Assembly (NCBI RefSeq): GCF_006385175.1
Contig: NZ_VFIY01000005.1
Coordinates: 627,501 to 691,500, forward strand
Reading direction: 5' to 3'
DNA length: 64,000 bases
DNA from: Emcibacter nanhaiensis
Lineage (GTDB): Bacteria; Pseudomonadota; Alphaproteobacteria; Sphingomonadales; Emcibacteraceae
A model generated the notes under the pieces. The model was given only the letters and a program-made list of their open reading frames with translations. It searched no databases and was not told the DNA's origin. The position numbers and the translations under genes are program-made. Shown here in pieces: positions 1-64,000 of the stretch (positions are counted from its first letter, which is position 1; the number at the start of each line of letters is the position of its first letter).

Positions 1-226
1 CCTTTCTGGTAGCGATAAAGAGTATCTCGCTGAAGCTTTAGAAAAATACGGTTCTATGTCATTTGCTGAATTAAAGCGTTTATCTCATGAAGACCCAGCA
101 TATGAGTCAGCTTGGGAAAAACCAGGTGCTAATAACGAAATGGATATTGAGCTTTGGTTTGCTGAATTGGCGGATCCTGAGAAAGCTAAGCAGCAATTTG
201 TAGAAGCTGCCAAATGCACTGGTTAA
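1..226 (+). CDS. Panacea/SocA-type antitoxin (DUF4065), 3' part only
   Basis: The frame is open from base 2 to a TAA at 224-226, so only the last 74 residues are in the window. They contain a KYGSMSFAELKRLSHEDPAY stretch followed by a Trp-containing segment and an acidic DIELWFAEL tail. This matches the C-terminal pattern I know from the Panacea (DUF4065, SocA-like) antitoxin domain, where a conserved 'YG..s...L..lsH' segment precedes 'aW'. Members of this family neutralise many unrelated toxins encoded next door. The next gene starts five bases after this stop, as expected for an antitoxin-toxin pair. Base composition is clearly more AT-rich than the gcv genes that follow, which suggests transfer. 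The family call rests on the C-terminus alone. Confidence 0.72.
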   Translation, partial: LSGSDKEYLAEALEKYGSMSFAELKRLSHEDPAYESAWEKPGANNEMDIELWFAELADPEKAKQQFVEAAKCTG

Positions 227-230
227 GTAA

Positions 231-596
231 ATGCAAAAATGGGATGTGATACGTATATATTGCAATTTCCTCCCAAATCCACATGATAAATTCTGCATTT
301 GTATCGACCCGGATCAGGGTTGGTTTATGTTTATCAATAGCGATCCACCACAATTTAGAAAAGCACGCAATCTTGCTATTGAGATATCGAGTTTTGAGGC
401 CCTTTTTCTAAGTCATAACTCTTTTGTGGATACTACAAAGCTTCAAATTATTCCGATTGATTTAGTTAATAACGCCAATGCAGATCCGGGTAGGAATCAC
501 GGGCAATTAACGCCCAATGTGAGACAGCGTATAATCGATGGCGTTGCGGCTCATGAAGTCATGATAGATGATCACAGAAATGCTGTTTTGGGCTAG
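231..596 (+). CDS. Small partner gene of Panacea antitoxin, possible SH3-barrel (PemK/MazF-like) toxin
   Basis: This 121-residue protein starts four bases after the stop of the putative antitoxin, so the two genes should be co-transcribed. The N-terminus has a 'KFCICIDPDQGWFMFINS' segment that resembles the beta-strand region of PemK/MazF-like barrels (basic residue, short hydrophobic strand, turn, 'INS'). No catalytic residue can be assigned with certainty. There is no signal peptide or membrane segment. Codon use is AT-rich like the preceding gene and unlike the gcv operon. It ends 26 bases before a strong bidirectional terminator. That it is a real gene is likely; the toxin role is inferred from position and from a weak motif similarity. 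Confidence 0.7.
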   Translation: MQKWDVIRIYCNFLPNPHDKFCICIDPDQGWFMFINSDPPQFRKARNLAIEISSFEALFLSHNSFVDTTKLQIIPIDLVNNANADPGRNHGQLTPNVRQRIIDGVAAHEVMIDDHRNAVLG

Positions 597-620
597 TAAG
601 TAACTATTTGTCGTTATAAG

Positions 621-651
621 AAAAAAGGGAGCCATCGGCTCCCTTTTCTTT
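621..651. terminator. Bidirectional intrinsic terminator between toxin-like gene and gcvPB
   Basis: An 11-bp perfect stem (623-633 pairing with 637-647) with a 3-nt ATC loop has A-runs on the left and T-runs on the right. It can therefore terminate both the plus-strand toxin-antitoxin transcript and the minus-strand gcv operon, whose gcvPB stop codon lies at 652-654. Confidence 0.9.
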
Positions 652-2211
652 TTATTCCGCAGCTTGCGCCGGTTCCGGCTTCTGCCAGCGCAGCACCGGC
701 TTGCGGGCCGCGGTGGTTTCATCGAGCCGGCGCCGCGGCGCATGATACGGCGCACCGGTGAAACGGTCGCCGTCGCCTGACAGCGCCTTGTCGACCAGAT
801 GGCGCATGGAGCCGATGAACTGGTCAAGCGACTGTTTGCTTTCGGTCTCGGTTGGTTCGATCAGCATGGCGCCGTGCACCACCAGCGGGAAATACATGGT
901 CATGGGGTGATAGCCCTCGTCGATCATCGCCTTGGCGAAGTCGAGGGTTTCCACGCCAGAGCCCTTGAGGAAGCGATCGTCAAACAGGGCCTCATGCATG
1001 CAGGGGCCTTCGAAGCTCGGCGTCATCACATCCTTGAGGCTGGTCATGATATAGTTGGCGTTCAGCACACTATCCTCCGCCACCTGGCGCAGGCCGTCGG
1101 CGCCGTGCGACATCATGTAGGAGAGCGCCCGGGTAAACATGCCCATCTGGCCATGGAAGGCGGTCATGCGGCCGAAGCTGTCGCCGGTGTCGTCATGCTC
1201 GACCATAGTATACTCTTCCTCGCCCGCCACCACATAGGGGGTGGGCACGAAGGGCGCCAGCGCCTCCGAGAAGACCACCGGACCGGCACCGGGGCCGCCG
1301 CCGCCGTGCGGGGTGGAAAAGGTCTTGTGCAGGTTGATATGCATGCAGTCGACGCCGAGGTCGCCGGGCCGGACTTTGCCGACAATGGCGTTGAAGTTGG
1401 CGCCGTCGCAATAAAAGTATGCCCCGGCGGCATGGACCGCGTCGGCGATCTCCTTGATATCGCGTTCGAACAGGCCACAGGTGTTGGGATTGGTCAACAT
1501 AATCGCGGCCACATCGGGCCCGAGGGCTTGTTTGAGTGCCTCGAGGTCGACGCGGCCGTCTTCAGTGGCCGGGATCGCCTTTACCGTGTAGCCGCACAAG
1601 GCGGCGGTCGCAGGGTTAGTGCCATGGGCTGATTCCGGCGCAAGAACTATTGTACGCTCTTCCCCGCGTTTGTCCAGCGCCGCGCGGATCGCCATCATGC
1701 CGCACAATTCGCCGTGGGCGCCCGCTTTCGGCGACATGGCCACGGCCGGCATGCCGGTCAGGGTCTTGAGCCAGTGGGCCAGGGTATCGATCAGGTCGAA
1801 CGCGCCCTGTACGGTGGATTGCGGCTGCAGCGGGTGAATGTCGGCGAGGCCGGCCAGGCGGGCCATTTTTTCATTTAGCCGCGGGTTATGCTTCATGGTA
1901 CAGCTGCCGAGCGGATAGAGCCCCATGTCGATGGCGTAATTCTGGCGGCTCAAGCGGGTGTAATGGCGCATGGCTTCCGGCTCGCTGAGACCGGGCAGGC
2001 CGATCTCGTTCGTGCGCGCGAGGCCGCCGAGACGGCTGTGTCCTTCCGGCACCTCGGGCAGGTCAACGCCACTGGTTTTGGTGTCGCCGATCTCGTAGAT
2101 CAGCAGCTCTTCCTGGTCCAGGCCGCGGTTGCCGCTGAAGGTAGTGAAGCTGTCGGCGGCAAGTTCGACGGCCGCGTCGATATTGGTCGGGCGTCCCTGA
2201 TTGTTCATCAT
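652..2211 (-). CDS. gcvPB: Glycine dehydrogenase (decarboxylating) subunit 2
   Basis: This is the C-terminal half of the two-subunit P-protein (519 aa, the expected size). With GcvPA it decarboxylates glycine using pyridoxal phosphate and passes the aminomethyl group to the lipoyl arm of GcvH. The PLP-binding lysine is in [14 protein letters not shown] (K296). A glycine-rich segment [10 protein letters not shown] follows, as in the family. The start codon overlaps the stop of gcvPA by four bases, indicating translational coupling. It is the last gene of the riboswitch-controlled minus-strand operon gcvT-gcvH-gcvPA-gcvPB and ends against a bidirectional terminator. Confidence 0.97.
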
Positions 2212-3554
2212 TTCAGCGCCTCCTTCAGTTCATAGTAGAGGGCATACATGTCATTCTCACTCACCGTCTCGGTCACCGCGACCAGCAGCAGGTTGTCGAG
2301 CTCTTCGTTGCCCGGGTAAAGGCGGCTCACCGGCAGCCCGGCGATGACGCCCTGCTCGACCAGTTGCTCCACCACTTCCGCGGCGGGTTTTGAGAGCCTC
2401 AGGGTGAATTCGTTGAAGAAGCTCTCGTTCAGCAGTTCCACCCCGTCAATGTCGCTGAGCTTGTCAGCCAGTTCACTGGCCCTGGCATGGTTGAGCGCCG
2501 CCAGTTTGCGGAAGCCCGCTTCACCGAGCAGGGTCATGTGGATACTGAAGGCGAGGGTGCAGAGCCCGGCATTGGTGCAGATGTTGGAGGTGGCTTTTTC
2601 CCGGCGGATATGCTGTTCCCGGGTCGAGAGCGTCAGCACAAAGCCGCGCTTGCCGTCCGCGTCCCGGGTTTCCCCGCACAGGCGGCCCGGCATCTGGCGC
2701 ACATATTTCTGGTTGGTGGCGAACAGGCCGACGTAGGGCCCGCCGAAATTGAGGCCGACGCCCAGCGACTGGCCTTCGCCGACCACGATATCCGCGCCCA
2801 TCTCGCCCGGCGACTTGATGGCGCCGAGGGAGACCACTTCGGTCACCACCACCACCAGCAGCGCTTTCTTTTCATGCACCGCCTCGGCGAGCTTTGTGAA
2901 ATCATGCAGGTTGCCGAAAAAGTCCGGGTTCTGGACCACCACACAACTGATGTCGTCATCGATCTGGCTGATCAGCTCCTCGACGCCGCTCAGTGCCGGG
3001 GGATTGACCACGGTCACATCCTCGGTAAAGGCGGTGGTGCACCGGATCACCTCGATATACTGCGGGTGCAGGCTGCCGGAGATGATCGCCTTGTTCTTGC
3101 GGGTCACGCGGCGGGCCATCAGCACCGCCTCGGCGGCGGCGGTGGAGCCGTCATACATGGAGGCATTGGCCACATCCATGCCGAAGATTTGCGCCACCTG
3201 GGTCTGGAACTCGAACAGGGCCTGCAGGGTGCCCTGGGAGATTTCCGGCTGATAGGGGGTATAGGCGGTCAGGAATTCCCCGCGCTGGAGCATATAGTCG
3301 ACCGTGGCCGGGACATGATGGCGGTAGGCGCCGGCGCCGACAAAGAAGGGCGCTTCGCCGGCGGGCAGGTTGCGCCCGGCAAAGCTTTTGAAGGCGGCTT
3401 CCACTTCCATTTCGGTGGCATGGCGCGGCAGGTCGACCGGGGCGTCGAGCAGGGCGTCCGCGGGCACGTCCCGGAACAGCTCGTCAATATGCGTGACGCC
3501 GATTTTGGCCAGCATGGCCTGGCGGTCATCGGGGGTAAGGGGCAGATAACGCAT
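2208..3554 (-). CDS. gcvPA: Glycine dehydrogenase (decarboxylating) subunit 1
   Basis: This 448-residue protein is the N-terminal half of the P-protein. It begins [20 protein letters not shown] and carries the family segments '[19 protein letters not shown]' and '[13 protein letters not shown]'. It lacks the catalytic lysine, which is supplied by GcvPB. It overlaps gcvPB by four bases and is separated from gcvH by 24 bases. Full-length for the family, with no sign of disruption. Confidence 0.97.
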
Positions 3555-3578
3555 GGGAAATCCTGTGTTCTTGTTTAC

Positions 3579-3953
3579 TTATTCCAGACCGGCGACAAAG
3601 GCCTTGTAGCCGTCCGCATCCATCAGGCCGTCAAGCTGACCGGCGTCGGCAAGCTTGACCTTGTAGAACCAACCGTCGCCTTCGGCGGCGCCGTTGACCA
3701 GGGCCGGGTCTTCTTCCAGCGCCGGGTTGGCTTCGGTCACTTCACCGTCGACCGGGGCATAGATTTCGCTGGCGGCCTTGACCGATTCGACAACGGCGAT
3801 CTCGTCGCCTTTCTTGTGGGCGCGGCCGGCTTCCGGCAGTTCCACGAAAACGATGTCGCCGAGCGCTTCCTGGGCATAGTCGGTAATGCCGACGGTGCCG
3901 ATTTCGCCGTCTACAGTGATCCATTCATGTTCGTCTGTGTAATAGGTGGTCAT
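3579..3953 (-). CDS. gcvH: Glycine cleavage system H protein
   Basis: This 124-residue lipoyl carrier shuttles the aminomethyl intermediate between GcvP, GcvT and dihydrolipoyl dehydrogenase. The lipoylation site is K59 in the segment [14 protein letters not shown], and the N-terminus YYTDEHEWI is typical. Length is normal. The gene sits between gcvT (23 bases upstream) and gcvPA (24 bases downstream). No lipoate ligase or L-protein gene is in the window, so those partners must be elsewhere. Confidence 0.98.
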
Positions 3954-3976
3954 TGTTTTGCTTCCTCTGACTGTTT

Positions 3977-5095
3977 TTATTTTGCTGCTCTGTAATAACG
4001 CTGTTCCACAAAGGGCATCTCGGCCACCCGGGCCGGCAGTTTCTTGCCCCGCACCGACAGGAAGATCTCCGTGCCGGTTTTGGAAAATTCGGTGGCGACA
4101 TAGCCCATGGCCAGCGGACCGCCGAGAGTGGGGCCGAAGCCGCCGCTGGTGACGGTGCCGATGACATCATCGTTGCGGTCGAGAATTTCGGTGCCTTCCC
4201 GGGCCGGGGCGCGGCCTTCGGGCTGGATACCGACGCGGAGTCGCGTCGGGCCGTCAGCCAACTGGGTGCGGACGATTACATCGCCCGGATAGCCGCCCTG
4301 TTCCCGGCGGCGTTTGCCGATCGACCACAGCAGGTTGCCTTCCACCGGGGTGGTGGTCTCGTCGATGTCATGGCCGTACAGGCACAAGCCGCTCTCCAGC
4401 CTGAGACTGTCGCGGGCGCCGAGGCCGATGGCTTCCACTTCATCCTCGGCCAGCAGCAGGCGGCTAAGCCGCTCCGCCTCCGCCTCGGGCAGGGAAATCT
4501 CAAAGCCATCCTCGCCGGTATAGCCACAACGGCTGATATAGCAGGGAACCCCGTCAATCTCGTCTTCCAGGTAAGACATGAACGGCATTTCACTGACGGC
4601 GGGCACGAAGCGGGCCAGCACGGCCGCCGCCTTCGGGCCCTGCAGGGCGATGAGCGCGCGGTCGGAAAGTTCGACAAGTTCCAGGTCCATGGGCAGGTGA
4701 TGCAGCAGATGAGCCACGTCCTGGGCCTTGCAGGCGGCATTGACCACCAGGAACAGGTCGTTCTCGCGCTTGGTCACCATCAGGTCGTCAAGAATCCCGC
4801 CCATATCGTTGGTGAACTGGGTGTAGCGGATGCGGCCGGGCTTGAGGTCGACGATATTGCCCGGTACCAGTTTCTCCAGCAAGTAATCGGCATCTTCGCC
4901 GGAAATCACCACCTGGCCCATGTGCGAGACGTCGAACAGGCCGGCTTCGGCCCGGCAGTGCAGATGTTCCTTCATGACGCCAAGCGGGTATTGCACCGGC
5001 ATGGCATAGCCGGCGAAGGGCACCATTTTGCCGCCAAGCTCTTCATGCAGGTTAAAGAGGGGTGTTTTTTTCAGATCACTCAGATCAGCACTCAT
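3977..5095 (-). CDS. gcvT: Glycine cleavage system T protein (aminomethyltransferase)
   Basis: GcvT releases ammonia from the lipoyl-bound aminomethyl group and makes 5,10-methylenetetrahydrofolate. I chose the ATG at 5095 ([14 protein letters not shown], 372 aa). It is preceded by a GGAG ribosome site about eight bases upstream and matches the usual start of the family. An in-frame ATG at 5125 would add ten atypical residues. Family segments include '[11 protein letters not shown]', 'LFDVSHMGQ', '[11 protein letters not shown]' and '[11 protein letters not shown]'. It is the first gene of the operon, directly downstream of the glycine riboswitch. Confidence 0.97.
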
Positions 5096-5157
5096 AAAAA
5101 TCTCCGGCCAGAGGCTATATAACATAGGGTTTCACAGCAGACGTATTTGCCCGGCTG

Positions 5158-5336
5158 CGCCCCCTCTGTCATGGAACCTGAGAGATTTACCCCGTCGGTG
5201 GGGCGATCCGGTTAAGGAAAACCCGCTTTCCAGAGTGCTGTTCCCTGCGGTCCTTTTGCCTGAGAGTTTCCGGGGCGGTTGCTCCTTCGGCGCCGGCACT
5301 GACTGATTAGGTCAGGCGGTCTCTCCCGCAGGGTGT
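5158..5336 (-). promoter_or_regulatory. Glycine riboswitch (tandem, gcvT element)
   Basis: Read on the minus strand, the leader contains the type-I glycine aptamer landmarks in order: GGGAGAGACCGCC, GCCGAAGGAGCAA, AAACTCTCAGGCAAAAGGACCG. It is followed by a second aptamer-like half with ACTCTGGAAAGC, a CCGACGGGGTAA segment and ATCTCTCAGGT, ending in GACAGAGGGG. The element lies between a good promoter (5350-5377) and gcvT. In the second half the usual GCCGAAGG is ACCGACGG, which may weaken it. Known members of this class switch the gcv operon on when glycine is abundant. Confidence 0.95.
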
Positions 5337-5349
5337 ATTTGCGATGTCC

Positions 5350-5377
5350 AGCATAGTCGGGAAAATGCTCAAGTCAA
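5350..5377 (-). promoter_or_regulatory. Sigma70-type promoter of the gcv operon
   Basis: On the minus strand a TTGACT box (5372-5377) and a TATGCT box (5350-5355) are separated by 16 bases. Transcription would start near 5343, a few bases before the first riboswitch stem, so position and element fit each other. Confidence 0.7.
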
Positions 5378-5576
5378 TCCGGGAAATTTTCGAAATGAAT
5401 TCGGCTGCGTTTCCAGAACTTTCTTTCACGTCTTTAACATATTGCATCGGCTGGATTATTTCCTGCGCGGCGAATCAGGCGCAGGTGTAACCGGGGTTTA
5501 TGCCGCCGTCCCGGCGTCAGAAATATCGGGAAATTTCCTGTATTCATCACCGGGAACTTTGTGTATAAGCGGGGCC

Positions 5577-6521
5577 ATGAATAAAGCCGCTATCAATCTT
5601 TTTATCGCCAACCCCCGGGGCTTCTGTGCCGGGGTCGACCGGGCCATCCAGATCGTGGAAATGGCGCTGGAAAAATTCGGTGCGCCGGTCTATGTGCGTC
5701 ACGAAATCGTCCATAACAAATATGTGGTCGAAGGCCTGAAGCAGCGCGGCGCCATCTTCGTCGATGAACTGGATGAAGTGCCGGACGACATGCCGGTGGT
5801 TTTTTCCGCCCACGGGGTGCCGAAGTCGGTGCCGGCCGAGGCCGAACGGCGCAAGATGCTGTATGTGGACGCCACCTGTCCGCTGGTCAGCAAGGTGCAC
5901 CGGGAAGCGGAGCGGCATGAGCGCAATGGCCATGATATCGTCATGATCGGCCATGCCGGCCATCCGGAAGTGATCGGCACCATGGGCCAGTTGCCGGAAG
6001 GGCGCATCAAGCTGGTGGAAACGGTGGAAGACGTCGCCTCGCTCGAGGTCAGCGACCCGGACAATGTGGCCTATATCACCCAGACCACCCTGTCGGTGGA
6101 TGACACCACCGATATCATTGCCGCGCTGAAAGAACGCTTCCCGTCGATCCAGGACCCGAAAAAGGAAGATATCTGTTACGCCACCACCAACCGCCAGGGC
6201 GCCGTCAAGGCCATGTCGGAGAAAGTGGAGGCGGTGCTGATCATCGGCGCGCCCAACAGCTCCAATTCCAAGCGCCTGGTTGAAGTGGCCAGCCGCCAGG
6301 GCTGTAAAAGCATGCTGATCCAGCGCGCCGCCGATATCGATTGGGGCTGGCTCGCAGGCATCGAAAATGTCGGCATCTCCGCCGGCGCCAGCGCCCCGGA
6401 AGTGCTGGTCGAAGAAGTGATTGCCGCCTTCCGCGACAAGTTTGATGTCAACCTTGACCAGGTGATGACGGTCGAGGAAAATGTTGTGTTTAAAGTACCC
6501 GCCATCTTGCTCAGGGATTAG
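5577..6521 (+). CDS. ispH: 4-hydroxy-3-methylbut-2-enyl diphosphate reductase
   Basis: IspH (LytB) carries out the last step of the non-mevalonate isoprenoid pathway, making IPP and DMAPP. The three cysteines that hold the iron-sulfur cluster are visible: C17 in [13 protein letters not shown]101 in [11 protein letters not shown] and C200 in [12 protein letters not shown] chose the ATG at 5577 (314 aa), because IspH proteins start close to the [10 protein letters not shown] motif. The frame stays open upstream to 5442, but the extra 45 residues look like untranslated leader. The gene starts a run with thrB and rnhA, with only two bases before thrB. Confidence 0.96.
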
Positions 6522-6523
6522 AA

Positions 6524-7492
6524 ATGGCCGTTTATACCCAGGTAACCGCAGAAGAAATTAACGCCTTTATCGCCCAGTATGATGTGGGGGAGGTGGTTTC
6601 CTTCAAGGGGATTGCCGAGGGCTCGGAAAATTCCAACTATTTCCTGCAGACCACCGAGGCCAGCTTTATCCTGACCCTGTTCGAGGCCCGGGTCAACGAG
6701 GCCGACCTGCCGTTCTTCATGGGGCTGATGGATCATCTCAATCACAAGGATATCGTCTGCGCCACCCCGGTCAGGGACCGCGCCGGCAATAACCTCAAGA
6801 CCCTGTGCGGCCGTCCGGCGGCGCTGATCACTTTCCTCAACGGCATGGCTATCAACAAGCCGCAGCCGGAGCATTGCCGCCAGCTCGGCGGTGAACTGGC
6901 CCGCATGCATCTGGCGGCGGCCGATTTCAATATGAGCCGGGCCAACGACCTGTCCGTCGACGGCTGGGAAAAGCTGGTGGCCGACTGTGCCGACGGGGCG
7001 GATCGCTGTGCGCCGGGCCTCAGGGAGATACTGACCGGCGAACAGGCGTTCCTCAAGGACAACTGGCCCACCGACCTGCCCGCGGGCATCATCCATGCCG
7101 ACCTGTTTCCGGACAATGTGTTTTTTCTCGAGGGCAAGTTGTCCGGGCTGATTGATTATTATTTCGCCTGCAATGATTTCCTTGCCTATGACCTTGCGGT
7201 TTGCATGAACAGCTGGTGTTTCGAAGCCGACGGCTCCTTTAATGTCACCAAGTCGACCCAGCTGCTCAAAGGCTACAATGACGTCCGGCCGCTGGAGGCG
7301 CGCGAGCTTGACGCCCTGCCGCTGCTGTGCCGTGGCGCGGCGCTCAGGTTCCTGCTGACCCGCCTGTATGACTGGCTGAACCGGGTCGAGGGCGCGCTGG
7401 TCCAGGTCAAGGACCCGACCGAATATCTGACCAAGCTGACCTTCCACCAGGGAGTCAGGAATGCCTCTGCCTACGGGCTGGATATCAAATGA
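6524..7492 (+). CDS. thrB: Homoserine kinase, APH/ThrB2 type
   Basis: This 322-residue protein belongs to the aminoglycoside-phosphotransferase-like homoserine kinases, which phosphorylate homoserine for threonine synthesis and are unrelated to the GHMP-type enzyme of E. coli. The phosphotransfer loop [11 protein letters not shown] and the metal-binding [16 protein letters not shown] segment are present. The N-terminus ([20 protein letters not shown]) is typical of the family. The ispH-thrB-rnhA order is one I recognise from other alphaproteobacteria. Its stop overlaps the rnhA start by four bases. Confidence 0.95.
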
Positions 7493-7923
7493 AGGAAGTG
7501 ATCGCCTATACCGACGGCGCCTGTTCAGGCAATCCCGGTCCCGGCGGCTGGGGCGTATTGCTGCAGTCCGGCAAGCACGAAAAGGAACTGTGCGGCGGCC
7601 AGGCGGAAACCACTAACAATCAGATGGAATTGATGGCGGCGATCCAGGCGCTGAATGCCATTAAATATTCCTGCCATGTGACCATTTATACCGACAGCAC
7701 CTATGTGAAGGACGGCATTACCAAATGGATTCACAACTGGAAAAGAAATGGCTGGCGCACTGCCAACAAGAAGCCGGTCAAGAATGCTGAACTGTGGCAG
7801 CAACTGGAAGCGGCTATCGAAAGCCATAATGTGAGCTGGCACTGGGTCAAGGGCCATGCCGGTCACCCCGGCAACGAAAAGGCCGACGAGCTGGCCCGGC
7901 GCGGCATGGCCGATTATCAGTAA
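7489..7923 (+). CDS. rnhA: Ribonuclease HI
   Basis: RNase HI removes RNA from RNA-DNA hybrids such as primers and R-loops. All four acidic catalytic residues are in place: D9 in [16 protein letters not shown]47 in NNQMELMA, D69 in IYTDSTYV and the Asp in GNEKADELA near residue 133. At 144 residues it has the standard length. The start codon overlaps the thrB stop (ATGA), and an ankyrin-repeat gene follows after 11 bases. Confidence 0.97.
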
Positions 7924-7934
7924 AGGACAAGTAG

Positions 7935-8585
7935 ATGGCGACAAGAGACGATATATTCAAAGCCATTGATATCGCTGATGCGGACAAGTTGCGGGAAATT
8001 CTCGCGAGTGAGCCGAGTCTCGCTTCCGCCCGCAGCGAGGACGGTCTGTCGGCCGTGCTGTTTACCCTGTACCTGCAGAAGCACGACCTGACCGACATCC
8101 TGCTGGAGCATGAGCCGCAGCTTGACCTGTTTGACCTGGCGGCGCTGGGCATGAACGACCTGTTGGCAGTGATCCTGACCGACCAGCGGGTGGATGTGAA
8201 TATGTATGCGGGCGACGGGTTTTCCGCCCTGCATCTGGCCTGTTTTTTCGGACAGGTGGAAACGGTGGAGCTGCTGATCGAAAAAGGGGCCGATGTGAAC
8301 ATGATGGCGCCCAATGACAGCCGGCTTTGTCCCCTGCACAGCGCGGTGGCCGGCGGACAGCAGGCGATTGCGAAACTGCTGCTCGCGGCCGGGGCCGATC
8401 CCAATACCATCCAGGCCGGTGGTTATACCGCGCTGATGTCGGCGGCCCACCAGGGCTACAAGGATCTGGTCAGCCTGTTGCTGGAAAAGGGGGCCGATCC
8501 CTCACTGGTCGCAGAGGATGGCCGCAGGGCGCTGGATTTCGCCAGCGGCCAGCCGGAAATCGAGGCGCTTCTTACCCGTCACTGA
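7935..8585 (+). CDS. Ankyrin-repeat protein
   Basis: This 216-residue cytoplasmic protein contains about four ankyrin repeats (roughly residues 94-122, 129-157, 162-190 and 195-213). They show the typical 'G.TALH.A...G....V.LLL..GAD' pattern, and a degenerate N-terminal repeat region precedes them. It has no signal peptide, membrane segment or enzymatic domain, so it probably acts by protein binding. Partner and function are unknown. It is likely the last gene of the ispH-thrB-rnhA run and ends three bases from the convergent SRPBCC gene. Confidence 0.9.
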   Translation: MATRDDIFKAIDIADADKLREILASEPSLASARSEDGLSAVLFTLYLQKHDLTDILLEHEPQLDLFDLAALGMNDLLAVILTDQRVDVNMYAGDGFSALHLACFFGQVETVELLIEKGADVNMMAPNDSRLCPLHSAVAGGQQAIAKLLLAAGADPNTIQAGGYTALMSAAHQGYKDLVSLLLEKGADPSLVAEDGRRALDFASGQPEIEALLTRH

Positions 8586-8588
8586 TCG

Positions 8589-9011
8589 TCAGGCCGTGAG
8601 CCGTTCGGCATAGGATTTCAGACTATAGAGATGGCTTTGCCAGCCGGCCTCATGGTCTTCCCTGAGTGAGTCCATCAGGTCGCCCATGAAGCCTTCCCAG
8701 CCGGTATGGGACAGGACCAGTTCGGTGCCGTCTTCGGTCGGGCTTAGCGTGATGATCACTTCGGTTTCCACTTCCCATTCCGGATCGGCCCAGGTCAGGT
8801 GCAGTTTGGCATTTTCTTCCACTGCCTTGACGGTGCCGCGGGTGGCCCTTTCCTCACCTTCCCGGTCCAGCCAGCGCTCTTCAAAAGTCCCGCCAACCCT
8901 GGGCTCCAGGCTCACTTCCTCGCCCCACCAGTTGGCAATATGCTCGTTGTTCGTCAGGCAACTCCAGACCGTTGCCGGTTTTGCCTTGATGGCAAGTGTG
9001 AGGGAAATCAT
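8589..9011 (-). CDS. SRPBCC (AHSA1/ activator of Hsp90-like) domain protein
   Basis: This 140-residue protein has the START-like SRPBCC fold signature of the AHSA1 group: an N-terminal 'AKPATVWSCLTNNEHIANWWGEEV' region (quoted only in part as a pattern), a central 'GGTFEERW' turn, and a C-terminal helix with 'GWEGFMGDLMDSLREDHEAGWQ'. Family members bind hydrophobic ligands in a cavity, or act as stress-related factors. No specific ligand can be named. It is convergent with the ankyrin gene and is followed upstream by a gap of 60 bases to the carbonic anhydrase gene on the same strand. Confidence 0.85.
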   Translation of the reverse strand: MISLTLAIKAKPATVWSCLTNNEHIANWWGEEVSLEPRVGGTFEERWLDREGEERATRGTVKAVEENAKLHLTWADPEWEVETEVIITLSPTEDGTELVLSHTGWEGFMGDLMDSLREDHEAGWQSHLYSLKSYAERLTA

Positions 9012-9071
9012 CTGCCTCTCCGTGTGGTTGCGGTCCCCTTGTTTTTCGGCAGTATGCCCGATTTCTCCCCG

Positions 9072-9707
9072 TCAGACCAGAGGGGAGAATTCGCCGCTTT
9101 TTTCATCGAGGGCGTAAAGGGTGCCGCTTTCGATTTCGAAGTGCCAGCCGTGCAGCCGGAGGCTGCCGTCCTGTTCGGCCGCCTTGATCCAGCGGAATGT
9201 GCGCAGGTTCTTCAGGCTGACCCGGATCGATTCCTTTTCCATTTCCCGCAGGATTTTACCTTCGGATTCGCCGTCAAATTTCCTCAGCGTGTTACGACGG
9301 GCCTCGTTGGCGATGCTCATCCAGGGCTCGATGAAATCCACATGGTCCTGGTTGTCAAAATCACCGTGATACAGGGCCTTGATGCCGCCGCAATGGGCAT
9401 GACCCATGATGACGATATCATTGACTTTCAGGTGCCTGACGGCGAATTCCAGGGCGGCGCTGGAGCTGTGCTGGTTGCCGTCCGGATGATAGGGGGGCAC
9501 CAGGTTGGCCACATTGCGCAAGGAAAAGACCGAGCCCGGTTCTGCTTCGGTGATGATCACCGGGTCGGCCCGGCTGTCACAGCAGGAAATGATCATGACC
9601 TCGGGCGACTGGCCTTTGTCCACCAGTTCTTCATAGAGTTTTTTGTCCTGCTGGAAACGGCCGCTGAGAAAATTTTTATGGCCTTCGATAAGATTTCTAA
9701 GTGGCAT
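9072..9707 (-). CDS. Beta-class carbonic anhydrase
   Basis: This 211-residue zinc enzyme interconverts CO2 and bicarbonate in the cytoplasm. The zinc ligands and the catalytic Asp-Arg pair are visible: C42-x-D44-x-R46 in SCCDSRADP, and H103-x-x-C106 in GHAHCGG. Length and motif spacing fit the beta class. The gene is divergent from the carboxypeptidase gene. A dyad and a terminator-like hairpin lie in the gap between them. It probably supplies bicarbonate for carboxylation reactions. Confidence 0.96.
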   Translation of the reverse strand: MPLRNLIEGHKNFLSGRFQQDKKLYEELVDKGQSPEVMIISCCDSRADPVIITEAEPGSVFSLRNVANLVPPYHPDGNQHSSSAALEFAVRHLKVNDIVIMGHAHCGGIKALYHGDFDNQDHVDFIEPWMSIANEARRNTLRKFDGESEGKILREMEKESIRVSLKNLRTFRWIKAAEQDGSLRLHGWHFEIESGTLYALDEKSGEFSPLV

Positions 9708-9742
9708 ACCGACCCTCTTTTTTTAGTTTTCGCATAACCAAT

Positions 9743-9769
9743 ATAGGAACTTCCTAACCCCATATAGGA
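9743..9769. promoter_or_regulatory. Small dyad plus half-site repeat upstream of carbonic anhydrase gene
   Basis: TAGGAA-C-TTCCTA forms a 6+1+6 dyad at 9744-9756, and an extra ATAGGAA copy occurs at 9763-9769. The site lies about 40 bases before the carbonic anhydrase start on the minus strand. It may be an operator; no matching regulator is identifiable. Confidence 0.3.
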
Positions 9770-9790
9770 AAGAGTTTTGGTTTTTACAGT

Positions 9791-9827
9791 AAAAAAACGC
9801 TTCCGGTTGCGTGGGAGCCTATTTTTT
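9791..9827. terminator. Terminator-like hairpin in carbonic anhydrase / carboxypeptidase gap
   Basis: A 6-bp stem (GCTTCC 9799-9804 with GGGAGC 9813-9818) is flanked by seven A on the left and six T on the right, so it could act in either direction. No convergent genes require it here, so it may be an attenuator in the leader of the S10 peptidase gene or a block to antisense transcription. Confidence 0.4.
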
Positions 9828-9870
9828 GTCAGACTTTGATTCAAATAAATAGAACCCAAGGGGATATAGC

Positions 9871-11400
9871 ATGAAAGCATTTCTGAAGATGATGCTGGCG
9901 GCAGCACTGTTCTGTGTGCCGGTAACCAGTGTAATGGCCGGTGACGAAGCGGCCGACACGGCCAAGGAAGCACCGGGCGAGATACCCGAAGCCCGCCAGT
10001 TCAAAACCTCCCACAGCGGAACATTCAACGGCAAGAAAATCAAATATACCGCCATTGCCGGCGATACTCATATCAAGAATGAAAAGGGTGAAGTCACGGC
10101 CAGCATCTTTTCCATTGCCTATACCAAGGATGATGTAAAGGATCCGTCGAGCCGTCCGGTGACCTTCTTTTTCAACGGCGGACCGGGCTCGGCGTCACTG
10201 TGGCTGCACATGGGCGTGTTCGGCCCCAAGCGGATCGATGTGCCGTCCGATGCCACTGATGCCGGCGCCGCTCCCTACAAGGTAGAAGACAATGCGCTGA
10301 GTCTGCTGGATGTCACTGACCTGGTGTTCATCGATCCGGTCGGCACCGGCTATTCCAAAGCCGTTGGCAAGGGCGACGGCAAGGATTTCTGGGGCATTAA
10401 TGAAGACGCCAAGTCGGTGGGCGATTTCATCCGTAAATATGTTTCCGATAACAAGCGCTGGAACAGCCCCAAATATGTGGGTGGGGAAAGTTATGGCACC
10501 ACCCGTTCGGCGGCTTTGGTGAAGGAGTTGCAGGAAGGCTACAACAGCATGGCGCTGAACGGCATTATCCTGGTGTCCAGCATTCTTGACTTCCAGACCG
10601 TGGACGGTCACAGCGCTGACAACCCGGAACCCAATATCTTTTTCCTGCCCACCTTTGCCGCGACCGCCTGGTATCACGGCAAGGTGGACAAGACCGGCCG
10701 GACCTTTGAGGGCTTCGTGGAAGAGGCCCGCCAGTTTGCACTTAACGACTATATGCTGGCGATCTTCAAGGGCAACCGGCTGAGCGAGGCGGAAAAAGAC
10801 GCGGTTCTCGACAAGCTCAGCCTTTATACCGGTCTGAAAAAATCCTATCTGAAAAAGACCCGCCTGTGGGTCAATGAATTCCGCTTCATGGCGGAATTGC
10901 TCAGGGATGAAGGCAAGGTGGTTGGTCGCCTGGACAGCCGTTATGTGGGTGAGGAACAGGATGACGCCGGGGAAACCTTTAGCGCCGATCCGACCGGATA
11001 TGCGATCAGCGCGCCCTATACCGCCGCCGTCAATGACTATATGGCCCGGGACCTGCAGGTAGAGATCGATGAGCGCTATCAGGTGTTGAGCGGGCAGCCC
11101 GGCAGAAGCTGGAACTGGAAAACCAGTGACGGCTGGACCGGCGGCTATCCGACCTTGGGACCGATCGTGGCCAGGGGAATGCGCCAGAACAAGGACCTCC
11201 GCGTTTATGTGGCCAATGGTTACTACGACCTGGCGACCCCCTTCTTCGCCACCGAACAGACCTTCAGCCAGTACGGCATGGACAGTTCCCGGGTGACCAT
11301 GGAGTATTTCGATGCCGGCCATATGATGTATGTCCACAAGCCGTCACTGGAAAAACTTGCCAATACCGTGCGCCAGTTCATTGCCGATGGAGGCAAATAA
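9871..11400 (+). CDS. Secreted serine carboxypeptidase, peptidase family S10
   Basis: The protein has 509 residues, starting with a Sec signal peptide (hydrophobic residues about 5-22, cleavage near VMAGD). S10 hallmarks are FFNGGPGSASLW (oxyanion region), the nucleophile S207 in GGESYGTTR, and a C-terminal DAGHMMY segment carrying the catalytic His. The Asp of the triad is expected in the ANGYYDLATP segment. It should trim C-terminal residues from peptides in the periplasm or outside the cell. A ribosome site AAGGGGAT precedes the ATG. Its TAA overlaps the ATG of the gamma-glutamyltransferase gene, so the two are co-translated and probably work together in peptide catabolism. Confidence 0.94.
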   Translation: MKAFLKMMLAAALFCVPVTSVMAGDEAADTAKEAPGEIPEARQFKTSHSGTFNGKKIKYTAIAGDTHIKNEKGEVTASIFSIAYTKDDVKDPSSRPVTFFFNGGPGSASLWLHMGVFGPKRIDVPSDATDAGAAPYKVEDNALSLLDVTDLVFIDPVGTGYSKAVGKGDGKDFWGINEDAKSVGDFIRKYVSDNKRWNSPKYVGGESYGTTRSAALVKELQEGYNSMALNGIILVSSILDFQTVDGHSADNPEPNIFFLPTFAATAWYHGKVDKTGRTFEGFVEEARQFALNDYMLAIFKGNRLSEAEKDAVLDKLSLYTGLKKSYLKKTRLWVNEFRFMAELLRDEGKVVGRLDSRYVGEEQDDAGETFSADPTGYAISAPYTAAVNDYMARDLQVEIDERYQVLSGQPGRSWNWKTSDGWTGGYPTLGPIVARGMRQNKDLRVYVANGYYDLATPFFATEQTFSQYGMDSSRVTMEYFDAGHMMYVHKPSLEKLANTVRQFIADGGK

Positions 11401-13163
11401 TGAAACTCAAGGGTATGGTTCTGTCGGTCCTGGTGGCGCTTGGTGCGTCCCAGGCCCAGGCGGGGGAAGAGTGGCCGATGACCAATAAAGGCGATCGCAA
11501 TGTGGGGGCGCAGTTTGCAACCCGCTCCCAGGTCATAGCCCGGCATGGCATGGCGGCGACCAGTATCCCGCTGGTGACCCAAGTGGCGCTTGATGTGCTG
11601 AAAAAGGGTGGTAATGCGGTGGATGCAGCGATTGCCGCCAATGCCGCCATCGGCCTGATGGAGCCCACTGGCAACGGAATCGGCGGTGATTTGTTTGCCA
11701 TTATCTGGGATCCGAAGACGAAAAAGCTCTATGGCCTGAATGCGGCCGGGCGCTCGCCTATGGGACTGAGTTATGACCAGATGGTTGCGGAGCTGAAAAA
11801 GCGTGGCCGTGACAGCATTCCGCCGTTCGGGGCGCTGCCGGTATCGGTGCCCGGCACGGTGGACGGCTGGTTCATGATGCATGAAAAATTCGGCACAATG
11901 GAGATGACCGACATCCTGGCCCCGGCCATCAGCTATGCCCGGGAAGGCTTTCCGGTAACCCAGTTGATCGCCTATTATATGTCCGTTGCGCCGAAGCGCT
12001 ATCTGGACCCGGATAGCGGGGTGGAGGAAACGGAGAATTATCAAAAGACTTACCTCCCGGGCGGCAGGCCGCCGGTGGAAGGTCAGATCTTCCGCAACCC
12101 CGACCTGGCCAACACCCTGGAAAAGATCGCCAAGGGCGGTCGCGATGTTTTCTACAAGGGCGAGATCGCCGAGGTGATCGATTCCTATATGAAGCGAATC
12201 GGCGGCTATTTGCGCAAGGAGGACCTGGCGACTCACCACGGGCGCTGGATCGAGCCGGTCAGCATCAACTACCGCGGCTATGATGTCTTCGAACTGCCAC
12301 CCCAGGGGCAGGGAATTGCCGCCCTGCAGCAGCTCAATATCCTGGAAGGATACGACCTGAAGTCACTGGGGCATAATTCGGCGGATTACCTGCATCTGCA
12401 CGTGGAGGCCAAGAAGCTGGCCTTTGAGGATCGGGCCCGATTCTATGCCGATCCCGACTTTTACAAGGTGCCGATCGAAAAGCTCCTGTCCAAGGACTAT
12501 GCCGCCGGGCAGCGCAAGCTGATCAGCATGGATAAGGCCGTTAAAGAGGTGGCGTATCCTGACCCCGATGTGCTGCAGGAGGGGGATACTATTTACCTGA
12601 CCGTGGCCGACAAGGACGGCATGATGGTGTCGCTGATTCAGAGCAACTATCGCGGTATGGGCAGCGGGCTGGTGCCGGACGGGCTGGGCTTCATGTTTCA
12701 GGACCGGGGCGAACTGTTCACCCTCAAGAAAGGGCATCCCAATGTCTATGCCCCGGGTAAAAGGCCGTTCCATACCATTATTCCCGCTTTCATCATGAAG
12801 GACGGCAAACCCTTTATGAGCTTTGGCCTGATGGGGGGCGGCATGCAGCCCCAGGGCCACGCCCAGATTGTCACCAACATCATCGATTTCGGCATGAATG
12901 TTCAGGAAGCCGGCGATGCCGCCCGTTATCGGCATGACGGCTCGAGCCAGCCGACCGGAGAAATCATGCGAGATGGCGGCGTGTTGCATGTGGAAAGCGG
13001 TATAACGCCGGAGGTGGTTGAGCAACTCAGGAAAAAGGGCCACACGGTTGTGGTCGGCAAGGGGGGATATGGAGGGTATCAGGCCATTATGCTGGACGAG
13101 GCGCAGGGCGTCTACAAAGGCGCCAGTGAAATGCGCAAGGATGGCCAGGCTGCCGGTTACTGA
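11400..13163 (+). CDS. ggt: Gamma-glutamyltransferase (Ntn-type)
   Basis: This 587-residue protein has a Sec signal peptide (cleavage near AQAGEE) and is expected in the periplasm. There it cleaves gamma-glutamyl bonds, for example in glutathione. The N-terminal 'ATSIPLVTQVALDVLKKGGNAVDAAIA' type region is present. The autoprocessing nucleophile corresponds to T397 in EGDTIYLTVADKDG, which replaces the more common GTTH context. The glycine-rich MGGGMQPQGHAQ segment is typical. The start codon overlaps the stop of the S10 peptidase gene. A strong terminator follows. Substrate specificity could be broader than glutathione given the altered nucleophile context. Confidence 0.93.
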   Translation: MKLKGMVLSVLVALGASQAQAGEEWPMTNKGDRNVGAQFATRSQVIARHGMAATSIPLVTQVALDVLKKGGNAVDAAIAANAAIGLMEPTGNGIGGDLFAIIWDPKTKKLYGLNAAGRSPMGLSYDQMVAELKKRGRDSIPPFGALPVSVPGTVDGWFMMHEKFGTMEMTDILAPAISYAREGFPVTQLIAYYMSVAPKRYLDPDSGVEETENYQKTYLPGGRPPVEGQIFRNPDLANTLEKIAKGGRDVFYKGEIAEVIDSYMKRIGGYLRKEDLATHHGRWIEPVSINYRGYDVFELPPQGQGIAALQQLNILEGYDLKSLGHNSADYLHLHVEAKKLAFEDRARFYADPDFYKVPIEKLLSKDYAAGQRKLISMDKAVKEVAYPDPDVLQEGDTIYLTVADKDGMMVSLIQSNYRGMGSGLVPDGLGFMFQDRGELFTLKKGHPNVYAPGKRPFHTIIPAFIMKDGKPFMSFGLMGGGMQPQGHAQIVTNIIDFGMNVQEAGDAARYRHDGSSQPTGEIMRDGGVLHVESGITPEVVEQLRKKGHTVVVGKGGYGGYQAIMLDEAQGVYKGASEMRKDGQAAGY

Positions 13164-13192
13164 TCCTTTCGAAAAAAGGCTCTGGTCAAAAG

Positions 13193-13224
13193 AAAAGAGC
13201 TGCCCGGCGGGGGCAGCTCTTTTT
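13193..13224. terminator. Bidirectional intrinsic terminator after ggt
   Basis: A 13-bp stem (AAAAGAGCTGCCC pairing with GGGCAGCTCTTTT) with a 5-nt loop ends in a T-run on the plus strand and, on the minus strand, in the complement of the left A-run. It separates ggt from the convergent TonB-domain gene. Confidence 0.9.
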
Positions 13225-13258
13225 ACGCATACAGGCTATTTAACGCAATAGCGGGAGA

Positions 13259-13636
13259 TTAGTTGATCGCCCAGGTCAGGGGCAGAACAAAGCTCAGGTT
13301 GTTGTCGCTCAGTTCGGCCGGCGGTGTCGGCAGCGGGTTGATGCGAGCCACCAGGGCTTCAACTTCCTGGTCGAAAACTTCGTGACCGGAAGATTCGATC
13401 AGTTCGTGCGAAGTGATGGCGCCAGAGCGGTCGATGCTGATTTTCACTTTGGCTTTGCCTTCCAGCTCGTCAGCCATGGCAGCGCGGGGATAAACCTGTT
13501 TTTTGGCTACCAGTTTCACGATAGAAGTCTGCCAGGATTTGATGTCGCCGGCGCTTGCAGTCTGTGCGAATGAGAGGGGAAGTGAAAGTGCAGAAACCAG
13601 AGCGGCAACTTTCAGAACGGTCTTAACGTTGATCAT
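13259..13636 (-). CDS. Small periplasmic TonB C-terminal-domain protein
   Basis: This 125-residue protein has a cleavable signal peptide (about residues 1-29, ending TASAGD) followed directly by a TonB-like C-terminal domain. The pattern 'YPRAAMADELEGKAKVKISIDRSG' (in outline) with a later 'V..INPLPTPP' and a terminal beta strand is characteristic. It lacks the N-terminal membrane anchor and proline-rich linker of real TonB, so it probably does not transduce energy from ExbBD. It may act as a free periplasmic domain. It stands alone between a terminator and a long noncoding gap. Confidence 0.85.
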   Translation of the reverse strand: MINVKTVLKVAALVSALSLPLSFAQTASAGDIKSWQTSIVKLVAKKQVYPRAAMADELEGKAKVKISIDRSGAITSHELIESSGHEVFDQEVEALVARINPLPTPPAELSDNNLSFVLPLTWAIN

Positions 13637-13817
13637 AATATAATTACCCTAGTAATAATTAACTCAATGCTGTTTCAGGTTTACGATAGTCCGGTTCCAG
13701 GGGCAGCCCTGCGCCCCGACCGGGGTATCGGCAAATCGTAGAAACTGTTTAATCTGTAACTAGTTAATAGAGATTTAATGGATAAAATTTTAACTAATTA
13801 TTCTGGAGGAAGGGCGA

Positions 13818-13892
13818 ATGAAATTCTGTGAAAAGGTTAATGAAGGTGAGATTATTTGTATGTGTTACTTACTGTTATCGGCGATTTTTTAA
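13818..13892 (+). other. Candidate 24-codon small ORF with strong ribosome site
   Basis: An ATG at 13818 follows GGAGGAAGG at good spacing and opens 24 codons to a TAA at 13890-13892. The product would have a charged N-terminus and a hydrophobic Cys-containing C-terminus (IICMCYLLLSAIF). The only support is the unusually good ribosome site. No homologue is known to me, so it may not be expressed. Confidence 0.25.
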
Positions 13893-13917
13893 GTTCATTT
13901 CGCCGGAAACGCCCTGT

Positions 13918-14115
13918 GAAAAAAAATGCCGGGACAAGCCCGGCATAGTCAAAAATATAGGGAGGTTTCATGCCTAGGAGACAATGAAACTGGATATAAC
14001 CCCAAAGGGGAGAAGAGGTTATATCCGACTGAAATAAAAAGGGAGGATTTCAGTCTTTAGACGCATACAACATCTGGAGGGGTATATAGGGAGACTCATT
14101 TCAATTGAGAACCAC
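13918..14115 (-). ncRNA. Candidate multi-hairpin small RNA with CCUCCC anti-Shine-Dalgarno loops (locus 1)
   Basis: Read on the minus strand this gap contains three consecutive perfect stems. They are 14027-14035/14047-14055 (9 bp), 13992-14001/14017-14026 (10 bp) and 13965-13971/13984-13990 (7 bp). Their loops are C/U-rich: CCTCCCTTTTT, TCTTCTCCCCTTTGG and TGTCTCCTAGGC. Single-stranded copies of CTCCCTATA occur before the first stem and after the third. The array ends in an 8-bp GC-rich terminator stem (13926-13933/13939-13946) with a run of seven to eight T. The terminator fixes the strand. The 5' end is uncertain. The RNA could be independent or derived from the 3' UTR of the luxR-type gene ending at 14192. 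Confidence 0.68.
13919..13946 (-). terminator. Intrinsic terminator of candidate small RNA locus 1
   Basis: On the minus strand ATGCCGGG pairs with CCCGGCAT across a 5-nt loop and is followed by a T-run. There is no T-run on the plus strand. No minus-strand protein gene lies immediately upstream except luxR, 245 bases away. Confidence 0.85.
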
Positions 14116-14130
14116 CTAATATCACAGGTC

Positions 14131-14153
14131 AGGTATGCATTTCATGCATACCT
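14131..14153. promoter_or_regulatory. Perfect 10+3+10 dyad next to the LuxR-type gene
   Basis: AGGTATGCAT and ATGCATACCT flank a 3-base centre, giving a 23-base perfect dyad 39 bases 3' of the luxR stop codon and upstream of the candidate small RNA. There is no T-run beside it, so it is not a standard terminator. It could be an operator bound by the LuxR-type protein or another dimeric regulator. Confidence 0.5.
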
Positions 14154-14191
14154 AGTGAGGTAGGGTTGAAATATCTTTCTGCCTTAGGGCG

Positions 14192-14974
14192 TTAGAGGAT
14201 AATTTCCCGCAGTCTGATGGCAATACTGACTGCATGGGCGCGGTTAAACGCCCCCAGTTTTCTCTTGGCATTTTCAAGGTGCCGGTGAGCCGTGTTGTGG
14301 CTGATGGACAGGATGTCGGCAATCTGATGATCTGTTTTGCCGTAAGCTGACCAGGTGATGCAATCCTGTTCCCGGGGCGTGAGGATAAATTTCTGGCGAT
14401 GCGGTTCACTGTTATTGTTGACGATTCTGTCCGCCCTGTCATGAAGGTGGAGCCCCAGAAGGTGCAACATGTTGATCCGGCGCTGGTCGGAAAATTCGCG
14501 GTCGCCGACAATCGTCACGACGGCGGGCAGGGTTCCCGGTTTGTGAATCGGAATCGTCAGGAAATGCTTCAGTCCGGCTTCGGCGGCTTCCTCAAACAGC
14601 CGGACCTGCTGGGGGGTATATTTGTCCTGTTTGATTTCATCGTCCCAGATCAACGGCATGTGTGTTTTCAGGCATTCGGTCAGGACCGGGTCGATTTTGA
14701 AATAACACTGGGCGATATATCTCTCAACCCAGTGCCCGGGATAGTGCAGGATCTGGACGGCATTTGACGGTGGTCGTTCAAAATTGGTTATGGAAAAACA
14801 ATTGAACCACGGGCAGTCCAACTCTGCCAGGGCCACGATAAAATTATCCTTTAATAATGTAAGGCTGGAAGCCGATTGTGACGCCTTTACAAATTTTTCA
14901 ACTACAGTTGCGGCGGCAGGGGAGGCGCCGGGCCGGTTGCCGGAACCGTTTCTGCGACTGTCAGGATCAGGCAT
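14192..14974 (-). CDS. LuxR-family regulator with autoinducer-binding domain
   Basis: The 260-residue product has an N-terminal autoinducer-binding domain (about 25-185) with the ligand-pocket positions W82, Y86, D95-P96 and W110 in a W-x3-Y-x8-DP arrangement. A C-terminal LuxR helix-turn-helix (about 196-258, starting FILTPREQDCITWSAYGKT) follows. It should bind an acyl-homoserine lactone or a similar signal and DNA. No luxI synthase gene is near, so it is a solo in this window. I chose the ATG at 14974, which overlaps the algH stop by eight bases. Starts at 15004 (ATG) or 15007 (TTG) are possible. It is followed by a dyad and a candidate small RNA. Confidence 0.9.
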   Translation of the reverse strand: MPDPDSRRNGSGNRPGASPAAATVVEKFVKASQSASSLTLLKDNFIVALAELDCPWFNCFSITNFERPPSNAVQILHYPGHWVERYIAQCYFKIDPVLTECLKTHMPLIWDDEIKQDKYTPQQVRLFEEAAEAGLKHFLTIPIHKPGTLPAVVTIVGDREFSDQRRINMLHLLGLHLHDRADRIVNNNSEPHRQKFILTPREQDCITWSAYGKTDHQIADILSISHNTAHRHLENAKRKLGAFNRAHAVSIAIRLREIIL

Positions 14975-15554
14975 GTCCGCTATCCATGGAAAGCAGGGAC
15001 ACATCAACCCCCAGTTTCGCCATCGCCCGTGGCCATTTCAGTTCGATGTCTGTGCGGAAGACAAGTTCTTCATCCGCCTCGATGTTAAGCCAGCTGTTTT
15101 GCTGAAGCTCTTCCTCCAACTGCCCCGCGCCCCAGCCGCTGTATCCCAGGGCAATGATATAATCCTGGGGACCTTCTCCTGCGGCAATGGCGCTCAGGAT
15201 GTCGACGGTGGCCGTGAGAGCGATGGTTTCCGAGACAATCAAAGTGGAGTCCTGTACATAATCCGCAGAGTGCAGGATAAAACCGCGGCCGATTTCAACC
15301 GGCCCGCCGGCGTGAAGCATGATCCGCTCGAACTCGGGAATGTCGCTGCCGAAGATCTCGCTGCCCACGTCTATATCGAGCTGATCCAGCAACGAGAGAA
15401 AATCAATGTTTGTGGTTCTCTTGTTGATGATCAGGCCCATGGCTCCCTCTTCACTATGGGAACAGACATAAATTACACAATGATCAAACCTGGGATCAGT
15501 CATGCCGGGCATGGCCAGTAGCAACTGGCCTTCCAGATAGCCTTGTTTCTTCAC
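14967..15554 (-). CDS. YqgE/AlgH family protein
   Basis: This 195-residue cytoplasmic protein has the conserved UPF0301 start (LEGQLLLAMPGMTDPRFDHCVIYVCSHSEEGAMGLIIN, given here as a pattern), the GGPV segment and the GYSGWGAGQLEEEL motif. The biochemical role of the family is unsettled; in Pseudomonas AlgH was linked to alginate regulation. It is translationally coupled to the downstream luxR-type gene, a link worth noting because AlgH has been tied to global regulation. Confidence 0.93.
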   Translation of the reverse strand: MKKQGYLEGQLLLAMPGMTDPRFDHCVIYVCSHSEEGAMGLIINKRTTNIDFLSLLDQLDIDVGSEIFGSDIPEFERIMLHAGGPVEIGRGFILHSADYVQDSTLIVSETIALTATVDILSAIAAGEGPQDYIIALGYSGWGAGQLEEELQQNSWLNIEADEELVFRTDIELKWPRAMAKLGVDVSLLSMDSGHA

Positions 15555-15705
15555 GTCAATAACCTTTTGATCAGTATATTTCGCGCCCTAGAGTCAGAAT
15601 GGGATATATTTTACAACAGCCCGGCGGGGGAAACCAGAGCCGAACCACAATTATTTCACGAATAAGTTACTTTAACCAGACGCAGGAAAGGACTACATAA
15701 ACAGC

Positions 15706-16551
15706 ATGACAAGATTGATCGCTGTTGTCCTGAGTATTGTTGTTGTAACTCTGGCAGGTGCTGTGACTGCCGGGGCGGCAGAGGATTCTTCCGACTGGGT
15801 TGCAAACCAGTACACAAGTTCACGGCTGTTTGTCGGCAGCTATGATGCCGGCCGGCAGGTCATACATATGGGCTGGCACGTCAAGCTCCGGGACGGCTGG
15901 AAAACCTATTGGCGTACGCCGGGCGAGGCCGGCATGCCGCCGGCATGGCAGTGGAACAACGTGGGGCCGTTAAAAGAGATCAAAGTCCTGTGGCCGGCGC
16001 CGGAACGGATAACCGCCTTTGGTTATGAGTCCAACATTTATCATGACGAAATAATCCTGCCCATCGATGTATTTCTCACTGGCGGTGGCGGACCGGTGAA
16101 ATTATCTCTTGCCGTGAATTACATGATCTGCAAGGACGTCTGTATCCCGCTGGAGGCAAGTTACAGCCTGGACATCCGCGATCCCTCGACGCTGGACGTA
16201 CCCCCTTATACGGCGGCAATGCTGCAGAAATACCGGGCTCTTGTTCCCCTTGATGCCGATCCGGAGTTTCTGGTTGTTCGCAACACTGGTGAAGGTTCTC
16301 TGGAGGTAAGCCTGCAAAATCCCCGGAAAAGTTCCGGGAAAAACCCTTATCGGGATTTGTTCATTGAAGGACCGGATGGCTACTATTTTTCAAGCCCGAT
16401 TCGGGAGACGAACGGGAACGGCATCCTGTTCACGATTCCCTATACCCGCGACCGCATGCAAGACAGTCTTGATGGCCGGGAAATTACCCTGACATTGGTT
16501 CCCCACTCTGGTCAGGCCCTGGAGGTTCGTGCTAGGGTAGCCGGCAAATAA
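15706..16551 (+). CDS. DsbD N-terminal-domain-like periplasmic protein
   Basis: This 281-residue protein has a signal peptide (about 1-25) and an immunoglobulin-like domain of the DsbD alpha / DsbC_N type. The segment 'HVKLRDGWKTYWRTPGEAGMPP' is characteristic (shown partly), and a CxxxC pair occurs in MICKDVCIPLE. In DsbD this domain passes electrons to periplasmic partners. Here the membrane and thioredoxin domains are missing, so it is a stand-alone version that needs a separate electron donor such as a CcdA-type protein. None is in the window. It precedes the symporter gene by 27 bases. Confidence 0.85.
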   Translation: MTRLIAVVLSIVVVTLAGAVTAGAAEDSSDWVANQYTSSRLFVGSYDAGRQVIHMGWHVKLRDGWKTYWRTPGEAGMPPAWQWNNVGPLKEIKVLWPAPERITAFGYESNIYHDEIILPIDVFLTGGGGPVKLSLAVNYMICKDVCIPLEASYSLDIRDPSTLDVPPYTAAMLQKYRALVPLDADPEFLVVRNTGEGSLEVSLQNPRKSSGKNPYRDLFIEGPDGYYFSSPIRETNGNGILFTIPYTRDRMQDSLDGREITLTLVPHSGQALEVRARVAGK

Positions 16552-16578
16552 CGGCAAAAAAAACTGTAAGGGGATGAA

Positions 16579-18006
16579 ATGTCCAGAGAGACAACGATTC
16601 TGGTCACACTTGTGGTCTATAAGCTGGTCCTGATCCTGATCGGTTTCTGGGCAAAGGGACGAACCCACGACAACGCGGATTTTTTTATCGGCAACCGCAG
16701 CCTCGGCCCCCTGGTGGCCTCCATCAGTTATGCGGCAAGTTCCGCCTCCGCCTGGTCGATTCTCAGCCTGAGCGCCGCAGCCTTTACCTTCGGTATCTCC
16801 ACCCTGTGGATGCTGTTCGGCCTGTTGCTTGGGCATGGCACGTCCTGGCTGTGGGTGGCGCCCCGGCTGCAGAAGATCGCCCACGATCGCGAACTGGTGA
16901 CGCTGACTGATTTCCTGGCCCTGGACGGCGGGGACGGGACACGCCGGAATATTCGCCTGTTTGCAGCCGCGATTGTCACCTTCTGTTTCGTCTTTTACGT
17001 GGCGACCCAGTTTATGGGGGCGGGCAAGGCGTTTGCCAGCAGTTTCGATGTGTCGATGTCCTCCAGCATTGTCATCGGCGGCGGCATTGTCCTGATCTAT
17101 ACCCTGCTCGGCGGTTTCTGGGCGGTTGCGCTGACGGATACCCTGCAGGGCCTGTTGATGCTTCTGGCGGCGATCCTGCTGCCTGCTGCAGCCCTGTATG
17201 AGGTTGGCGGCCCGGTCGGGCTGTGGGACGGATTGCAGGCCATATCCACGCCGGAGCAGTTGTCCATGAGTGGCCAGAATGCCGGCCTCACCGCCATCGG
17301 TTTTATCATCGGCACCATGGCCATGGGCGTCGGCGCCTTCGGCCAGCCGCACCTCCTGACCCGCTTCATGTCCCTGAGAGACGAAAAGTCCGTCAAGACC
17401 GCCCAGAAATACGCCATTTTCTGGTTTATTGTTGTGTTGGGCAACATGGTGCTCCTGGGATTGTGCGGCCGGGTGCTGGTTGCCGAACCGCTTGCCGACC
17501 CGGAAAAACTTTTTTTCGTGCTGTCCGACAACCTGCTGCCGACGTTCCTGGGGGCCATACTTCTGGCGGCGATCCTGAGTGCGATCATGTCGACCGCCGA
17601 CAGCCAGTTGCTGGTCAGCGCCTCCGCCGTCGCCCATGACATCATGGGGGAGCCGAACAAGGGCGAAAGTCACCTCTGGGTGTCGCGGCTGGTGATCACC
17701 ATTTTATGCGTATCGTCAGTTCTGGTCGCCATCTATCTGCCGTCTGATATTTTCTCCCGCGTGATCTTCGCCTGGACGGCGCTTGGTGCGGCGTTCGGCC
17801 CGGTAGTGGTCTTGCGGCTGGCGGGTGTCAGGCTTGAGCCGCGCAGCATCCTGCCGGCCATGGTACTGGGTACCGGGGCCACCATATATTTTTACCTGCA
17901 ACCGGATTCTGTCGGTGATATACTTGAAAGGCTTGTACCATTTCTTATGTCTTTCATACTTCTTGTCATATTCAGGGTAAAAAATCCAGAAAGGGAAAAA
18001 TCATGA
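16579..18006 (+). CDS. Sodium/solute symporter (SSS family, PutP-like)
   Basis: This 475-residue integral membrane protein has about 13 hydrophobic segments. SSS features include 'NRSLGPLVASISYAASSASAWS' near residue 40-60 (in outline), a GGFWAVALTDTLQGLLM segment in the middle and an ILSAIMSTADSQLLVSASAVAHD motif around residues 330-355 (in outline) that matches the sodium site helix. It resembles proline or related amino-acid symporters; the substrate is not decidable. It overlaps the peroxiredoxin gene by four bases. Confidence 0.92.
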   Translation: MSRETTILVTLVVYKLVLILIGFWAKGRTHDNADFFIGNRSLGPLVASISYAASSASAWSILSLSAAAFTFGISTLWMLFGLLLGHGTSWLWVAPRLQKIAHDRELVTLTDFLALDGGDGTRRNIRLFAAAIVTFCFVFYVATQFMGAGKAFASSFDVSMSSSIVIGGGIVLIYTLLGGFWAVALTDTLQGLLMLLAAILLPAAALYEVGGPVGLWDGLQAISTPEQLSMSGQNAGLTAIGFIIGTMAMGVGAFGQPHLLTRFMSLRDEKSVKTAQKYAIFWFIVVLGNMVLLGLCGRVLVAEPLADPEKLFFVLSDNLLPTFLGAILLAAILSAIMSTADSQLLVSASAVAHDIMGEPNKGESHLWVSRLVITILCVSSVLVAIYLPSDIFSRVIFAWTALGAAFGPVVVLRLAGVRLEPRSILPAMVLGTGATIYFYLQPDSVGDILERLVPFLMSFILLVIFRVKNPEREKS

Positions 18007-18485
18007 CAATTTCAGCCGGCGATACAATGCCCGAAGGTACTCTTGTAGAAATGACCGCGGATGGGCCGACGCCCCGCACCACTGCCGACTTGTTCGGCGG
18101 ACGCAAGGTGGTGCTGTTTTCAGTGCCGGGCGCCTTCACCCCGACCTGTTCCGCCAAGCACCTGCCGGGTTTTGTCCAGCATGCTGGCGAACTGAAAGCC
18201 AAGGGCGTGGACGAAATCGTCTGCATGGCGGTCAATGACGCCTTTGTCATGGGCGCTTGGGGCAAGGACCAGGGCGCGGACGGCAAAGTGACGATGCTGG
18301 CGGACGGCAATGCGGACTATACCAAGGCGCTTGGCCTGGAAATGGACGGCACCGGGTTCGGCATGGGTATTCGCGGCAAGCGCTTTGCCATGATTATCGA
18401 TGACGGGGTCGTTAAGGAACTGAATATCGAGGGGCCGGGGGAATTCCGGGTCTCCAGCGCGGAACATGTACTGACTCAGCTGTAA
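18003..18485 (+). CDS. Peroxiredoxin, Prx5/AhpE3 type
   Basis: This 160-residue cytoplasmic thiol peroxidase has the peroxidatic cysteine C49 in VPGAFTPTCSAKHLPGF. The family loop 'IVCMAVNDAFVMGAWGK' follows. It reduces peroxides with glutathione or glutaredoxin-type donors. Length is standard. The start codon overlaps the stop of the symporter gene and a strong terminator follows. Confidence 0.95.
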   Translation: MTISAGDTMPEGTLVEMTADGPTPRTTADLFGGRKVVLFSVPGAFTPTCSAKHLPGFVQHAGELKAKGVDEIVCMAVNDAFVMGAWGKDQGADGKVTMLADGNADYTKALGLEMDGTGFGMGIRGKRFAMIIDDGVVKELNIEGPGEFRVSSAEHVLTQL

Positions 18486-18510
18486 GCCTGACGGTAACTT
18501 CTGTTTTCAG

Positions 18511-18541
18511 CGGCGGCTTCCTCGGGAAGCCGCCGTTTTTT
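18511..18541 (+). terminator. Intrinsic terminator after peroxiredoxin gene
   Basis: An 11-bp perfect stem CGGCGGCTTCC / GGAAGCCGCCG with a TCG loop is followed by six T. It ends the dsbD-like / symporter / peroxiredoxin transcript. Confidence 0.92.
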
Positions 18542-18638
18542 GTGGCTGGATTCACTTTTGGACAATCCTGTATCCTGCCGGGGTTTTATGGGCTATCTTG
18601 AAGTCAGTAATATTACCAACAGAAAAGGGGATTCTGAT

Positions 18639-19595
18639 ATGTTGGGTTTCAGCACCTTTGGCATTGCGCTGATTGTCATTGCGGTTTTTCTCATATTTTC
18701 CGGCGTAAAAACCGTTCCTCAAGGCTATGAATGGACGGTGCAGCGTTTCGGCCGCTATACCAAGACCCTTGTACCGGGATTGCATCTGATCATTCCCATC
18801 GTCGACCGGATCGGCTCCAGGGTCAGCATGCAGGAACAGGTGCTGGATGTACCTTCCCAGGAAGTGATTACCAAGGACAATGCCATGGTCCGCGCCGATG
18901 GCGTGGTTTTTTTCCAGGTTCTGGATGCGGCCAAGGCCACGTATGAAGTCCATGACATGGTTCTGGCCATCCTGAATCTGACCATGACCAACCTGAGGAC
19001 GGTTATGGGGTCCCTCGACCTGGACGAGCTTCTGTCCCAGCGTGACCAGATCAACACCAGGCTGCTGACGGTGGTGGATGAGGCGACGACACCCTGGGGG
19101 ATCAAGATCACCCGTATCGAAATCAAGGATATCGAGCCGCCGCGTGACATCATTGATGCCATGGCCCGCCAGATGAAAGCAGAACGCGAAAAACGCGCCA
19201 ATATTCTGGAGGCGGAAGGCGTCCGTCAATCTGAAATCCTCAGGGCCGAAGGGGAAAAACAGTCTGCCATCCTGGAAGCAGAAGGCCGCCGGGAGGCTGC
19301 ATTCCGCGACGCCGAAGCCCGCGAACGTGAGGCCGAGGCGGAAGCCAAGGCGACCCAAATGGTGTCCGATGCCATCGCCAAGGGCGACCCGCAGGCGATC
19401 AATTACTTCGTCGCCCAGAAATATGTGGAAACTCTCAGCGACTTTGCCCGCTCCCCCAACGAGAAGCTGGTCTTCATGCCGCTTGAAGCTTCCGGCGTGA
19501 TCGGCGCCCTGGGCGGGATGACGGAAATGCTGAGCGGGCTCAAGGACGGACCGAAACCTGCGGGCGGGCGCGGTCGCGTGCCCAATGCGGGCTAG
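18639..19595 (+). CDS. SPFH/band-7 membrane protein (QmcA type)
   Basis: An N-terminal membrane segment (residues about 3-22) is followed by a band-7 domain containing the family segment 'TVPQGYEWTVQRFGRYTKTLVPGLH' (in outline). A long charged alanine/glutamate-rich coiled coil (about 190-260) and a C-terminal glycine-rich tail follow. I chose the ATG at 18639 (318 aa), which has AAAAGGGG upstream and matches the family start; the frame is open 99 bases further. It sits next to an NfeD gene, the usual partner in SPFH-NfeD operons that organise membrane microdomains and quality control. Confidence 0.94.
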   Translation: MLGFSTFGIALIVIAVFLIFSGVKTVPQGYEWTVQRFGRYTKTLVPGLHLIIPIVDRIGSRVSMQEQVLDVPSQEVITKDNAMVRADGVVFFQVLDAAKATYEVHDMVLAILNLTMTNLRTVMGSLDLDELLSQRDQINTRLLTVVDEATTPWGIKITRIEIKDIEPPRDIIDAMARQMKAEREKRANILEAEGVRQSEILRAEGEKQSAILEAEGRREAAFRDAEAREREAEAEAKATQMVSDAIAKGDPQAINYFVAQKYVETLSDFARSPNEKLVFMPLEASGVIGALGGMTEMLSGLKDGPKPAGGRGRVPNAG

Positions 19596-19611
19596 TCGGG
19601 GAGAGAGTGTC

Positions 19612-20064
19612 ATGTTCGAGGATTTCGTCTTTAATCACTGGCTCTGGTTTGTGGCGGCTCTGGCGCTGATCGGCTTCGAAGTCGCCATGCCGGGGGTGGT
19701 CTTTATGTGGCTGGCCATTGCCAGCGCTATCGTCGGGTTCGTCGTACTTGCCATGCCGGATATGAGCTGGGAAATGCAGTTTGTGGTTTTCTCCGTCCTG
19801 TCGGTTGTCAGCGTTTTTGTCGGCCGCAGCTACCTGAAGAAGCATCCGCTGGAGACGCAGGATGCGACCCTGAACCGGCGGGGTGCGCAATATGTCGGCC
19901 ACAACTATACCCTGGTGTCCGACATGGAAAATGGCGAGGGCAAGATCAAGATCGGTGACACCCTGTGGAAGGTGCGCGGCGAATTTGCCGGCAAATCCGG
20001 CCAGGTGGTGCATGTCACCGGAACGGACGGGGTTATTCTCATGGTCTCGGAACAGCCGTCATGA
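19612..20064 (+). CDS. NfeD-family membrane protein
   Basis: This 150-residue protein has two or three closely spaced membrane helices in residues 5-75 and a C-terminal OB-fold domain (about 85-150) that carries 'GKIKIGDTLWKVRGE'. It lacks the protease domain of long NfeD proteins. I chose the ATG at 19612, preceded by GGGGAGAG. The gene is 16 bases after the SPFH gene and is coupled by a four-base overlap to a GNAT gene. This arrangement is the known SPFH-NfeD pair. Confidence 0.92.
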   Translation: MFEDFVFNHWLWFVAALALIGFEVAMPGVVFMWLAIASAIVGFVVLAMPDMSWEMQFVVFSVLSVVSVFVGRSYLKKHPLETQDATLNRRGAQYVGHNYTLVSDMENGEGKIKIGDTLWKVRGEFAGKSGQVVHVTGTDGVILMVSEQPS

Positions 20065-20543
20065 CCGGCGCTGTTCTGCGTCCCGGAACGCCCGGGGATA
20101 TTCCGACGCTGCTCGGATTTATCCGCGAACTTGCCGACTATGAGGGGGAGTTGCACAAGGTGGAGGCCACGGAAGAAGGGCTTCGTCACCACCTGTTCGG
20201 CCCGGAGCCGAAATCAAAGACCCTTATCGTGGAACTGGAAGGAAAACCGGTTGGCTCTGTTTTCTATTTTTACTTTTTCGCCACCTATCGGGGACGGCCG
20301 GGTATCTATCTGGAAGACATTTATTTGCAGCCTGGCGTGCGCGGGCGGGGAATCGGCAAGCAGATTTTCAGGCATCTGGCCCGGGAGGTGAAGGACTCCG
20401 GCGGATATTTCCTGCGCTGGTGGGTCGAAAATAAAAATACAAGCGGGATCGGGTTTTATGAAGCCCTGGGATCCCGGCGCGAAAAACAGCACACCATCTA
20501 TCATCTGGAAGATGAAAGTCTGGAACGTTTGCTGGAGGAGTGA
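20061..20543 (+). CDS. GNAT N-acetyltransferase (diamine acetyltransferase-like)
   Basis: This 160-residue protein has the GNAT fold: 'RPGTPGDIPTLLGFIRELADYE' at the N-terminus (in outline), the acetyl-CoA loop GVRGRGIGKQIF around residue 95, and a C-terminal 'NTSGIGFYEALGSRRE' segment. The pattern of ELADYE plus FGPEP plus LEDIYLQPGVRG resembles spermidine/spermine or thialysine acetyltransferases. Substrate is unproven. The start ATG overlaps the nfeD stop, suggesting co-expression. It ends two bases from the convergent PAS-type gene. Confidence 0.9.
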   Translation: MTGAVLRPGTPGDIPTLLGFIRELADYEGELHKVEATEEGLRHHLFGPEPKSKTLIVELEGKPVGSVFYFYFFATYRGRPGIYLEDIYLQPGVRGRGIGKQIFRHLAREVKDSGGYFLRWWVENKNTSGIGFYEALGSRREKQHTIYHLEDESLERLLEE

Positions 20544-20545
20544 AT

Positions 20546-21106
20546 TCAGTCTCTTGGCGTGAAGATTTTTACTGACAGGAACCTGTCGACGGGGCCGTCT
20601 GCCTCGGTGGCAAAGGGGAGGGAGAGGATTTCATAGTTGATATAGTCCCGATGGTCCTTCCAGCCGAGGTTGCGGATAAAATAGATTGGCCGTTTATGAC
20701 GCGCCATTATATCCAGTTGTTCCCCGAGCTTTGTATTGCTGAAGTAAGAGTGCAATTTGCTGACACTGGTCATTGATGTCGGCAATCCCATGATTTCTGC
20801 GCTTCTCTCACCTTCGACCCTGAGCAGGTAATCGGGTTCTTCCGCTGTGCCCTCGTTGCTGAAAACGCTGATTGTCGGCAGCATGTCGGGAAATTCCATG
20901 GGATTGAAGGTCTTCCAGAGAGGTACATCGTCGCCTCTTTTATGCGCTTCCCAAAAGTCCAGTATCTCGCGCAGCCGAGCGTTCCGAATCCGGGAAGGGT
21001 CCATGAGAGGAGCTTCTTCAAGGAGGAAGTGTGACTCCTTGTTGCTGTTTTGACTGCTGGCGTTGTGTTTCTCGGTACTCGTTACCATGCGGCGCATTTC
21101 TTGCAA
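20546..21106 (-). CDS. PAS_5-type protein, copy 1 of three tandem paralogues
   Basis: This 186-residue protein begins with a variable Ser/Asn-rich tail of about 35 residues. It is followed by a core shared with two neighbours: 'IRNARLREILDFWEAHKRG', 'FNPMEFPDMLPTISVFSNEG', a 'LLRVEGERSAEIMGLPTSMT' loop and 'IRNLGWKDHRDYINYEILSLPF' (given as patterns). The core resembles the PAS_5 family (formerly DUF1457) of alphaproteobacteria, a single PAS-like sensor fold without an output domain. No cofactor can be assigned. Function unknown. Confidence 0.85.
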   Translation of the reverse strand: MQEMRRMVTSTEKHNASSQNSNKESHFLLEEAPLMDPSRIRNARLREILDFWEAHKRGDDVPLWKTFNPMEFPDMLPTISVFSNEGTAEEPDYLLRVEGERSAEIMGLPTSMTSVSKLHSYFSNTKLGEQLDIMARHKRPIYFIRNLGWKDHRDYINYEILSLPFATEADGPVDRFLSVKIFTPRD

Positions 21107-21214
21107 TTTTATCTATGTACTGAATCAAATTCTAATTAGTTGGCTCCGTCTTGCAAGTCCTTTGTGTGTCCGGGCCTGAGCAGGCGCCCGCTGCGGTTAA
21201 ATAAAGGGCGTTCA

Positions 21215-21754
21215 TTACAGGGTGCCGGAATGGAAGATTTTGAAGGAGACCATTCTGTCAACGATATTACCGCCTGCGTTTGAAAATGGCAAAGCCAGGA
21301 TTTCATATTCTATGTAATTTCGTCCGTTGTTCCAGCCGAGGTTGCGGATAATATAGATGGGTTTTTTGTTCCGGATTAAGGCGTTCAGGTGTTTATGAAG
21401 CCAGGTGTTTTTCGCATAACTTTCGATCTCCGACACTTTGGTCATGGACGTCGGGGTATTGAAGAGTTCGGCACTTACATCGCCCTCCAGCCTGAGTAAG
21501 AAATCGGGCTTCTCGGGAGAGCCTTCGTTGCTGAAAACGCTGATGGTGGGCAGCAGGTCCGGGAACGCCATGGGGTTGAAGCTGCTCCAGGCCGGCACTT
21601 CTCCTTCCGCCCGGGCGGCTTCCCAGATGTCCAGTATTTCCCTGAGACGGGGGGACCGAACGCGGGAATAGTCCAGCAGCGGATTTTCCACGGCAACGAC
21701 GAAGTTGGTGGTTTCTTCCTCTCTGGAGGGAAAAACAAGTTTGCTATGGTCCAC
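21215..21754 (-). CDS. PAS_5-type protein, copy 2 of three tandem paralogues
   Basis: This 179-residue protein has the same core as its neighbours, with a different N-terminal tail of about 30 residues. Shared landmarks are SPRLREILDIWEA, FNPMAFPDLLPTISVFSNEG, LLRLEGDVSAELFNTPTSMT and YIIRNLGWNNGRNYIEYEIL. It lies 108 bases from copy 1 and 128 bases from copy 3, each gap being long enough for its own promoter. Copies 2 and 3 look closer to each other (shared TPTSMTKVSEI / VPTTMTKVSEI) than to copy 1. No output domain is present. Function unknown. Confidence 0.85.
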   Translation of the reverse strand: MDHSKLVFPSREEETTNFVVAVENPLLDYSRVRSPRLREILDIWEAARAEGEVPAWSSFNPMAFPDLLPTISVFSNEGSPEKPDFLLRLEGDVSAELFNTPTSMTKVSEIESYAKNTWLHKHLNALIRNKKPIYIIRNLGWNNGRNYIEYEILALPFSNAGGNIVDRMVSFKIFHSGTL

Positions 21755-21831
21755 AGTACATCACCCCGAAAGGTATCTCTATCTTCGACAGTGTATCGTA
21801 GTCGTTTCAGGCGAACAAGTTTGGTGGTTCG

Positions 21832-21877
21832 GAAGCCACATTCCTGTGGCGGAGGCTTCTTTCCGGCAACCGGAAAG
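21832..21877 (-). other. Double hairpin just 3' of PAS copy 3
   Basis: On the minus strand an 8-bp stem with a 3-nt loop (21859-21866/21870-21877) begins six bases after the stop of PAS copy 3. A second, bulged hairpin (21832-21859) follows. No T-run follows either stem, so they are more likely RNA stabilisers or weak terminators than strong intrinsic terminators. Confidence 0.4.
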
Positions 21878-21882
21878 TTATT

Positions 21883-22434
21883 TCAGGAATTCAGCGAGCT
21901 GAACTTGTTTCGGAACACCTTGGCGCAAAGGACTTTATTGGCAATCCCGTTGTTGTTTTTGTCAAACGGCAGGCTGAGGATTTCATACTCAATATAGTTC
22001 CTGCCTTTGTTCCAGCCCAGGTTTCGCACAATATAACTGGGTTCTCCCTGACGGATCGCCGTCGCCAGGTGATTGACCAGATAATCTTTCTGCTTGTGGG
22101 TCTGGATTTCCGAAACTTTGGTCATTGTGGTCGGGACATTGAAAAACTTCGCACTCAATTCCCCTTCCAGCCGCAGCAGGAAATCCGGTTGTTCGAGTGT
22201 CCCTTCGTTGCTGTAGACGCTGATGGCCGGCAACAGGTCGGTAAAGCCCATGGGATCGAAGGTCGACCACGCGGGAACACGGTTCACGCCGAGGTTATCC
22301 TGCCAGAAATGAAATATTTCACGAAGACGTTTTGACCGGATCCGCGTCAGGTCGGTCAGGGGAACATCCTCCAGGATTGTATGAGTCTGGTTTTCCGAAT
22401 CTGTTGGAGGAAAAATTAGACTGTCGTTACTCAT
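21883..22434 (-). CDS. PAS_5-type protein, copy 3 of three tandem paralogues
   Basis: This 183-residue protein has the same fold and landmarks: IRSKRLREIFHFWQD, FDPMGFTDLLPAISVYSNEG, LLRLEGELSAKFFNVPTTMT and YIVRNLGWNKGRNYIEYEIL. It carries its own N-terminal tail of about 35 residues. The invariant 'RNLGW..GR.YI.YEIL.LPF' block in all three copies probably forms the core strands of the sensor. The second half of the core is better conserved than the tails. No output domain is present. Function unknown. Confidence 0.85.
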   Translation of the reverse strand: MSNDSLIFPPTDSENQTHTILEDVPLTDLTRIRSKRLREIFHFWQDNLGVNRVPAWSTFDPMGFTDLLPAISVYSNEGTLEQPDFLLRLEGELSAKFFNVPTTMTKVSEIQTHKQKDYLVNHLATAIRQGEPSYIVRNLGWNKGRNYIEYEILSLPFDKNNNGIANKVLCAKVFRNKFSSLNS

Positions 22435-22595
22435 TAAGCGCTATAAACCGTTGCGTTGGGTTCAAACTTATAGTTATCCACATTAATTCCAAGACGAAAT
22501 TAAAGTTAGCCTAATATAACGTGAAATTCACAACAAATGGTTAATAATCTATGAAACCTGCGGTCCCGACGGTCATGACGCCATTCTGACAGGCT

Positions 22596-23018
22596 TTATT
22601 CTTCCTCGAGCAGGTCTTCCATCTGGGCCAGCCCCTCTTCCAGATGATCAGGCAGCAGGGGGGTGCGCATCATATAGTCTGCCGTATGGTCATTGGATGC
22701 TTCGGCGGCTGCCTCCACAGCCAGATCCCATTCGTCCTTGCCATAAGTGCCGCGGCCGACCCACATCAGAGCGACGAGTTCGTTGCGTTCTTCTTCATTC
22801 ATGCGCTCGACGGCAGCAACAAAGGCCTGGTAGGTGCTGTCCTGGGCATGGTCTTCCATTTTGCCCTCATCAGCAATCTGGGCAATGTCATCACTGGTCA
22901 GGAATTCGCTGTCATGGGATTCAGCCAGTTCCTCTTCGATTATTTCCGGGGCCTGTTGCTGAACCTCGCGGGCCAGAGAAATAATATAATTCACGGTATC
23001 GATATTCAGTGCGGTCAT
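22596..23018 (-). CDS. DUF3775 domain protein
   Basis: This 140-residue acidic cytoplasmic protein starts with MTALNIDTVNYIISLAREVQ and has a central 'ERMNEEERNELVALMWVGRGTY' segment (pattern), both typical of DUF3775. I chose the ATG at 23018, which has a strong GGAGGG ribosome site; an upstream in-frame start at 23066 would add 16 residues. The family has no known biochemical role. It follows the GST-like gene on the same strand. Confidence 0.88.
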   Translation of the reverse strand: MTALNIDTVNYIISLAREVQQQAPEIIEEELAESHDSEFLTSDDIAQIADEGKMEDHAQDSTYQAFVAAVERMNEEERNELVALMWVGRGTYGKDEWDLAVEAAAEASNDHTADYMMRTPLLPDHLEEGLAQMEDLLEEE

Positions 23019-23102
23019 ACCCTGCCCTCCTGCAAAAACAATATCACTTTCCTGAGAGTGCGCCAAGACCTGTTCGCTATCATTGATTCAGGTCAGGACG
23101 GA

Positions 23103-23738
23103 TCAGTCAGGAAAAAATATGGGCGGCTGGTCCGGCTGCCATTGTGAATATTTTTTCATGACCCTGTGGAACAGAGGACTTTCCAGGTGATATTTCAGCC
23201 AATTATTCAGCGCCTCATAGGGGCTTTGATCAAACCAGTCCTTGTCGACGAAGGCAAACTGGCGGATGAAAGGAAAGATGGCAATGTCGACGGCGGCCGG
23301 TTTGTCGCCAAGCAGGAAGTCATGCTGGCGGAGCCGATGATCCAATTTCGCCAGGAATTGCTCTCCCCGCGCCCGGTAGGCAGTCCGGGGTTCCTCCGGA
23401 TGACGGCTGGCATATTTATATTTGTCCAGCGCCTGCTTGAAAGGCCCGTCATTGTCCCGGACCAGCTCTTCCGTCCTGTCCATGTCCTGCTGCCAATTTG
23501 CGGGATCATTCTGCGACAATGCCCATTTCAGGATATCGAAGCTTTCTTCCAGGATGCGGCCGTCGCGCAGCTGCAGCACCGGCACGGTGCCCTTGGGCGA
23601 AAGGTCCAGCAGCTGTTGCGGCTTATCACGCAGGACAACTTCCCGCAGCTCGCAGCGAACACCGGTATAAGCCAGTGCCAGCCGGGCGCGCATGGCGTAG
23701 GGGCAGCGCCGGAAACTATAGAGGACGGGATATTTCAT
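23103..23738 (-). CDS. Glutathione S-transferase-like protein
   Basis: This 211-residue protein has a thioredoxin-fold N-terminal domain (about 1-75) beginning with YSFRRCPYAMRARLALAYTG, where a CPYA motif replaces the Ser/Tyr of classical GSTs. The cis-proline segment is KGTVPVLQL and the glutathione-contact segment ILEESFDIL follows. An alpha-helical C-terminal domain covers the rest. The CPYA motif suggests a glutaredoxin-like or omega-type activity. Substrate unknown. Confidence 0.9.
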   Translation of the reverse strand: MKYPVLYSFRRCPYAMRARLALAYTGVRCELREVVLRDKPQQLLDLSPKGTVPVLQLRDGRILEESFDILKWALSQNDPANWQQDMDRTEELVRDNDGPFKQALDKYKYASRHPEEPRTAYRARGEQFLAKLDHRLRQHDFLLGDKPAAVDIAIFPFIRQFAFVDKDWFDQSPYEALNNWLKYHLESPLFHRVMKKYSQWQPDQPPIFFPD

Positions 23739-23869
23739 GCCCCAGATGTAGCCAATGACGCCATCAGGATCAAGTGGTGGAAGGAAAGTTAACTTTTTGT
23801 TAACCCTACTGGAAAGGCTGGCGAAAAACAGGTAAGCTTTTCAAGGTTACTTTGATGAAGGGGATGGAA

Positions 23870-24208
23870 ATGAATGAGAAAACGAGTACCGGTATCGAGG
23901 AAAATGTTGCGGGTCTTTTATGTTATTTGCTGGGCTGGATCAGCGGACTGATTTTCTTTCTGATCGAAAAGGAAAACCAGACGGTCAGATTTCACGCCAT
24001 GCAGTCCATCGTTACGTTCGGTGGCCTGAACATCATCTATATCCTGTTGATGGTTTCCGTGATCGGAATACCTTTGATGCCGATTGTGGGGTTGATTGGG
24101 CTTGCAGCCTGGATCATTCTGATGATCAAGGCCTTTCAGGGAGAAAAATTTAAATTTCCCATTACCGGCAATCTTGCAGAAAAATGGGTAAAAGACGTAA
24201 AACTCTGA
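23870..24208 (+). CDS. DUF4870 membrane protein
   Basis: This small membrane protein (112 aa from the ATG at 23870, chosen because AAGGGG lies six bases upstream) has three hydrophobic segments at about 14-33, 45-66 and 70-88. The 'ENVAGLLCYLLGWISGLIFFLIEKEN' and 'VRFHAMQSIVTFG' patterns are typical of DUF4870, a family of short polytopic proteins of unknown role. In-frame starts at 23852, 23855 and 23864 are possible. An intrinsic terminator follows. Confidence 0.88.
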   Translation: MNEKTSTGIEENVAGLLCYLLGWISGLIFFLIEKENQTVRFHAMQSIVTFGGLNIIYILLMVSVIGIPLMPIVGLIGLAAWIILMIKAFQGEKFKFPITGNLAEKWVKDVKL

Positions 24209-24235
24209 GGATGTAGGTCACATCCGGGAAGGGAG

Positions 24236-24257
24236 AGAGGCCGGCCAGCCTCTTTTT
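24236..24257 (+). terminator. Intrinsic terminator after DUF4870 gene
   Basis: The stem AGAGGC/GCCTCT (24236-24241 and 24248-24253) with a 6-nt loop is followed by a T-run. It overlaps the 3' end of the convergent GNAT gene. Confidence 0.75.
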
Positions 24258-24721
24258 CATTTTCGGCGTCCCAGCGGCGGCCGCGTCATCCAGTAATGGG
24301 GAATATTGGCGTCGAGGAATTCTTCCCCAAAGGCTTCAAAACCGAGCTTTCCATAAAAGCCGATGACCTGTGTCTGGGCGGCCAACAGGATTTCCCTGAT
24401 CCCTTCACGCACGGAGATATCTTCGATGATCCGCTCCATTAGTTTTTCCCCGAGATGCAGGCCGCGAAATTCTTTCAGGACGGCCACCCGTTCCACCTTG
24501 CCCTTATGTTGGTCGGGAAAGCGGACCCGGGCCGTGGCGGCCGGGTTTCCATTGACGGTCAGAAGATACTGATCAGCCTGGTCGTCGAGGCCGTCCATTT
24601 CCTCTTCTTCCGAAACGTCTTGTTCTTCGATAAAGACCTTGCGCCGGATCATGAAGCAATCTTCAAGGCTGGCTCCCGCAGGGAGTTTGGATATCTGTAT
24701 TGTAAGGGCTTGTTCTGTCAT
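24257..24721 (-). CDS. GNAT N-acetyltransferase (ElaA-like)
   Basis: This protein of 154 residues (ATG at 24721; 24730 is also possible) starts with an 'AGASLEDCFMIRRKVFIEEQDVS' type segment (pattern). It contains the RVAVLKEFRGLHLGEKLME acetyl-CoA-binding block at about 75-93 and a C-terminal 'IGFYGKLGFEAFGEEFLDANIPHYWM' region (pattern). This is the layout of the ElaA/YjcF group of GNAT enzymes. Substrate unknown. The upstream region on this strand contains a candidate small RNA terminator, so its promoter must be close to the start. Confidence 0.9.
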   Translation of the reverse strand: MTEQALTIQISKLPAGASLEDCFMIRRKVFIEEQDVSEEEEMDGLDDQADQYLLTVNGNPAATARVRFPDQHKGKVERVAVLKEFRGLHLGEKLMERIIEDISVREGIREILLAAQTQVIGFYGKLGFEAFGEEFLDANIPHYWMTRPPLGRRK

Positions 24722-24756
24722 GTTCCGCATGCTGCCATAGCCGGGCCCGGTTTGAA

Positions 24757-24900
24757 ACAGAAAAAGGCCGCAGCCAGGGGGGAAGCTGCGGCCAGGAGTT
24801 TTACAACATAACTCTAGGGAGGAATAAAATGTTGCGTCCCCTTTATAGGGGGCGGCACATGAACCGCTCCTGAATAAGGTTGTTCATATTGTGTTCATCC
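24757..24900 (-). ncRNA. Candidate small RNA with CCUCCCU loop (locus 2)
   Basis: This gap between the GNAT gene and the gene at 25078 is 356 bases long. On the minus strand it holds a stem CAACAT/ATGTTG (24803-24808/24828-24833) whose 19-nt loop contains CCTCCCTAGAG. A CCCC/GGGG hairpin lies just upstream of it. A 9-bp GC-rich terminator stem (24766-24774/24785-24793) with five T follows. No protein gene lies upstream on that strand, so the terminator must end a noncoding transcript. The 5' end and promoter are not clear. Confidence 0.5.
24761..24793 (-). terminator. Intrinsic terminator of candidate small RNA locus 2
   Basis: GGCCGCAGC pairs with GCTGCGGCC across a C-rich loop; five T follow on the minus strand. 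It lies upstream of the GNAT gene start, so it does not serve that gene. Confidence 0.8.
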
Positions 24901-25077
24901 ACCGACTGGCAGATTGGCGAGCCCGGCTGGACTGTAAGACAAGACATATAAGGTTTTAGCTATTTTTAAGGGATCGGATATCATTGTCAGGTACAATTTC
25001 TGCAGAACTGGCGGGAGAGAAACTTCCCCCATTACGGGAAATAGGCAGAAGGTCGAGGTTTTCCCGCTGGAGCAGAA

Positions 25078-26037
25078 GTGGCGAAATACCGGATATTTTA
25101 TGGGATTAAAATGTCGCTGGTCGGCGCGTTTTTTACACTTTCGGGTGTGGGGACGGCGCTTGCTGCAGATTTGAAAGGCAGCATAAGTCTTGCACCAGAG
25201 GAGGTGCTGATCAGCGGAGACAAGCCCTATTCGGGACAATTCGATCTCAGGGAACAGTGGGGAGATAACCCGCAACTGACCCTGACCCGTCTGGTTGTGA
25301 CATTTCATTTCCGGGATAACGACCAATGGCAGATGAAGGAACGCAGGGGCCGTCCTGAAAAAGACGGACGGCCCCTCCGGACCGTGGTCAAAAGCCTGGT
25401 TGGCAGCGAAGCGCCGGCCCTGGAGCAGCGCTATAGTCGCGAAGTCTACAACATATATTCCAACCCCATCGAGGTTGCCCGGCTGCAGATCGGTACCGAC
25501 CGGTTTTTTGCCGCCACCAGCCGGCGCCGCCTGGAAGAACGCCACGATCATGGTGAAAGCCGCAGTTTTCTGGGCCTGAAGCCTGACCCTGAAACCGGCA
25601 ACAAAGTGGCGGCCTATTCTGTGACCAGACGGACCCTGGTAGAGCAATGGGACGGCTATGCCGACCAGTTTTCTATCCGCAACAAGATACTGAGCCTTGA
25701 TGCCCTGCTGGATCTGGCCGAGGACGGTGTGTTGCCCTTCACGCTTGACGGCGACGGGGACTATCTGCTCGTGGGCGCGACCCTGGACTATGAAGGCTAC
25801 GCCTATCCGGGGTTTAACATTGCCGCAGAAGAGGAAGAAGAAGTTGCCCTGCATGTTCCCTTGGGGCTTCTCGGACTGATCGGTGGCGGTGGCCTGTTTC
25901 TGGTCCGGCGCAAGACGGAACAGCGGAAGCGGCACCGTCGGGAAACGGCCCGGCAAAAATATGGTGAACGTCGCCTGGCAGAACACCTGGCGGAACAGGA
26001 ACAGAGGGAGCTCGAGACCGCCGGTCAGACCTCCTGA
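25078..26037 (+). CDS. Unknown secreted protein with C-terminal membrane anchor
   Basis: I do not recognise this 319-residue protein. It starts with GTG (GGAG five bases upstream) or possibly the ATG at 25111. A signal peptide ends near TALAAD. The long exported domain (about 35-255) is rich in charged residues and beta-prone segments. It is followed by a hydrophobic helix VPLGLLGLIGGGGLFLVRRK (about 261-280) and a strongly basic, then acidic, 40-residue cytoplasmic tail. The layout, with glycine-rich helix and basic stop-transfer residues, is that of a type I membrane protein or of a sorting-type anchor. It ends overlapping the convergent thiE gene by 13 bases. Confidence 0.75.
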   Translation: MAKYRIFYGIKMSLVGAFFTLSGVGTALAADLKGSISLAPEEVLISGDKPYSGQFDLREQWGDNPQLTLTRLVVTFHFRDNDQWQMKERRGRPEKDGRPLRTVVKSLVGSEAPALEQRYSREVYNIYSNPIEVARLQIGTDRFFAATSRRRLEERHDHGESRSFLGLKPDPETGNKVAAYSVTRRTLVEQWDGYADQFSIRNKILSLDALLDLAEDGVLPFTLDGDGDYLLVGATLDYEGYAYPGFNIAAEEEEEVALHVPLGLLGLIGGGGLFLVRRKTEQRKRHRRETARQKYGERRLAEHLAEQEQRELETAGQTS

Positions 26038-26651
26038 ATGATTTGGTTGAACTGGCGGACGGCCTCGCGCGGACCGTCCGGGTGGTTCCATACCCCGCCG
26101 GACACGGCGATGAAATCAGCCCCGGCTTCGATCAGTTCCCGGCAATTTTCCACCGTAATGCCGCCGATAGCGACGCAGGGCACTTCAAACAGTTCAGTCC
26201 ACCAACTCAGGATTTCCCTGTCTGCCTGGTGGCTGACGTCCTTGGTGTTGGTGGGGAAAAAGGCGCCGAAGGCCACATAGTCGGCGCCGGCCTCCCCGGC
26301 CTCCATGGCAAGATGGCGGCTGTTGTGGCAGGTCACGCCGACGATGGCGTCGGGGCCGACAATTTCGCGAGCGGCCGCATAGGGCGTATCCCCCTGTCCG
26401 ACATGAACGCCGTCTGCTTTCAGGCGACGGACCAGTTTGGGATTGTCGTTGATCAGGAAGGCCACATCATATTTATGGCAGATAGGCATCAGCACCCTGG
26501 CGGCCCGCTCGATATCCACATCGGGGATGCCTTTCAGGCGCAACTGGAAACTTGCCACATCCCCGCCTTCCAGCGCCTCAGTCAGCTGGGCGGCAAAAGC
26601 CTCCGTATCGATGCGGGGCGGAGAGATCAGATAAAGCCGTGTGTCTGCCAT
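26025..26651 (-). CDS. thiE: Thiamine phosphate synthase
   Basis: This 208-residue TIM-barrel protein joins HMP-diphosphate and the thiazole phosphate to make thiamine phosphate. Visible family segments are FQLRLKGIPD (substrate Gln-x-Arg), FLINDNPKLVRRLKADGVHVGQGD, 'GVTCHNSRHLAMEAGEAGADYVAFGAFFPT' (pattern) and 'VAIGGITVENC'. No THI-box riboswitch is visible in the 150 bases upstream. thiD lies far away at 60272. It overlaps the convergent gene at its 3' end. Confidence 0.92.
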   Translation of the reverse strand: MADTRLYLISPPRIDTEAFAAQLTEALEGGDVASFQLRLKGIPDVDIERAARVLMPICHKYDVAFLINDNPKLVRRLKADGVHVGQGDTPYAAAREIVGPDAIVGVTCHNSRHLAMEAGEAGADYVAFGAFFPTNTKDVSHQADREILSWWTELFEVPCVAIGGITVENCRELIEAGADFIAVSGGVWNHPDGPREAVRQFNQIIQEV

Positions 26652-26727
26652 GGAGTCCTTCCTGTGTCTTTGCCTATAGATATCGCAAAGCGGGGGCCGG
26701 TCAAATAAAAAGCTGTTCCGGGGAGGA

Positions 26728-26763
26728 TAAAAAAATCCCGTAGCAGCCGGGGACTGCTACGGG
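26728..26763 (-). terminator. Intrinsic terminator after the 356-aa membrane protein gene
   Basis: On the minus strand CCCGTAGCAG pairs with CTGCTACGGG (10 bp, 7-nt loop) and is followed by A and seven T. It ends the transcript of the gene at 26809-27879. Confidence 0.92.
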
Positions 26764-26808
26764 GGAGAGTTGATCAAAAGTTATAAATAACTTTCGAGAG
26801 GTGTTCGT

Positions 26809-27879
26809 TTAGCGCCGGAACGGCCAGAAATTGAAATAATCGCAAAAGGCCACAATCAGCGGGAAGGTGATGGCCAGAAGCGCATCGGCGATCCACAGGT
26901 CGAGGGCATAGGTCGGTGGCCCGGCCGGCATGTCGCCGCTCAGCAGCGGTGCCGCGGCCATATAGACCTGTTTGCAGACAATGGTCAGGATGACCGCACC
27001 CCCCAGCGACAGGAAGCCCCGGGATGGTTGCGCCACATCGGCAAACAGGCTGCTTTCCAGCAGCACGTTGATCACAAAGACCGCAAAAATGAAACTGATC
27101 GGCACGGTCACCATATAGACCACCTGGTCCATGCCCAGGATATAGGTGCAAAAGCATTTTACCGCTGCAGCAATGATCAGCACATAGAGGCTGCCGAGCA
27201 GGCCGTGCAGCAGGGGATTGCCGGATTTGTTCAGCGCGGTGACCGGCCAGAAGTCGAACAGGGTGCACATCATGATGGCGGCGACGGTGGTGACCGCGAA
27301 GGTCAGCACATCCCAGGCCATAAAGGCGCCGCCGGGATCCTGTTCGGCGATATAAACCGGTGCGCCGGCCAGGAAAGAGAAATTGAACAGGCTGACAAAC
27401 AGCACCCAGGCAACAACATAGGCGGTCACCAGGCCGACAATGCCCGCGACCATGGGGTTTTTGAAAATCAGGGTAAAGGGATAGAGCCGCCACAGGGCCA
27501 TCACCCAGAAGGTGCAGACCACGCTGAAGATAATAAACATGATCAGCGGCGGTGTCGGCGGCGTATGTCCTTTGCCAATGACGGCAACGGCCAGGGCAGC
27601 GACGATGGCGCCCGCCACCAGGGTCATCAGGAGGAAGACAAGGCCTTTCACCGGCTGGGTCAGGCCGGCGGCAAATTTGGGCAGGTCCGTGTGCCAGGCC
27701 AGTGCCATCAGCATCTGTGTCGGCACGCAGCACATGAACAGGAAGGCGATCCAGGTGGCGAAGATATTGCCACTCAGTTTGATGACGGCGAAGGAAAGGA
27801 TCAGAAGGAATAACGTGGCAACTATGCCGAGTGCGGGCTGTCGCAGACCGCCTGCCCCGGTCGAGACCTCTGTGGACAT
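26809..27879 (-). CDS. Unknown polytopic membrane protein
   Basis: I do not recognise this 356-residue protein (ATG at 27879 with GGGAGAG upstream; 27909 is an alternative). It has about ten hydrophobic segments. Two similar motifs, TLFDFWPV near the middle and DYFNFWPFRR at the C-terminal end, suggest an internal duplication of a half-unit. No transporter signature is clear. It is monocistronic, with its own promoter under a perfect palindrome and its own terminator, so it looks like an individually regulated gene. Confidence 0.8.
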   Translation of the reverse strand: MSTEVSTGAGGLRQPALGIVATLFLLILSFAVIKLSGNIFATWIAFLFMCCVPTQMLMALAWHTDLPKFAAGLTQPVKGLVFLLMTLVAGAIVAALAVAVIGKGHTPPTPPLIMFIIFSVVCTFWVMALWRLYPFTLIFKNPMVAGIVGLVTAYVVAWVLFVSLFNFSFLAGAPVYIAEQDPGGAFMAWDVLTFAVTTVAAIMMCTLFDFWPVTALNKSGNPLLHGLLGSLYVLIIAAAVKCFCTYILGMDQVVYMVTVPISFIFAVFVINVLLESSLFADVAQPSRGFLSLGGAVILTIVCKQVYMAAAPLLSGDMPAGPPTYALDLWIADALLAITFPLIVAFCDYFNFWPFRR

Positions 27880-27923
27880 GTAACTCTCCCTTTTATATTT
27901 TTTCAGCACATGCAGATGTTTTT

Positions 27924-27964
27924 TATAATTAGTCTAATTATACCCTAAACTATTTGAAAATCAA
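27924..27964 (-). promoter_or_regulatory. Promoter with a 19-bp perfect palindrome over the -10 box
   Basis: On the minus strand TATAAT (27937-27942) lies 16 bases after TTGATT (27959-27964), giving a good sigma70-type promoter 60 bases before the membrane protein start. The 19-base palindrome TATAATTAG-T-CTAATTATA (27924-27942) covers the -10 box, the position expected for a repressor operator. Confidence 0.7.
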
Positions 27965-28045
27965 CAGAATTAGAGGCGGTCCGGAAATCGTGCAATCCTT
28001 TGCAAAATCATATACTTAGAGCGACAGGCGAAGAGGGGGGCGATT

Positions 28046-29347
28046 TTAGTCGGGTGTGTTGTCGGAGGCCGGTGGCTCGTTTTGATCCTTGTTACCTCTC
28101 CGGCGAACGTCACCATTGTGACCGTTGAAGGTCAGTTTTTTGATCTGGTCGGCGAGCAGGGCCAGCTCAAGCTGCGGCAGGTTCTCATTGCGCTTGACCA
28201 GATAGAGCCACAGCGGGGTAAACAACAGGCTGAGGGTGATGACGGCGACCACATATTTGTAGCTGTCATTGTCGATGGTGCCGGCGCCCAGGCCCATGGC
28301 GGCGAGGATAAAGGAAAACTCGCCGACCTGGGCCAGCACGGCGCCGGTCATATAGGCTTCGCTCTTGTCCATGCCCTGCCAGCGCAGGATCGCCACATTG
28401 GCGATGGTTTTCAGGCACATGGTCAGGAACAGAACGGTCAGCGCCGCCAGCAGGTGGTCCCACAGGAACTGCAGGTCGATCAGCAGGCCGATGGACAGGA
28501 AAAACACCATGATCATCACGTCAAAGATCGGCCGGGTATGCTCCTCCAGCTCGTGCCGGTTCATGGTATGGCCCAGCACAATCCCGGCCAGGAAGGCGCC
28601 GTAAGCGGCCGACAGGCCGAAAAAGCCGGCCACGGCCGAGGCGGTAAAGCAGAAGGCGAGCGCCGTGATGGCTGCCTGTCCCTGCATGGCCTCGCCCTTG
28701 ATGCGCTCGAACCGGGCCCAGAGGCGGAGGAACGCCCGCGGCTTCCGGGTCAGCACATACATCAGGCCGCCCATCAGCACGACGGCGATCACCAGCCGCG
28801 CCATGCCCCAGTAATTGAACCCTTCGGCGGTATTCATGGCGCCGATGATCAGGATCATGGGGATTACGGCCAGGTCCTGGGCGATCAGGATGCCGAGGCT
28901 GGAGTGGCCGATGGTGGTCTCCTTGAGGTTCATGTCCTCGAGGATCTTGAGCGCCACGGCGGTGGAGCTCAGGGCCACGGCAAAGCCCATCAGCACCGAG
29001 CGGTTGAGCGGCCAGCCGAACAGCCAGCCGAGGATGAACATGACCGCGAGCCCGAGGATGATCTGCGCGCCGCAGGTGATCAGGGAAATTTTTGACACCG
29101 ATTTGAAATTGTTGAGGTCCAGTTCCATGCCGGCGACAAACAGCAGCAGCAGGATGCCCAGCTCCGCCAGCAGGGAGACTTCCTCGCGGCTGCCGACCAG
29201 GCCGAACACGGAGGGGCCGAGCACCAGGCCGACGATGATATAGCCGATCATCACCGGCTGTTTCAGCTTCTTGAACACGGCGCCGCCGACAAAGGCCGCC
29301 GCCAGCACGCTGGCAAGATAGGTGAGCGCGTGATAATGCTCTTCCAT
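28046..29347 (-). CDS. Cation:proton antiporter, CPA2 family (KefB/RosB-like)
   Basis: This 433-residue protein (ATG at 29347, AGGGGAT upstream) has about 12 membrane segments. It contains the CPA2 segments 'FKKLKQPVMIGYIIVGLVLGP' (pattern), 'LAELGILLLLFVAGMELDL' and 'ILIAQDLAVIPMILI', where QDLAVIP is the conserved antiporter core. It lacks the C-terminal TrkA/RCK nucleotide-binding domain of KefB/KefC, ending instead in a short hydrophilic tail. It probably exchanges K+ or Na+ for H+. The frame is open to 29425. Confidence 0.93.
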   Translation of the reverse strand: MEEHYHALTYLASVLAAAFVGGAVFKKLKQPVMIGYIIVGLVLGPSVFGLVGSREEVSLLAELGILLLLFVAGMELDLNNFKSVSKISLITCGAQIILGLAVMFILGWLFGWPLNRSVLMGFAVALSSTAVALKILEDMNLKETTIGHSSLGILIAQDLAVIPMILIIGAMNTAEGFNYWGMARLVIAVVLMGGLMYVLTRKPRAFLRLWARFERIKGEAMQGQAAITALAFCFTASAVAGFFGLSAAYGAFLAGIVLGHTMNRHELEEHTRPIFDVMIMVFFLSIGLLIDLQFLWDHLLAALTVLFLTMCLKTIANVAILRWQGMDKSEAYMTGAVLAQVGEFSFILAAMGLGAGTIDNDSYKYVVAVITLSLLFTPLWLYLVKRNENLPQLELALLADQIKKLTFNGHNGDVRRRGNKDQNEPPASDNTPD

Positions 29348-29508
29348 GTGGTTTGATCCCCTGTCCTTTACTCCCTGAAGACTAGCCAGGAATGCTAGGC
29401 CCGAACAAGGGTAATTTTGTGGCAAAGCGCGTGAAACATGGATGTCAGCCGCCGTTAAAAAGGCTATAGTGCGGATAACAGCAATAATATGAGTCGGTGT
29501 GTTCCGCC

Positions 29509-31044
29509 ATGAGCAATATCATCAGACGCCAGAAGCTTTTCATCCGCACTGCCACCCAGGAGGACGTGCCGGGTATGACTGCGCTGAACCGCAAGGTCTA
29601 CGGCGAATTCAGCTTCACGGAAAAAATGATCGCGAGCCACATCAAGAAATTCCCGGAGGGCCAGATTATCGCCATCTATGAAGGGCGTATCGTCGGCCAT
29701 GCCGCCACTTTCATCATCGACGAAAAGACGGCGCTGCGTCCCCATACCTGGAAGCAGATCACCGGCAAGGGCTTTGCCACCCATCATGACCCCGAGGGGG
29801 ATTTCCTCTACGGCATGGAAGTCTGCGTCGATCCGGATATGCGCCGGCTCAGGATCGGCCAGCGGCTTTACAACATGCGCAAGAAGCTGTGCGTGCAGCT
29901 TGGCCTCAAGGGGATCGTGTTCGGCGGCCGCATGCCCGGTTATGCCAGATATGCCCGCAAGGGAATGACGCCGGAAGACTATCTCGCCCAAGTGCAGGAC
30001 AAGAAAATCCGCGACATGGTGATCGGCTTCCAGTTGCGCAATGAGTTTGAGCCGGTCGGCATCCTCAGGAACTATCTGGTCGGCGACAAGGAAAGTGCCG
30101 ATTATGCGGTGCATATGGTGTGGCGCAACGCCCTGTATGTGGAGAATACCCCCAAGCAGCAGCGCCGCCACCGGCCGGGCGTGGTCCGGGTCGCCAGCGT
30201 CCAGTTTGAGGTGCGGAAAGTGAAGTCCTTCGAGGATTTCATGAACCAGATTGAATATTTCGTCGATATCGCCTCCGACTACCGGGCCGACTTCGTGGTT
30301 TTTCCCGAACTCTATACCCAGGCGCTGCTGTCGGCCGAGGATAACCGCCTCACGCCCCAGGAATCGACCCTGCGCCTCACCTCCTATACCGACGACTATG
30401 TAAAGGCCATGAACCAGATGGCCATCAGCTACAACATCAACATCATCGGCGGTACTCATCCGACCCTGGAAGGGGAGGATCTGAAAAATATCAGCTATAT
30501 CTTCCTGCGCGGCGGCGAGGTGCACAAGCAGGCCAAGCTCCATGCCACCCCCAATGAGGAATATTGGTGGAATATGAAGGGCGGCGACGAACTCAATATG
30601 ATCCAGACCGACTGCGGCCCGATCGGCGTGCTGATCTGTTACGATTCAGAATTTCCCGAGCTGGCCCGTCACCTGGCCGACCAGGGGGCGATGATCCTGT
30701 TCGTGCCCTTCTGCACCGATGAACGCCAGGGCTATCTCCGGGTGCGCTACTGCAGCCAGGCCCGGGCGGTGGAAAACCAGCTCTATGTGGTCACCTCCGG
30801 GGTGGTGGGCAACCTGCCGGATGTGGAGAATATGGACATTCATTATGCCTCAAGCCATATCTTCACCCCCTGCGATTTTCCCTTTGCCCGGGATGGCATT
30901 GCGGCCGAGGCGGAAAGCAACGCGGAAACCATCATCTTTGCCGACCTCAACATGGACGACCTGCTGATCGCCCGCAAGTCCGGCACGGTGCGCAACTTCA
31001 AGGACCGCCGCTTTGACCTTTATGAAGTGAACTGGCTGAAGTAG
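29509..31044 (+). CDS. Bifunctional GNAT acetyltransferase / carbon-nitrogen hydrolase
   Basis: This 511-residue fusion has an N-terminal GNAT domain (about 5-150, with VDPDMRRLRIGQRLYN as acetyl-CoA loop) and a C-terminal nitrilase-superfamily domain (about 225-500). The nitrilase triad is visible: E in VVFPELYTQ, K in HKQAKLHATP and C in LICYDSEFPE. The fusion is known in bacteria and is thought to modify and hydrolyse amides, but the substrate is unknown. I chose the ATG at 29509; no strong ribosome site is seen. Confidence 0.93.
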   Translation: MSNIIRRQKLFIRTATQEDVPGMTALNRKVYGEFSFTEKMIASHIKKFPEGQIIAIYEGRIVGHAATFIIDEKTALRPHTWKQITGKGFATHHDPEGDFLYGMEVCVDPDMRRLRIGQRLYNMRKKLCVQLGLKGIVFGGRMPGYARYARKGMTPEDYLAQVQDKKIRDMVIGFQLRNEFEPVGILRNYLVGDKESADYAVHMVWRNALYVENTPKQQRRHRPGVVRVASVQFEVRKVKSFEDFMNQIEYFVDIASDYRADFVVFPELYTQALLSAEDNRLTPQESTLRLTSYTDDYVKAMNQMAISYNINIIGGTHPTLEGEDLKNISYIFLRGGEVHKQAKLHATPNEEYWWNMKGGDELNMIQTDCGPIGVLICYDSEFPELARHLADQGAMILFVPFCTDERQGYLRVRYCSQARAVENQLYVVTSGVVGNLPDVENMDIHYASSHIFTPCDFPFARDGIAAEAESNAETIIFADLNMDDLLIARKSGTVRNFKDRRFDLYEVNWLK

Positions 31045-31124
31045 GGGCAGTGGCCGGAGAAAACAGCCATTGCCAATTGGCCCAAGTTGAGTATTAGTTA
31101 TAGGGGCATGGAGAGGAAACGAGG

Positions 31125-31739
31125 ATGGCCAGTAGCGATGCCCGGGAAAAATTACTGACGGCGGCTGAGAAAATCATCATCAGCCAGGGGGTTTCTTCGG
31201 CCACCCTGCGCCATATCGCCAGCGAGGCCGGGCTCAATTCGGCCCTGGTGAGCTATTATTTTTCCAGCCTCAGCGGGCTCATCAGGGAAGTGGCACATCA
31301 AAATGTTGCCCTCATGATGAAAGCCTGGGAGGAAAAATCCATTCCCCTGGAACAGGCAGCGGAAGTGTCGCTGGCCGAGGTCATGGAAGCCTGTATCGGC
31401 CCTTTGTGGATCAGCGCCGCCTTCAATCCGTCCGAGCGGGCGCTTCTGGTGCTGGACGAAGTCGTCAGCCACGGCGACGACAGTATTCGCTCCACCATCA
31501 TGCTCGACCTGTCCGAGAATTTCGACCGGATCTGCGCTCTGGTGCAAAAAGCCGTGCCCCATTTCCCCCCGGAACGGATCCGCTTCCGCATGCAGTTTGT
31601 CAGCAGCGGCTGCCTCGGTGTACCGCCCCGGTCCGCCGCGCGCAGCCTGTTCGGCAATTCGCCGCCGCTTGACGGGGAACGGGACCGGGCCATGCGGAAA
31701 TCCGTGGAAGCCGCCATCGCCTGCTTTGCCGTCGAATAA
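31125..31739 (+). CDS. TetR-family transcriptional regulator
   Basis: This 204-residue protein has an N-terminal TetR helix-turn-helix (about 8-54: 'REKLLTAAEKIIISQGVSSATLRHIASEAGLNSALVSYYF' as pattern). A C-terminal ligand domain follows, with a QFVSSGCLGVPPRSAARS region near residue 150-170. It resembles regulators with a TetR_C_41-like C-terminal domain. The likely target site is the triple arm array just downstream (31798-31822) or a site upstream of its own gene. Ligand unknown. Confidence 0.92.
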   Translation: MASSDAREKLLTAAEKIIISQGVSSATLRHIASEAGLNSALVSYYFSSLSGLIREVAHQNVALMMKAWEEKSIPLEQAAEVSLAEVMEACIGPLWISAAFNPSERALLVLDEVVSHGDDSIRSTIMLDLSENFDRICALVQKAVPHFPPERIRFRMQFVSSGCLGVPPRSAARSLFGNSPPLDGERDRAMRKSVEAAIACFAVE

Positions 31740-31797
31740 ACGCGTGCCTCCGCGGCGGCCGGTCCGGAAAACTTTAGAAGTTCCCAATTTAACCGCT

Positions 31798-31822
31798 TGA
31801 TTAAAATTAATCAGATGATTAA
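31798..31822. promoter_or_regulatory. Triple alternating arm array (TGATTAA / TTAATCA)
   Basis: Three 7-bp arms in alternating orientation, TGATTAA at 31798, TTAATCA at 31807 and TGATTAA at 31816, are separated by two bases each. They form two overlapping perfect dyads. The array lies 59 bases 3' of the TetR-type gene and just upstream of the candidate small RNA. It looks like a cooperative repressor operator. Confidence 0.5.
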
Positions 31823-31829
31823 ACTGATA

Positions 31830-31956
31830 GTCTACAGCTTCTGGAGCAACGGCTAGGGACAAACCCTGTGGGGATTGTCTGCCGCGACTGATTGCACGTC
31901 TCCCTAACTGACCTCCCACGGTTTCCCCCGGGCTCTTCCCCCGGGGGACTTTTTTG
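31830..31956 (+). ncRNA. Candidate small RNA with CUCCCU motifs (locus 3)
   Basis: After the arm array, the plus strand holds a compact hairpin (GACAA and CCC at 31858-31866 pairing with GGG and TTGTC at 31871-31879, one A-A mismatch). A C/U-rich single-stranded stretch with CTCCCTAA and CCTCCC (31900-31917) follows. A GC-rich terminator with six T ends it. No protein gene is present in 31740-31982. The motif content and layout match loci 1 and 2. The 5' end is a guess. Confidence 0.5.
31924..31955 (+). terminator. Intrinsic terminator of candidate small RNA locus 3
   Basis: The 8-bp stem CCCCCGGG/CCCGGGGG (31925-31932/31940-31947), extended by a T-A pair, is followed by a C and six T on the plus strand. 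It lies 180 bases 3' of the TetR-type gene. Confidence 0.85.
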
Positions 31957-31982
31957 GGGACCTATATACTTAGCTAGCCGGA

Positions 31983-32699
31983 TTAGAACGCATCCCATTG
32001 CCGGGCTATGAATTGACAGGCGGATTCAAGATTTCGTTGTCTTTGGGTATTTGCTGTTGGCACTTGGAATGCTTCTCCATGCTGAACATCAATGGACATG
32101 CAAAGTTTGTTTGCTATTGGAATTTCACCAATATTTGTATTGTCTAAATGCATTCGGATGAGTGTCGCCACGATAAACCCCATTTCCTGACGCTTTTTTT
32201 TCGCTGTAGGAGTATCCGCATCATCTTGTGACATTCTTAATATGGCGCCACCACTATGCATTGTACCTTTAATGTTGGCTTGTACATAAAGATCTGCACG
32301 CACAGATACCTGCACCCCAGAAATAACAAGTTTAGGCTGTTTATCTGGGGCTGGGGAAAAATTAAAAGGACTTAATTTATTTGACATCCTTTGGATGGAG
32401 TGAAGTACGTCTATTGAATTAGACGCGTCATTTTGCATAAGCGGCGACTGAGAAGGGTCTTGTGACCTGCGCTCGAACATGGCCTCTGCATCAATTAGGC
32501 GATTCACATTTCTATCGCGATCTGATAAATAGTTACAGAGGATGGGTCTGACATCTCGATAGCGTATGATCGGAGCTTTGGGCTTGGTGTGAGCCCGCTC
32601 AATAATATTTAACCGTGCTGTGTCAGAGGAAACCATGTACAACGCGAGTTCATTCGCCGAAATGCGTGGTTTCGTATAAGAACTGGGAGTTTTATTCAT
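31983..32699 (-). CDS. Unknown protein of ImmA-associated family, island gene
   Basis: This 238-residue protein starts with a short segment KPRISANELALYMVSSDTAR, a pattern I know from uncharacterised proteins that often sit beside ImmA/IrrE-type peptidase genes. The rest has no recognised domain, signal peptide or membrane segment. Base composition is AT-rich compared with the core genes on both sides, like the rest of the island. It starts ATG at 32699, with AAGGA upstream. That ATG overlaps, on the opposite strand, the ATG of the small gene at 32698. Confidence 0.78.
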   Translation of the reverse strand: MNKTPSSYTKPRISANELALYMVSSDTARLNIIERAHTKPKAPIIRYRDVRPILCNYLSDRDRNVNRLIDAEAMFERRSQDPSQSPLMQNDASNSIDVLHSIQRMSNKLSPFNFSPAPDKQPKLVISGVQVSVRADLYVQANIKGTMHSGGAILRMSQDDADTPTAKKKRQEMGFIVATLIRMHLDNTNIGEIPIANKLCMSIDVQHGEAFQVPTANTQRQRNLESACQFIARQWDAF

Positions 32700-32952
32700 G
32701 GACGAAATCCTTGCAAGTGCCTATCTGCCTGATGGCACTAATATACACATTGCAACTCTTTCGCGCAAAACGATTATTGACTCTGGGGCGGAACACCTTG
32801 GGTTCACAGGATACTTCCTATTTGAGGCAATCGATACCAGCGAGGTTAAGGGGATAAATGTTCTTTGTAGGGTTGCATCAATTGAGGCCGCATTTCGATT
32901 AACTAAAATCTGGCAATCAAGAGATACTACTTCAGACAATCGAGCTGCATAA
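32698..32952 (+). CDS. Small unknown island protein
   Basis: This 84-residue product has a plausible protein composition, with a beta-rich first half (TNIHIATLSRKTIIDSGAEH) and a helical second half with 'VLCRVASIEAAFRLTKIW'. It has no known domain. A GGGAG ribosome site precedes the ATG. The start is divergent from, and overlaps by bases, the start of the 238-aa gene, which is unusual. It may be a real gene whose mRNA leader runs inside its neighbour. Confidence 0.55.
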   Translation: MDEILASAYLPDGTNIHIATLSRKTIIDSGAEHLGFTGYFLFEAIDTSEVKGINVLCRVASIEAAFRLTKIWQSRDTTSDNRAA

Positions 32953-33010
32953 ATCATTCGTCATCGTTGCATGCTACAGTAGACTTGCTGGCAATTACAT
33001 AGGAGATGAT

Positions 33011-33502
33011 TTACCCTTCGTAAGGTTCACCAAGACGTATACACATAGCGTGTTTAGATACGTCAAGCATGTCTGCCAACATACCGCAATCATTTATGCC
33101 GTCGCTTTTAAGCTGATTGATGATATCCATTGGCATAAGTAGACTAGCCGCAAATTTATTTGCCTGAGTTTCCTCTCTGGGGCCAATATTTGTGTTGTGG
33201 TATTTGCCGACATTGGTACTTCTGTACATCCTGTCGTCATCAATACCTTCGCCCATTTTATCTTTATGATAAATAAAATGACCTAACTCATGGGCAATCG
33301 TAAAACGCTGCCTTGTTCGCGGATCATTTTCGTTTACCGTAATACGGTAACTGCCCGTATTCGTGCGTTCAATCATGCCAGAGACATCTTTACCTAAATA
33401 AGCATAATTAACTTCTATGCCTAAAGCTCTCGCTAAACCGTTAACATCCACAGGATAGCGGTCTTGGAATTCATTGATCAATGAAAAGATATTAACGACC
33501 AT
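33011..33502 (-). CDS. ImmA/IrrE-family metallo-endopeptidase
   Basis: This 163-residue protein (ATG at 33502, GGAAGGAGG upstream) contains the zinc motif HELGH at 71-75 within RFTIAHELGHFIYHK, and a downstream glutamate region EETQANKFAASLLMP, as in ImmA/IrrE peptidases. Known members cleave a repressor of an adjacent mobile element or stress regulon. No Xre-type repressor gene is next to it, so its target is unknown. The start overlaps the upstream membrane gene by 11 bases, indicating co-translation. Confidence 0.92.
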   Translation of the reverse strand: MVVNIFSLINEFQDRYPVDVNGLARALGIEVNYAYLGKDVSGMIERTNTGSYRITVNENDPRTRQRFTIAHELGHFIYHKDKMGEGIDDDRMYRSTNVGKYHNTNIGPREETQANKFAASLLMPMDIINQLKSDGINDCGMLADMLDVSKHAMCIRLGEPYEG

Positions 33503-33821
33503 TTTCGCCTCCTTCCTGTGCTTGAGCAATCTGGTCTGCAACCGACGCATTTACATGGTTTTCAATAAATTCGCTATAATCTTCTATAATTTTGCCAATA
33601 TTATCTTGCATATATTTATTGGCGATTTCTTCTGCTTTCTGCTCGGCTATCTCGGTAGCGACTTTCTCTGCTGTTTTTTTGGCATTGGATCGTAAATTCA
33701 AAAAGGCGAAGATACCGCCAAATATTGTGAGAAGGGAAATTGCAGCTAACAATGAGGAAACAAAGTCTAAACGACCTGTTTGAGATGCCAATTGAACAGC
33801 ATCCTTTAATTGTTCCTCCAT
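33492..33821 (-). CDS. Small single-span coiled-coil membrane protein, island gene
   Basis: This 109-residue protein has one membrane helix (about 21-43, LLAAISLLTIFGGIFAFLNL) followed by an alanine/lysine/glutamate-rich coiled coil (about 48-90). It has no known domain. It is the first gene of an operon with the ImmA-type peptidase, with the next start inside its 3' end. It could be an anchored substrate, a sensor, or an effector of the peptidase. Function unknown. Confidence 0.78.
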   Translation of the reverse strand: MEEQLKDAVQLASQTGRLDFVSSLLAAISLLTIFGGIFAFLNLRSNAKKTAEKVATEIAEQKAEEIANKYMQDNIGKIIEDYSEFIENHVNASVADQIAQAQEGGENGR

Positions 33822-33852
33822 TGCCTTCTCCCCCTAATATTTAATTCAGTAT

Positions 33853-33881
33853 ATTATACATTCAATGGTTGAATCATGCAA
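33853..33881 (-). promoter_or_regulatory. Island promoter with operator-like dyad in the spacer
   Basis: On the minus strand TTGCAT (33876-33881) and TATAAT (33853-33858) are separated by exactly 17 bases. The spacer contains a perfect dyad ATTCAA-TGG-TTGAAT (33860-33874). It lies just upstream of the membrane/ImmA operon, so that operon is probably repressed by a DNA-binding protein not encoded in it. Confidence 0.72.
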
Positions 33882-33958
33882 TGCGAGCGAGTGCGCAATA
33901 TTTTTGGATGTCAATTAATTTTCTAAATGGTTGTTTCGTAAATATTTTATTGGATCAA

Positions 33959-33991
33959 CAAAAAAACCGGGCCCGCTTGCGCGAGCCCGGT
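33959..33991 (-). terminator. Intrinsic terminator of the glycolytic operon
   Basis: On the minus strand ACCGGGC pairs with GCCCGGT, with an inner CGC/GCG pairing, and is followed by seven T. It ends the tkt-gap-pgk-fbaB transcript 84 bases after the fbaB stop. Confidence 0.9.
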
Positions 33992-34074
33992 CGTCCCTCA
34001 GACATCTACCCCCGAAGACGGGGTGTTCAGAAATAAGCCTGGTCTTTTATTGTGCTTGGGTCTCCCAGCAGGTC

Positions 34075-34995
34075 TTATTCCTGGCCTTTGTAGATTGCGA
34101 TAATCTTGTTCAGCATGTCGATCGCTTCCTCGCGCGGACGCTGGAAGGTGTTGCGGCCGATGATGGAACCGTTGCCGCCGCCGTCGCGGATGGCACGGGC
34201 GTCATCATAGACGCTGCTGGCGCCTTTCTTGGCGCCGCCGGAGAATACCACAATGCGGCGGCCGTTGAAAGCGGAACGCATGACCTCTTTCACGCGCGCG
34301 GCCTGGGTGGAAATGTCGATGTTGGCTTCTTTAAAGGCCTTCTCGGCTTCCGGCTGCTCCAGGTGATCGGAGGGCAGTTTCACCTTGATGATATGGGCGC
34401 CCAGTTCGGCGGCCAGGTGAGCGGCATAGGCGCCCACGTCCATGGCGGTCTCGCCGGCGGAAGTCAGTTTGCCGCCGCGCGGATAGGACCACAGCACCAC
34501 GGCCAGGCCGGCAGCCTTGGCTTCTTCGGCGATTTCGCGGAATTCTTCCATCAGCTCGAGCGCGAACTCGGAGCCCGGGTACATGGTGAAACCGACAGCG
34601 GAACAACCGAGACGCAGGGCGTCATTGACGGAAGCGTTCACGGACTGGTCCTTGGTCATGGCCCAGCTGTTGGAGCTGTTGATTTTAAGGATGGTCGGGA
34701 TCTGGCCGGCAAAGGTGTCGGCGCCGGCTTCCAGCATGCCGAGGGTAGAGGCATAGGCATTGAGGCCGGCGTCGATGGCCAGCTGGTAATGGTAATGCGG
34801 ATCGTAGGCCGGGGCGTTAGGCGCGAAACTGCGGGCCGGGCCGTGTTCGAAGCCCTGGTCAACCGGCAGGATGATCATTTTGCCGGTGCCGCCGAGCTTG
34901 CCGTTCATCAGGATGCGGGCCAGGTTGGCTTTGGTGCCGGGATTGTCGCTTTCATAGTAAGACAGGATCTGCTTTACCTTGCGTGTCATTCTCAT
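34075..34995 (-). CDS. fbaB: Class I fructose-bisphosphate aldolase, DhnA/FbaB type
   Basis: This 306-residue protein (ATG at 34995, GAGGT upstream) belongs to the DeoC/FbaB archaeal-type class I aldolases, which use a Schiff-base lysine rather than a metal. It contains 'MIILPVDQGFEHGPARSFA', 'SVNDALRLGCSAVGFTMYPG' (patterns) and an IIKVKLPSDH strand where the active-site lysine is expected. It cleaves fructose 1,6-bisphosphate. The frame is open to 35100. It lies 108 bases after pgk, with a hairpin between, in the glycolytic operon. Confidence 0.92.
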   Translation of the reverse strand: MRMTRKVKQILSYYESDNPGTKANLARILMNGKLGGTGKMIILPVDQGFEHGPARSFAPNAPAYDPHYHYQLAIDAGLNAYASTLGMLEAGADTFAGQIPTILKINSSNSWAMTKDQSVNASVNDALRLGCSAVGFTMYPGSEFALELMEEFREIAEEAKAAGLAVVLWSYPRGGKLTSAGETAMDVGAYAAHLAAELGAHIIKVKLPSDHLEQPEAEKAFKEANIDISTQAARVKEVMRSAFNGRRIVVFSGGAKKGASSVYDDARAIRDGGGNGSIIGRNTFQRPREEAIDMLNKIIAIYKGQE

Positions 34996-35068
34996 GTCAT
35001 TTACCTCGTTATCTCTATCTTTAATTCTGGCTGTGTATTTTTCATACGATACTGTTTTATAATGAAAA

Positions 35069-35091
35069 TCCCGGACCTTATAAGTCCGGGA
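35069..35091 (-). terminator. Hairpin between pgk and fbaB, weak terminator or processing site
   Basis: TCCCGGAC pairs with GTCCGGGA (8 bp) across a 7-nt loop 13 bases after the pgk stop. Only four T follow on the minus strand, so partial termination or mRNA stabilisation is more likely than full termination. Confidence 0.5.
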
Positions 35092-35103
35092 CCTTAACAA
35101 AAG

Positions 35104-36300
35104 CTATACTTCGAGAACTTTCACTCCCGGCAGCTCCTTGCCTTCCATCCATTCCAGGAAAGCGCCGCCGGCAGTGGAAATATGGGTGAACTTGTCAGCC
35201 ACACCCGCATGGTTGAGCGCCGCGACCGTGTCGCCGCCGCCGGCCACGCTGAGCAGGCTGCCGGCTTCGGTCAGTTCGGCGGCCGCCCGGGCCAGGGCCA
35301 CGGTGGCTTTATCGAACGGCTCGATCTCGAAGGCGCCCATGGGGCCGTTCCAGATCAGGGTCTTGCACTCTTTGAGGGCGGCGGAAAGCGCCGCCACGGA
35401 GTCTGCGCCCACATCCAGGATCATTTCGTCACCCTGCACGTCGTCCAGCCCGCAGGTGCGGTTCTCGGCATTGGCGGCAAACTCCCTGGCCACCACCACG
35501 TCGGTCGGCAGGTGCATCTTGCAGCCGGCGGCCTCGGCGCGGGACAGGATATCCCGGGCGGTGTCGGCCAGGTCATGCTCGCACAGTGACTTGCCCACAT
35601 CGACGCCCTGGGCGGCAAGGAAGGTATTGGCCATGCCGCCGCCGATGATCAGGTGATCCACCTTGGCCACCAGGTTGGTCAGCACGTCGAGCTTGGTCGA
35701 GACTTTCGCCCCGCCGACCACGGCCGCAACCGGACGCTGCGGGTTGCCGAGCGCGTTCTCGAGCGCCACCAGTTCCGCTTCCAGCGCCAGGCCCGCGGCA
35801 CTGGGCAGCAGGTGGGCCACGCCTTCGGTGGAGGCATGGGCGCGGTGGCAGCAGGAAAAGGCGTCATTGACATAGGCGTCGCCGTTGGCGGCCAGCGCCC
35901 TGGCGAACTCGGGGTCGTTCTTTTCCTCGCCGGCGTGGAAACGGACATTTTCCAGCAGCAGCACGGAGCCGTTTTCCATGGCGTCGATGGTTTCCACCAC
36001 ATCGTCGCCGATGCATTCATTGATGAAGGCGACCGGCAGCTTGGTGATATTGGCCAGCGGCTGGCCCAGCACTTCCAGGCTCATGTCCGGCACCACCTGG
36101 CCCTTGGGACGGCCGAAGTGGGACATGACGATGACCCGGGCGCCTTTTTCTGCCAGCGCCTGGATGGTCGGTGTCACGGAGCGGATGCGGGTGTCGTCGG
36201 TGACCTCGCCGTCTTTCATCGGGACGTTGAGGTCGGCACGAACCAGGACGCGCTTGCCGTCAAGCGCGCCCAGGCTTTCGATGTTCTTGAATGCAGCCAT
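35104..36300 (-). CDS. pgk: Phosphoglycerate kinase
   Basis: This 398-residue protein is the standard bacterial length. It transfers phosphate between 1,3-bisphosphoglycerate and ADP. Family motifs are [15 protein letters not shown] near the N-terminus, [12 protein letters not shown], '[19 protein letters not shown]' and '[11 protein letters not shown]', ending with the [12 protein letters not shown] nucleotide loop. It sits 18 bases after gap in the tkt-gap-pgk-fbaB operon. Confidence 0.98.
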
Positions 36301-36318
36301 CAGGCTCCCCCGGTTGGG

Positions 36319-37323
36319 TTAGAGGGACGCCATGACGTTGGCAGTGTCGGACATACGGTTGGAGAAACCCCACTCGTTGTCGTACCAGCTCAGCACCCGC
36401 ACCAGGGTGCCGTCCATGACTTTGGTCTGGCTTGAGTCAAAGCTTGAGCTGTGGGCATCGTGGTTATAGTCGATGGAGACGCTCGGCTCGTCGATATAGG
36501 CCAGAACACCTTTCAGGCGGCCGTTGGCGGCTTCCTGGATGGCGGCGTTGATTTCATCGGCGGTGGTGGATTTCTTGGCCACGAATTTCAGGTCGATCAT
36601 GGACACGTTCGGTGTCGGTACGCGAACGGCGGAACCGTCCAGCTTGCCGGCCAGTTCCGGCAGAACCAGGCCAACAGCCTTGGCGGCACCGGTGGACGTC
36701 GGGATCATGCTCAGGCCGGCGGCGCGGGCGCGGCGCGGGTCGGAGTGCAGGGTGTCGAGCACCGGCTGGTCGCCGGTGTAGGCATGCACGGTGGTCATGT
36801 AGCCTTTTTCGATACCAACCAGGTCGTTCAGGACCTGGGCCACCGGGGCCAGGCAGTTGGTGGTGCAGGAGGCGTTGGACACGATGGTGTGGCCGGCTTC
36901 CAGCTTGTCGTGGTTCACGCCATACACGGTGGTCAGGTCAACTTCGGTGCCCGGGGCGGAGATCAGCACTTTCTTGGCGCCGGCGTCGAGGTGCGCCTTG
37001 GCTTTGTCGCGGTGGGTGAAGATACCGGTACACTCGTAAACAATGTCCACGCCCAGGTCGCCCCACGGCAGGTCGGCCGGGTTACGCTCTGCAGTCACCT
37101 TGATGTCGTTGCGGCCCAGGTTGATGACGTCGTCGTTGACGTTCACATCATGCGGGAAAGGACCGTGCACGGAGTCACGTTTCAGCAGGTAGGCGTTCAT
37201 ATCCACCGGACCAAGATCGTTGATGCCGACCACTTCGATGTCGGTACGACCGGATTCGTAAATGGCCCGCAGGGCAAGACGGCCGATACGACCGAAACCG
37301 TTGATTGCTACACGAGTTGTCAT
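36319..37323 (-). CDS. gap: Glyceraldehyde-3-phosphate dehydrogenase, type I
   Basis: This 334-residue enzyme has the NAD-binding [14 protein letters not shown] at the N-terminus and the catalytic cysteine in [12 protein letters not shown] around residue 150. '[12 protein letters not shown]' is at the C-terminus. Length is standard. It is second in the operon, 27 bases after tkt. Confidence 0.98.
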
Positions 37324-37350
37324 AAGTGTAATCTCCGTTGAGTTAGACAG

Positions 37351-39324
37351 TTAAACCTTGCTTTTGACAGCATTGACGATGTTGTCCACCGTCAGCCCGA
37401 AATAATTAAACAGTTCACCGGCCGGGGCGGAAGCGCCGAACCGGTCGATGCCGATGACGATGCCGTCGCGGCCGACATAGCGTTCCCAACCCTGGGTGCT
37501 GCCGGCTTCGATGGCTACGTTAACGGCGGTGGTGCCGAGAACCTCGGCCTTGTAAGCGTCGTCCTGCTCGTCAAAACGCTCCCATGAGGGCAGGGATACG
37601 ACGCGGGTGGGAATGCCGGCGGCCTGCAGCTCTTCGCGGGCCTTGAGCGCCAGCTCCACTTCGGAACCGGTGGCCATCAGGGTTGCCGTGGCTTTGCCGT
37701 CGGCGTCCCTCAGCACATAGCCGCCTTTGGCAGCCAGATTGTCATCGGTATGCGTGAGGCGAACCTGCTCCAGGTTCTGGCGGCTCAGCACCAGCACGCT
37801 CGGGCGTTCCTTGTCCTCGAGGGCAGCGAGCCAGCATTCAGCAGTTTCCACCACGTCAGCCGGGCGGTAGACCGCCACATTGGGCATGGCGCGCAAGGAT
37901 GCCACATGCTCGATCGGCTGGTGGGTCGGACCGTCTTCGCCAAGGCCGATGCTGTCGTGGGTCATCACGTAAACCACGCGCTGCTTCATCAGGGCGGAAA
38001 GGCGGATCGCCGGGCGGCAGTAATCGGTAAACACCAGGAAAGTGCCGCCGTAGGGCATATATTCGCCGTGCAGCGCCAGACCGTTCATGGCTGCGGCCAT
38101 GCCGAATTCACGCACGCCATAATACATGTAGCGCCCGGAGAAGTCGTCACGGGTCACCGGGGTCATGTCGGCGGTCTTGGTGTTGTTGGAGCCGGTCAGG
38201 TCGGCTGAGCCGCCGATGGTTTCCCTCATGATCGGGTTGATCACGCCGAGCGCCATTTCCGACGCCTTGCGGGTCGCCACTTTCTTGGGCTCGGCCGCGA
38301 GCTGCTTTTTATAGGCGTTGATGGCGTCGGTGAGGCCGGCCGGAAGCTCCTTGTTCAGGCGACGCTCGAAGTCGGCGCGGATGTCACTATCAAGCCCGTC
38401 CCAGGCGGTTTTCCAGTCGCTGGCGGCCTGTTGGCTGCGCGTGCCGGCGTCGCGCCAGGCGCTCATGATCTCGTCCGGCACTTCGAACGGCGCATAGGGC
38501 CAGCCGAGGAAATCGCGGGCGGCGGCCACTTCTTCATCCCCCAGCGGCGCGCCGTGGGTTGCGGCCGTGCCCTGCTTGTTGGGGGCGCCGTAGCCGATGG
38601 TGGTGCGGCAGGCGATCAGGGTCGGCTTGTCGGCCTGCTGGGCTTCCTCGATGGCGGCGGAAATTTCATCCGGATTATGGCCGTCGATGGCGATGGTGTG
38701 CCAGTTGTGGGCCTGGAAGCGGGCAACCTGGTCGTCGCTGGTGGTGATGTCGGTGTTGCCGTCAATGCTGATGCTGTTGTCGTCCCACAGCACGATCAGC
38801 TTGTTGAGGCCAAGGTGGCCGGCCATGGAGACGGCTTCGTGGCTGATCCCCTCCATCAGGCAGCCGTCGCCGGCCAGCACATAGGTATGGTGATCAATGA
38901 CGTCACCGCAGCGGGCGTTGCTCAGCCGTTCCGCCAGCGCCATGCCGACGGCGGTGGCCAGGCCCTGGCCCAGCGGACCGGTGGTCATTTCCACGCCGGC
39001 CAGCTCGATATATTCCGGATGTCCGGCGCACGGGCTGTGCAGCTGGCGGAAGTTTTTGATTTCTTCCAGGGTCGGGTTTTCATAGCCGGTCAGATACAGC
39101 AGGGAATAGAGCAGCATGGAGCCGTGACCGGCCGACAGGACAAAGCGGTCGCGGTTCGGCCATTCGGGCCATTTCGGATCATATTTCAGGTGTTTCGTGA
39201 AAAGTACGGTAGCCACATCTGCCATGCCCATGGGCATACCCGGGTGACCTGAATTTGCAGCCTGTACGGCATCCATGCTGAGGGCACGGATCGTGTTGGC
39301 CATATCGCCGTGTGTTACAGTCAT
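37351..39324 (-). CDS. tkt: Transketolase
   Basis: This 657-residue thiamine-diphosphate enzyme transfers two-carbon units in the pentose phosphate pathway. It has the ThDP-binding GDGCLMEGISHEA block with the downstream WDDNSISIDG. The pyrimidine domain contains 'DLTGSNNT' and 'YGVREFGMAAAMNG', and the 'THDSIGLGEDGPTHQPIEH' block follows. It is the first gene of the tkt-gap-pgk-fbaB operon, so the promoter must lie in the 271-base gap before the divergent DUF4164 gene. Confidence 0.98.
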   Translation of the reverse strand: MTVTHGDMANTIRALSMDAVQAANSGHPGMPMGMADVATVLFTKHLKYDPKWPEWPNRDRFVLSAGHGSMLLYSLLYLTGYENPTLEEIKNFRQLHSPCAGHPEYIELAGVEMTTGPLGQGLATAVGMALAERLSNARCGDVIDHHTYVLAGDGCLMEGISHEAVSMAGHLGLNKLIVLWDDNSISIDGNTDITTSDDQVARFQAHNWHTIAIDGHNPDEISAAIEEAQQADKPTLIACRTTIGYGAPNKQGTAATHGAPLGDEEVAAARDFLGWPYAPFEVPDEIMSAWRDAGTRSQQAASDWKTAWDGLDSDIRADFERRLNKELPAGLTDAINAYKKQLAAEPKKVATRKASEMALGVINPIMRETIGGSADLTGSNNTKTADMTPVTRDDFSGRYMYYGVREFGMAAAMNGLALHGEYMPYGGTFLVFTDYCRPAIRLSALMKQRVVYVMTHDSIGLGEDGPTHQPIEHVASLRAMPNVAVYRPADVVETAECWLAALEDKERPSVLVLSRQNLEQVRLTHTDDNLAAKGGYVLRDADGKATATLMATGSEVELALKAREELQAAGIPTRVVSLPSWERFDEQDDAYKAEVLGTTAVNVAIEAGSTQGWERYVGRDGIVIGIDRFGASAPAGELFNYFGLTVDNIVNAVKSKV

Positions 39325-39595
39325 ATTCCTCTTGCCGGTCTACTATAATGTCAAAGAATTCGAGTACTCTGTCTTGGATCGCGGGCACAATGGACAAAAG
39401 CGGCTCCCCCGTCAACATTCTTCTGCACCGATTTGCGGAATCTTACGGTTAATTTTGCCTTTTTTGATGATTTCGGGGTCGTTTTGCGGAAAAAATGCCC
39501 TGAAAATCGTTTTAAGTGGATTTTCACGTGGAAATGAGTCTAGGCTTGCAAATATAATTTTGGCGGCTGGAAACGGTCGTAAAGGGGTAATGGAA

Positions 39596-39925
39596 ATGCC
39601 GTTCAAGGAAGACAATTCAAACGCGGATAAACTGAGGATAGAACTGGATGAGGCGCTGACCCGTCTGGAGCGCGCCGCCCTTGATGTCCGGGCCAAAGGC
39701 AAGCGGGATGGCGGGGAATCGGGCGCAGAAGCCGAGGACCGGATGAACCGCCTGGAAGCCGAAAACCGCCAGCTCAGGGACGCGGTCACCAAGCTCAAAC
39801 AGCAGTATGAAATTCTCGAAATGGAGCATCAGGAACTTCAGGAACGGGCCGAATCGGCCGACCGGGAGCTGGACGACACCTTGCGGCAGCTTGATCGCCT
39901 GATCGAGGCGGAAACCATTCACTAG
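39596..39925 (+). CDS. DUF4164 coiled-coil protein
   Basis: This 109-residue protein (ATG at 39596, AAAGGGG at good spacing) is almost entirely alpha-helical coiled coil (about 12-105), rich in Glu, Leu and Arg. DUF4164 proteins commonly precede zapA in alphaproteobacteria, and here zapA follows after 50 bases. A role beside ZapA in division is an inference from this context. The same frame opens upstream to 39275 without start support. Confidence 0.88.
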   Translation: MPFKEDNSNADKLRIELDEALTRLERAALDVRAKGKRDGGESGAEAEDRMNRLEAENRQLRDAVTKLKQQYEILEMEHQELQERAESADRELDDTLRQLDRLIEAETIH

Positions 39926-39975
39926 AATCACCCCCGGAATCATCCGGATATCAATTTTGCGGGCGGGAGCACTTC

Positions 39976-40278
39976 ATGGCCGAGATCATTGTCACCTTCA
40001 ACAACAAGCAATATCACCTGGCCTGTCGCGACGGCGAGGAAGACCGGCTGCGCAACCTGGCGGACTTTGTCGACGCCAAGGCCGATCAGCTCAAGTCGCA
40101 GATGGGTGCCATCACCGACAACCGACTGCTGTTGATGACGGCGATCCTGCTGGCCGACGAACTGGATGATGTGAAGAACGGCGCTCTTGATCTTGACAGC
40201 CCGGCTATCTACGAGAAAACCCTGGCCCAGGCGGTCAAGAAAGTCGAACACCTCGCCCGTACCCTGGAAGGGGTTTAG
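39976..40278 (+). CDS. zapA: Cell division protein ZapA
   Basis: This 100-residue protein promotes FtsZ bundling at midcell. It has the ZapA N-terminal strand pattern EIIVTFNNKQYHLACRDGEE (a beta hairpin followed by the LAD helix 'RLRNLADFVDAKADQL') and a C-terminal helix. Length is standard. It follows DUF4164 and is 2.1 kb upstream of the 6S RNA gene, a link preserved in many proteobacteria. Confidence 0.93.
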   Translation: MAEIIVTFNNKQYHLACRDGEEDRLRNLADFVDAKADQLKSQMGAITDNRLLLMTAILLADELDDVKNGALDLDSPAIYEKTLAQAVKKVEHLARTLEGV

Positions 40279-40434
40279 GTCGCTCCCGAAGACGGCCTTC
40301 CATTCCCGCTTTTCCCTTTTTTGGTACCCTTCTTGCGTAATATCCGGGACGGAAGAATCCCGGGTTCGCGCCTTTGTGCAATTCTGCCGGTACATTCGTG
40401 CTGTTGTATACGATAAATTAACGAATGGCTAATA

Positions 40435-40462
40435 AATAAAATTAGTGGATTCTAATTTTATT
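40435..40462. promoter_or_regulatory. AT-rich inverted repeat upstream of chemoreceptor gene
   Basis: AATAAAATTAG (40435-40445) and CTAATTTTATT (40452-40462) form an 11-bp perfect inverted repeat with a 6-base centre, about 60 bases before the chemoreceptor start. There is no GC-rich stem, so it is more likely a DNA-binding site than a terminator. Confidence 0.4.
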
Positions 40463-40521
40463 GTGGGGGAAGGAACATTTGTTTCCTGCCCCCTTTATTC
40501 GTGGCGCTAGGAGTTGCCTAA

Positions 40522-42294
40522 ATGATAAATCGCTTGAAAGTCGGGCCAAAGATCTGGTTGCCGGTTGTTATTTTTACCCTTGTCCTGGTCGGGCTGACCA
40601 TCTTTTTCCTCTCCACGTCCAAGACCGTCATGATGACGGACCGAAAGGACAAGGTGCGCGGTGTTGTGGAGCTGGGCTACAGTATTCTTGACCGGTTCCA
40701 GAAACTGGAAGCGGAAGGCGCCATGTCCCGGGAAGAAGCCCAGGCGGCCGCCATGCTGGCGGTTAAAAACATGCGCTATGATGGTGTGGAATATCTCTGG
40801 ATCAATGATATGCATCCCAATATGGTCATGCATCCCACCAAGCCGGCCCTCGACGGCAAGGACATTTCGGGCTTCAAGGATCCTGAAGGTGTCTATCTCT
40901 TTAACGAAATGGTCGAGGTCGTCAAACGCGATTCCAAAGGCTTTGTCGCCTACATGTGGCCGAAGCCCGGATTTGACGAGCCGGTCGCGAAAATTTCTTA
41001 TGTTCAGGGCTTTAAGGAATGGGGCTGGATCATTGGCAGCGGCCTCTATCTGGACGATGTTCAGGATGCCTTTAATGACACCCTGTTCATTACCCTGGCG
41101 GTGGCCGGGCTGGGCCTGCTGGTCGCCGGGATCGTCTCGGTGGTGGTGGCCCGCAATGTCACCGGCGGCTTGAATGTCCTGTCCGATACCATGATCCGCC
41201 TGGCGGACGGTGACCTCGCGGTGGACGTTCAGGGCGGTTCACGCCAGGACGAGGTGGGTGATATGGCCCGGGCGGTCGAAGTGTTCCGAGCCAACGCCAT
41301 CGAGCGGGTGGAGCTGGAACGGCAGGCCGAGAAGGCCCGTGTCGAGCAAGAGGAAGCGAAACGCCGCCAGCAGGAAGAAAAACTCGCCGCCGAACAGCAA
41401 CGGATGGAAGAAGAGCAGAAGCAGAAGGAAGAAGCTGCGGCTCGTCGCCAGGCCGATCGCCTGCAGATGGCTGAACGCTTTGAGGAGCGCGTCGGCAAGG
41501 TGCTCGAGACTGTTGCCAGTGCCGCAGCGGAGCTCAATGCCACCTCCGAATCCATGAGTTCATCCGCCAACAATATGAACCGGGTGTCCCTTTCCGCCAG
41601 CAAGGCGACCACCGACGCCGGGCAGAATGTTCAGCTGGTGGCCGGGGCGGCCGAGGAAATGTCCGCCTCGATCAAGGAAATTGCCCAGCGGCTCGGCAAT
41701 GCCAGCCGATCCTCTGAGAATGCGATGGGCCTGGTAGGTAACGCCACGGAACGTGTGAATCACATGGCGGACAGTTCCGACCGGATCAACAACATCATCC
41801 AGCTGATCCAGGATATTGCCGAGCAGACCAACCTTCTGGCGCTGAACGCCACCATCGAGGCCGCCCGCGCCGGTGAGGCCGGCAAGGGCTTCGCTGTGGT
41901 CGCCTCGGAAGTGAAGAACCTGGCCAGCCAGACGGCCGCCGCCACCGAGGATATCCGGCGCAATATCAGCGAAATGCAGGAGTCAACCAGCGGGTCCGTT
42001 GCCGCGGTCGAGGAGATATCCCTGACCATCAAGGAACTGAATGAAATTTTCGCCGCCATTTCGGCCAGCATGAACGAGCAGACCGCCGCCATGCAGGAAA
42101 TCAGCAGCAATTCGCTGGAAGCCGCCAACGGCACCGAAACCGCCGGCCGCAATGTGACCGATGTGAGCAATCTTGCCCAGGAAACGGAACATGCGGCGTC
42201 CGATGTTCTGACGGCGTCGGACCATTTGTCCAAGGAGGCGGCCACGCTGCAGGGACTGGTGGACGAGTTTCTCGCGGAAATCCGCGCCGGGTAA
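40522..42294 (+). CDS. Methyl-accepting chemotaxis protein with single Cache domain
   Basis: This 590-residue chemoreceptor has two membrane helices (about 10-30 and 190-212) that flank a periplasmic sCache_2 domain ('[18 protein letters not shown]' and '[16 protein letters not shown]' patterns). A HAMP region (about 213-265), a Glu/Gln-rich coiled coil, and a methyl-accepting signalling domain with the [19 protein letters not shown] hairpin (about 433-452) follow. The sCache_2 class senses small organic acids or amines in known cases. Its ligand is unknown. It lies between zapA and the 6S RNA gene. Confidence 0.95.
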
Positions 42295-42317
42295 CTTTTT
42301 CGGGATAATTATACAGG

Positions 42318-42351
42318 AAGCGCCGGGACAGATCGATTCCGGCGCTTCTTT
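42318..42351 (+). terminator. Intrinsic terminator after chemoreceptor gene
   Basis: GAAGCGCCGG pairs with CCGGCGCTTC (10 bp, 12-nt loop) and is followed by a short T-rich stretch. It separates the chemoreceptor transcript from the 6S RNA gene. Confidence 0.8.
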
Positions 42352-42376
42352 CATTTCCCCCATTGCTCTTTGGGGT

Positions 42377-42531
42377 GATCCTCCCTACATATAGGGTCTG
42401 CGCGGGTTACTGCCCTGTGCGTGGTTTTCTTTATTCCCTGGGGCTATAATTTTCATCCGGGGAGCTGTCCCTGTGGAGACCGTGGTCTCTTTATACGGCG
42501 CCCACCTGTCTATCAGGTTCCGGAGGATTAA
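42377..42531 (+). ncRNA. ssrS: 6S RNA
   Basis: A noncoding stretch of about 155 bases lies between the chemoreceptor terminator and fau. Its ends pair (ATCCTCC at 42378 with GGAGGAT at 42522) and it folds into one long interrupted hairpin. The internal blocks GCGGGTTACTGCCCTGTGCGTGG, CCCTGGGGC, GGGGAGCTGTCCCTGTGGAGACCGTGG and GCGCCCACCTG (described, not quoted in full beyond 20 each) fit my knowledge of alphaproteobacterial 6S RNA. Location next to fau and downstream of zapA is the conserved neighbourhood. 6S RNA binds sigma70 RNA polymerase in stationary phase. Confidence 0.85.
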
Positions 42532-42599
42532 ACATAAAATCACGGCAGCGATGGTCCCGCGCTCTTTAATTTACCGATAATCAGGATACTGGTCCGAGA

Positions 42600-43172
42600 A
42601 TGACGACAAAGAAACAGCTGCGTACCGAACTTGCCGCCCACCGGCTCGAGCTCAAGGAACAGTGCGGCGAGGACGCCGCCCGCCGTGTGGCCTCGCAACT
42701 GCTGCTGCTGCCGGAACTGGAGGAGGCGGATATTGTCGCCGGCTATCACACGCTGGGCAGCGAGCTGGATTGCCTGGTCAGCCTCAGCGCGTTGCATGCG
42801 GCCCATTTTCGCGTCGCCCTGCCGGTGATTGTGGCCAGGGACCATGCGCTCAAGTTCCGCGAATGGGATATGGTGCATCCGCTGGAGGACGGCGGCCATG
42901 GCACCAGACAGCCGGATCATCGCTGCCACGAAGTCATGCCGGACGTGATGCTGGTGCCGCTGCTGGCCTTTGACGGGGACGGGCACCGGCTCGGCTATGG
43001 CGGCGGTTTTTACGACCGCACCCTGCATGCCTACCGGAGCCAGAACGAGGAATTGCTGACCATCGGCCTTGCCTTCGAGGGGCAGAGGCGGGATGATGTT
43101 TTTGCCGATGTGCATGACCAGCCGCTGGACATGATTATTACCGAAGAGAAGATTTACCGGTTCGACGACTGA
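42600..43172 (+). CDS. fau: 5-formyltetrahydrofolate cyclo-ligase
   Basis: This 190-residue enzyme converts 5-formyl-THF to 5,10-methenyl-THF using ATP. The C-terminal LGYGGGFYDRTLHAY motif and the preceding 'VMLVPLLAFDGDGHR' segment are diagnostic. The first residues (TTKKQLRTELAAHRLELKEQ) are typical. It follows the 6S RNA gene by about 70 bases, as in many proteobacteria (zapA-ssrS-fau). Confidence 0.95.
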   Translation: MTTKKQLRTELAAHRLELKEQCGEDAARRVASQLLLLPELEEADIVAGYHTLGSELDCLVSLSALHAAHFRVALPVIVARDHALKFREWDMVHPLEDGGHGTRQPDHRCHEVMPDVMLVPLLAFDGDGHRLGYGGGFYDRTLHAYRSQNEELLTIGLAFEGQRRDDVFADVHDQPLDMIITEEKIYRFDD

Positions 43173-43190
43173 CGGACGGAAAGGCGATTT

Positions 43191-44006
43191 GTGAGAGTTT
43201 TATACCTGGGTGATATTGTCGGCCGCTCCGGCCGCACGCTGGTGCTGGAAAAGGTGCCCGAACTGCGCGAGCAGCTGAAACTGGACCTGGTGGTGGTCAA
43301 TGGCGAGAATGCCGCCTCCGGTTTCGGCATCACCCGCAAGATCTGCGACCAGCTGCTGGAGATCGGTGTCGACGCCATCACCACCGGCAACCATGTCTGG
43401 GACCAGAAAGAAACCGCCCAGTTCATCAGCCAGGAAAAACGCCTGATCCGCCCCATCAATTTCCCCAAGGGTACGCCCGGCATCGGCGCCGGACTGTACG
43501 AGGTCTCCCGCGGGCGCACGGCGCTGGTGATCAACGCCATGGGCCGCATTTTCATGGACCCGCTGGACGACCCTTTTGCCTGTGTCGAGGCGGAACTCAG
43601 CAAGCACCGGCTCGGCCACACCGTCAGCTTCATCCTGGTCGATATCCACTGCGAGGCCACCTCGGAAAAAATGGCCATGGGCCACTTCTGTGACGGCCGG
43701 GTCTCCTTTGTGGTTGGTTCGCACAGTCACGTGCCCACTGCCGACGCCCAGATTCTCGAGGGCGGCACCGCCTATCAGACCGATGCCGGCATGTGCGGCG
43801 ATTATAATTCGGTAATCGGCATGGACAAGGAAGAGCCGCTGCAGCGCTTTACCCGCAAGATGGTCGCCGGCCGCTTCACGCCGGCCATGGGCGAAGGCAC
43901 CCTGTGCGGCGTGTTTGTGGAGACTGACGATCGCACCGGCCTCGCCAAACGGATCGAGCCCCTGCGCCTTGGCGCGAGATTGCATGAGAGCATGCCTGAG
44001 CTTTAG
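43191..44006 (+). CDS. YmdB-type metallophosphoesterase (TIGR00282)
   Basis: This 271-residue protein starts with GTG. Metal-binding motifs are visible: 'LGDIVGRSGR', 'VVNGENAASGFG', 'TTGNHVWDQ' and 'VGSHSHVPTADAQI'. This family of cyclic-nucleotide phosphodiesterases (YmdB in Bacillus) is often next to fau or rny. It follows fau by 18 bases and is the last gene before the FMN riboswitch. Confidence 0.94.
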   Translation: MRVLYLGDIVGRSGRTLVLEKVPELREQLKLDLVVVNGENAASGFGITRKICDQLLEIGVDAITTGNHVWDQKETAQFISQEKRLIRPINFPKGTPGIGAGLYEVSRGRTALVINAMGRIFMDPLDDPFACVEAELSKHRLGHTVSFILVDIHCEATSEKMAMGHFCDGRVSFVVGSHSHVPTADAQILEGGTAYQTDAGMCGDYNSVIGMDKEEPLQRFTRKMVAGRFTPAMGEGTLCGVFVETDDRTGLAKRIEPLRLGARLHESMPEL

Positions 44007-44077
44007 GCCAGATTTGTAATATCGACATTCCCGGTTGCTTTTGCTAGCCTGAAGCCAGCTCCGCATGGTGCGGAGCG

Positions 44078-44231
44078 AGTTCTCAGGGCGGGGTGGAATT
44101 CCCCACCGGCGGTGAGGGGCTCAGGCCTCAAGCCCGCGAGCGCCATCTGCCTGTGGTTTATCGCAGATGGGTCAAGCAGATTCGGTGAAACTCCGAAGCC
44201 GACGGTCATAGTCCGGATGGAAGAGAGCGAA
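44078..44231 (+). promoter_or_regulatory. FMN riboswitch (RFN element)
   Basis: The RFN landmarks appear in order: TTCTCAGGGCGGGGTG, AATTCCCCACCGGCGGTGA, AGCCCGCGAGCG, then GCAGATTCGGTGAAACTCC and GAAGCCGACGGTCATAGTC, ending with GGATGGAAGAGAGCGA. The element lies 83 bases before the lumazine synthase gene and should turn it off when FMN is abundant. Confidence 0.97.
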
Positions 44232-44313
44232 AGCAGAAAACGGTGCGTGTCTGCGCCCGTTCCTATTTTCGTACGCCTTGGTTCTGTTTTCTTGAATTGA
44301 AAAGGAGCAAACC

Positions 44314-44793
44314 ATGGATAAATTATCCCCCAATACCCCGGCAACGCGAAAGGTTGCCTTCATCAAGGCCCGCTGGCATGCCGATATTGTCGACCGTTGC
44401 CATGACAGCTGCGCCGCATTTTTCGGTGAACATGCCGGTCAGGCGGTTGATCTGGAGATTTTCGAAGTGCCCGGCGCCTTCGAAATTCCTCTGTTGGCCC
44501 AGGATCTGGCCGAGAGCGGCGCGTATGACGCGGTGATTGCCTCGGCCTTCGTGGTCAACGGCGGCATCTACCGCCATGACTTTGTCGCGGCGGCGGTCAT
44601 TGACGGTCTGATGCGGGTTCAGCTGGACAGCGGCGTACCCGTCTTGTCGGCAGTTCTCACCCCCCATAACTTTCATGAAACGGAGGAGCATCGTCAGTTC
44701 TTCCGTGATCATTTCGTGATCAAGGGCCGGGAAGTGGCCGAGGCCTGCCTTGCCATGCTCGACGTGAGGAACGGGCTGGTCACAGCGGCCTGA
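44314..44793 (+). CDS. ribH2: 6,7-dimethyl-8-ribityllumazine synthase, RibH2 type
   Basis: This 159-residue enzyme makes the riboflavin precursor. The sequence follows the decameric type-II enzyme known from Brucella and Mesorhizobium: '[17 protein letters not shown]' at the N-terminus, [11 protein letters not shown], '[13 protein letters not shown]' and '[15 protein letters not shown]'. The usual N-terminal lumazine motif is replaced by an ARWHADIVD motif. It is FMN-riboswitch controlled, which shows it contributes to regulated flavin supply. It is monocistronic with a terminator. Confidence 0.95.
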
Positions 44794-44802
44794 CTTAATG
44801 GA

Positions 44803-44828
44803 AGGCGGCTGAAAGGCCGCCTTTTTTA
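44803..44828 (+). terminator. Intrinsic terminator after ribH2
   Basis: GGCGGC pairs with GCCGCC across a TGAAAG loop and is followed by six T. The T-run is on the plus strand and overlaps the end of the convergent DsbA-family gene. Confidence 0.88.
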
Positions 44829-45434
44829 ATGGTTCGCCACCCACTCCAGCGCCTGCTCCAGCCGGTCGTCGCCCCAGAACAGTTCCCCGTCCGGGGTCGT
44901 GAAGCTGGGGGCGCCAAAGACGCCTTTTGCGATGGCTTCGTCCATATTGTCCTTCAGGGCCTGTTTGATGTCCGGGGTTGTGGCCCGGTCAAGAAGCGCC
45001 GGAGCTTCAAGCCCCATCTCTTCAAGGATAGCGGTAATCACCTCCGGATCGGAAATGCATTTGTCGGCGGTCCATTCCGCCCGGTAAACCCGGCGGCTGA
45101 AATCGGCTCGCGGCCCGTCGTCCGGCAGGCAGAGCGCCACACGGGCGGCAAGCACACTATGCTGGGGCAGTTCATTGGCCACGGGAATGCGGAACGGCAG
45201 GCCGTAGCGTTCGGCCAGGCGCTCCATATCCCGCCACATGTAATCACCCTTAACCTTGTAAATCTTGAACGGGGAACTGTTCCAGCCCTGCGCATGGAAA
45301 ATGGGGCCAAGCAGGAACGGCCGCCAGTTGACAGTGACGCCCTTTTTCCGGGCCAGGGGTTCGATACGCTCCGCCGCCAGATAGCTGTAGGTGGAGGCGA
45401 ATTCATACCAGAAGTCGAGAGTGTGTTTTTCCAT
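44826..45434 (-). CDS. DsbA-family 2-hydroxychromene-2-carboxylate isomerase-like protein
   Basis: This 202-residue protein has the HCCA-isomerase layout of a thioredoxin-fold enzyme with a helical insert. It starts FWYEFASTYSYLAAERIEPL, where serine replaces the redox cysteine, followed by 'VNWRPFLLGPIFHAQGWN' and a C-terminal 'GVFGAPSFTTPDGELFWGDDRLEQ' block (pattern). Members isomerise aromatic intermediates using glutathione. The natural substrate here is unknown. Confidence 0.92.
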   Translation of the reverse strand: MEKHTLDFWYEFASTYSYLAAERIEPLARKKGVTVNWRPFLLGPIFHAQGWNSSPFKIYKVKGDYMWRDMERLAERYGLPFRIPVANELPQHSVLAARVALCLPDDGPRADFSRRVYRAEWTADKCISDPEVITAILEEMGLEAPALLDRATTPDIKQALKDNMDEAIAKGVFGAPSFTTPDGELFWGDDRLEQALEWVANH

Positions 45435-45685
45435 CTCCGAACTCTAGAGCCCGTATGGGAAGAACGCAAGGGCATGAAACGGAAGGGGGAATATCAAAAA
45501 TGAATGGCGTGCGAGGCAGGCAGGGACCATCACAAGGTTCTGGCATATCCAGGATTTCTGCATTTCCCTGTTCACAAAAGAGACTCGGTGAAGTACAAGG
45601 GGGAAAACCTAATTTCCGGCGGCCGGTTTCCATGCCGCGCTGCCCCACTGAAGAAGACCAGTAGACGTAAGAAAGAAGTGGACTC

Positions 45686-46435
45686 ATGGCAGGTCATTCC
45701 AAGTTCAAAAATATCATGCACCGCAAGGGTGCGCAGGACAAAAAACGTTCCTCCCTGTTCAGCAAGCTGAGCAAGGAAATCACTGTCGCCGCCAAGATGG
45801 GCGGGGTCGATATCGATTCCAACCCGCGCCTGCGGCTGGCGGTGAAAAACGCCCAGTCCAACAGTATGCCGAAGGACAATATCCAGCGCGCCATTAACAA
45901 ATCCCAGGGCGGTGAGGGCGATGATTACGAGGAGATCCGTTACGAAGGCTTCGGCCCGGGCGGCATCGCCATTATCGTTGAAGCGCTGACCGACAACCGC
46001 AACCGCGCGGCCAGCGAAATCCGCACCGCCTTCGCCAAGAACGGCGGCAACATGGGCGAAAGCGGCAGCGTCTCCTACCAGTTCGACAAGGTCGGCGAGA
46101 TTATTTTTGACTCTTCCGTCATGGATGCGGACAGCATGTTCGAAGCGGCTCTTGAAGCCGGCGCCGAGGATGTGGCGTCCGATGATGAAACCCATGAAAT
46201 CTATTGTGCCATGGAAGACCTCAACACGGTCAGCACCGCGCTTGAGGAAGCCGTGGGCAGCGAACCGAAATCTTCCAAGCTGATCTGGAAACCCCAGAAC
46301 ACTATCGAGGTGAGCGAGGAAGACGCGCAGAAGCTGATGAAAATGCTGGATGTGATGGACGATCTGGATGACGTGCAGAATGTCTATGGCAACTATGAAA
46401 TTTCCGATGAAATCCTGGAGAAGCTGAACGGGTGA
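45686..46435 (+). CDS. yebC: YebC/PmpR-family transcription/translation factor
   Basis: This 249-residue protein starts [21 protein letters not shown], the family hallmark, and has the '[21 protein letters not shown]' and '[19 protein letters not shown]' blocks (patterns). YebC proteins act on transcription, and recent work ties some to relieving ribosome stalling. It overlaps ruvC by four bases, the conserved yebC-ruvC order. About 250 bases upstream carry no gene. Confidence 0.97.
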
Positions 46436-47019
46436 ACAAAAGGCAACGTCTGATCGGGCTTGATCCCGGATTGCGCAAGACCGGCTGGGGCATCATAGAG
46501 GTGGAGGGCAGCCGCCTGATCCATGTGGCCAACGGCATTGTGCATTCAGACGCTTCCTGTTCGCTTGCCGAGCGTCTGGTACAGCTTTATGACGGCCTGA
46601 CGTCAGTCATTGCCGACTGGGAGCCCCATTCCGCGGCTGTCGAGGAAACTTTCGTCAACAAGAATCCGACCTCGACCCTGAAACTGGGCCAGGCCCGGGG
46701 CGTGGTGTTGCTGGTGCCGGCCATGGCCGGCATTCCGGTGGCCGAATATACCCCCAACCATATCAAGAAATCGGTGGTCGGATCGGGCCATGCGGCCAAG
46801 GAACAGGTCCATGCCATGATCGGTGTGCTGCTGCCCGGGGTCAAGGTCAATGGCGAAGACGCCGGCGACGCCCTGTCGGTGGCCATCTGTCATGCCCATA
46901 ACGGCGGCGGGCACCGCTCGCTCCATTCTACCATGAGTAAAAAGAAAAACCCGCTGGAGGAGGCGCTCAACGCCCCGCCCGGCGCGCAGATTATTGTACC
47001 GGGGAGACGGCAGAGGTGA
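46432..47019 (+). CDS. ruvC: Crossover junction endodeoxyribonuclease RuvC
   Basis: This 195-residue resolvase cuts Holliday junctions. It starts with GTG inside the yebC stop. Catalytic acidic positions are in [13 protein letters not shown] (Asp near residue 8), [11 protein letters not shown] (Glu), and the C-terminal [17 protein letters not shown] pair. It overlaps ruvA by four bases, so yebC-ruvCAB is translated as one unit. Confidence 0.97.
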
Positions 47020-47645
47020 TAGCCAAGTTACGGGGACTATTGGACAGTACGGGGGAGGACTGGTGTGTAATTGATGTGAACGGGGTCGGCTATCTGGTGT
47101 TTTGTTCCGGGCGCACCCTCAACCATCTCTCGACCATGGGCGAGACCGTGTCCCTGATGATCGACACCCATGTGCGTGAAGATCATATCCATCTCTATGG
47201 CTTTGTCAGCGAGCTGGAGCGGGACTGGTTCCGCCTGTTGCAGACGGTGCAGGGCGTGGGCGCCAAGGTGGCGCTGGCGATCCTGTCGGTGGCCGGGCCC
47301 GACGAACTGACCCAGTCCATCGCCGCCCAGGACAAGACCACGGTGGCGCGGGCCAGCGGCGTGGGACCCAAAGTGGCGACCCGCATCGTCAATGAACTGA
47401 AGGACAAGGTGGCCAAATTCGCCATGGCGCCGGTGCAACTGGGGGCCAAGGGCGATGGGGCGGCGGCAACTGCGTCGTCGCCGGAAACGGCCGGGGAGAT
47501 CCAGGATGCGGTTTCCGCCCTGGTCCATCTGGGGTATAAACAGGCGGATGCCTATGTGGCGGTCAGCACCGTGGCCCGCCAGCTGGGCGAGGAGGCCGAT
47601 GTGAAGAAACTGATCCGGCTCGGCCTTAAGGAGTTGAGTCAATGA
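47016..47645 (+). CDS. ruvA: Holliday junction branch migration protein RuvA
   Basis: This 209-residue protein binds Holliday junctions and loads RuvB. It starts with GTG. The helix-hairpin-helix region contains [17 protein letters not shown] and [18 protein letters not shown], and the C-terminal RuvB-binding domain (about 160-209) includes [16 protein letters not shown]. It is joined to ruvC and ruvB by four-base overlaps. Confidence 0.97.
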
Positions 47646-48703
47646 GTGAAGATGAGGGCAGGCTGGTGAGCGGCACTGCCCGCACCGAAGATGAATTCGA
47701 CAGCACCATCCGGCCGACCCGGCTGGCGGAATTCATCGGCCAGCGCAAAGCCTGCGAAAACCTGGAAATCTTCATCCAGGCCGCCCGCACCCGCGGCGAC
47801 GCCCTGGACCATGTGCTGTTTTACGGCCCGCCGGGGCTCGGCAAGACCACGCTGGCGCAGATCATGGCCCGGGAGCTCGGGGTCAATTTCCGCGCCACCT
47901 CCGGCCCGGTGATTTCCAAGGCCGGCGACCTGGCGGCGCTGCTGACCAACCTGGAAGAAAACGATATCCTGTTTATTGATGAAATCCACCGGCTCAATCC
48001 GGCGGTGGAGGAAATCCTCTATCCGGCCATGGAAGATTATCATCTCGATCTGATCATCGGCGAGGGGCCGGCGGCCCGCTCGGTGCGGATCGACCTGCCG
48101 CCCTTCACCCTGGTCGGGGCGACCACCCGCTCCGGGCTGCTGACCACGCCGCTCCGGGATCGTTTTGGCATTCCCACCCGGCTGGAATTTTACGGGCCGG
48201 AAGACCTGGAAAAAATCGTCAGCCGTGCGGCCCGGGTACTGGGCGTGGAAATGACCAAAAAAGGCGCATTGGAAGTGGCCAAGCGGGCGCGTGGGACGCC
48301 GCGTATCGCCGGGCGTCTGCTGCGCCGGGTGCGTGACTTTGCCCTGGTGGCCGGCAGCGGCGCAGTAGATGAAAAGATTGCCGACCAGGCCTTGAACCGC
48401 ATGGAGGTGGATGCGGCCGGGCTCGATGCCATGGACCACCGTTACCTCACCTGTATCGGTGTCAATTACGGCGGCGGGCCGGTGGGGATCGAGACCCTGG
48501 CTGCGGCTCTGTCCGAACCGCGCGACGCCATTGAAGAGATTATCGAGCCTTACCTGATCCAGATCGGCTTCGTGCAGCGTACCCCGCGGGGGCGCATGCT
48601 GTCACCGGCGGCCTTTGCCCATATCGGCCTTGATGTGCCGAAGTCGGCGGGTGCGGCCCAGTTCACCCTGCCCGACATTAACGATGAAGGGGACGATGAC
48701 TGA
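47642..48703 (+). CDS. ruvB: Holliday junction helicase RuvB
   Basis: This 353-residue AAA+ ATPase drives branch migration. It has Walker [10 protein letters not shown] (62-70), Walker [11 protein letters not shown], '[18 protein letters not shown]' (sensor 1 and arginine finger region) and a C-terminal winged helix with '[14 protein letters not shown]'. Length is standard. It overlaps the ybgC-type gene by eight bases, linking recombination and Tol-Pal genes in one run. Confidence 0.98.
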
Positions 48704-49166
48704 AATTTCGCCACAATTGGACAATAGTCTTTCTGAAAGCCTGGCCGGCAGGCTGGATCAGGGCGTCCATATCCTGCCGGTCCGGGTCTACTACGAAGAT
48801 ACCGACGCGGGAGGGATCGTCTATTACGCCAATTACCTGAAATATCTGGAACGGGGCCGCTCCGACATGCTCAGGCTCCTTGGGGTCGACCAGATGGGCA
48901 TGCTGGCCTTTGAACAGGATGATGATGTCCAGTTTGTGGTGCGCCGGGCGGAAGTGGACTATATCAGCCCGGCCCGCCTCGATGAGGTGCTGACGGTCAG
49001 GACGGTGATCGAAAAGGCCGGAGGCGCCAGCCTCATCATGGGGCAGAAGATTTACCGGGGTGAAGATCTCCTGGTTTCCGCCGTGATCAAGGCGGGGGTA
49101 TTAGGTAAGGCAGGCAGGCCGGTACGCCTGCCGGAAAAGATAAAGAAACTGATTGAACATATTTAA
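48696..49166 (+). CDS. ybgC: Tol-Pal-associated acyl-CoA thioesterase YbgC
   Basis: This 156-residue hot-dog-fold thioesterase has the active-site segment [20 protein letters not shown] with the catalytic Asp. I chose the ATG at 48696 within the ruvB 3' end (eight-base overlap). The frame remains open upstream to 48615. It is the first gene of the tol-pal cluster. Confidence 0.95.
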
Positions 49167-49191
49167 TTTATTCCGGGGTTAGGACGTAAGT

Positions 49192-49907
<716 letters not shown>

Positions 49908-49908
<1 letters not shown>

Positions 49909-50351
49909 TGGCCGGGCCTATGAACCATCAGCCGCACCATCACCGCAGCGGTTTTCGCCGCCGCCATCGGGCCATGAGCGAGATTAACGTCACGCCCTTT
50001 GTGGATGTGATGCTGGTGCTTCTGGTGGTGTTCATGGTGGCCGCGCCGCTGCTGACCGTCGGTGTGCCGATCGACCTGCCCAGCTCCCAGGCCAAGCCGC
50101 TGCCGGAAAATACCAAGCCCCTGTCCATCACCATCGACAAGGAAGGCAAGATTTATCTTCAGGACGAGGAAGTCCGCCTTTCCGAGCTGGTGCCGCGCCT
50201 CAAGGTGATTTTCGAAAACCGGACCGATGACCGCATCTATGTCCACGGCGACCAAGCGGTGGACTATGGCACCGTGATGAAGGTGATGGGGGTGATGAAT
50301 GCGGCCGGCTATTCCCGCGTCGCCCTCGTGACCGATACGCTTGATCAGTAG
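49908..50351 (+). CDS. tolR: Tol-Pal system protein TolR
   Basis: This 147-residue protein has one N-terminal membrane helix (about 25-48, with VTPFVDVMLVLLVVFMV, whose Asp is the proton-carrying residue) and a periplasmic domain. An unusual histidine- and arginine-rich cytoplasmic head (residues 1-22, with HQPHHHRSGFRRRHR) precedes the helix. It couples proton flow with TolQ to TolA. Confidence 0.96.
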
Positions 50352-50363
50352 CCGGGAGAGAAC

Positions 50364-51197
50364 GTGCGCGACGCTTTGATCATATCCGGTCTGATGCACG
50401 TGATGCTGATTGTGGTGGCCGTTGTCGGCCTGCCGGCGCTCAGAGACGAAACGCAGACGGAAATGACCATCATTCCGGTGGAAATGGTCAAGATTGGCGA
50501 GGAGCAGAAGCTGAAGATCGAGCCGCCCAAGGCAGAGAAAAAGGCCGAGGAGAAGAAGGAAGAGAAGAAAAAACCGACCCGCAAGGTGGAAATGCCGCCG
50601 GAACCGCCGAAAATGGCCTCCGACATGCCCCTGCCGGATGTGAAACAGAAACCGGCGACAAAACCAGAAAAGAAACCTGAACCGCAGCAGGTGGCGACAC
50701 GTGCGCCCAAGGTGACCCCAAAGGCCAAACCGCGTCCGCCGAGCCGGTTCCAGATTTCAAAAGTGGCAGCCTTGCTGGACAAGCGGCAGGAAGAGGAAAA
50801 GTCCATCGGCGATATCCTGGAGGAAAAAGGCTATGACCAGCCGCAGCCGATGACCCAGATCGAGATTGAACAGCAGATGATGACCCTCGGGCAGGCGGTG
50901 GCAAAACAGATTTATGACCGCAAATGCTGGAATGTGCCGGCCGGCGCCCGGGATGCGGAAAACCTGTTGATTATCGTGCAGGTCTGGCTCCGGCCGGACG
51001 GCACAATGGCCAGGCCGCCTGAAGTGAAGGACCAGGGGCGCATGAACCAGCCGGGCCAGGAATTTTACCGCACGGCAGCGGAAAGCGCCCTCCGGGCGGT
51101 GCGTAAATGCGTACCTTATGAACTGCCCAAGGAAAAATATGAACTGTGGCGGGAAATGGAATTGTATTTCGACCCGAAAGAGTTCCTGACCGGTTAA
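50364..51197 (+). CDS. tolA: Tol-Pal system protein TolA
   Basis: This 277-residue protein starts with GTG. It has an N-terminal membrane helix (about 3-22) and a long Lys/Glu/Pro-rich periplasmic linker (about 45-130). A C-terminal TonB/TolA-like domain has a 'CWNVPAGARDAENLLIIVQVWL' segment (pattern). It spans the periplasm to reach TolB and Pal. The linker is short compared with E. coli TolA. Confidence 0.9.
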   Translation: MRDALIISGLMHVMLIVVAVVGLPALRDETQTEMTIIPVEMVKIGEEQKLKIEPPKAEKKAEEKKEEKKKPTRKVEMPPEPPKMASDMPLPDVKQKPATKPEKKPEPQQVATRAPKVTPKAKPRPPSRFQISKVAALLDKRQEEEKSIGDILEEKGYDQPQPMTQIEIEQQMMTLGQAVAKQIYDRKCWNVPAGARDAENLLIIVQVWLRPDGTMARPPEVKDQGRMNQPGQEFYRTAAESALRAVRKCVPYELPKEKYELWREMELYFDPKEFLTG

Positions 51198-51221
51198 ATG
51201 GAAACGAATGGAGAAAGTCGC

Positions 51222-52559
51222 GTGAAGTTTGTACAACTGGTATTTCTGTCTGTATTCAGCCTTATCCTGGCCGTGAGCAGCGCCCATGCGGTGCTCCGGG
51301 TGGATATTACCAAGGGACATGCGGATCCACTGCCCATTGCCATCAAGGATCTGGAAGGGGACGGACGCCAGCTCAATACCGGCGGTACCGTTAATGATAT
51401 CGGCCAGAATATCGCCCGGGTGGTCAGTGCCGACCTGGAACGCTCCGGCCTGTTCCGCACCATCGACCGGGCCGCTTTCTTCAGGGAAGTGCCGGGCAGC
51501 CGGCCCAAATTCCCCAACTGGCGCTCCATCGGCGCCCAGGCCCTGGTCACCGGTCAGGTGTCCCTGCAGGAAGACGGCCGGGTGAAGGTGGAATTCCGCC
51601 TGTGGGATGTGCTCGCCAGCGGCCAGATGATCGGCCTGCGCTACTATACCACGCCGCAGAACTGGCGCCGCATCGCCCATATGATGGCGGATGCGATCTA
51701 TAAACGGCTGACCGGGGAAAGCGGTTACTTTGACACCCGCATTGTCTATGTGTCGGAAAGCGGCCTGCAGACCAACCGCGTCAAGCGGCTGGCGATCATG
51801 GACCAGGACGGCTATAACCATAAATTCCTCACCGACGGCAAACATATGGCGCTGACCCCGCGGTTTTCTCCGACGGCGCAGGAAATCACTTATTTGTCCT
51901 ATTTCAACGATAACCCGCGGGTCTATCTCTACAATATCGATACCGGCAAGCAGGAACTGCTGGGCGATTTCCCGGGCATGACCTTTGCGCCGCGCTTTTC
52001 GCCGGACGGCAACAAGGTGATCATGTCCCAGGCCCAGAAAGGCAACTCGGACATTTATGTGATGGAACTCAGGACCCGCAAGGTGACGCGCCTGACCAGC
52101 CACTCGGCCATTGATACCTCGCCGAGCTATTCGCCGGACGGCCGCCAGATTACCTTCAACTCCGACCGTGGCGGCAGCCAGCAGATCTACGTCATGGATG
52201 CCAACGGCAAGAATATTCACCGTATCAGCTTCGGCAAGGGCCGCTACGGGACGCCGGTCTGGTCGCCGCGCGGGGACCTGATTGCCTTTACCAAGATCTA
52301 CCAGGGCCGTTTCTATATCGGCGTCATGCGTCCGGACGGCTCCGGCGAGCGCCTGCTCACGGAAAGTTTCCTTGACGAGGGGCCGACCTGGTCGCCTAAT
52401 GGGCGCGTCCTGATGTTTTTCCGCCAGCAACCCTATGACAAAAACGGCAGGGGGGGAGAAACCCAGGTCTGGTCAGTGGACCTGACGGGGTACAACGAAC
52501 GGCAGATTATAACGCCATTGGATGCGTCAGACCCTGCATGGTCCCCCTTGATTAGATGA
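51222..52559 (+). CDS. tolB: Tol-Pal system beta-propeller protein TolB
   Basis: This 445-residue periplasmic protein has a signal peptide ([20 protein letters not shown], cleavage near SAHAVL). An N-terminal alpha/beta domain and a six-bladed WD40-like propeller with repeated 'RFSPDG / YSPDG / WSPRG / WSPNG' strands follow. I chose the GTG at 51222, which has GGAG eight bases upstream, over the ATG at 51198, which lacks a ribosome site. It links TolA to Pal. Confidence 0.95.
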
Positions 52560-52657
52560 ACGGGTCTGCTATAGTTGCCATAATTTGGCTGCAAGACGTA
52601 TGTTAAAGACTGAAACATACGTAAAATAAAGAAGTTTTCGACTGTGCCAGTTCTTGA

Positions 52658-52663
52658 TATAAT
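52658..52663 (+). promoter_or_regulatory. Possible -10 box of the pal gene
   Basis: TATAAT occurs 62 bases before the pal start in a 166-base gap after tolB. The -35 region is weak (TTTCGA at 16 bases). The gap also holds a 9-bp inverted repeat around 52598-52625 (ACGTATGTT/AACATACGT). Abundant Pal often needs a promoter of its own. Confidence 0.35.
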
Positions 52664-52725
52664 TGGGGATCGGCAATAACTTGGTTGGTAAAAATATTTT
52701 AATATAAGCGTGGAAGGACCGCTAG

Positions 52726-53265
52726 ATGCTGAAAAAATTAATTGGCGCGAAATACTGGATGGTTATTGGTGCAGTGCTGCTGGTCAGTGCCTGTGCCGGT
52801 AAAGAGGAACCTGTTGAAACTACTCCTGCCCCTGCGGAAGAGGAACAGCCTGCTGTTGAACAGGCACCGACTGAAGGCGTTCAGGTTGAACCTGAGGAAG
52901 TCGGCCCGACACCGGGCTCCCAGGAAGACTTGGATCAAACTGCCGGCGCTCTGGTTTATTTCGGTTTCGACCGCTATGACCTGACGGCTGACGCCCGCTC
53001 GGTCCTGCAGTCACAGGCTCGCTGGATCATTGACAACAATGCGTCTGTCACCATCGAAGGTCACTGCGACGAACGCGGTACCCGCGAATACAACCTTGCG
53101 CTCGGCGATCGTCGCGCAACGGCTGTGAAAAACTACCTGGTGGCTCTCGGCGTTAGCGCCTCCCAGATCCGTACCGTCAGCTACGGCAAGGAACGTCCGG
53201 CTGTGAGCGGTTCCGGTGAATCCGTTTGGGCACAGAACCGTCGCGGATATACTCGCGTAGAATAA
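52726..53265 (+). CDS. pal: Peptidoglycan-associated lipoprotein Pal
   Basis: This 179-residue outer-membrane lipoprotein has a type II signal with lipobox LVSAC (acylated C23). An acidic, Pro/Glu-rich linker (about 25-65) and an OmpA-like peptidoglycan-binding domain (about 70-179) with 'VTIEGHCDERGTREYNLALGDRRA' (pattern) follow. A terminator follows the gene, so it can be transcribed alone. Confidence 0.97.
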   Translation: MLKKLIGAKYWMVIGAVLLVSACAGKEEPVETTPAPAEEEQPAVEQAPTEGVQVEPEEVGPTPGSQEDLDQTAGALVYFGFDRYDLTADARSVLQSQARWIIDNNASVTIEGHCDERGTREYNLALGDRRATAVKNYLVALGVSASQIRTVSYGKERPAVSGSGESVWAQNRRGYTRVE

Positions 53266-53282
53266 CAAGACTTATGTAAAGG

Positions 53283-53321
53283 GTACCCGCGCGGTCTGGA
53301 TGGTCTGCGCGGGTATTTTTG
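53283..53321 (+). terminator. Intrinsic terminator after pal
   Basis: TACCCGCGC pairs with GCGCGGGTA (9 bp, 14-nt loop), followed by five T. It probably lowers but may not abolish read-through to cpoB. Confidence 0.88.
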
Positions 53322-53359
53322 TATCGTCACCGCAATCGGGCGTCCCGTGGGAGAAAAGA

Positions 53360-54226
53360 ATGATCACGAATTTGAAAAAAACATCAGGGATCGGGCTTGT
53401 TTCAGCGATTTTGATTGCCGGCGCAATGATACATTCTCCGGTCCGGGCCGAGAGCCTGCAAAAGAAAGTGGAAATCCTGGAGAAGGAACTGCGTGCGGTT
53501 CAGCGCAAGGTTTTTCAGCCGGGCAGCTATTTTGACGGTGGCGAGGCTTCCGGCGGCCAAGCCCCCGCGACGGCGGCGCCGAGTGGCCCGCTGTTGGCGG
53601 ATATGGAAGCCCGGGTCAGCCAGATCGAAACCCAGATGCGACAGCTCACCGGCCAGGTGGAGGAAACCAACTATCGCCTCACTCAGCTGGCGAACCGGCT
53701 GGATACCCTGGTCAAGGATTATGAATTCCGGCTGTCCGAACTGGAAAAAGGCGGGGCAGGTGGCGCGCCTTCTGTTCAGACTCCGGCACCGGTGGAGAGC
53801 GGTGCACCGGCGGTGAGCGCCGATGAGCCGGCCCTGCCCCTGGGCACGGAAAAACAACAGTATGATTATGCCTATAGCCTGGTCACCAAAGGGGATTACA
53901 GCCGGGCGGAACGGACCCTGCAGGCCTTTTTGCAGCAGCATCCGGACCATGAGCTGGCGGGGAACGCCAAATACTGGCTCGGCCAGACCTATTATGTGCG
54001 CGGCATGTATACGGACGCCACCCGCACCTTTCTCGAAGGCTACAAGGATTATCCGGAAAGCCAGAAGGCGCCCGGTTTCCTGCTGAAAATCGGCATGTCA
54101 CTGGCGGCGATGGGCGAAAAAGGCGATGCCTGTGAAGCCTTCCGCGAGCTTTCCGCCCGCTTTCCCGACAGTACGGAGAACAAGACCCGCCGTCCTGCCG
54201 AGGAAAAAAAGGCAGGCTGCCAGTAA
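53360..54226 (+). CDS. cpoB: Tol-Pal-associated coordinator CpoB (YbgF)
   Basis: This 288-residue periplasmic protein has a signal peptide (about 1-32, ending SPVRAES), an N-terminal coiled coil (about 33-120) that forms a trimer in known members, and a C-terminal TPR domain (about 165-280). The TPR domain contains the 'YDYAYSLVTKGDYSRAERTLQAFLQQHP' repeat (pattern). I chose the ATG at 53360 with GGAGAAAAG upstream. It links Tol-Pal with cell-wall synthesis during division. Confidence 0.93.
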   Translation: MITNLKKTSGIGLVSAILIAGAMIHSPVRAESLQKKVEILEKELRAVQRKVFQPGSYFDGGEASGGQAPATAAPSGPLLADMEARVSQIETQMRQLTGQVEETNYRLTQLANRLDTLVKDYEFRLSELEKGGAGGAPSVQTPAPVESGAPAVSADEPALPLGTEKQQYDYAYSLVTKGDYSRAERTLQAFLQQHPDHELAGNAKYWLGQTYYVRGMYTDATRTFLEGYKDYPESQKAPGFLLKIGMSLAAMGEKGDACEAFRELSARFPDSTENKTRRPAEEKKAGCQ

Positions 54227-54241
54227 AATTTCGGAGGCCGC

Positions 54242-55561
54242 ATGGACGAGGCCCTGACCACGGAACAATTTGATCTTCTGATGCGCGACCTGCCGGGGAT
54301 GGACCTGGCAGATGAGACTGTTGCTGTCGCCGTTTCCGGCGGGGCGGACAGTATGGCGCTGGCACTGTTGCTGGCCGACTGGTGCCGAGGCCGCGGCGTG
54401 AAGCTGGTTGCCCTGAGTGTCAATCATGGTCTCCGCCCCGAGGCGTCGGCGGAATGCGAACAGGTGCACGACTGGCTGACGGCCCGGCAGATTGCCCATG
54501 AAACACTGACCTGGTCAAAGGAAATCCCGGCCAGCAGCATCCAGGAACAGGCCCGTAAAATCCGTTATGAACTTCTGGGCGCCCGATGCGTTGAACTGGG
54601 GGTGAAGCATTTGTTCCTGGCCCATCATCAGGATGACCAGGCGGAAACTTTCCTGCTGCGTCTGGCCCGGGGCAGCGGCGTCGATGGTCTGGCGGCCATG
54701 CGCAAGACGGCCGCCTTTCCCTTCAAACCCGGGCCGATTGCGTCGGAACAGCTTCCCCTGTTATGCCGGCCGCTTCTGGACTGCAGCAAGCAGCAACTTG
54801 TGGATTATCTGACGTCATGCGGCCAGGCGTGGATCGAGGATCCCAGCAACCGGGACCTGAAACACAATCGGGTTCAGGTCAGGGGGGTCCTCGCCCATAC
54901 CACCATCACCGGCCTGACGGCCGCCCGCTTGGCGGAGACGGCAGGGCGCATGCAGGCTGTGCAGGATCTCTTGGAGCGCATGACCGGTGAGCTCGAGGAA
55001 AAGGCTGTGCGCCTTGAGCCGCTTGGCTATGCCCTGATTGATGTTGCCGAACTTCTGGCTGCGGAGCGGGAAATTGCACTCCGCCTGCTGGCCCGCCTGC
55101 TGAAGATCATTTCCGGCGCCGAGTTTCCGCCCCGGTTTGAAAAAACCTGCAATCTTTATAACCGGCTGGCGGCCGGCAACGGTGTGGACCAGACCATTGG
55201 CGGGTGCCGGGCGGTCCTGCTGCCGGGGGGCAGCCTTCTGCTCTTCCGGGAAGAGGCGGCGATCATTGAGCGGAGAGAGGTTTCTGCCGGGGAACAACTC
55301 CTGTGGGACGGGCGGTTTCAGATTGCGGTCCCGGTTGCGGGACAAGTAGGGAAACTGGGGCAGGAGGGCTGGTTCACCCTGGTGCGCGAAAGGCCTAAAC
55401 TGAAACAGAATGCGGTCCTGAAATATGTCGGTCCGACGCTGCCGCACTTGAAATCGGCGGCCGGCAAACAGCTGTTGCCCCTGCTTCTGACTGGCGAGGA
55501 AAACAGCGCTTTTGAAGCGGTTTTTCATCTGCCGGCGGACAATTTTGCTGAAATGAGATAA
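54242..55561 (+). CDS. tilS: tRNA(Ile)-lysidine synthase
   Basis: This 439-residue protein modifies C34 of the AUA-reading isoleucine tRNA to lysidine. It has the PP-loop AVSGGADSMALALLLADW (SGGADS 32-37) and the 'ALSVNHGLRPEASAECEQV', 'QARKIRYELL' and 'HHQDDQAETFLLRLARGSG' segments (patterns). A C-terminal tRNA-binding domain completes it. It lies between cpoB and ftsH, as in many alphaproteobacteria. Confidence 0.95.
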   Translation: MDEALTTEQFDLLMRDLPGMDLADETVAVAVSGGADSMALALLLADWCRGRGVKLVALSVNHGLRPEASAECEQVHDWLTARQIAHETLTWSKEIPASSIQEQARKIRYELLGARCVELGVKHLFLAHHQDDQAETFLLRLARGSGVDGLAAMRKTAAFPFKPGPIASEQLPLLCRPLLDCSKQQLVDYLTSCGQAWIEDPSNRDLKHNRVQVRGVLAHTTITGLTAARLAETAGRMQAVQDLLERMTGELEEKAVRLEPLGYALIDVAELLAAEREIALRLLARLLKIISGAEFPPRFEKTCNLYNRLAAGNGVDQTIGGCRAVLLPGGSLLLFREEAAIIERREVSAGEQLLWDGRFQIAVPVAGQVGKLGQEGWFTLVRERPKLKQNAVLKYVGPTLPHLKSAAGKQLLPLLLTGEENSAFEAVFHLPADNFAEMR

Positions 55562-55598
55562 AAAACAGCTTATTCTCGATAAAATCGCAACGCTATGA

Positions 55599-55629
55599 CT
55601 TGTCTTGGCCATAATCAGGCTTATCTTAG
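55599..55629 (+). promoter_or_regulatory. RpoH (sigma32)-type heat-shock promoter of ftsH
   Basis: CTTG at 55599-55602 is followed, after 17 bases, by CTTATCTTAG at 55620-55629. This matches in every defined position the alphaproteobacterial RpoH consensus I know (CTTG, 17-18 bases, CyTATnTnnG). It starts 95 bases before the ftsH ATG. A small GC-rich hairpin with a T-run (about 55651-55672) lies in the leader. Confidence 0.85.
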
Positions 55630-55693
55630 ATGAGACAAGTTTTCGTAGGCGCCCCGGCGCCGGTCTTTTTATGGAAAGTGATACGTTATAAAT

Positions 55694-57619
55694 ATGGGAC
55701 GCAATCTGGCATTTTGGGCAATTATCCTGATCCTGCTCATGGTTTTATATAATGCATTTAATCCCGGCACGAGCATGCAGGGCCGCTCGACCGAGATGGC
55801 ATTTTCCGATTTTCTCAACAGCGTGGAATCCGGACAGGTTAAGCAGGTGGTGATCCAGGGACGGTCTATCAAGGGTACCGATACCAATGATACGACCTTT
55901 TATACCTACGCCCCTGAAGATCCGAACCTGGTGCAGACCCTGCGCAGCAAAGGTGTTCGGATTGTCGCCGAGCCGGAAGAGGGTAGTCCCTTCTGGAGCA
56001 TTGTGCTGAGCTGGTTGCCGATGATTATCCTGATCGGGGTGTGGATTTTCTTCATGCGCCAGATGCAGGGCAACAGCGGCAAGGCCATGGGATTCGGAAA
56101 GTCCAAGGCAAAGCTGCTGACCGAACGCCAGGGGCGGGTCACCTTCGACGATGTGGCCGGTATTGACGAGGCCAAGGAAGAACTTGAGGAAATCGTCGAG
56201 TTCCTGAAAGACCCGCAGAAATTCCAGCGCTTGGGCGGTTCTATCCCCAAAGGCGCGCTGCTGGTGGGCCCGCCGGGTACCGGTAAAACCCTGCTGGCCC
56301 GCGCCATTGCCGGTGAGGCCAATGTGCCTTTCTTCACCATTTCCGGTTCCGACTTCGTTGAAATGTTTGTCGGTGTGGGCGCCAGCCGTGTCCGGGACAT
56401 GTTCGACCAGGCCAAGAAAAACGCCCCGTGTATCATCTTCATTGACGAGATCGATGCGGTCGGTCGTCACCGCGGCGCTGGCCTCGGCGGCGGCAACGAC
56501 GAACGCGAACAGACTCTCAACCAGTTGCTGGTGGAGATGGACGGTTTTGAATCCAATGAAGGAATCATCCTGATTGCCGCCACCAACCGTCCTGACGTGC
56601 TTGACCCGGCGCTGCTGCGCCCCGGTCGTTTCGACCGTCAGGTTGTGGTGCCGAACCCGGATATCCTGGGGCGTGAAAAAATTCTTAAAGTTCACATGCG
56701 CAAGGTGCCGCTGGCGGCCGATGTGGATACCCGGGTGATTGCCCGCGGTACGCCTGGCTTCTCCGGTGCTGACCTCGCCAACCTGGTGAACGAGGCGGCC
56801 TTGCTGGCCGCCCGCAAGGGCAAGCGCGTGGTCTCCATGGCCGATTTTGAATCCGCCAAGGACAAGGTGATGATGGGGGCCGAGCGCCGTTCCATGGTCA
56901 TGTCCGAGGACGAGAAAAAACTCACCGCCTATCATGAAGGCGGCCATGCCCTGGTGACGCTGCATTGTCCGGCGTCCGATCCGATCCACAAGGCCACCAT
57001 CATCCCGCGCGGTCGCGCGCTGGGTATGGTGATGCGTCTGCCGGAACGGGACCAGCTGTCCATGAGTCGGGAAAAAATGCATGCCGACCTGGCCGTGGCC
57101 ATGGGGGGGCGCGTGGCCGAGGAACTGATCTTCGGTTATGACAAGGTAACCTCCGGTGCTTCCTCTGACATTTCCCACGCCACCAAGATGGCCCGCGCCA
57201 TGGTGACCAAATGGGGCATGAGCGACAAGCTTGGCCCGCTGGAATATGGCGAGAACCAGGAAGAGGTCTTCCTCGGCCATTCCGTTGCCCAGACCCAGAA
57301 TGTGTCCGCCGCGACCGCCAAGATTATTGACGAGGAAATCCGGCGCATCGTTGATGAGGCGCACGCCAAGGCGACCAAGATCCTGACTGACAATATCGAT
57401 GACCTCCATACCCTGGCCAAGGCGCTTCTGGAATATGAAACCCTGTCCGGTGACGAGATCAAGGACCTGCTCGCCGGCAAGGATATTCACCGCGAGGAAT
57501 ATAAGGATGACGCCGGTCCGGGCGCTTCTGCGACCGGTTCCGTACCGTCTTCCGGCACTGCCGAAAAGAAAAAAGGCGGTGAAGGTCCGATCGATGCCGA
57601 TCCGGTTCCCGAGAGCTGA
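55694..57619 (+). CDS. ftsH: ATP-dependent zinc metalloprotease FtsH
   Basis: This 641-residue membrane protease degrades damaged membrane proteins and short-lived regulators. It has two N-terminal membrane helices (about 5-21 and 104-121), an AAA+ domain with Walker A GPPGTGKT (192-199) and '[19 protein letters not shown]', and a peptidase domain with zinc motif HEGGH (414-418). The C-terminal 40 residues are hydrophilic. The RpoH-type promoter upstream supports heat induction. Confidence 0.98.
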
Positions 57620-57640
57620 GCAGGCTGTCGGGGAGGGAGC

Positions 57641-58738
57641 ATGACATCACGTAAATTCTATCTGCAGCCCCTGGGAATTCTCAGGGGCTCTGTTTCTTCT
57701 GAAGCCGTTGATCAGGGCAGGGCCCTGCCGCTGGCCGGCGGCCCGCTGGCCTTCACCATGGTTATGCTTGTGGAACGCACCGACACGGGGAAGCTTCGTC
57801 GAAGCTTCGTATCGGTCGCCGAGTTTGATGATTTTGTCGCAGGTTATTCCCCGGACGTTGCGGAAAACCTTGTTCACCAGAAACAGAAACTGACGAGTGT
57901 CCGCCCCGCGTTGCGCTTGCCCGGCGGCCGTATTCTCGACTGGCAGCGCCCTCTCGTTCAGGGCATCCTGAATGTCACACCCGACAGCTTTTCTGACGGC
58001 GGTCGCCATAACCGCCTCGACGATGCCCTGGCCCATGCGCAACAGATGCTGGAGCAGGGGGCGGATATCATTGATATCGGCGGGGAAAGCACCCGCCCCG
58101 GGGCAGAGACTGTATCGATAGAGGAAGAGCTCGAACGCGTCCTGCCGGTTATTGACGGACTGAAGGGGACGCAGGCGATCGTTTCCCTGGATACCCGCAA
58201 CGCCCCTGTGATGCGGGCCGGGCTTGCGGCCGGTGTGCATATCATCAACGATGTGAGCGCGCTCAGCCATGACCCGGACTCACTTGAAGTCATGCAGGAA
58301 AGCGAGGCGCCGATCATCCTGATGCATGCCCAGGGGACGCCGCAGACCATGCAGCAGGACCCGGTCTATGACGATGTGTTGCTCGATGTGTTTGATTACC
58401 TGGAACAACGGCTCGATTTTTGCGAGCAGAATGGCATTGCCCGGGAACGCTTGATTGTCGATCCGGGGATCGGTTTTGGCAAAACCGTGGAGCATAATGC
58501 GGAACTGCTGCAGGGGCTGGCCCTGTTTCACAGCCTCGGGGTGCCGGTGCTGCTGGGGGCGTCCCGCAAAAGGTTCATTGCCGCCATGTCCCGCGATGAA
58601 GCGGCAATGGGGCGGCTCGGCGGATCCCTGGGAGCTGCGCAACTGGCCTGGGACAATGCGGTCCAGGTCGTCAGGGTGCATGATGTTCCTGAAACAGTAC
58701 AATTGCTTGATGTCTGGCTGTATACGAGTAAAATGTGA
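57641..58738 (+). CDS. folP: Dihydropteroate synthase
   Basis: This 365-residue enzyme joins p-aminobenzoate and pterin diphosphate. The core has VQGILNVTPDSFSDGG, 'IIDIGGESTRPGAE' and 'LIVDPGIGFGKTVEHN' (patterns). About 100 residues precede this core, an N-terminal extension known in alphaproteobacterial FolP and absent from the shorter E. coli enzyme. It starts 21 bases after ftsH, the classical ftsH-folP-glmM order. Confidence 0.95.
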   Translation: MTSRKFYLQPLGILRGSVSSEAVDQGRALPLAGGPLAFTMVMLVERTDTGKLRRSFVSVAEFDDFVAGYSPDVAENLVHQKQKLTSVRPALRLPGGRILDWQRPLVQGILNVTPDSFSDGGRHNRLDDALAHAQQMLEQGADIIDIGGESTRPGAETVSIEEELERVLPVIDGLKGTQAIVSLDTRNAPVMRAGLAAGVHIINDVSALSHDPDSLEVMQESEAPIILMHAQGTPQTMQQDPVYDDVLLDVFDYLEQRLDFCEQNGIARERLIVDPGIGFGKTVEHNAELLQGLALFHSLGVPVLLGASRKRFIAAMSRDEAAMGRLGGSLGAAQLAWDNAVQVVRVHDVPETVQLLDVWLYTSKM

Positions 58739-58801
58739 GATCTGTACTTTTGTGGCGCTAACACAAAACTAGTCGGATCGTCTTATTTTAATCTTATTTA
58801 T

Positions 58802-58840
58802 AATGGTTAATAAGCTCCTGTTGAAAATGTATTAACCATT
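58802..58840. promoter_or_regulatory. 11-bp inverted repeat upstream of glmM
   Basis: AATGGTTAATA (58802-58812) and TATTAACCATT (58830-58840) form a perfect inverted repeat with a 17-base centre in the AT-rich 169-base gap between folP and glmM. It could be an operator or a leader hairpin; no T-run follows. Confidence 0.4.
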
Positions 58841-58907
58841 GCATGATAGTGCTTGTTAATAAGTTGTTTAAAAACTGTATTTGTCTACAAAATAGAAGAT
58901 AAGAAAA

Positions 58908-60269
58908 ATGGCGCGCAAATATTTCGGTACGGACGGCATTCGCGGCAAAGCGAATGAAGGGAACATGACCGCAGAGGTGGCAACCCGGGTAGGGATGGCC
59001 GCCGGCAAACATTTCACAAGGGGAAACCATAAACACCGGGTCGTGATCGGCAAGGACACGCGCCTGTCCGGTTATATGCTGGAACCGGCGCTGGCCGCAG
59101 GCTTCCTGTCCATGGGCATGGATGTGATCATGGTCGGTCCGATGCCGACCCCGGCTGTGGCGATGATGACCCGTTCCCTGCGGGCCGACCTTGGCGTGAT
59201 GATTTCCGCCTCCCATAATCCCTATCAGGATAACGGCCTGAAGCTGTTCGGCCCTGACGGCCACAAGCTGTCAGACGAGATTGAACTGGAAATCGAGCGG
59301 CGCATGGACAACGGCTACGCCGACCATCTGGTGCCGTCGGAAAAACTGGGCCGGGCCCAGCGCCTGGAGAATGCGGTCGGCCGTTACATCGAATTTGCCA
59401 AAAATACCTTCCCCAAGAACCTGCGCCTTGACGGCCTGAAAATTGTTGTCGATTGCGCCAACGGCGCCGCCTATCGCTCTGCACCCAGCGTGCTCTGGGA
59501 GCTGGGGGCCGAGGTCGTTGCTGTCGGGGTCAATCCCAACGGCACCAACATCAACGAGAAATGCGGCTCCACGGCTCCGCAGCTGATGTGTGAGCAGGTC
59601 GTGACCCATGGCGCCGACATCGGTATTGCCCTGGACGGCGATGCGGACCGGCTGATCGTCTGTGACGAACATGGCACGATCATCGATGGTGACCAGTTGC
59701 TGGCCACCATCGCCCAGTACTGGCAGGTTGCGGACAAGCTGCGCGGCGGCTCCGTTGTCGCCACCATCATGTCCAACCTGGGGCTCGAGAAATACCTGAA
59801 CCGGATCGGCCTCGACCTGATGCGGACCAAGGTGGGCGACCGTTATGTGGTGGAAGCCATGCGGAATCACGGCCTGAACCTGGGTGGTGAACAGTCCGGC
59901 CATATTGTTCTCAGCGATTTCAATACCACCGGCGACGGCCTGATTGCCGCATTGCAGATCCTGGCGGTGCTGGTGAAAAACGGCAAACCGGTCAGCGAAA
60001 TCTGCAACCTGTTTGAACCCTATCCCCAGCTTCTCAAGAATGCCCGTTACGCCGATGGCACCAACCCGCTGGAAACCCCGCAGGTCAAGGAAGCCATTCG
60101 CGAGGGCGAGGAACGCCTCAACGGCACCGGCCGGGTGGTGATCCGCAAGTCCGGCACCGAACCCGTGATCCGGGTGATGGCGGAAGGCGAGGACGAGAAA
60201 CTTGTGTCCGACGTTGTAGATGATATTGTAGCCACTGTTGAGAATTCTGCGGAAGAAACAGCGGCCTGA
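58908..60269 (+). CDS. glmM: Phosphoglucosamine mutase
   Basis: This 453-residue enzyme makes glucosamine-1-phosphate for peptidoglycan and LPS. The phosphoserine is S102 in [13 protein letters not shown]. The metal loop [12 protein letters not shown] (about 243-254) and the C-terminal phosphate loop [12 protein letters not shown] are present. It is followed by thiD with two bases between. Confidence 0.97.
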
Positions 60270-60271
60270 GA

Positions 60272-61102
60272 GTGCAACACAGATCTGACGAAAACAGCAT
60301 AAACGGCAAGGTCCTGAGCATTGCCGGTTCCGACCCCAGCGGCGGCGCCGGCATCCAGGCCGATATCAAAGCCATTTCCGCCATGGGCGCCTATGCCATG
60401 GCGGCCATTACGTCCCTGACCGTACAGAACACCCTTGGCGTGACCCGCGCCGTCCCGGTTGAAGCAGAGCTTGTCCGGGACCAGGTACTGGCCTGCCTCG
60501 GGGATATTGGCGCTGACGCGATCAAAAGCGGCATGCTGTTCGATGAAAAGATTATTTCCGTTGTCACCGATGTGCTGAAAACAGCCGGCCGGGGCATCCC
60601 CTATGTGCTGGATCCGGTGATGGTTTCCACCAGCGGCCATGCTTTGCTGGAGCCGCAGGCGCAGAAGGCCCTGATCGAACATCTGGTGCCGCTGGCCACC
60701 CTGATCACCCCCAACATCCCCGAAGCCCGGGCGCTGACCGGCATGGCGGCGATCGGGACGGTGGAGCAGATGCAGGACGCGGCGGAAAAAATCCTCGGCC
60801 TTGGTGCCGGTGCGGTCCTGCTGAAAGGGGGGCATGGGAGCGGCGATACCCTGATCGATCTCTTGGTGACAGCTAACGACATGGTACGGTTTGACAGTCA
60901 GCGAATTGATACTCCGCATACTCATGGGACCGGCTGTACCCTGGCCTCGGCCATTGCCGCCGGCCTGGCTCAGAACATGCCGCTGGAGGCCGCCGTGAGC
61001 CGGGCGCGGGACTATGTCCATCAGGCTATTTTGCGGGCGCCCGGGTTCGGCGGGGGACATGGGCCGCTAAATCATCTTGTATCCCCAAATGTAAAAGGGT
61101 AG
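60272..61102 (+). CDS. thiD: Hydroxymethylpyrimidine/phosphomethylpyrimidine kinase
   Basis: This 276-residue ribokinase-fold enzyme phosphorylates HMP and HMP-phosphate for thiamine synthesis. It starts with GTG two bases after glmM. Family blocks are VLSIAGSDPSGGAGIQADIK, 'PYVLDPVMVSTSGHALL' and 'HGTGCTLASAIAAGLA'. The partner thiE is at 26025 in a separate unit, and no THI-box is visible. Confidence 0.95.
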   Translation: MQHRSDENSINGKVLSIAGSDPSGGAGIQADIKAISAMGAYAMAAITSLTVQNTLGVTRAVPVEAELVRDQVLACLGDIGADAIKSGMLFDEKIISVVTDVLKTAGRGIPYVLDPVMVSTSGHALLEPQAQKALIEHLVPLATLITPNIPEARALTGMAAIGTVEQMQDAAEKILGLGAGAVLLKGGHGSGDTLIDLLVTANDMVRFDSQRIDTPHTHGTGCTLASAIAAGLAQNMPLEAAVSRARDYVHQAILRAPGFGGGHGPLNHLVSPNVKG

Positions 61103-61179
61103 TTATAAGATAACGTTGTAAGGAAGAGATATAACTTTCTGGAAACCTGAATGGGGATAAATAGCAATACGGTGTATTT

Positions 61180-63531
61180 ATGAATTTAAGAATTTTTCCT
61201 ATGGCCCTGTTTTTCATCTGGGCTTCTTTTCTTTCTCTGACGCACGCCCAGACCATTGAACAGCTGAATGACTCTTTCCGGCAGCTGGACCCCTATCTGC
61301 CGACCGCCAACAGCTACCGCACCGCGTCCGGGGCGCCGGGCCATGCCTATTGGCAGCAGCAGGTGGATTACAAGATCGCCGTGGAACTGGATGACGATAC
61401 GCAAAGCCTCGAGGGGCGGGAAACCATCACCTACCACAATAATTCCCCGGATGAACTGCGCTATCTGTGGCTGCAGCTGGACCAGAACCGTTTCGCCAAG
61501 GGGTCCATGGACCAGGAAACCCGCGCCGCCAAAGATCTGGACAAGTCGAGTTTCAAGGATTTCCACAGGGACGTTTATGAAAAGGACTTTGAAGGCGGCC
61601 ACAAAGTCAAATTTGTCCGGGATGCCGCCGGCAATGACCTGCCTTATACCGTGGTGGAGACCATGATGCGGGTGGACTTGCGCGCCCCGCTGAAACCTGG
61701 GCAGACCCTGAAGCTGGATATCGCCTGGTCCTTCCGGATCTTTGACGGCACCATCATCAAGGCGCGCGGCGGCTACGAATATTTCAAGGAAGACGAAAAC
61801 TATATCTATGAGGTGGCCCAGTGGTTCCCCCGGCTCGCCGCCTACAGCGATTACAACGGCTGGCACAACAAGCAATATCTCGGGGACGGGGAATTTACCC
61901 TTGAATTCGGTGACTATGATGTCGCCGTCACGGTGCCGGCCCATCATGTGGTGACGGCAACCGGCGTGTTGCAGAACCCCGCAGAGGTGTTGAGCGACCT
62001 GCAGCGAAAACGTCTTGAAAAAGCCCGGAAATCGGATCGCCCGGTTCATATCATCACCCCGGACGAGGCCCTGGCCAACCAGCACCAGCGCAGCAAGGAG
62101 ACGAAGACCTGGCGCTTCAAGGCGGAAAATGTCCGCGATTTTGCCTTTGCCTCCTCCCGCAAGTTTATCTGGGACGCCATGGGATATAAACAGAAGGAAA
62201 ACGGCGAGACGGTCATGGCCATGTCCTTCTATCCGGAAGAAGCCAACCCGCTGTGGGGGCTCTATTCCACCCATGCCGTGGCCCATACGCTGCAGGTCTA
62301 TAACAAATATGCCCTGGTCTATCCCTATCCGGTGGCCATTTCCGTGCACGGGGCGGTGACCGGCGGCATGGAATATCCCATGATCAGCTTCAACGGCTAC
62401 CGGCCGACCAAGCATGACGACGGCACCCGGACCTATGAGCGCAAGACCAAATACGGGCTGATCAGTGTGGTGATCCACGAGGTAGGCCACAATTATTTCC
62501 CGATGATCGTCAATTCCGATGAACGGCAGTGGACCTGGATGGACGAAGGCCTCAACACCTTCCTGCAGTATCTGGCGGAACAGGAATGGGAGCAGGACTA
62601 TCCCTCCAGACGGGGCGAGCCCTACAAGATTGTCGACTTCATGAAAGGCGACAACCAGGTGCCGATCATGACCAATGCGGAATCCCTGCTGCAAAAGGGC
62701 AACAATGCCTATGCCAAGCCGGCGACGGCGCTCAACATCCTGCGCGAATCCATTCTTGGCCGGGAGCTGTTTGATTTTTCCTTCCGGGAATATTCCCGCC
62801 GCTGGCAGTTCAAGCGGCCGACTCCGGCCGATTTGTTCCGCACCATGGAGGATGCCTCCGGGGTGGACCTGGACTGGTTCTGGCGTGGCTGGTTCTATAC
62901 CACCAACCATGTGGACATTTCGCTGGATAACGTGCGCCACCTGCATCTGGACACCAAGAATCCCGAGGTGGAGCAGGACTGGCTCCGCACGCAGGAGGAA
63001 AAACGCCCGGAAACCCTCAGTGAACAACGCAACAAGGACCTGCCCAAGCGCATAGACCGTTTCAAGGAACTCAGGGATTTCTACAATGAAAATGACGAGT
63101 ACACGGTGACCAACCGCCAACGCAACAATTACCAGACCCTGCTCGGGGAACTGGAAGAGCACGAGCGTAAGCTTCTGGAGGAAAAGTCCCATATCTATAT
63201 GCTGGACCTGACCAACAGGGGCGGCCTGGTGATGCCGGTCTATGCGGAAGTCACCTATGCCGACGGCAAGACCGAGGAATTCCGCTGGGCGGCGGAAATC
63301 TGGCGCAAGAACAACAAGCAGGTCAGCAAGATGATTCTCAGCGACAAGCCGATCGTCTCGGTGCAGCTGGATCCACGCCTGGAGACGGCAGACGTGGATA
63401 CAACCAATAACAGCTTCCCGCGCAAAATCAGTGAGGACAGCCGCTTTGACCTGTTCAAAACCAAGAAGAAGCGCGACATGATGCGGGAAATGCGTGAACC
63501 GCTGGCAACCGGCGGAAAAGAGAAAAAATAA
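61180..63531 (+). CDS. M1-family zinc metallopeptidase
   Basis: This 783-residue secreted peptidase has a signal peptide (about 1-22, ending LTHAQT). An N-terminal beta domain, and a gluzincin core with HEVGH (433-437) and the third zinc ligand E456 in TWMDEGLNTFLQ, follow. The substrate-binding GxMEN loop appears as GGMEYP. The last 60 residues are very basic. It belongs to the group of M1-like proteins that co-occur with DUF6702 proteins. The stop overlaps the start of the next gene (TAATG). Confidence 0.94.
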   Translation: MNLRIFPMALFFIWASFLSLTHAQTIEQLNDSFRQLDPYLPTANSYRTASGAPGHAYWQQQVDYKIAVELDDDTQSLEGRETITYHNNSPDELRYLWLQLDQNRFAKGSMDQETRAAKDLDKSSFKDFHRDVYEKDFEGGHKVKFVRDAAGNDLPYTVVETMMRVDLRAPLKPGQTLKLDIAWSFRIFDGTIIKARGGYEYFKEDENYIYEVAQWFPRLAAYSDYNGWHNKQYLGDGEFTLEFGDYDVAVTVPAHHVVTATGVLQNPAEVLSDLQRKRLEKARKSDRPVHIITPDEALANQHQRSKETKTWRFKAENVRDFAFASSRKFIWDAMGYKQKENGETVMAMSFYPEEANPLWGLYSTHAVAHTLQVYNKYALVYPYPVAISVHGAVTGGMEYPMISFNGYRPTKHDDGTRTYERKTKYGLISVVIHEVGHNYFPMIVNSDERQWTWMDEGLNTFLQYLAEQEWEQDYPSRRGEPYKIVDFMKGDNQVPIMTNAESLLQKGNNAYAKPATALNILRESILGRELFDFSFREYSRRWQFKRPTPADLFRTMEDASGVDLDWFWRGWFYTTNHVDISLDNVRHLHLDTKNPEVEQDWLRTQEEKRPETLSEQRNKDLPKRIDRFKELRDFYNENDEYTVTNRQRNNYQTLLGELEEHERKLLEEKSHIYMLDLTNRGGLVMPVYAEVTYADGKTEEFRWAAEIWRKNNKQVSKMILSDKPIVSVQLDPRLETADVDTTNNSFPRKISEDSRFDLFKTKKKRDMMREMREPLATGGKEKK

Positions 63532-64000
63532 TGCGTCGGCTGCTGCTTTCCCTGATAGCGATCTTGGTGCTGGTTTCCGGCGGCCAGGCGCTGGCGCACC
63601 GCTTTGCGGCCTCCTTCACCGTGGTACAACTGCGCGAAGACAAGGGCGCCATCCAGGTGACGCACCGGCTGTTCACCCATGATGTTGAGGATCTGATCCG
63701 TACCCACAGTGCCGTCGGGGGCGGGGAACTGACCGATGACAATATCTCGTCCTTCCTCAAGGACTATGTCGGCAGCAGTTTCGCCCTCTATGACGGGAAC
63801 GGCGAACGCATCGACCTCAAATGGGTCGGCTATGAGTATACGGTGGAGGATATCCACGTCTACCAGGAGGTGCCCCTGCCGGACGGGCTGAAACAGATTG
63901 GCGTCATTGACCGGATATTGACGGAAACTTTTCCGGACCAGGTTAACCGGGTCAATATCGAAAAAAGCGATAAGGTCCAGACCCTGATCTTCCGCAAGGG
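63531..64000 (+). CDS. DUF6702 family protein, 5' part only
   Basis: The ATG at 63531 overlaps the peptidase stop. The 156 residues in the window start with a signal peptide (MRRLLLSLIAILVLVSGGQA, cleavage near QALAHR) and contain 'VTHRLFTHDVEDLIRTHS', 'SFALYDGNGERIDLKWVGYE' and 'VQTLIFRKG' (patterns), which match DUF6702. This family of small exported proteins is commonly encoded next to M1-type peptidases. The gene runs off the window. Function unknown. Confidence 0.88.
   Translation, partial: MRRLLLSLIAILVLVSGGQALAHRFAASFTVVQLREDKGAIQVTHRLFTHDVEDLIRTHSAVGGGELTDDNISSFLKDYVGSSFALYDGNGERIDLKWVGYEYTVEDIHVYQEVPLPDGLKQIGVIDRILTETFPDQVNRVNIEKSDKVQTLIFRK

Follow-up and report, generated by a model that had tools for sequence, protein, structure and literature searches.

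A probable LsrB-activated, AbcR-type small RNA, enlarged and relocated, in Emcibacter nanhaiensis

What does the minus strand encode behind the LuxR-type gene of Emcibacter nanhaiensis, at positions 13918 to 14160 of the 64,000-nt stretch of DNA analysed here (the window)? The initial annotation described a multi-hairpin small RNA unexplained by any protein frame, and indeed no open reading frame of 60 aa or longer lies in this segment. Its minus strand has a fold of -81.5 kcal/mol (z = -7.0), and none of 200 shuffled sequences was equally stable. Reading the sequence confirmed the three perfect minus-strand stems of 9 bp (14055-14027), 10 bp (inside a 12-bp stem, 14026-13992) and 7 bp (13990-13965) with the loops named at the outset, as well as a strong terminator at the end (13946-13919). 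The array is not limited to three stems, however: it has five hairpins, and the 5′ one (14075-14059) had been missed. The gene and its parts are as follows.

13919 to 14076, minus strand: AbcR-like small RNA gene of 158 nt, with a putative 5′ end and with the end of the U-tract as its 3′ end
14059 to 14075, minus strand: hairpin SL1, 6 bp, from the minimum-energy fold
14027 to 14055, minus strand: hairpin SL2, 9 bp, loop CCUCCCUUUUU, with a fully unpaired anti-Shine-Dalgarno (aSD) site at 14046-14041; the stem shows pair changes
13992 to 14026, minus strand: hairpin SL3, 12 bp, loop UUCUCCCCUUU, with a fully unpaired aSD site at 14013-14007
13965 to 13990, minus strand: hairpin SL4, 7 + 4 bp, with UCUCC largely paired in the inner stem
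13947 to 13965, minus strand: single-stranded linker CCUCCCUAUAUUUUUGACU, an aSD site and an A/U-rich possible Hfq site
13919 to 13946, minus strand: strong Rho-independent terminator, AUGCCGGG-CUUGU-CCCGGCAU plus U-tract

Three aSD sites are exposed. The runs CCUCCC in SL2, UCUCCCC in SL3 and CCUCCC in the linker are essentially unpaired (probability about 0.98 for the linker CUCCC), and seeds of this kind fit any strong ribosome binding site. They differ in part from the three open loops originally proposed: those of SL2 and SL3 are unpaired, but the TCTCC of SL4 (mean unpaired 0.44) is closed mostly by a conserved inner stem. Two extra copies of CTCCCTATA had been placed between the stems. 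The second (13964-13956) is genuine single-stranded linker, in which CCUCCCUAU is conserved across the family, but the first (14093-14085) belongs to the -10 region of the promoter. Homologues begin with a conserved [CTA]AGATG 7 nt past the -10 box, and this is the basis for placing the putative start near 14076. The non-coding RNA is real but probably extends only over about 14076-13919, and 14077-14160 would be promoter and operator.

Covariation among relatives, suggested in the initial annotation as a check, proved strong. Of 32 family genomes, 29 gave a covariance-model match to the RNA, including all 22 good ones (completeness 90% or more, contamination 5% or less), and model R2 matched 13919..14076 over its full length with 124 bits. 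Minimum-energy folds of all 35 full-length relatives examined have hairpins at the positions of SL1, SL2, SL3, SL4 and the terminator, with small local variations. When RNAalifold was given the raw alignment, SL1 and SL2 were not recovered, probably owing to a MAFFT shift, and the named five-helix structure was used instead. Across 31 aligned sequences this structure has 93.2% of its cells paired, compared with 84.7% in shuffles, and two-sided pair changes occur in 110 cells against a shuffled value of 34.7, a count reached by none of 500 shuffles. When the partners were shifted by 1 to 3 columns, 34 or fewer of these changes were left. In SL3, 7 of the 8 counted pairs show two-sided changes; 97% of SL4 cells are paired. 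In the related genus g5 the SL2 stem was kept and the CUCCC run lost.

The same stems settle the strand. They contain 80 G-U and 11 A-C pairs, which identifies the RNA as the minus strand and not its complement. A plus-strand RNA whose GGA-rich loops (GGGAGG, AGGAGA, GGGGAGA) act as a CsrA/RsmA sponge would have been conceivable, as the complement folds too (z -4.6) and carries about six GGA motifs. Besides fitting the wobble pairs poorly, such an RNA would have a 3′ end without a U-tract, and the U-tract, promoter and operator of the copies all point to the minus strand. On the wobble pairs and the U-tract we rejected the sponge, to which we assign a negligible probability.

Is the RNA then governed by the gene beside it? 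The neighbourhood is occupied by three genes.

14192 to 15007, minus strand: LuxR-type gene (Autoind_bind and GerE), a neighbour outside the conserved unit
14967 to 15554, minus strand: yqgE/algH, the conserved upstream neighbour of the yqgE-type RNA copy in relatives
13259 to 13636, minus strand: gene for a small TonB-C-domain protein, a downstream neighbour found also in G001 and G002

The neighbour had been correctly recognised as LuxR-type, its protein containing an autoinducer-binding domain, and quorum-sensing control of the RNA had been suggested from its position. In its most explicit form this idea makes the RNA a 3′-UTR-derived small RNA, co-transcribed with luxR and cut from its mRNA by RNase E. 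The two lie on the same strand, with the RNA about 115 nt past the luxR stop, and the 3′ half of the RNA resembles SorX (27 bits), which is known to be 3′-UTR-derived. Synteny argues otherwise. Nine genomes, including the source genome, share the yqgE-RNA locus, and in the eight others the RNA follows yqgE directly; the LuxR gene stands between them in the source genome only and beside the RNA in no other family genome. The LuxR link is therefore incidental, and LuxR-linked control was rejected. The RNA also has a conserved -10 box of its own and a position-fixed LsrB operator (below). We consider excision from luxR mRNA very unlikely as the origin of the RNA, with luxR read-through a possible second source.

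Most family homologues occupy another type of locus, trxB-lsrB-RNA, which corresponds to the published order trxB-vtlR-abcR (PMC7486931). The source genome carries three copies of the RNA: besides the window copy, a tandem pair follows a LysR gene on another contig. The lsrB there follows a peroxiredoxin gene, not trxB. This second locus (G000 C14; L033:6201-8360) thus comprises the peroxiredoxin gene, a cysteine-free lsrB and two tandem RNAs, the first with the operator and the second without. In another genome, G002, a transposase-like ORF (L034:7049-7444, minus strand), so named by sequence only, lies between lsrB and an intact RNA.

Upstream of the window copy, the following control elements can be recognised.

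14084 to 14089, minus strand: -10 hexamer CTATAT, inside the first CTCCCTATA copy (14093-14085)
14126 to 14148, minus strand: predicted LsrB/VtlR operator TGCA-N6-GCAT-N3-TG-N3-T, TGCATGAAATGCATACCTGACCT, at -72 to -50 from the putative start
14132 to 14152, no strand assigned: palindrome GGTATGCAT-GAA-ATGCATACC, read from the sequence, which holds the operator core

When copies were aligned on [CTA]AGATG, CTATAT fell at about -13 to -8 and no -35 consensus was recognisable. Nearly all homologues carry the upstream palindrome. Of 39 promoters, 36 carry TGCR-N6-GCAT against 0.6 expected, its position being always -69 to -72; for GCAT-N3-TG-N3-T, confined to -60 to -62, the figures are 25 promoters against 1.0 expected. 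The 39 promoters are related sequences, so that these counts are not independent. About a third depart from one operator half. The GCAT-N3-TG-N3-T box is found in all nine yqgE-linked copies, and is lacking in the third copy of the source genome, the second of the tandem. In the window copy it reads GCATACCTGACCT at -62, and TGCA-N6-GCAT reads TGCATGAAATGCAT from -72. The published counterparts are GCAT-N3-TG-N3-T at -61 to -49 in PabcR1 (PMC8844928; PMC7486931) and TGCA-N6-GCAT at -72 to -60 in PnfeR1 (PMC10746234); PabcR2 was published as having no operator. The full operator occurs once in the 64-kb window and five times in the 3.96-Mb genome, two of the five being at RNAs of the family. 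The further matches (G000 C4:112718, C4:575404 and C15:142236) may mark other LsrB targets.

The LysR protein finds its best PDB match in A. tumefaciens LsrB (9HH1, 282 bits; next match, 124). Cysteines of A. tumefaciens LsrB were reported as a redox sensor (PMC11975290). LsrB proteins of the family mostly have none, and 67 of 97 distant LsrB proteins also have none; judging from these sequences, thiol oxidation is therefore probably not the inducing signal here. AbcR RNAs bind Hfq and repress mRNAs of ABC transporters, and an hfq gene is present in the source genome.

To which known RNAs does this one belong? At the gathering cut-off, Rfam, another check proposed at the outset, gave no family for the window RNA. 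A permissive search returned SorX at 27.2 bits (cut-off 46.6) and suhB/mmgR at 21.5 bits (cut-off 41), both on the 3′ module. The SorX, suhB/mmgR, RseX and RyhB matches obtained in this way were set aside as below the cut-offs and largely terminator-driven. The likeness to mmgR/SisA-D (alpha-r8, RF00519) and SorX (RF02784) consists of a hairpin, a single-stranded CCUCCCU and a terminator in the 3′ module; the core, locus and promoter control differ. Two lsrB-linked RNAs score above the Rfam SorX cut-off (L061:976-1047 and L051:1502-1571, both minus strand), which makes Rhodobacter SorX a possible derived relative of the lsrB-linked family.

Such matches could also mean that a separate aSD family, whether alpha-r8/mmgR (Sis), SorX, alpha-r14/NfeR1 or CcsR, converged on the same motif, and NfeR1 shares with the window RNA both the LsrB operator and the layout of three aSD hairpins. 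The window copy nevertheless stays below both Rfam cut-offs, and the alpha-R8 core UUUCCUCCCU of mmgR/suhB reads AAACCUCCCU in it; the alpha-R8 siblings have no common promoter motif. The NfeR1 and CcsR seed CCUCCUCCC is absent from the window copy, which thus lacks the triple hairpin of NfeR1, and the copies of the family as well as the class-wide matches described below occupy the trxB-lsrB-abcR position. Convergence is in our judgement unlikely.

Several C/U-rich loops that cover ribosome binding sites are a feature of LhrC of Listeria and of CcsR (cuckoo) of Rhodobacter. CcsR RNAs have CCUCCUCCC loops, lie in tandem copies behind ccaF1 and are under RpoH control. With both, the window RNA has the several C/U-rich loops in common, and no link of sequence, locus or regulator to either came to light. 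The comparison with CcsR-type RNAs first made holds as a loose likeness to other alphaproteobacterial aSD RNAs, but AbcR/alpha-r15 is closer, as functionally is NfeR1/alpha-r14.

Homology to AbcR could be followed through intermediates. The first covariance model, R1, contains no neighbour information, yet on 387 genomes of the class its best matches outside the family lay mostly directly behind trxB-lsrB. When R1 was run on 80 named LsrB loci from many orders, most gave a match immediately 3′ of lsrB, among them those of Kiloniella, Sneathiella (three tandem copies), Reyranella, Magnetovibrio, Tistlia and Oceanibacterium, and there was no minus-strand match below E 0.06. Three AbcR-like RNAs stand in tandem behind lsrB in L094, L098 and L112 (Sneathiella and a related MAG), only some of them with the operator. 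At the RNA position of Roseibium and Kaistia lsrB loci are RNAs with CTCCTCCC and TTCCCCTC, the published AbcR motifs (PMC8844928), or near variants. Direct comparison of R2 with the Roseibium RNAs was weak (19 to 22 bits, E 4e-4 to 3e-3). R3, a model built from 81 intermediates with the Roseibium and Kaistia motif RNAs left out of training, recovered Roseibium L123, L129, L118 and L136 with E-values from 1e-7 to 1e-6; L131 of Kaistia came out borderline at E 0.04, and L151 was missed despite bearing the published motifs. The E-values of R1 to R3 are rough. Homology of the window RNA to AbcR-motif RNAs is thus transitive, being strong only through the intermediates and not direct in these sequence models.

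The resemblance to AbcR1/AbcR2 (alpha-r15) of Agrobacterium, Sinorhizobium and Brucella extends beyond the trxB-lsrB/vtlR-RNA order of the relatives. Tandem copies, an LsrB operator at the same distance, aSD seeds exposed both in a hairpin loop and between hairpins, and an A/U stretch before the terminator are all shared, and the tandem copy without an operator in the source genome recalls PabcR2. In Brucella the two abcR genes lie on different chromosomes and not in tandem. The window RNA differs in having five hairpins in 158 nt and three exposed aSD seeds, where AbcR has three hairpins in 114 to 121 nt and two seeds; the exact sequences differ as well, and the alpha-r15 combination of three hairpins with CUCCUCCC and UUCCCCUC (or CUCCCA and GUUCCC) is not found in it. 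Its place in the order yqgE-luxR-RNA, not directly behind trxB-lsrB/vtlR, is a further difference. NfeR1 (alpha-r14) shares the LsrB-type operator TGCA-N6-GCAT and several aSD hairpins with freely varying stems (PMC10746234), but its 115 nt carry three identical CCUCCUCCC seeds, whereas the window RNA has five hairpins and seeds that differ. Because its size, hairpin number and exact motifs differ, the window RNA is not alpha-r15 in the narrow sense; because it has the operator, the exposed seeds, the sister-copy locus and the transitive homology, we class it as an AbcR-type RNA and a distant AbcR homologue.

Taken together, the window RNA is very probably an LsrB-activated, trans-acting translational repressor of the AbcR type, enlarged and relocated. 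Its anatomy, together with what has been published on AbcR and NfeR1, leads us to infer the following mode of action. LsrB/VtlR, a LysR regulator, would bind the predicted palindromic operator centred near -60 and activate a sigma-70-like promoter with a good -10 and no recognisable -35. The resulting 158-nt RNA would present its C/U-rich seeds in two loops, those of SL2 and SL3, and in the linker that precedes the terminator, and Hfq would bind the A/U-rich linker and the U-tail. Pairing of the seeds with the Shine-Dalgarno regions of a set of mRNAs would then block translation and promote decay; by analogy, the targets to be expected are nutrient-uptake genes. On this reading the window copy is a paralogue relocated to the yqgE locus with its operator, and two more copies stand in tandem behind lsrB.

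The alpha-r15 family was described only in Rhizobiaceae and Brucellaceae (PMC3712013), and a 2025 paper called LsrB unique to Rhizobiales (PMC11975290). Going by the loci compared here, both limits look too narrow: regulator, operator and RNA are joined in Emcibacteraceae/Kordiimonadaceae, and Kiloniella, Sneathiella, Reyranella, Rhodospirillales and others have the regulator along with the RNA. With its operator and sister copies as evidence, the LsrB-RNA module appears to be spread much more widely in Alphaproteobacteria than described. We lean slightly towards the broader view that LsrB and a multi-seed aSD RNA form an ancient module of the class, which gained and lost aSD hairpins, spread with its operator to new loci such as yqgE and left rhizobial AbcR, perhaps also NfeR1, as reduced offshoots; LsrB being mostly devoid of redox-sensing cysteines across the class, the module would read another signal. 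What LsrB senses without cysteines becomes a question in its own right. These harmless free-living bacteria also offer a setting for the study of a riboregulator needed elsewhere for virulence and symbiosis, and the natural series of RNAs with varying numbers of aSD seeds could serve to test why a repressor carries several. Our literature search, outside which subscription papers lay, found no paper on Emcibacter small RNAs, and priority is not certain.

The same 64-kb window contains three further RNAs above the Rfam cut-offs, a glycine riboswitch (5238-5338, minus strand), 6S RNA (42404-42561, plus strand) and an FMN riboswitch (44075-44232, plus strand).
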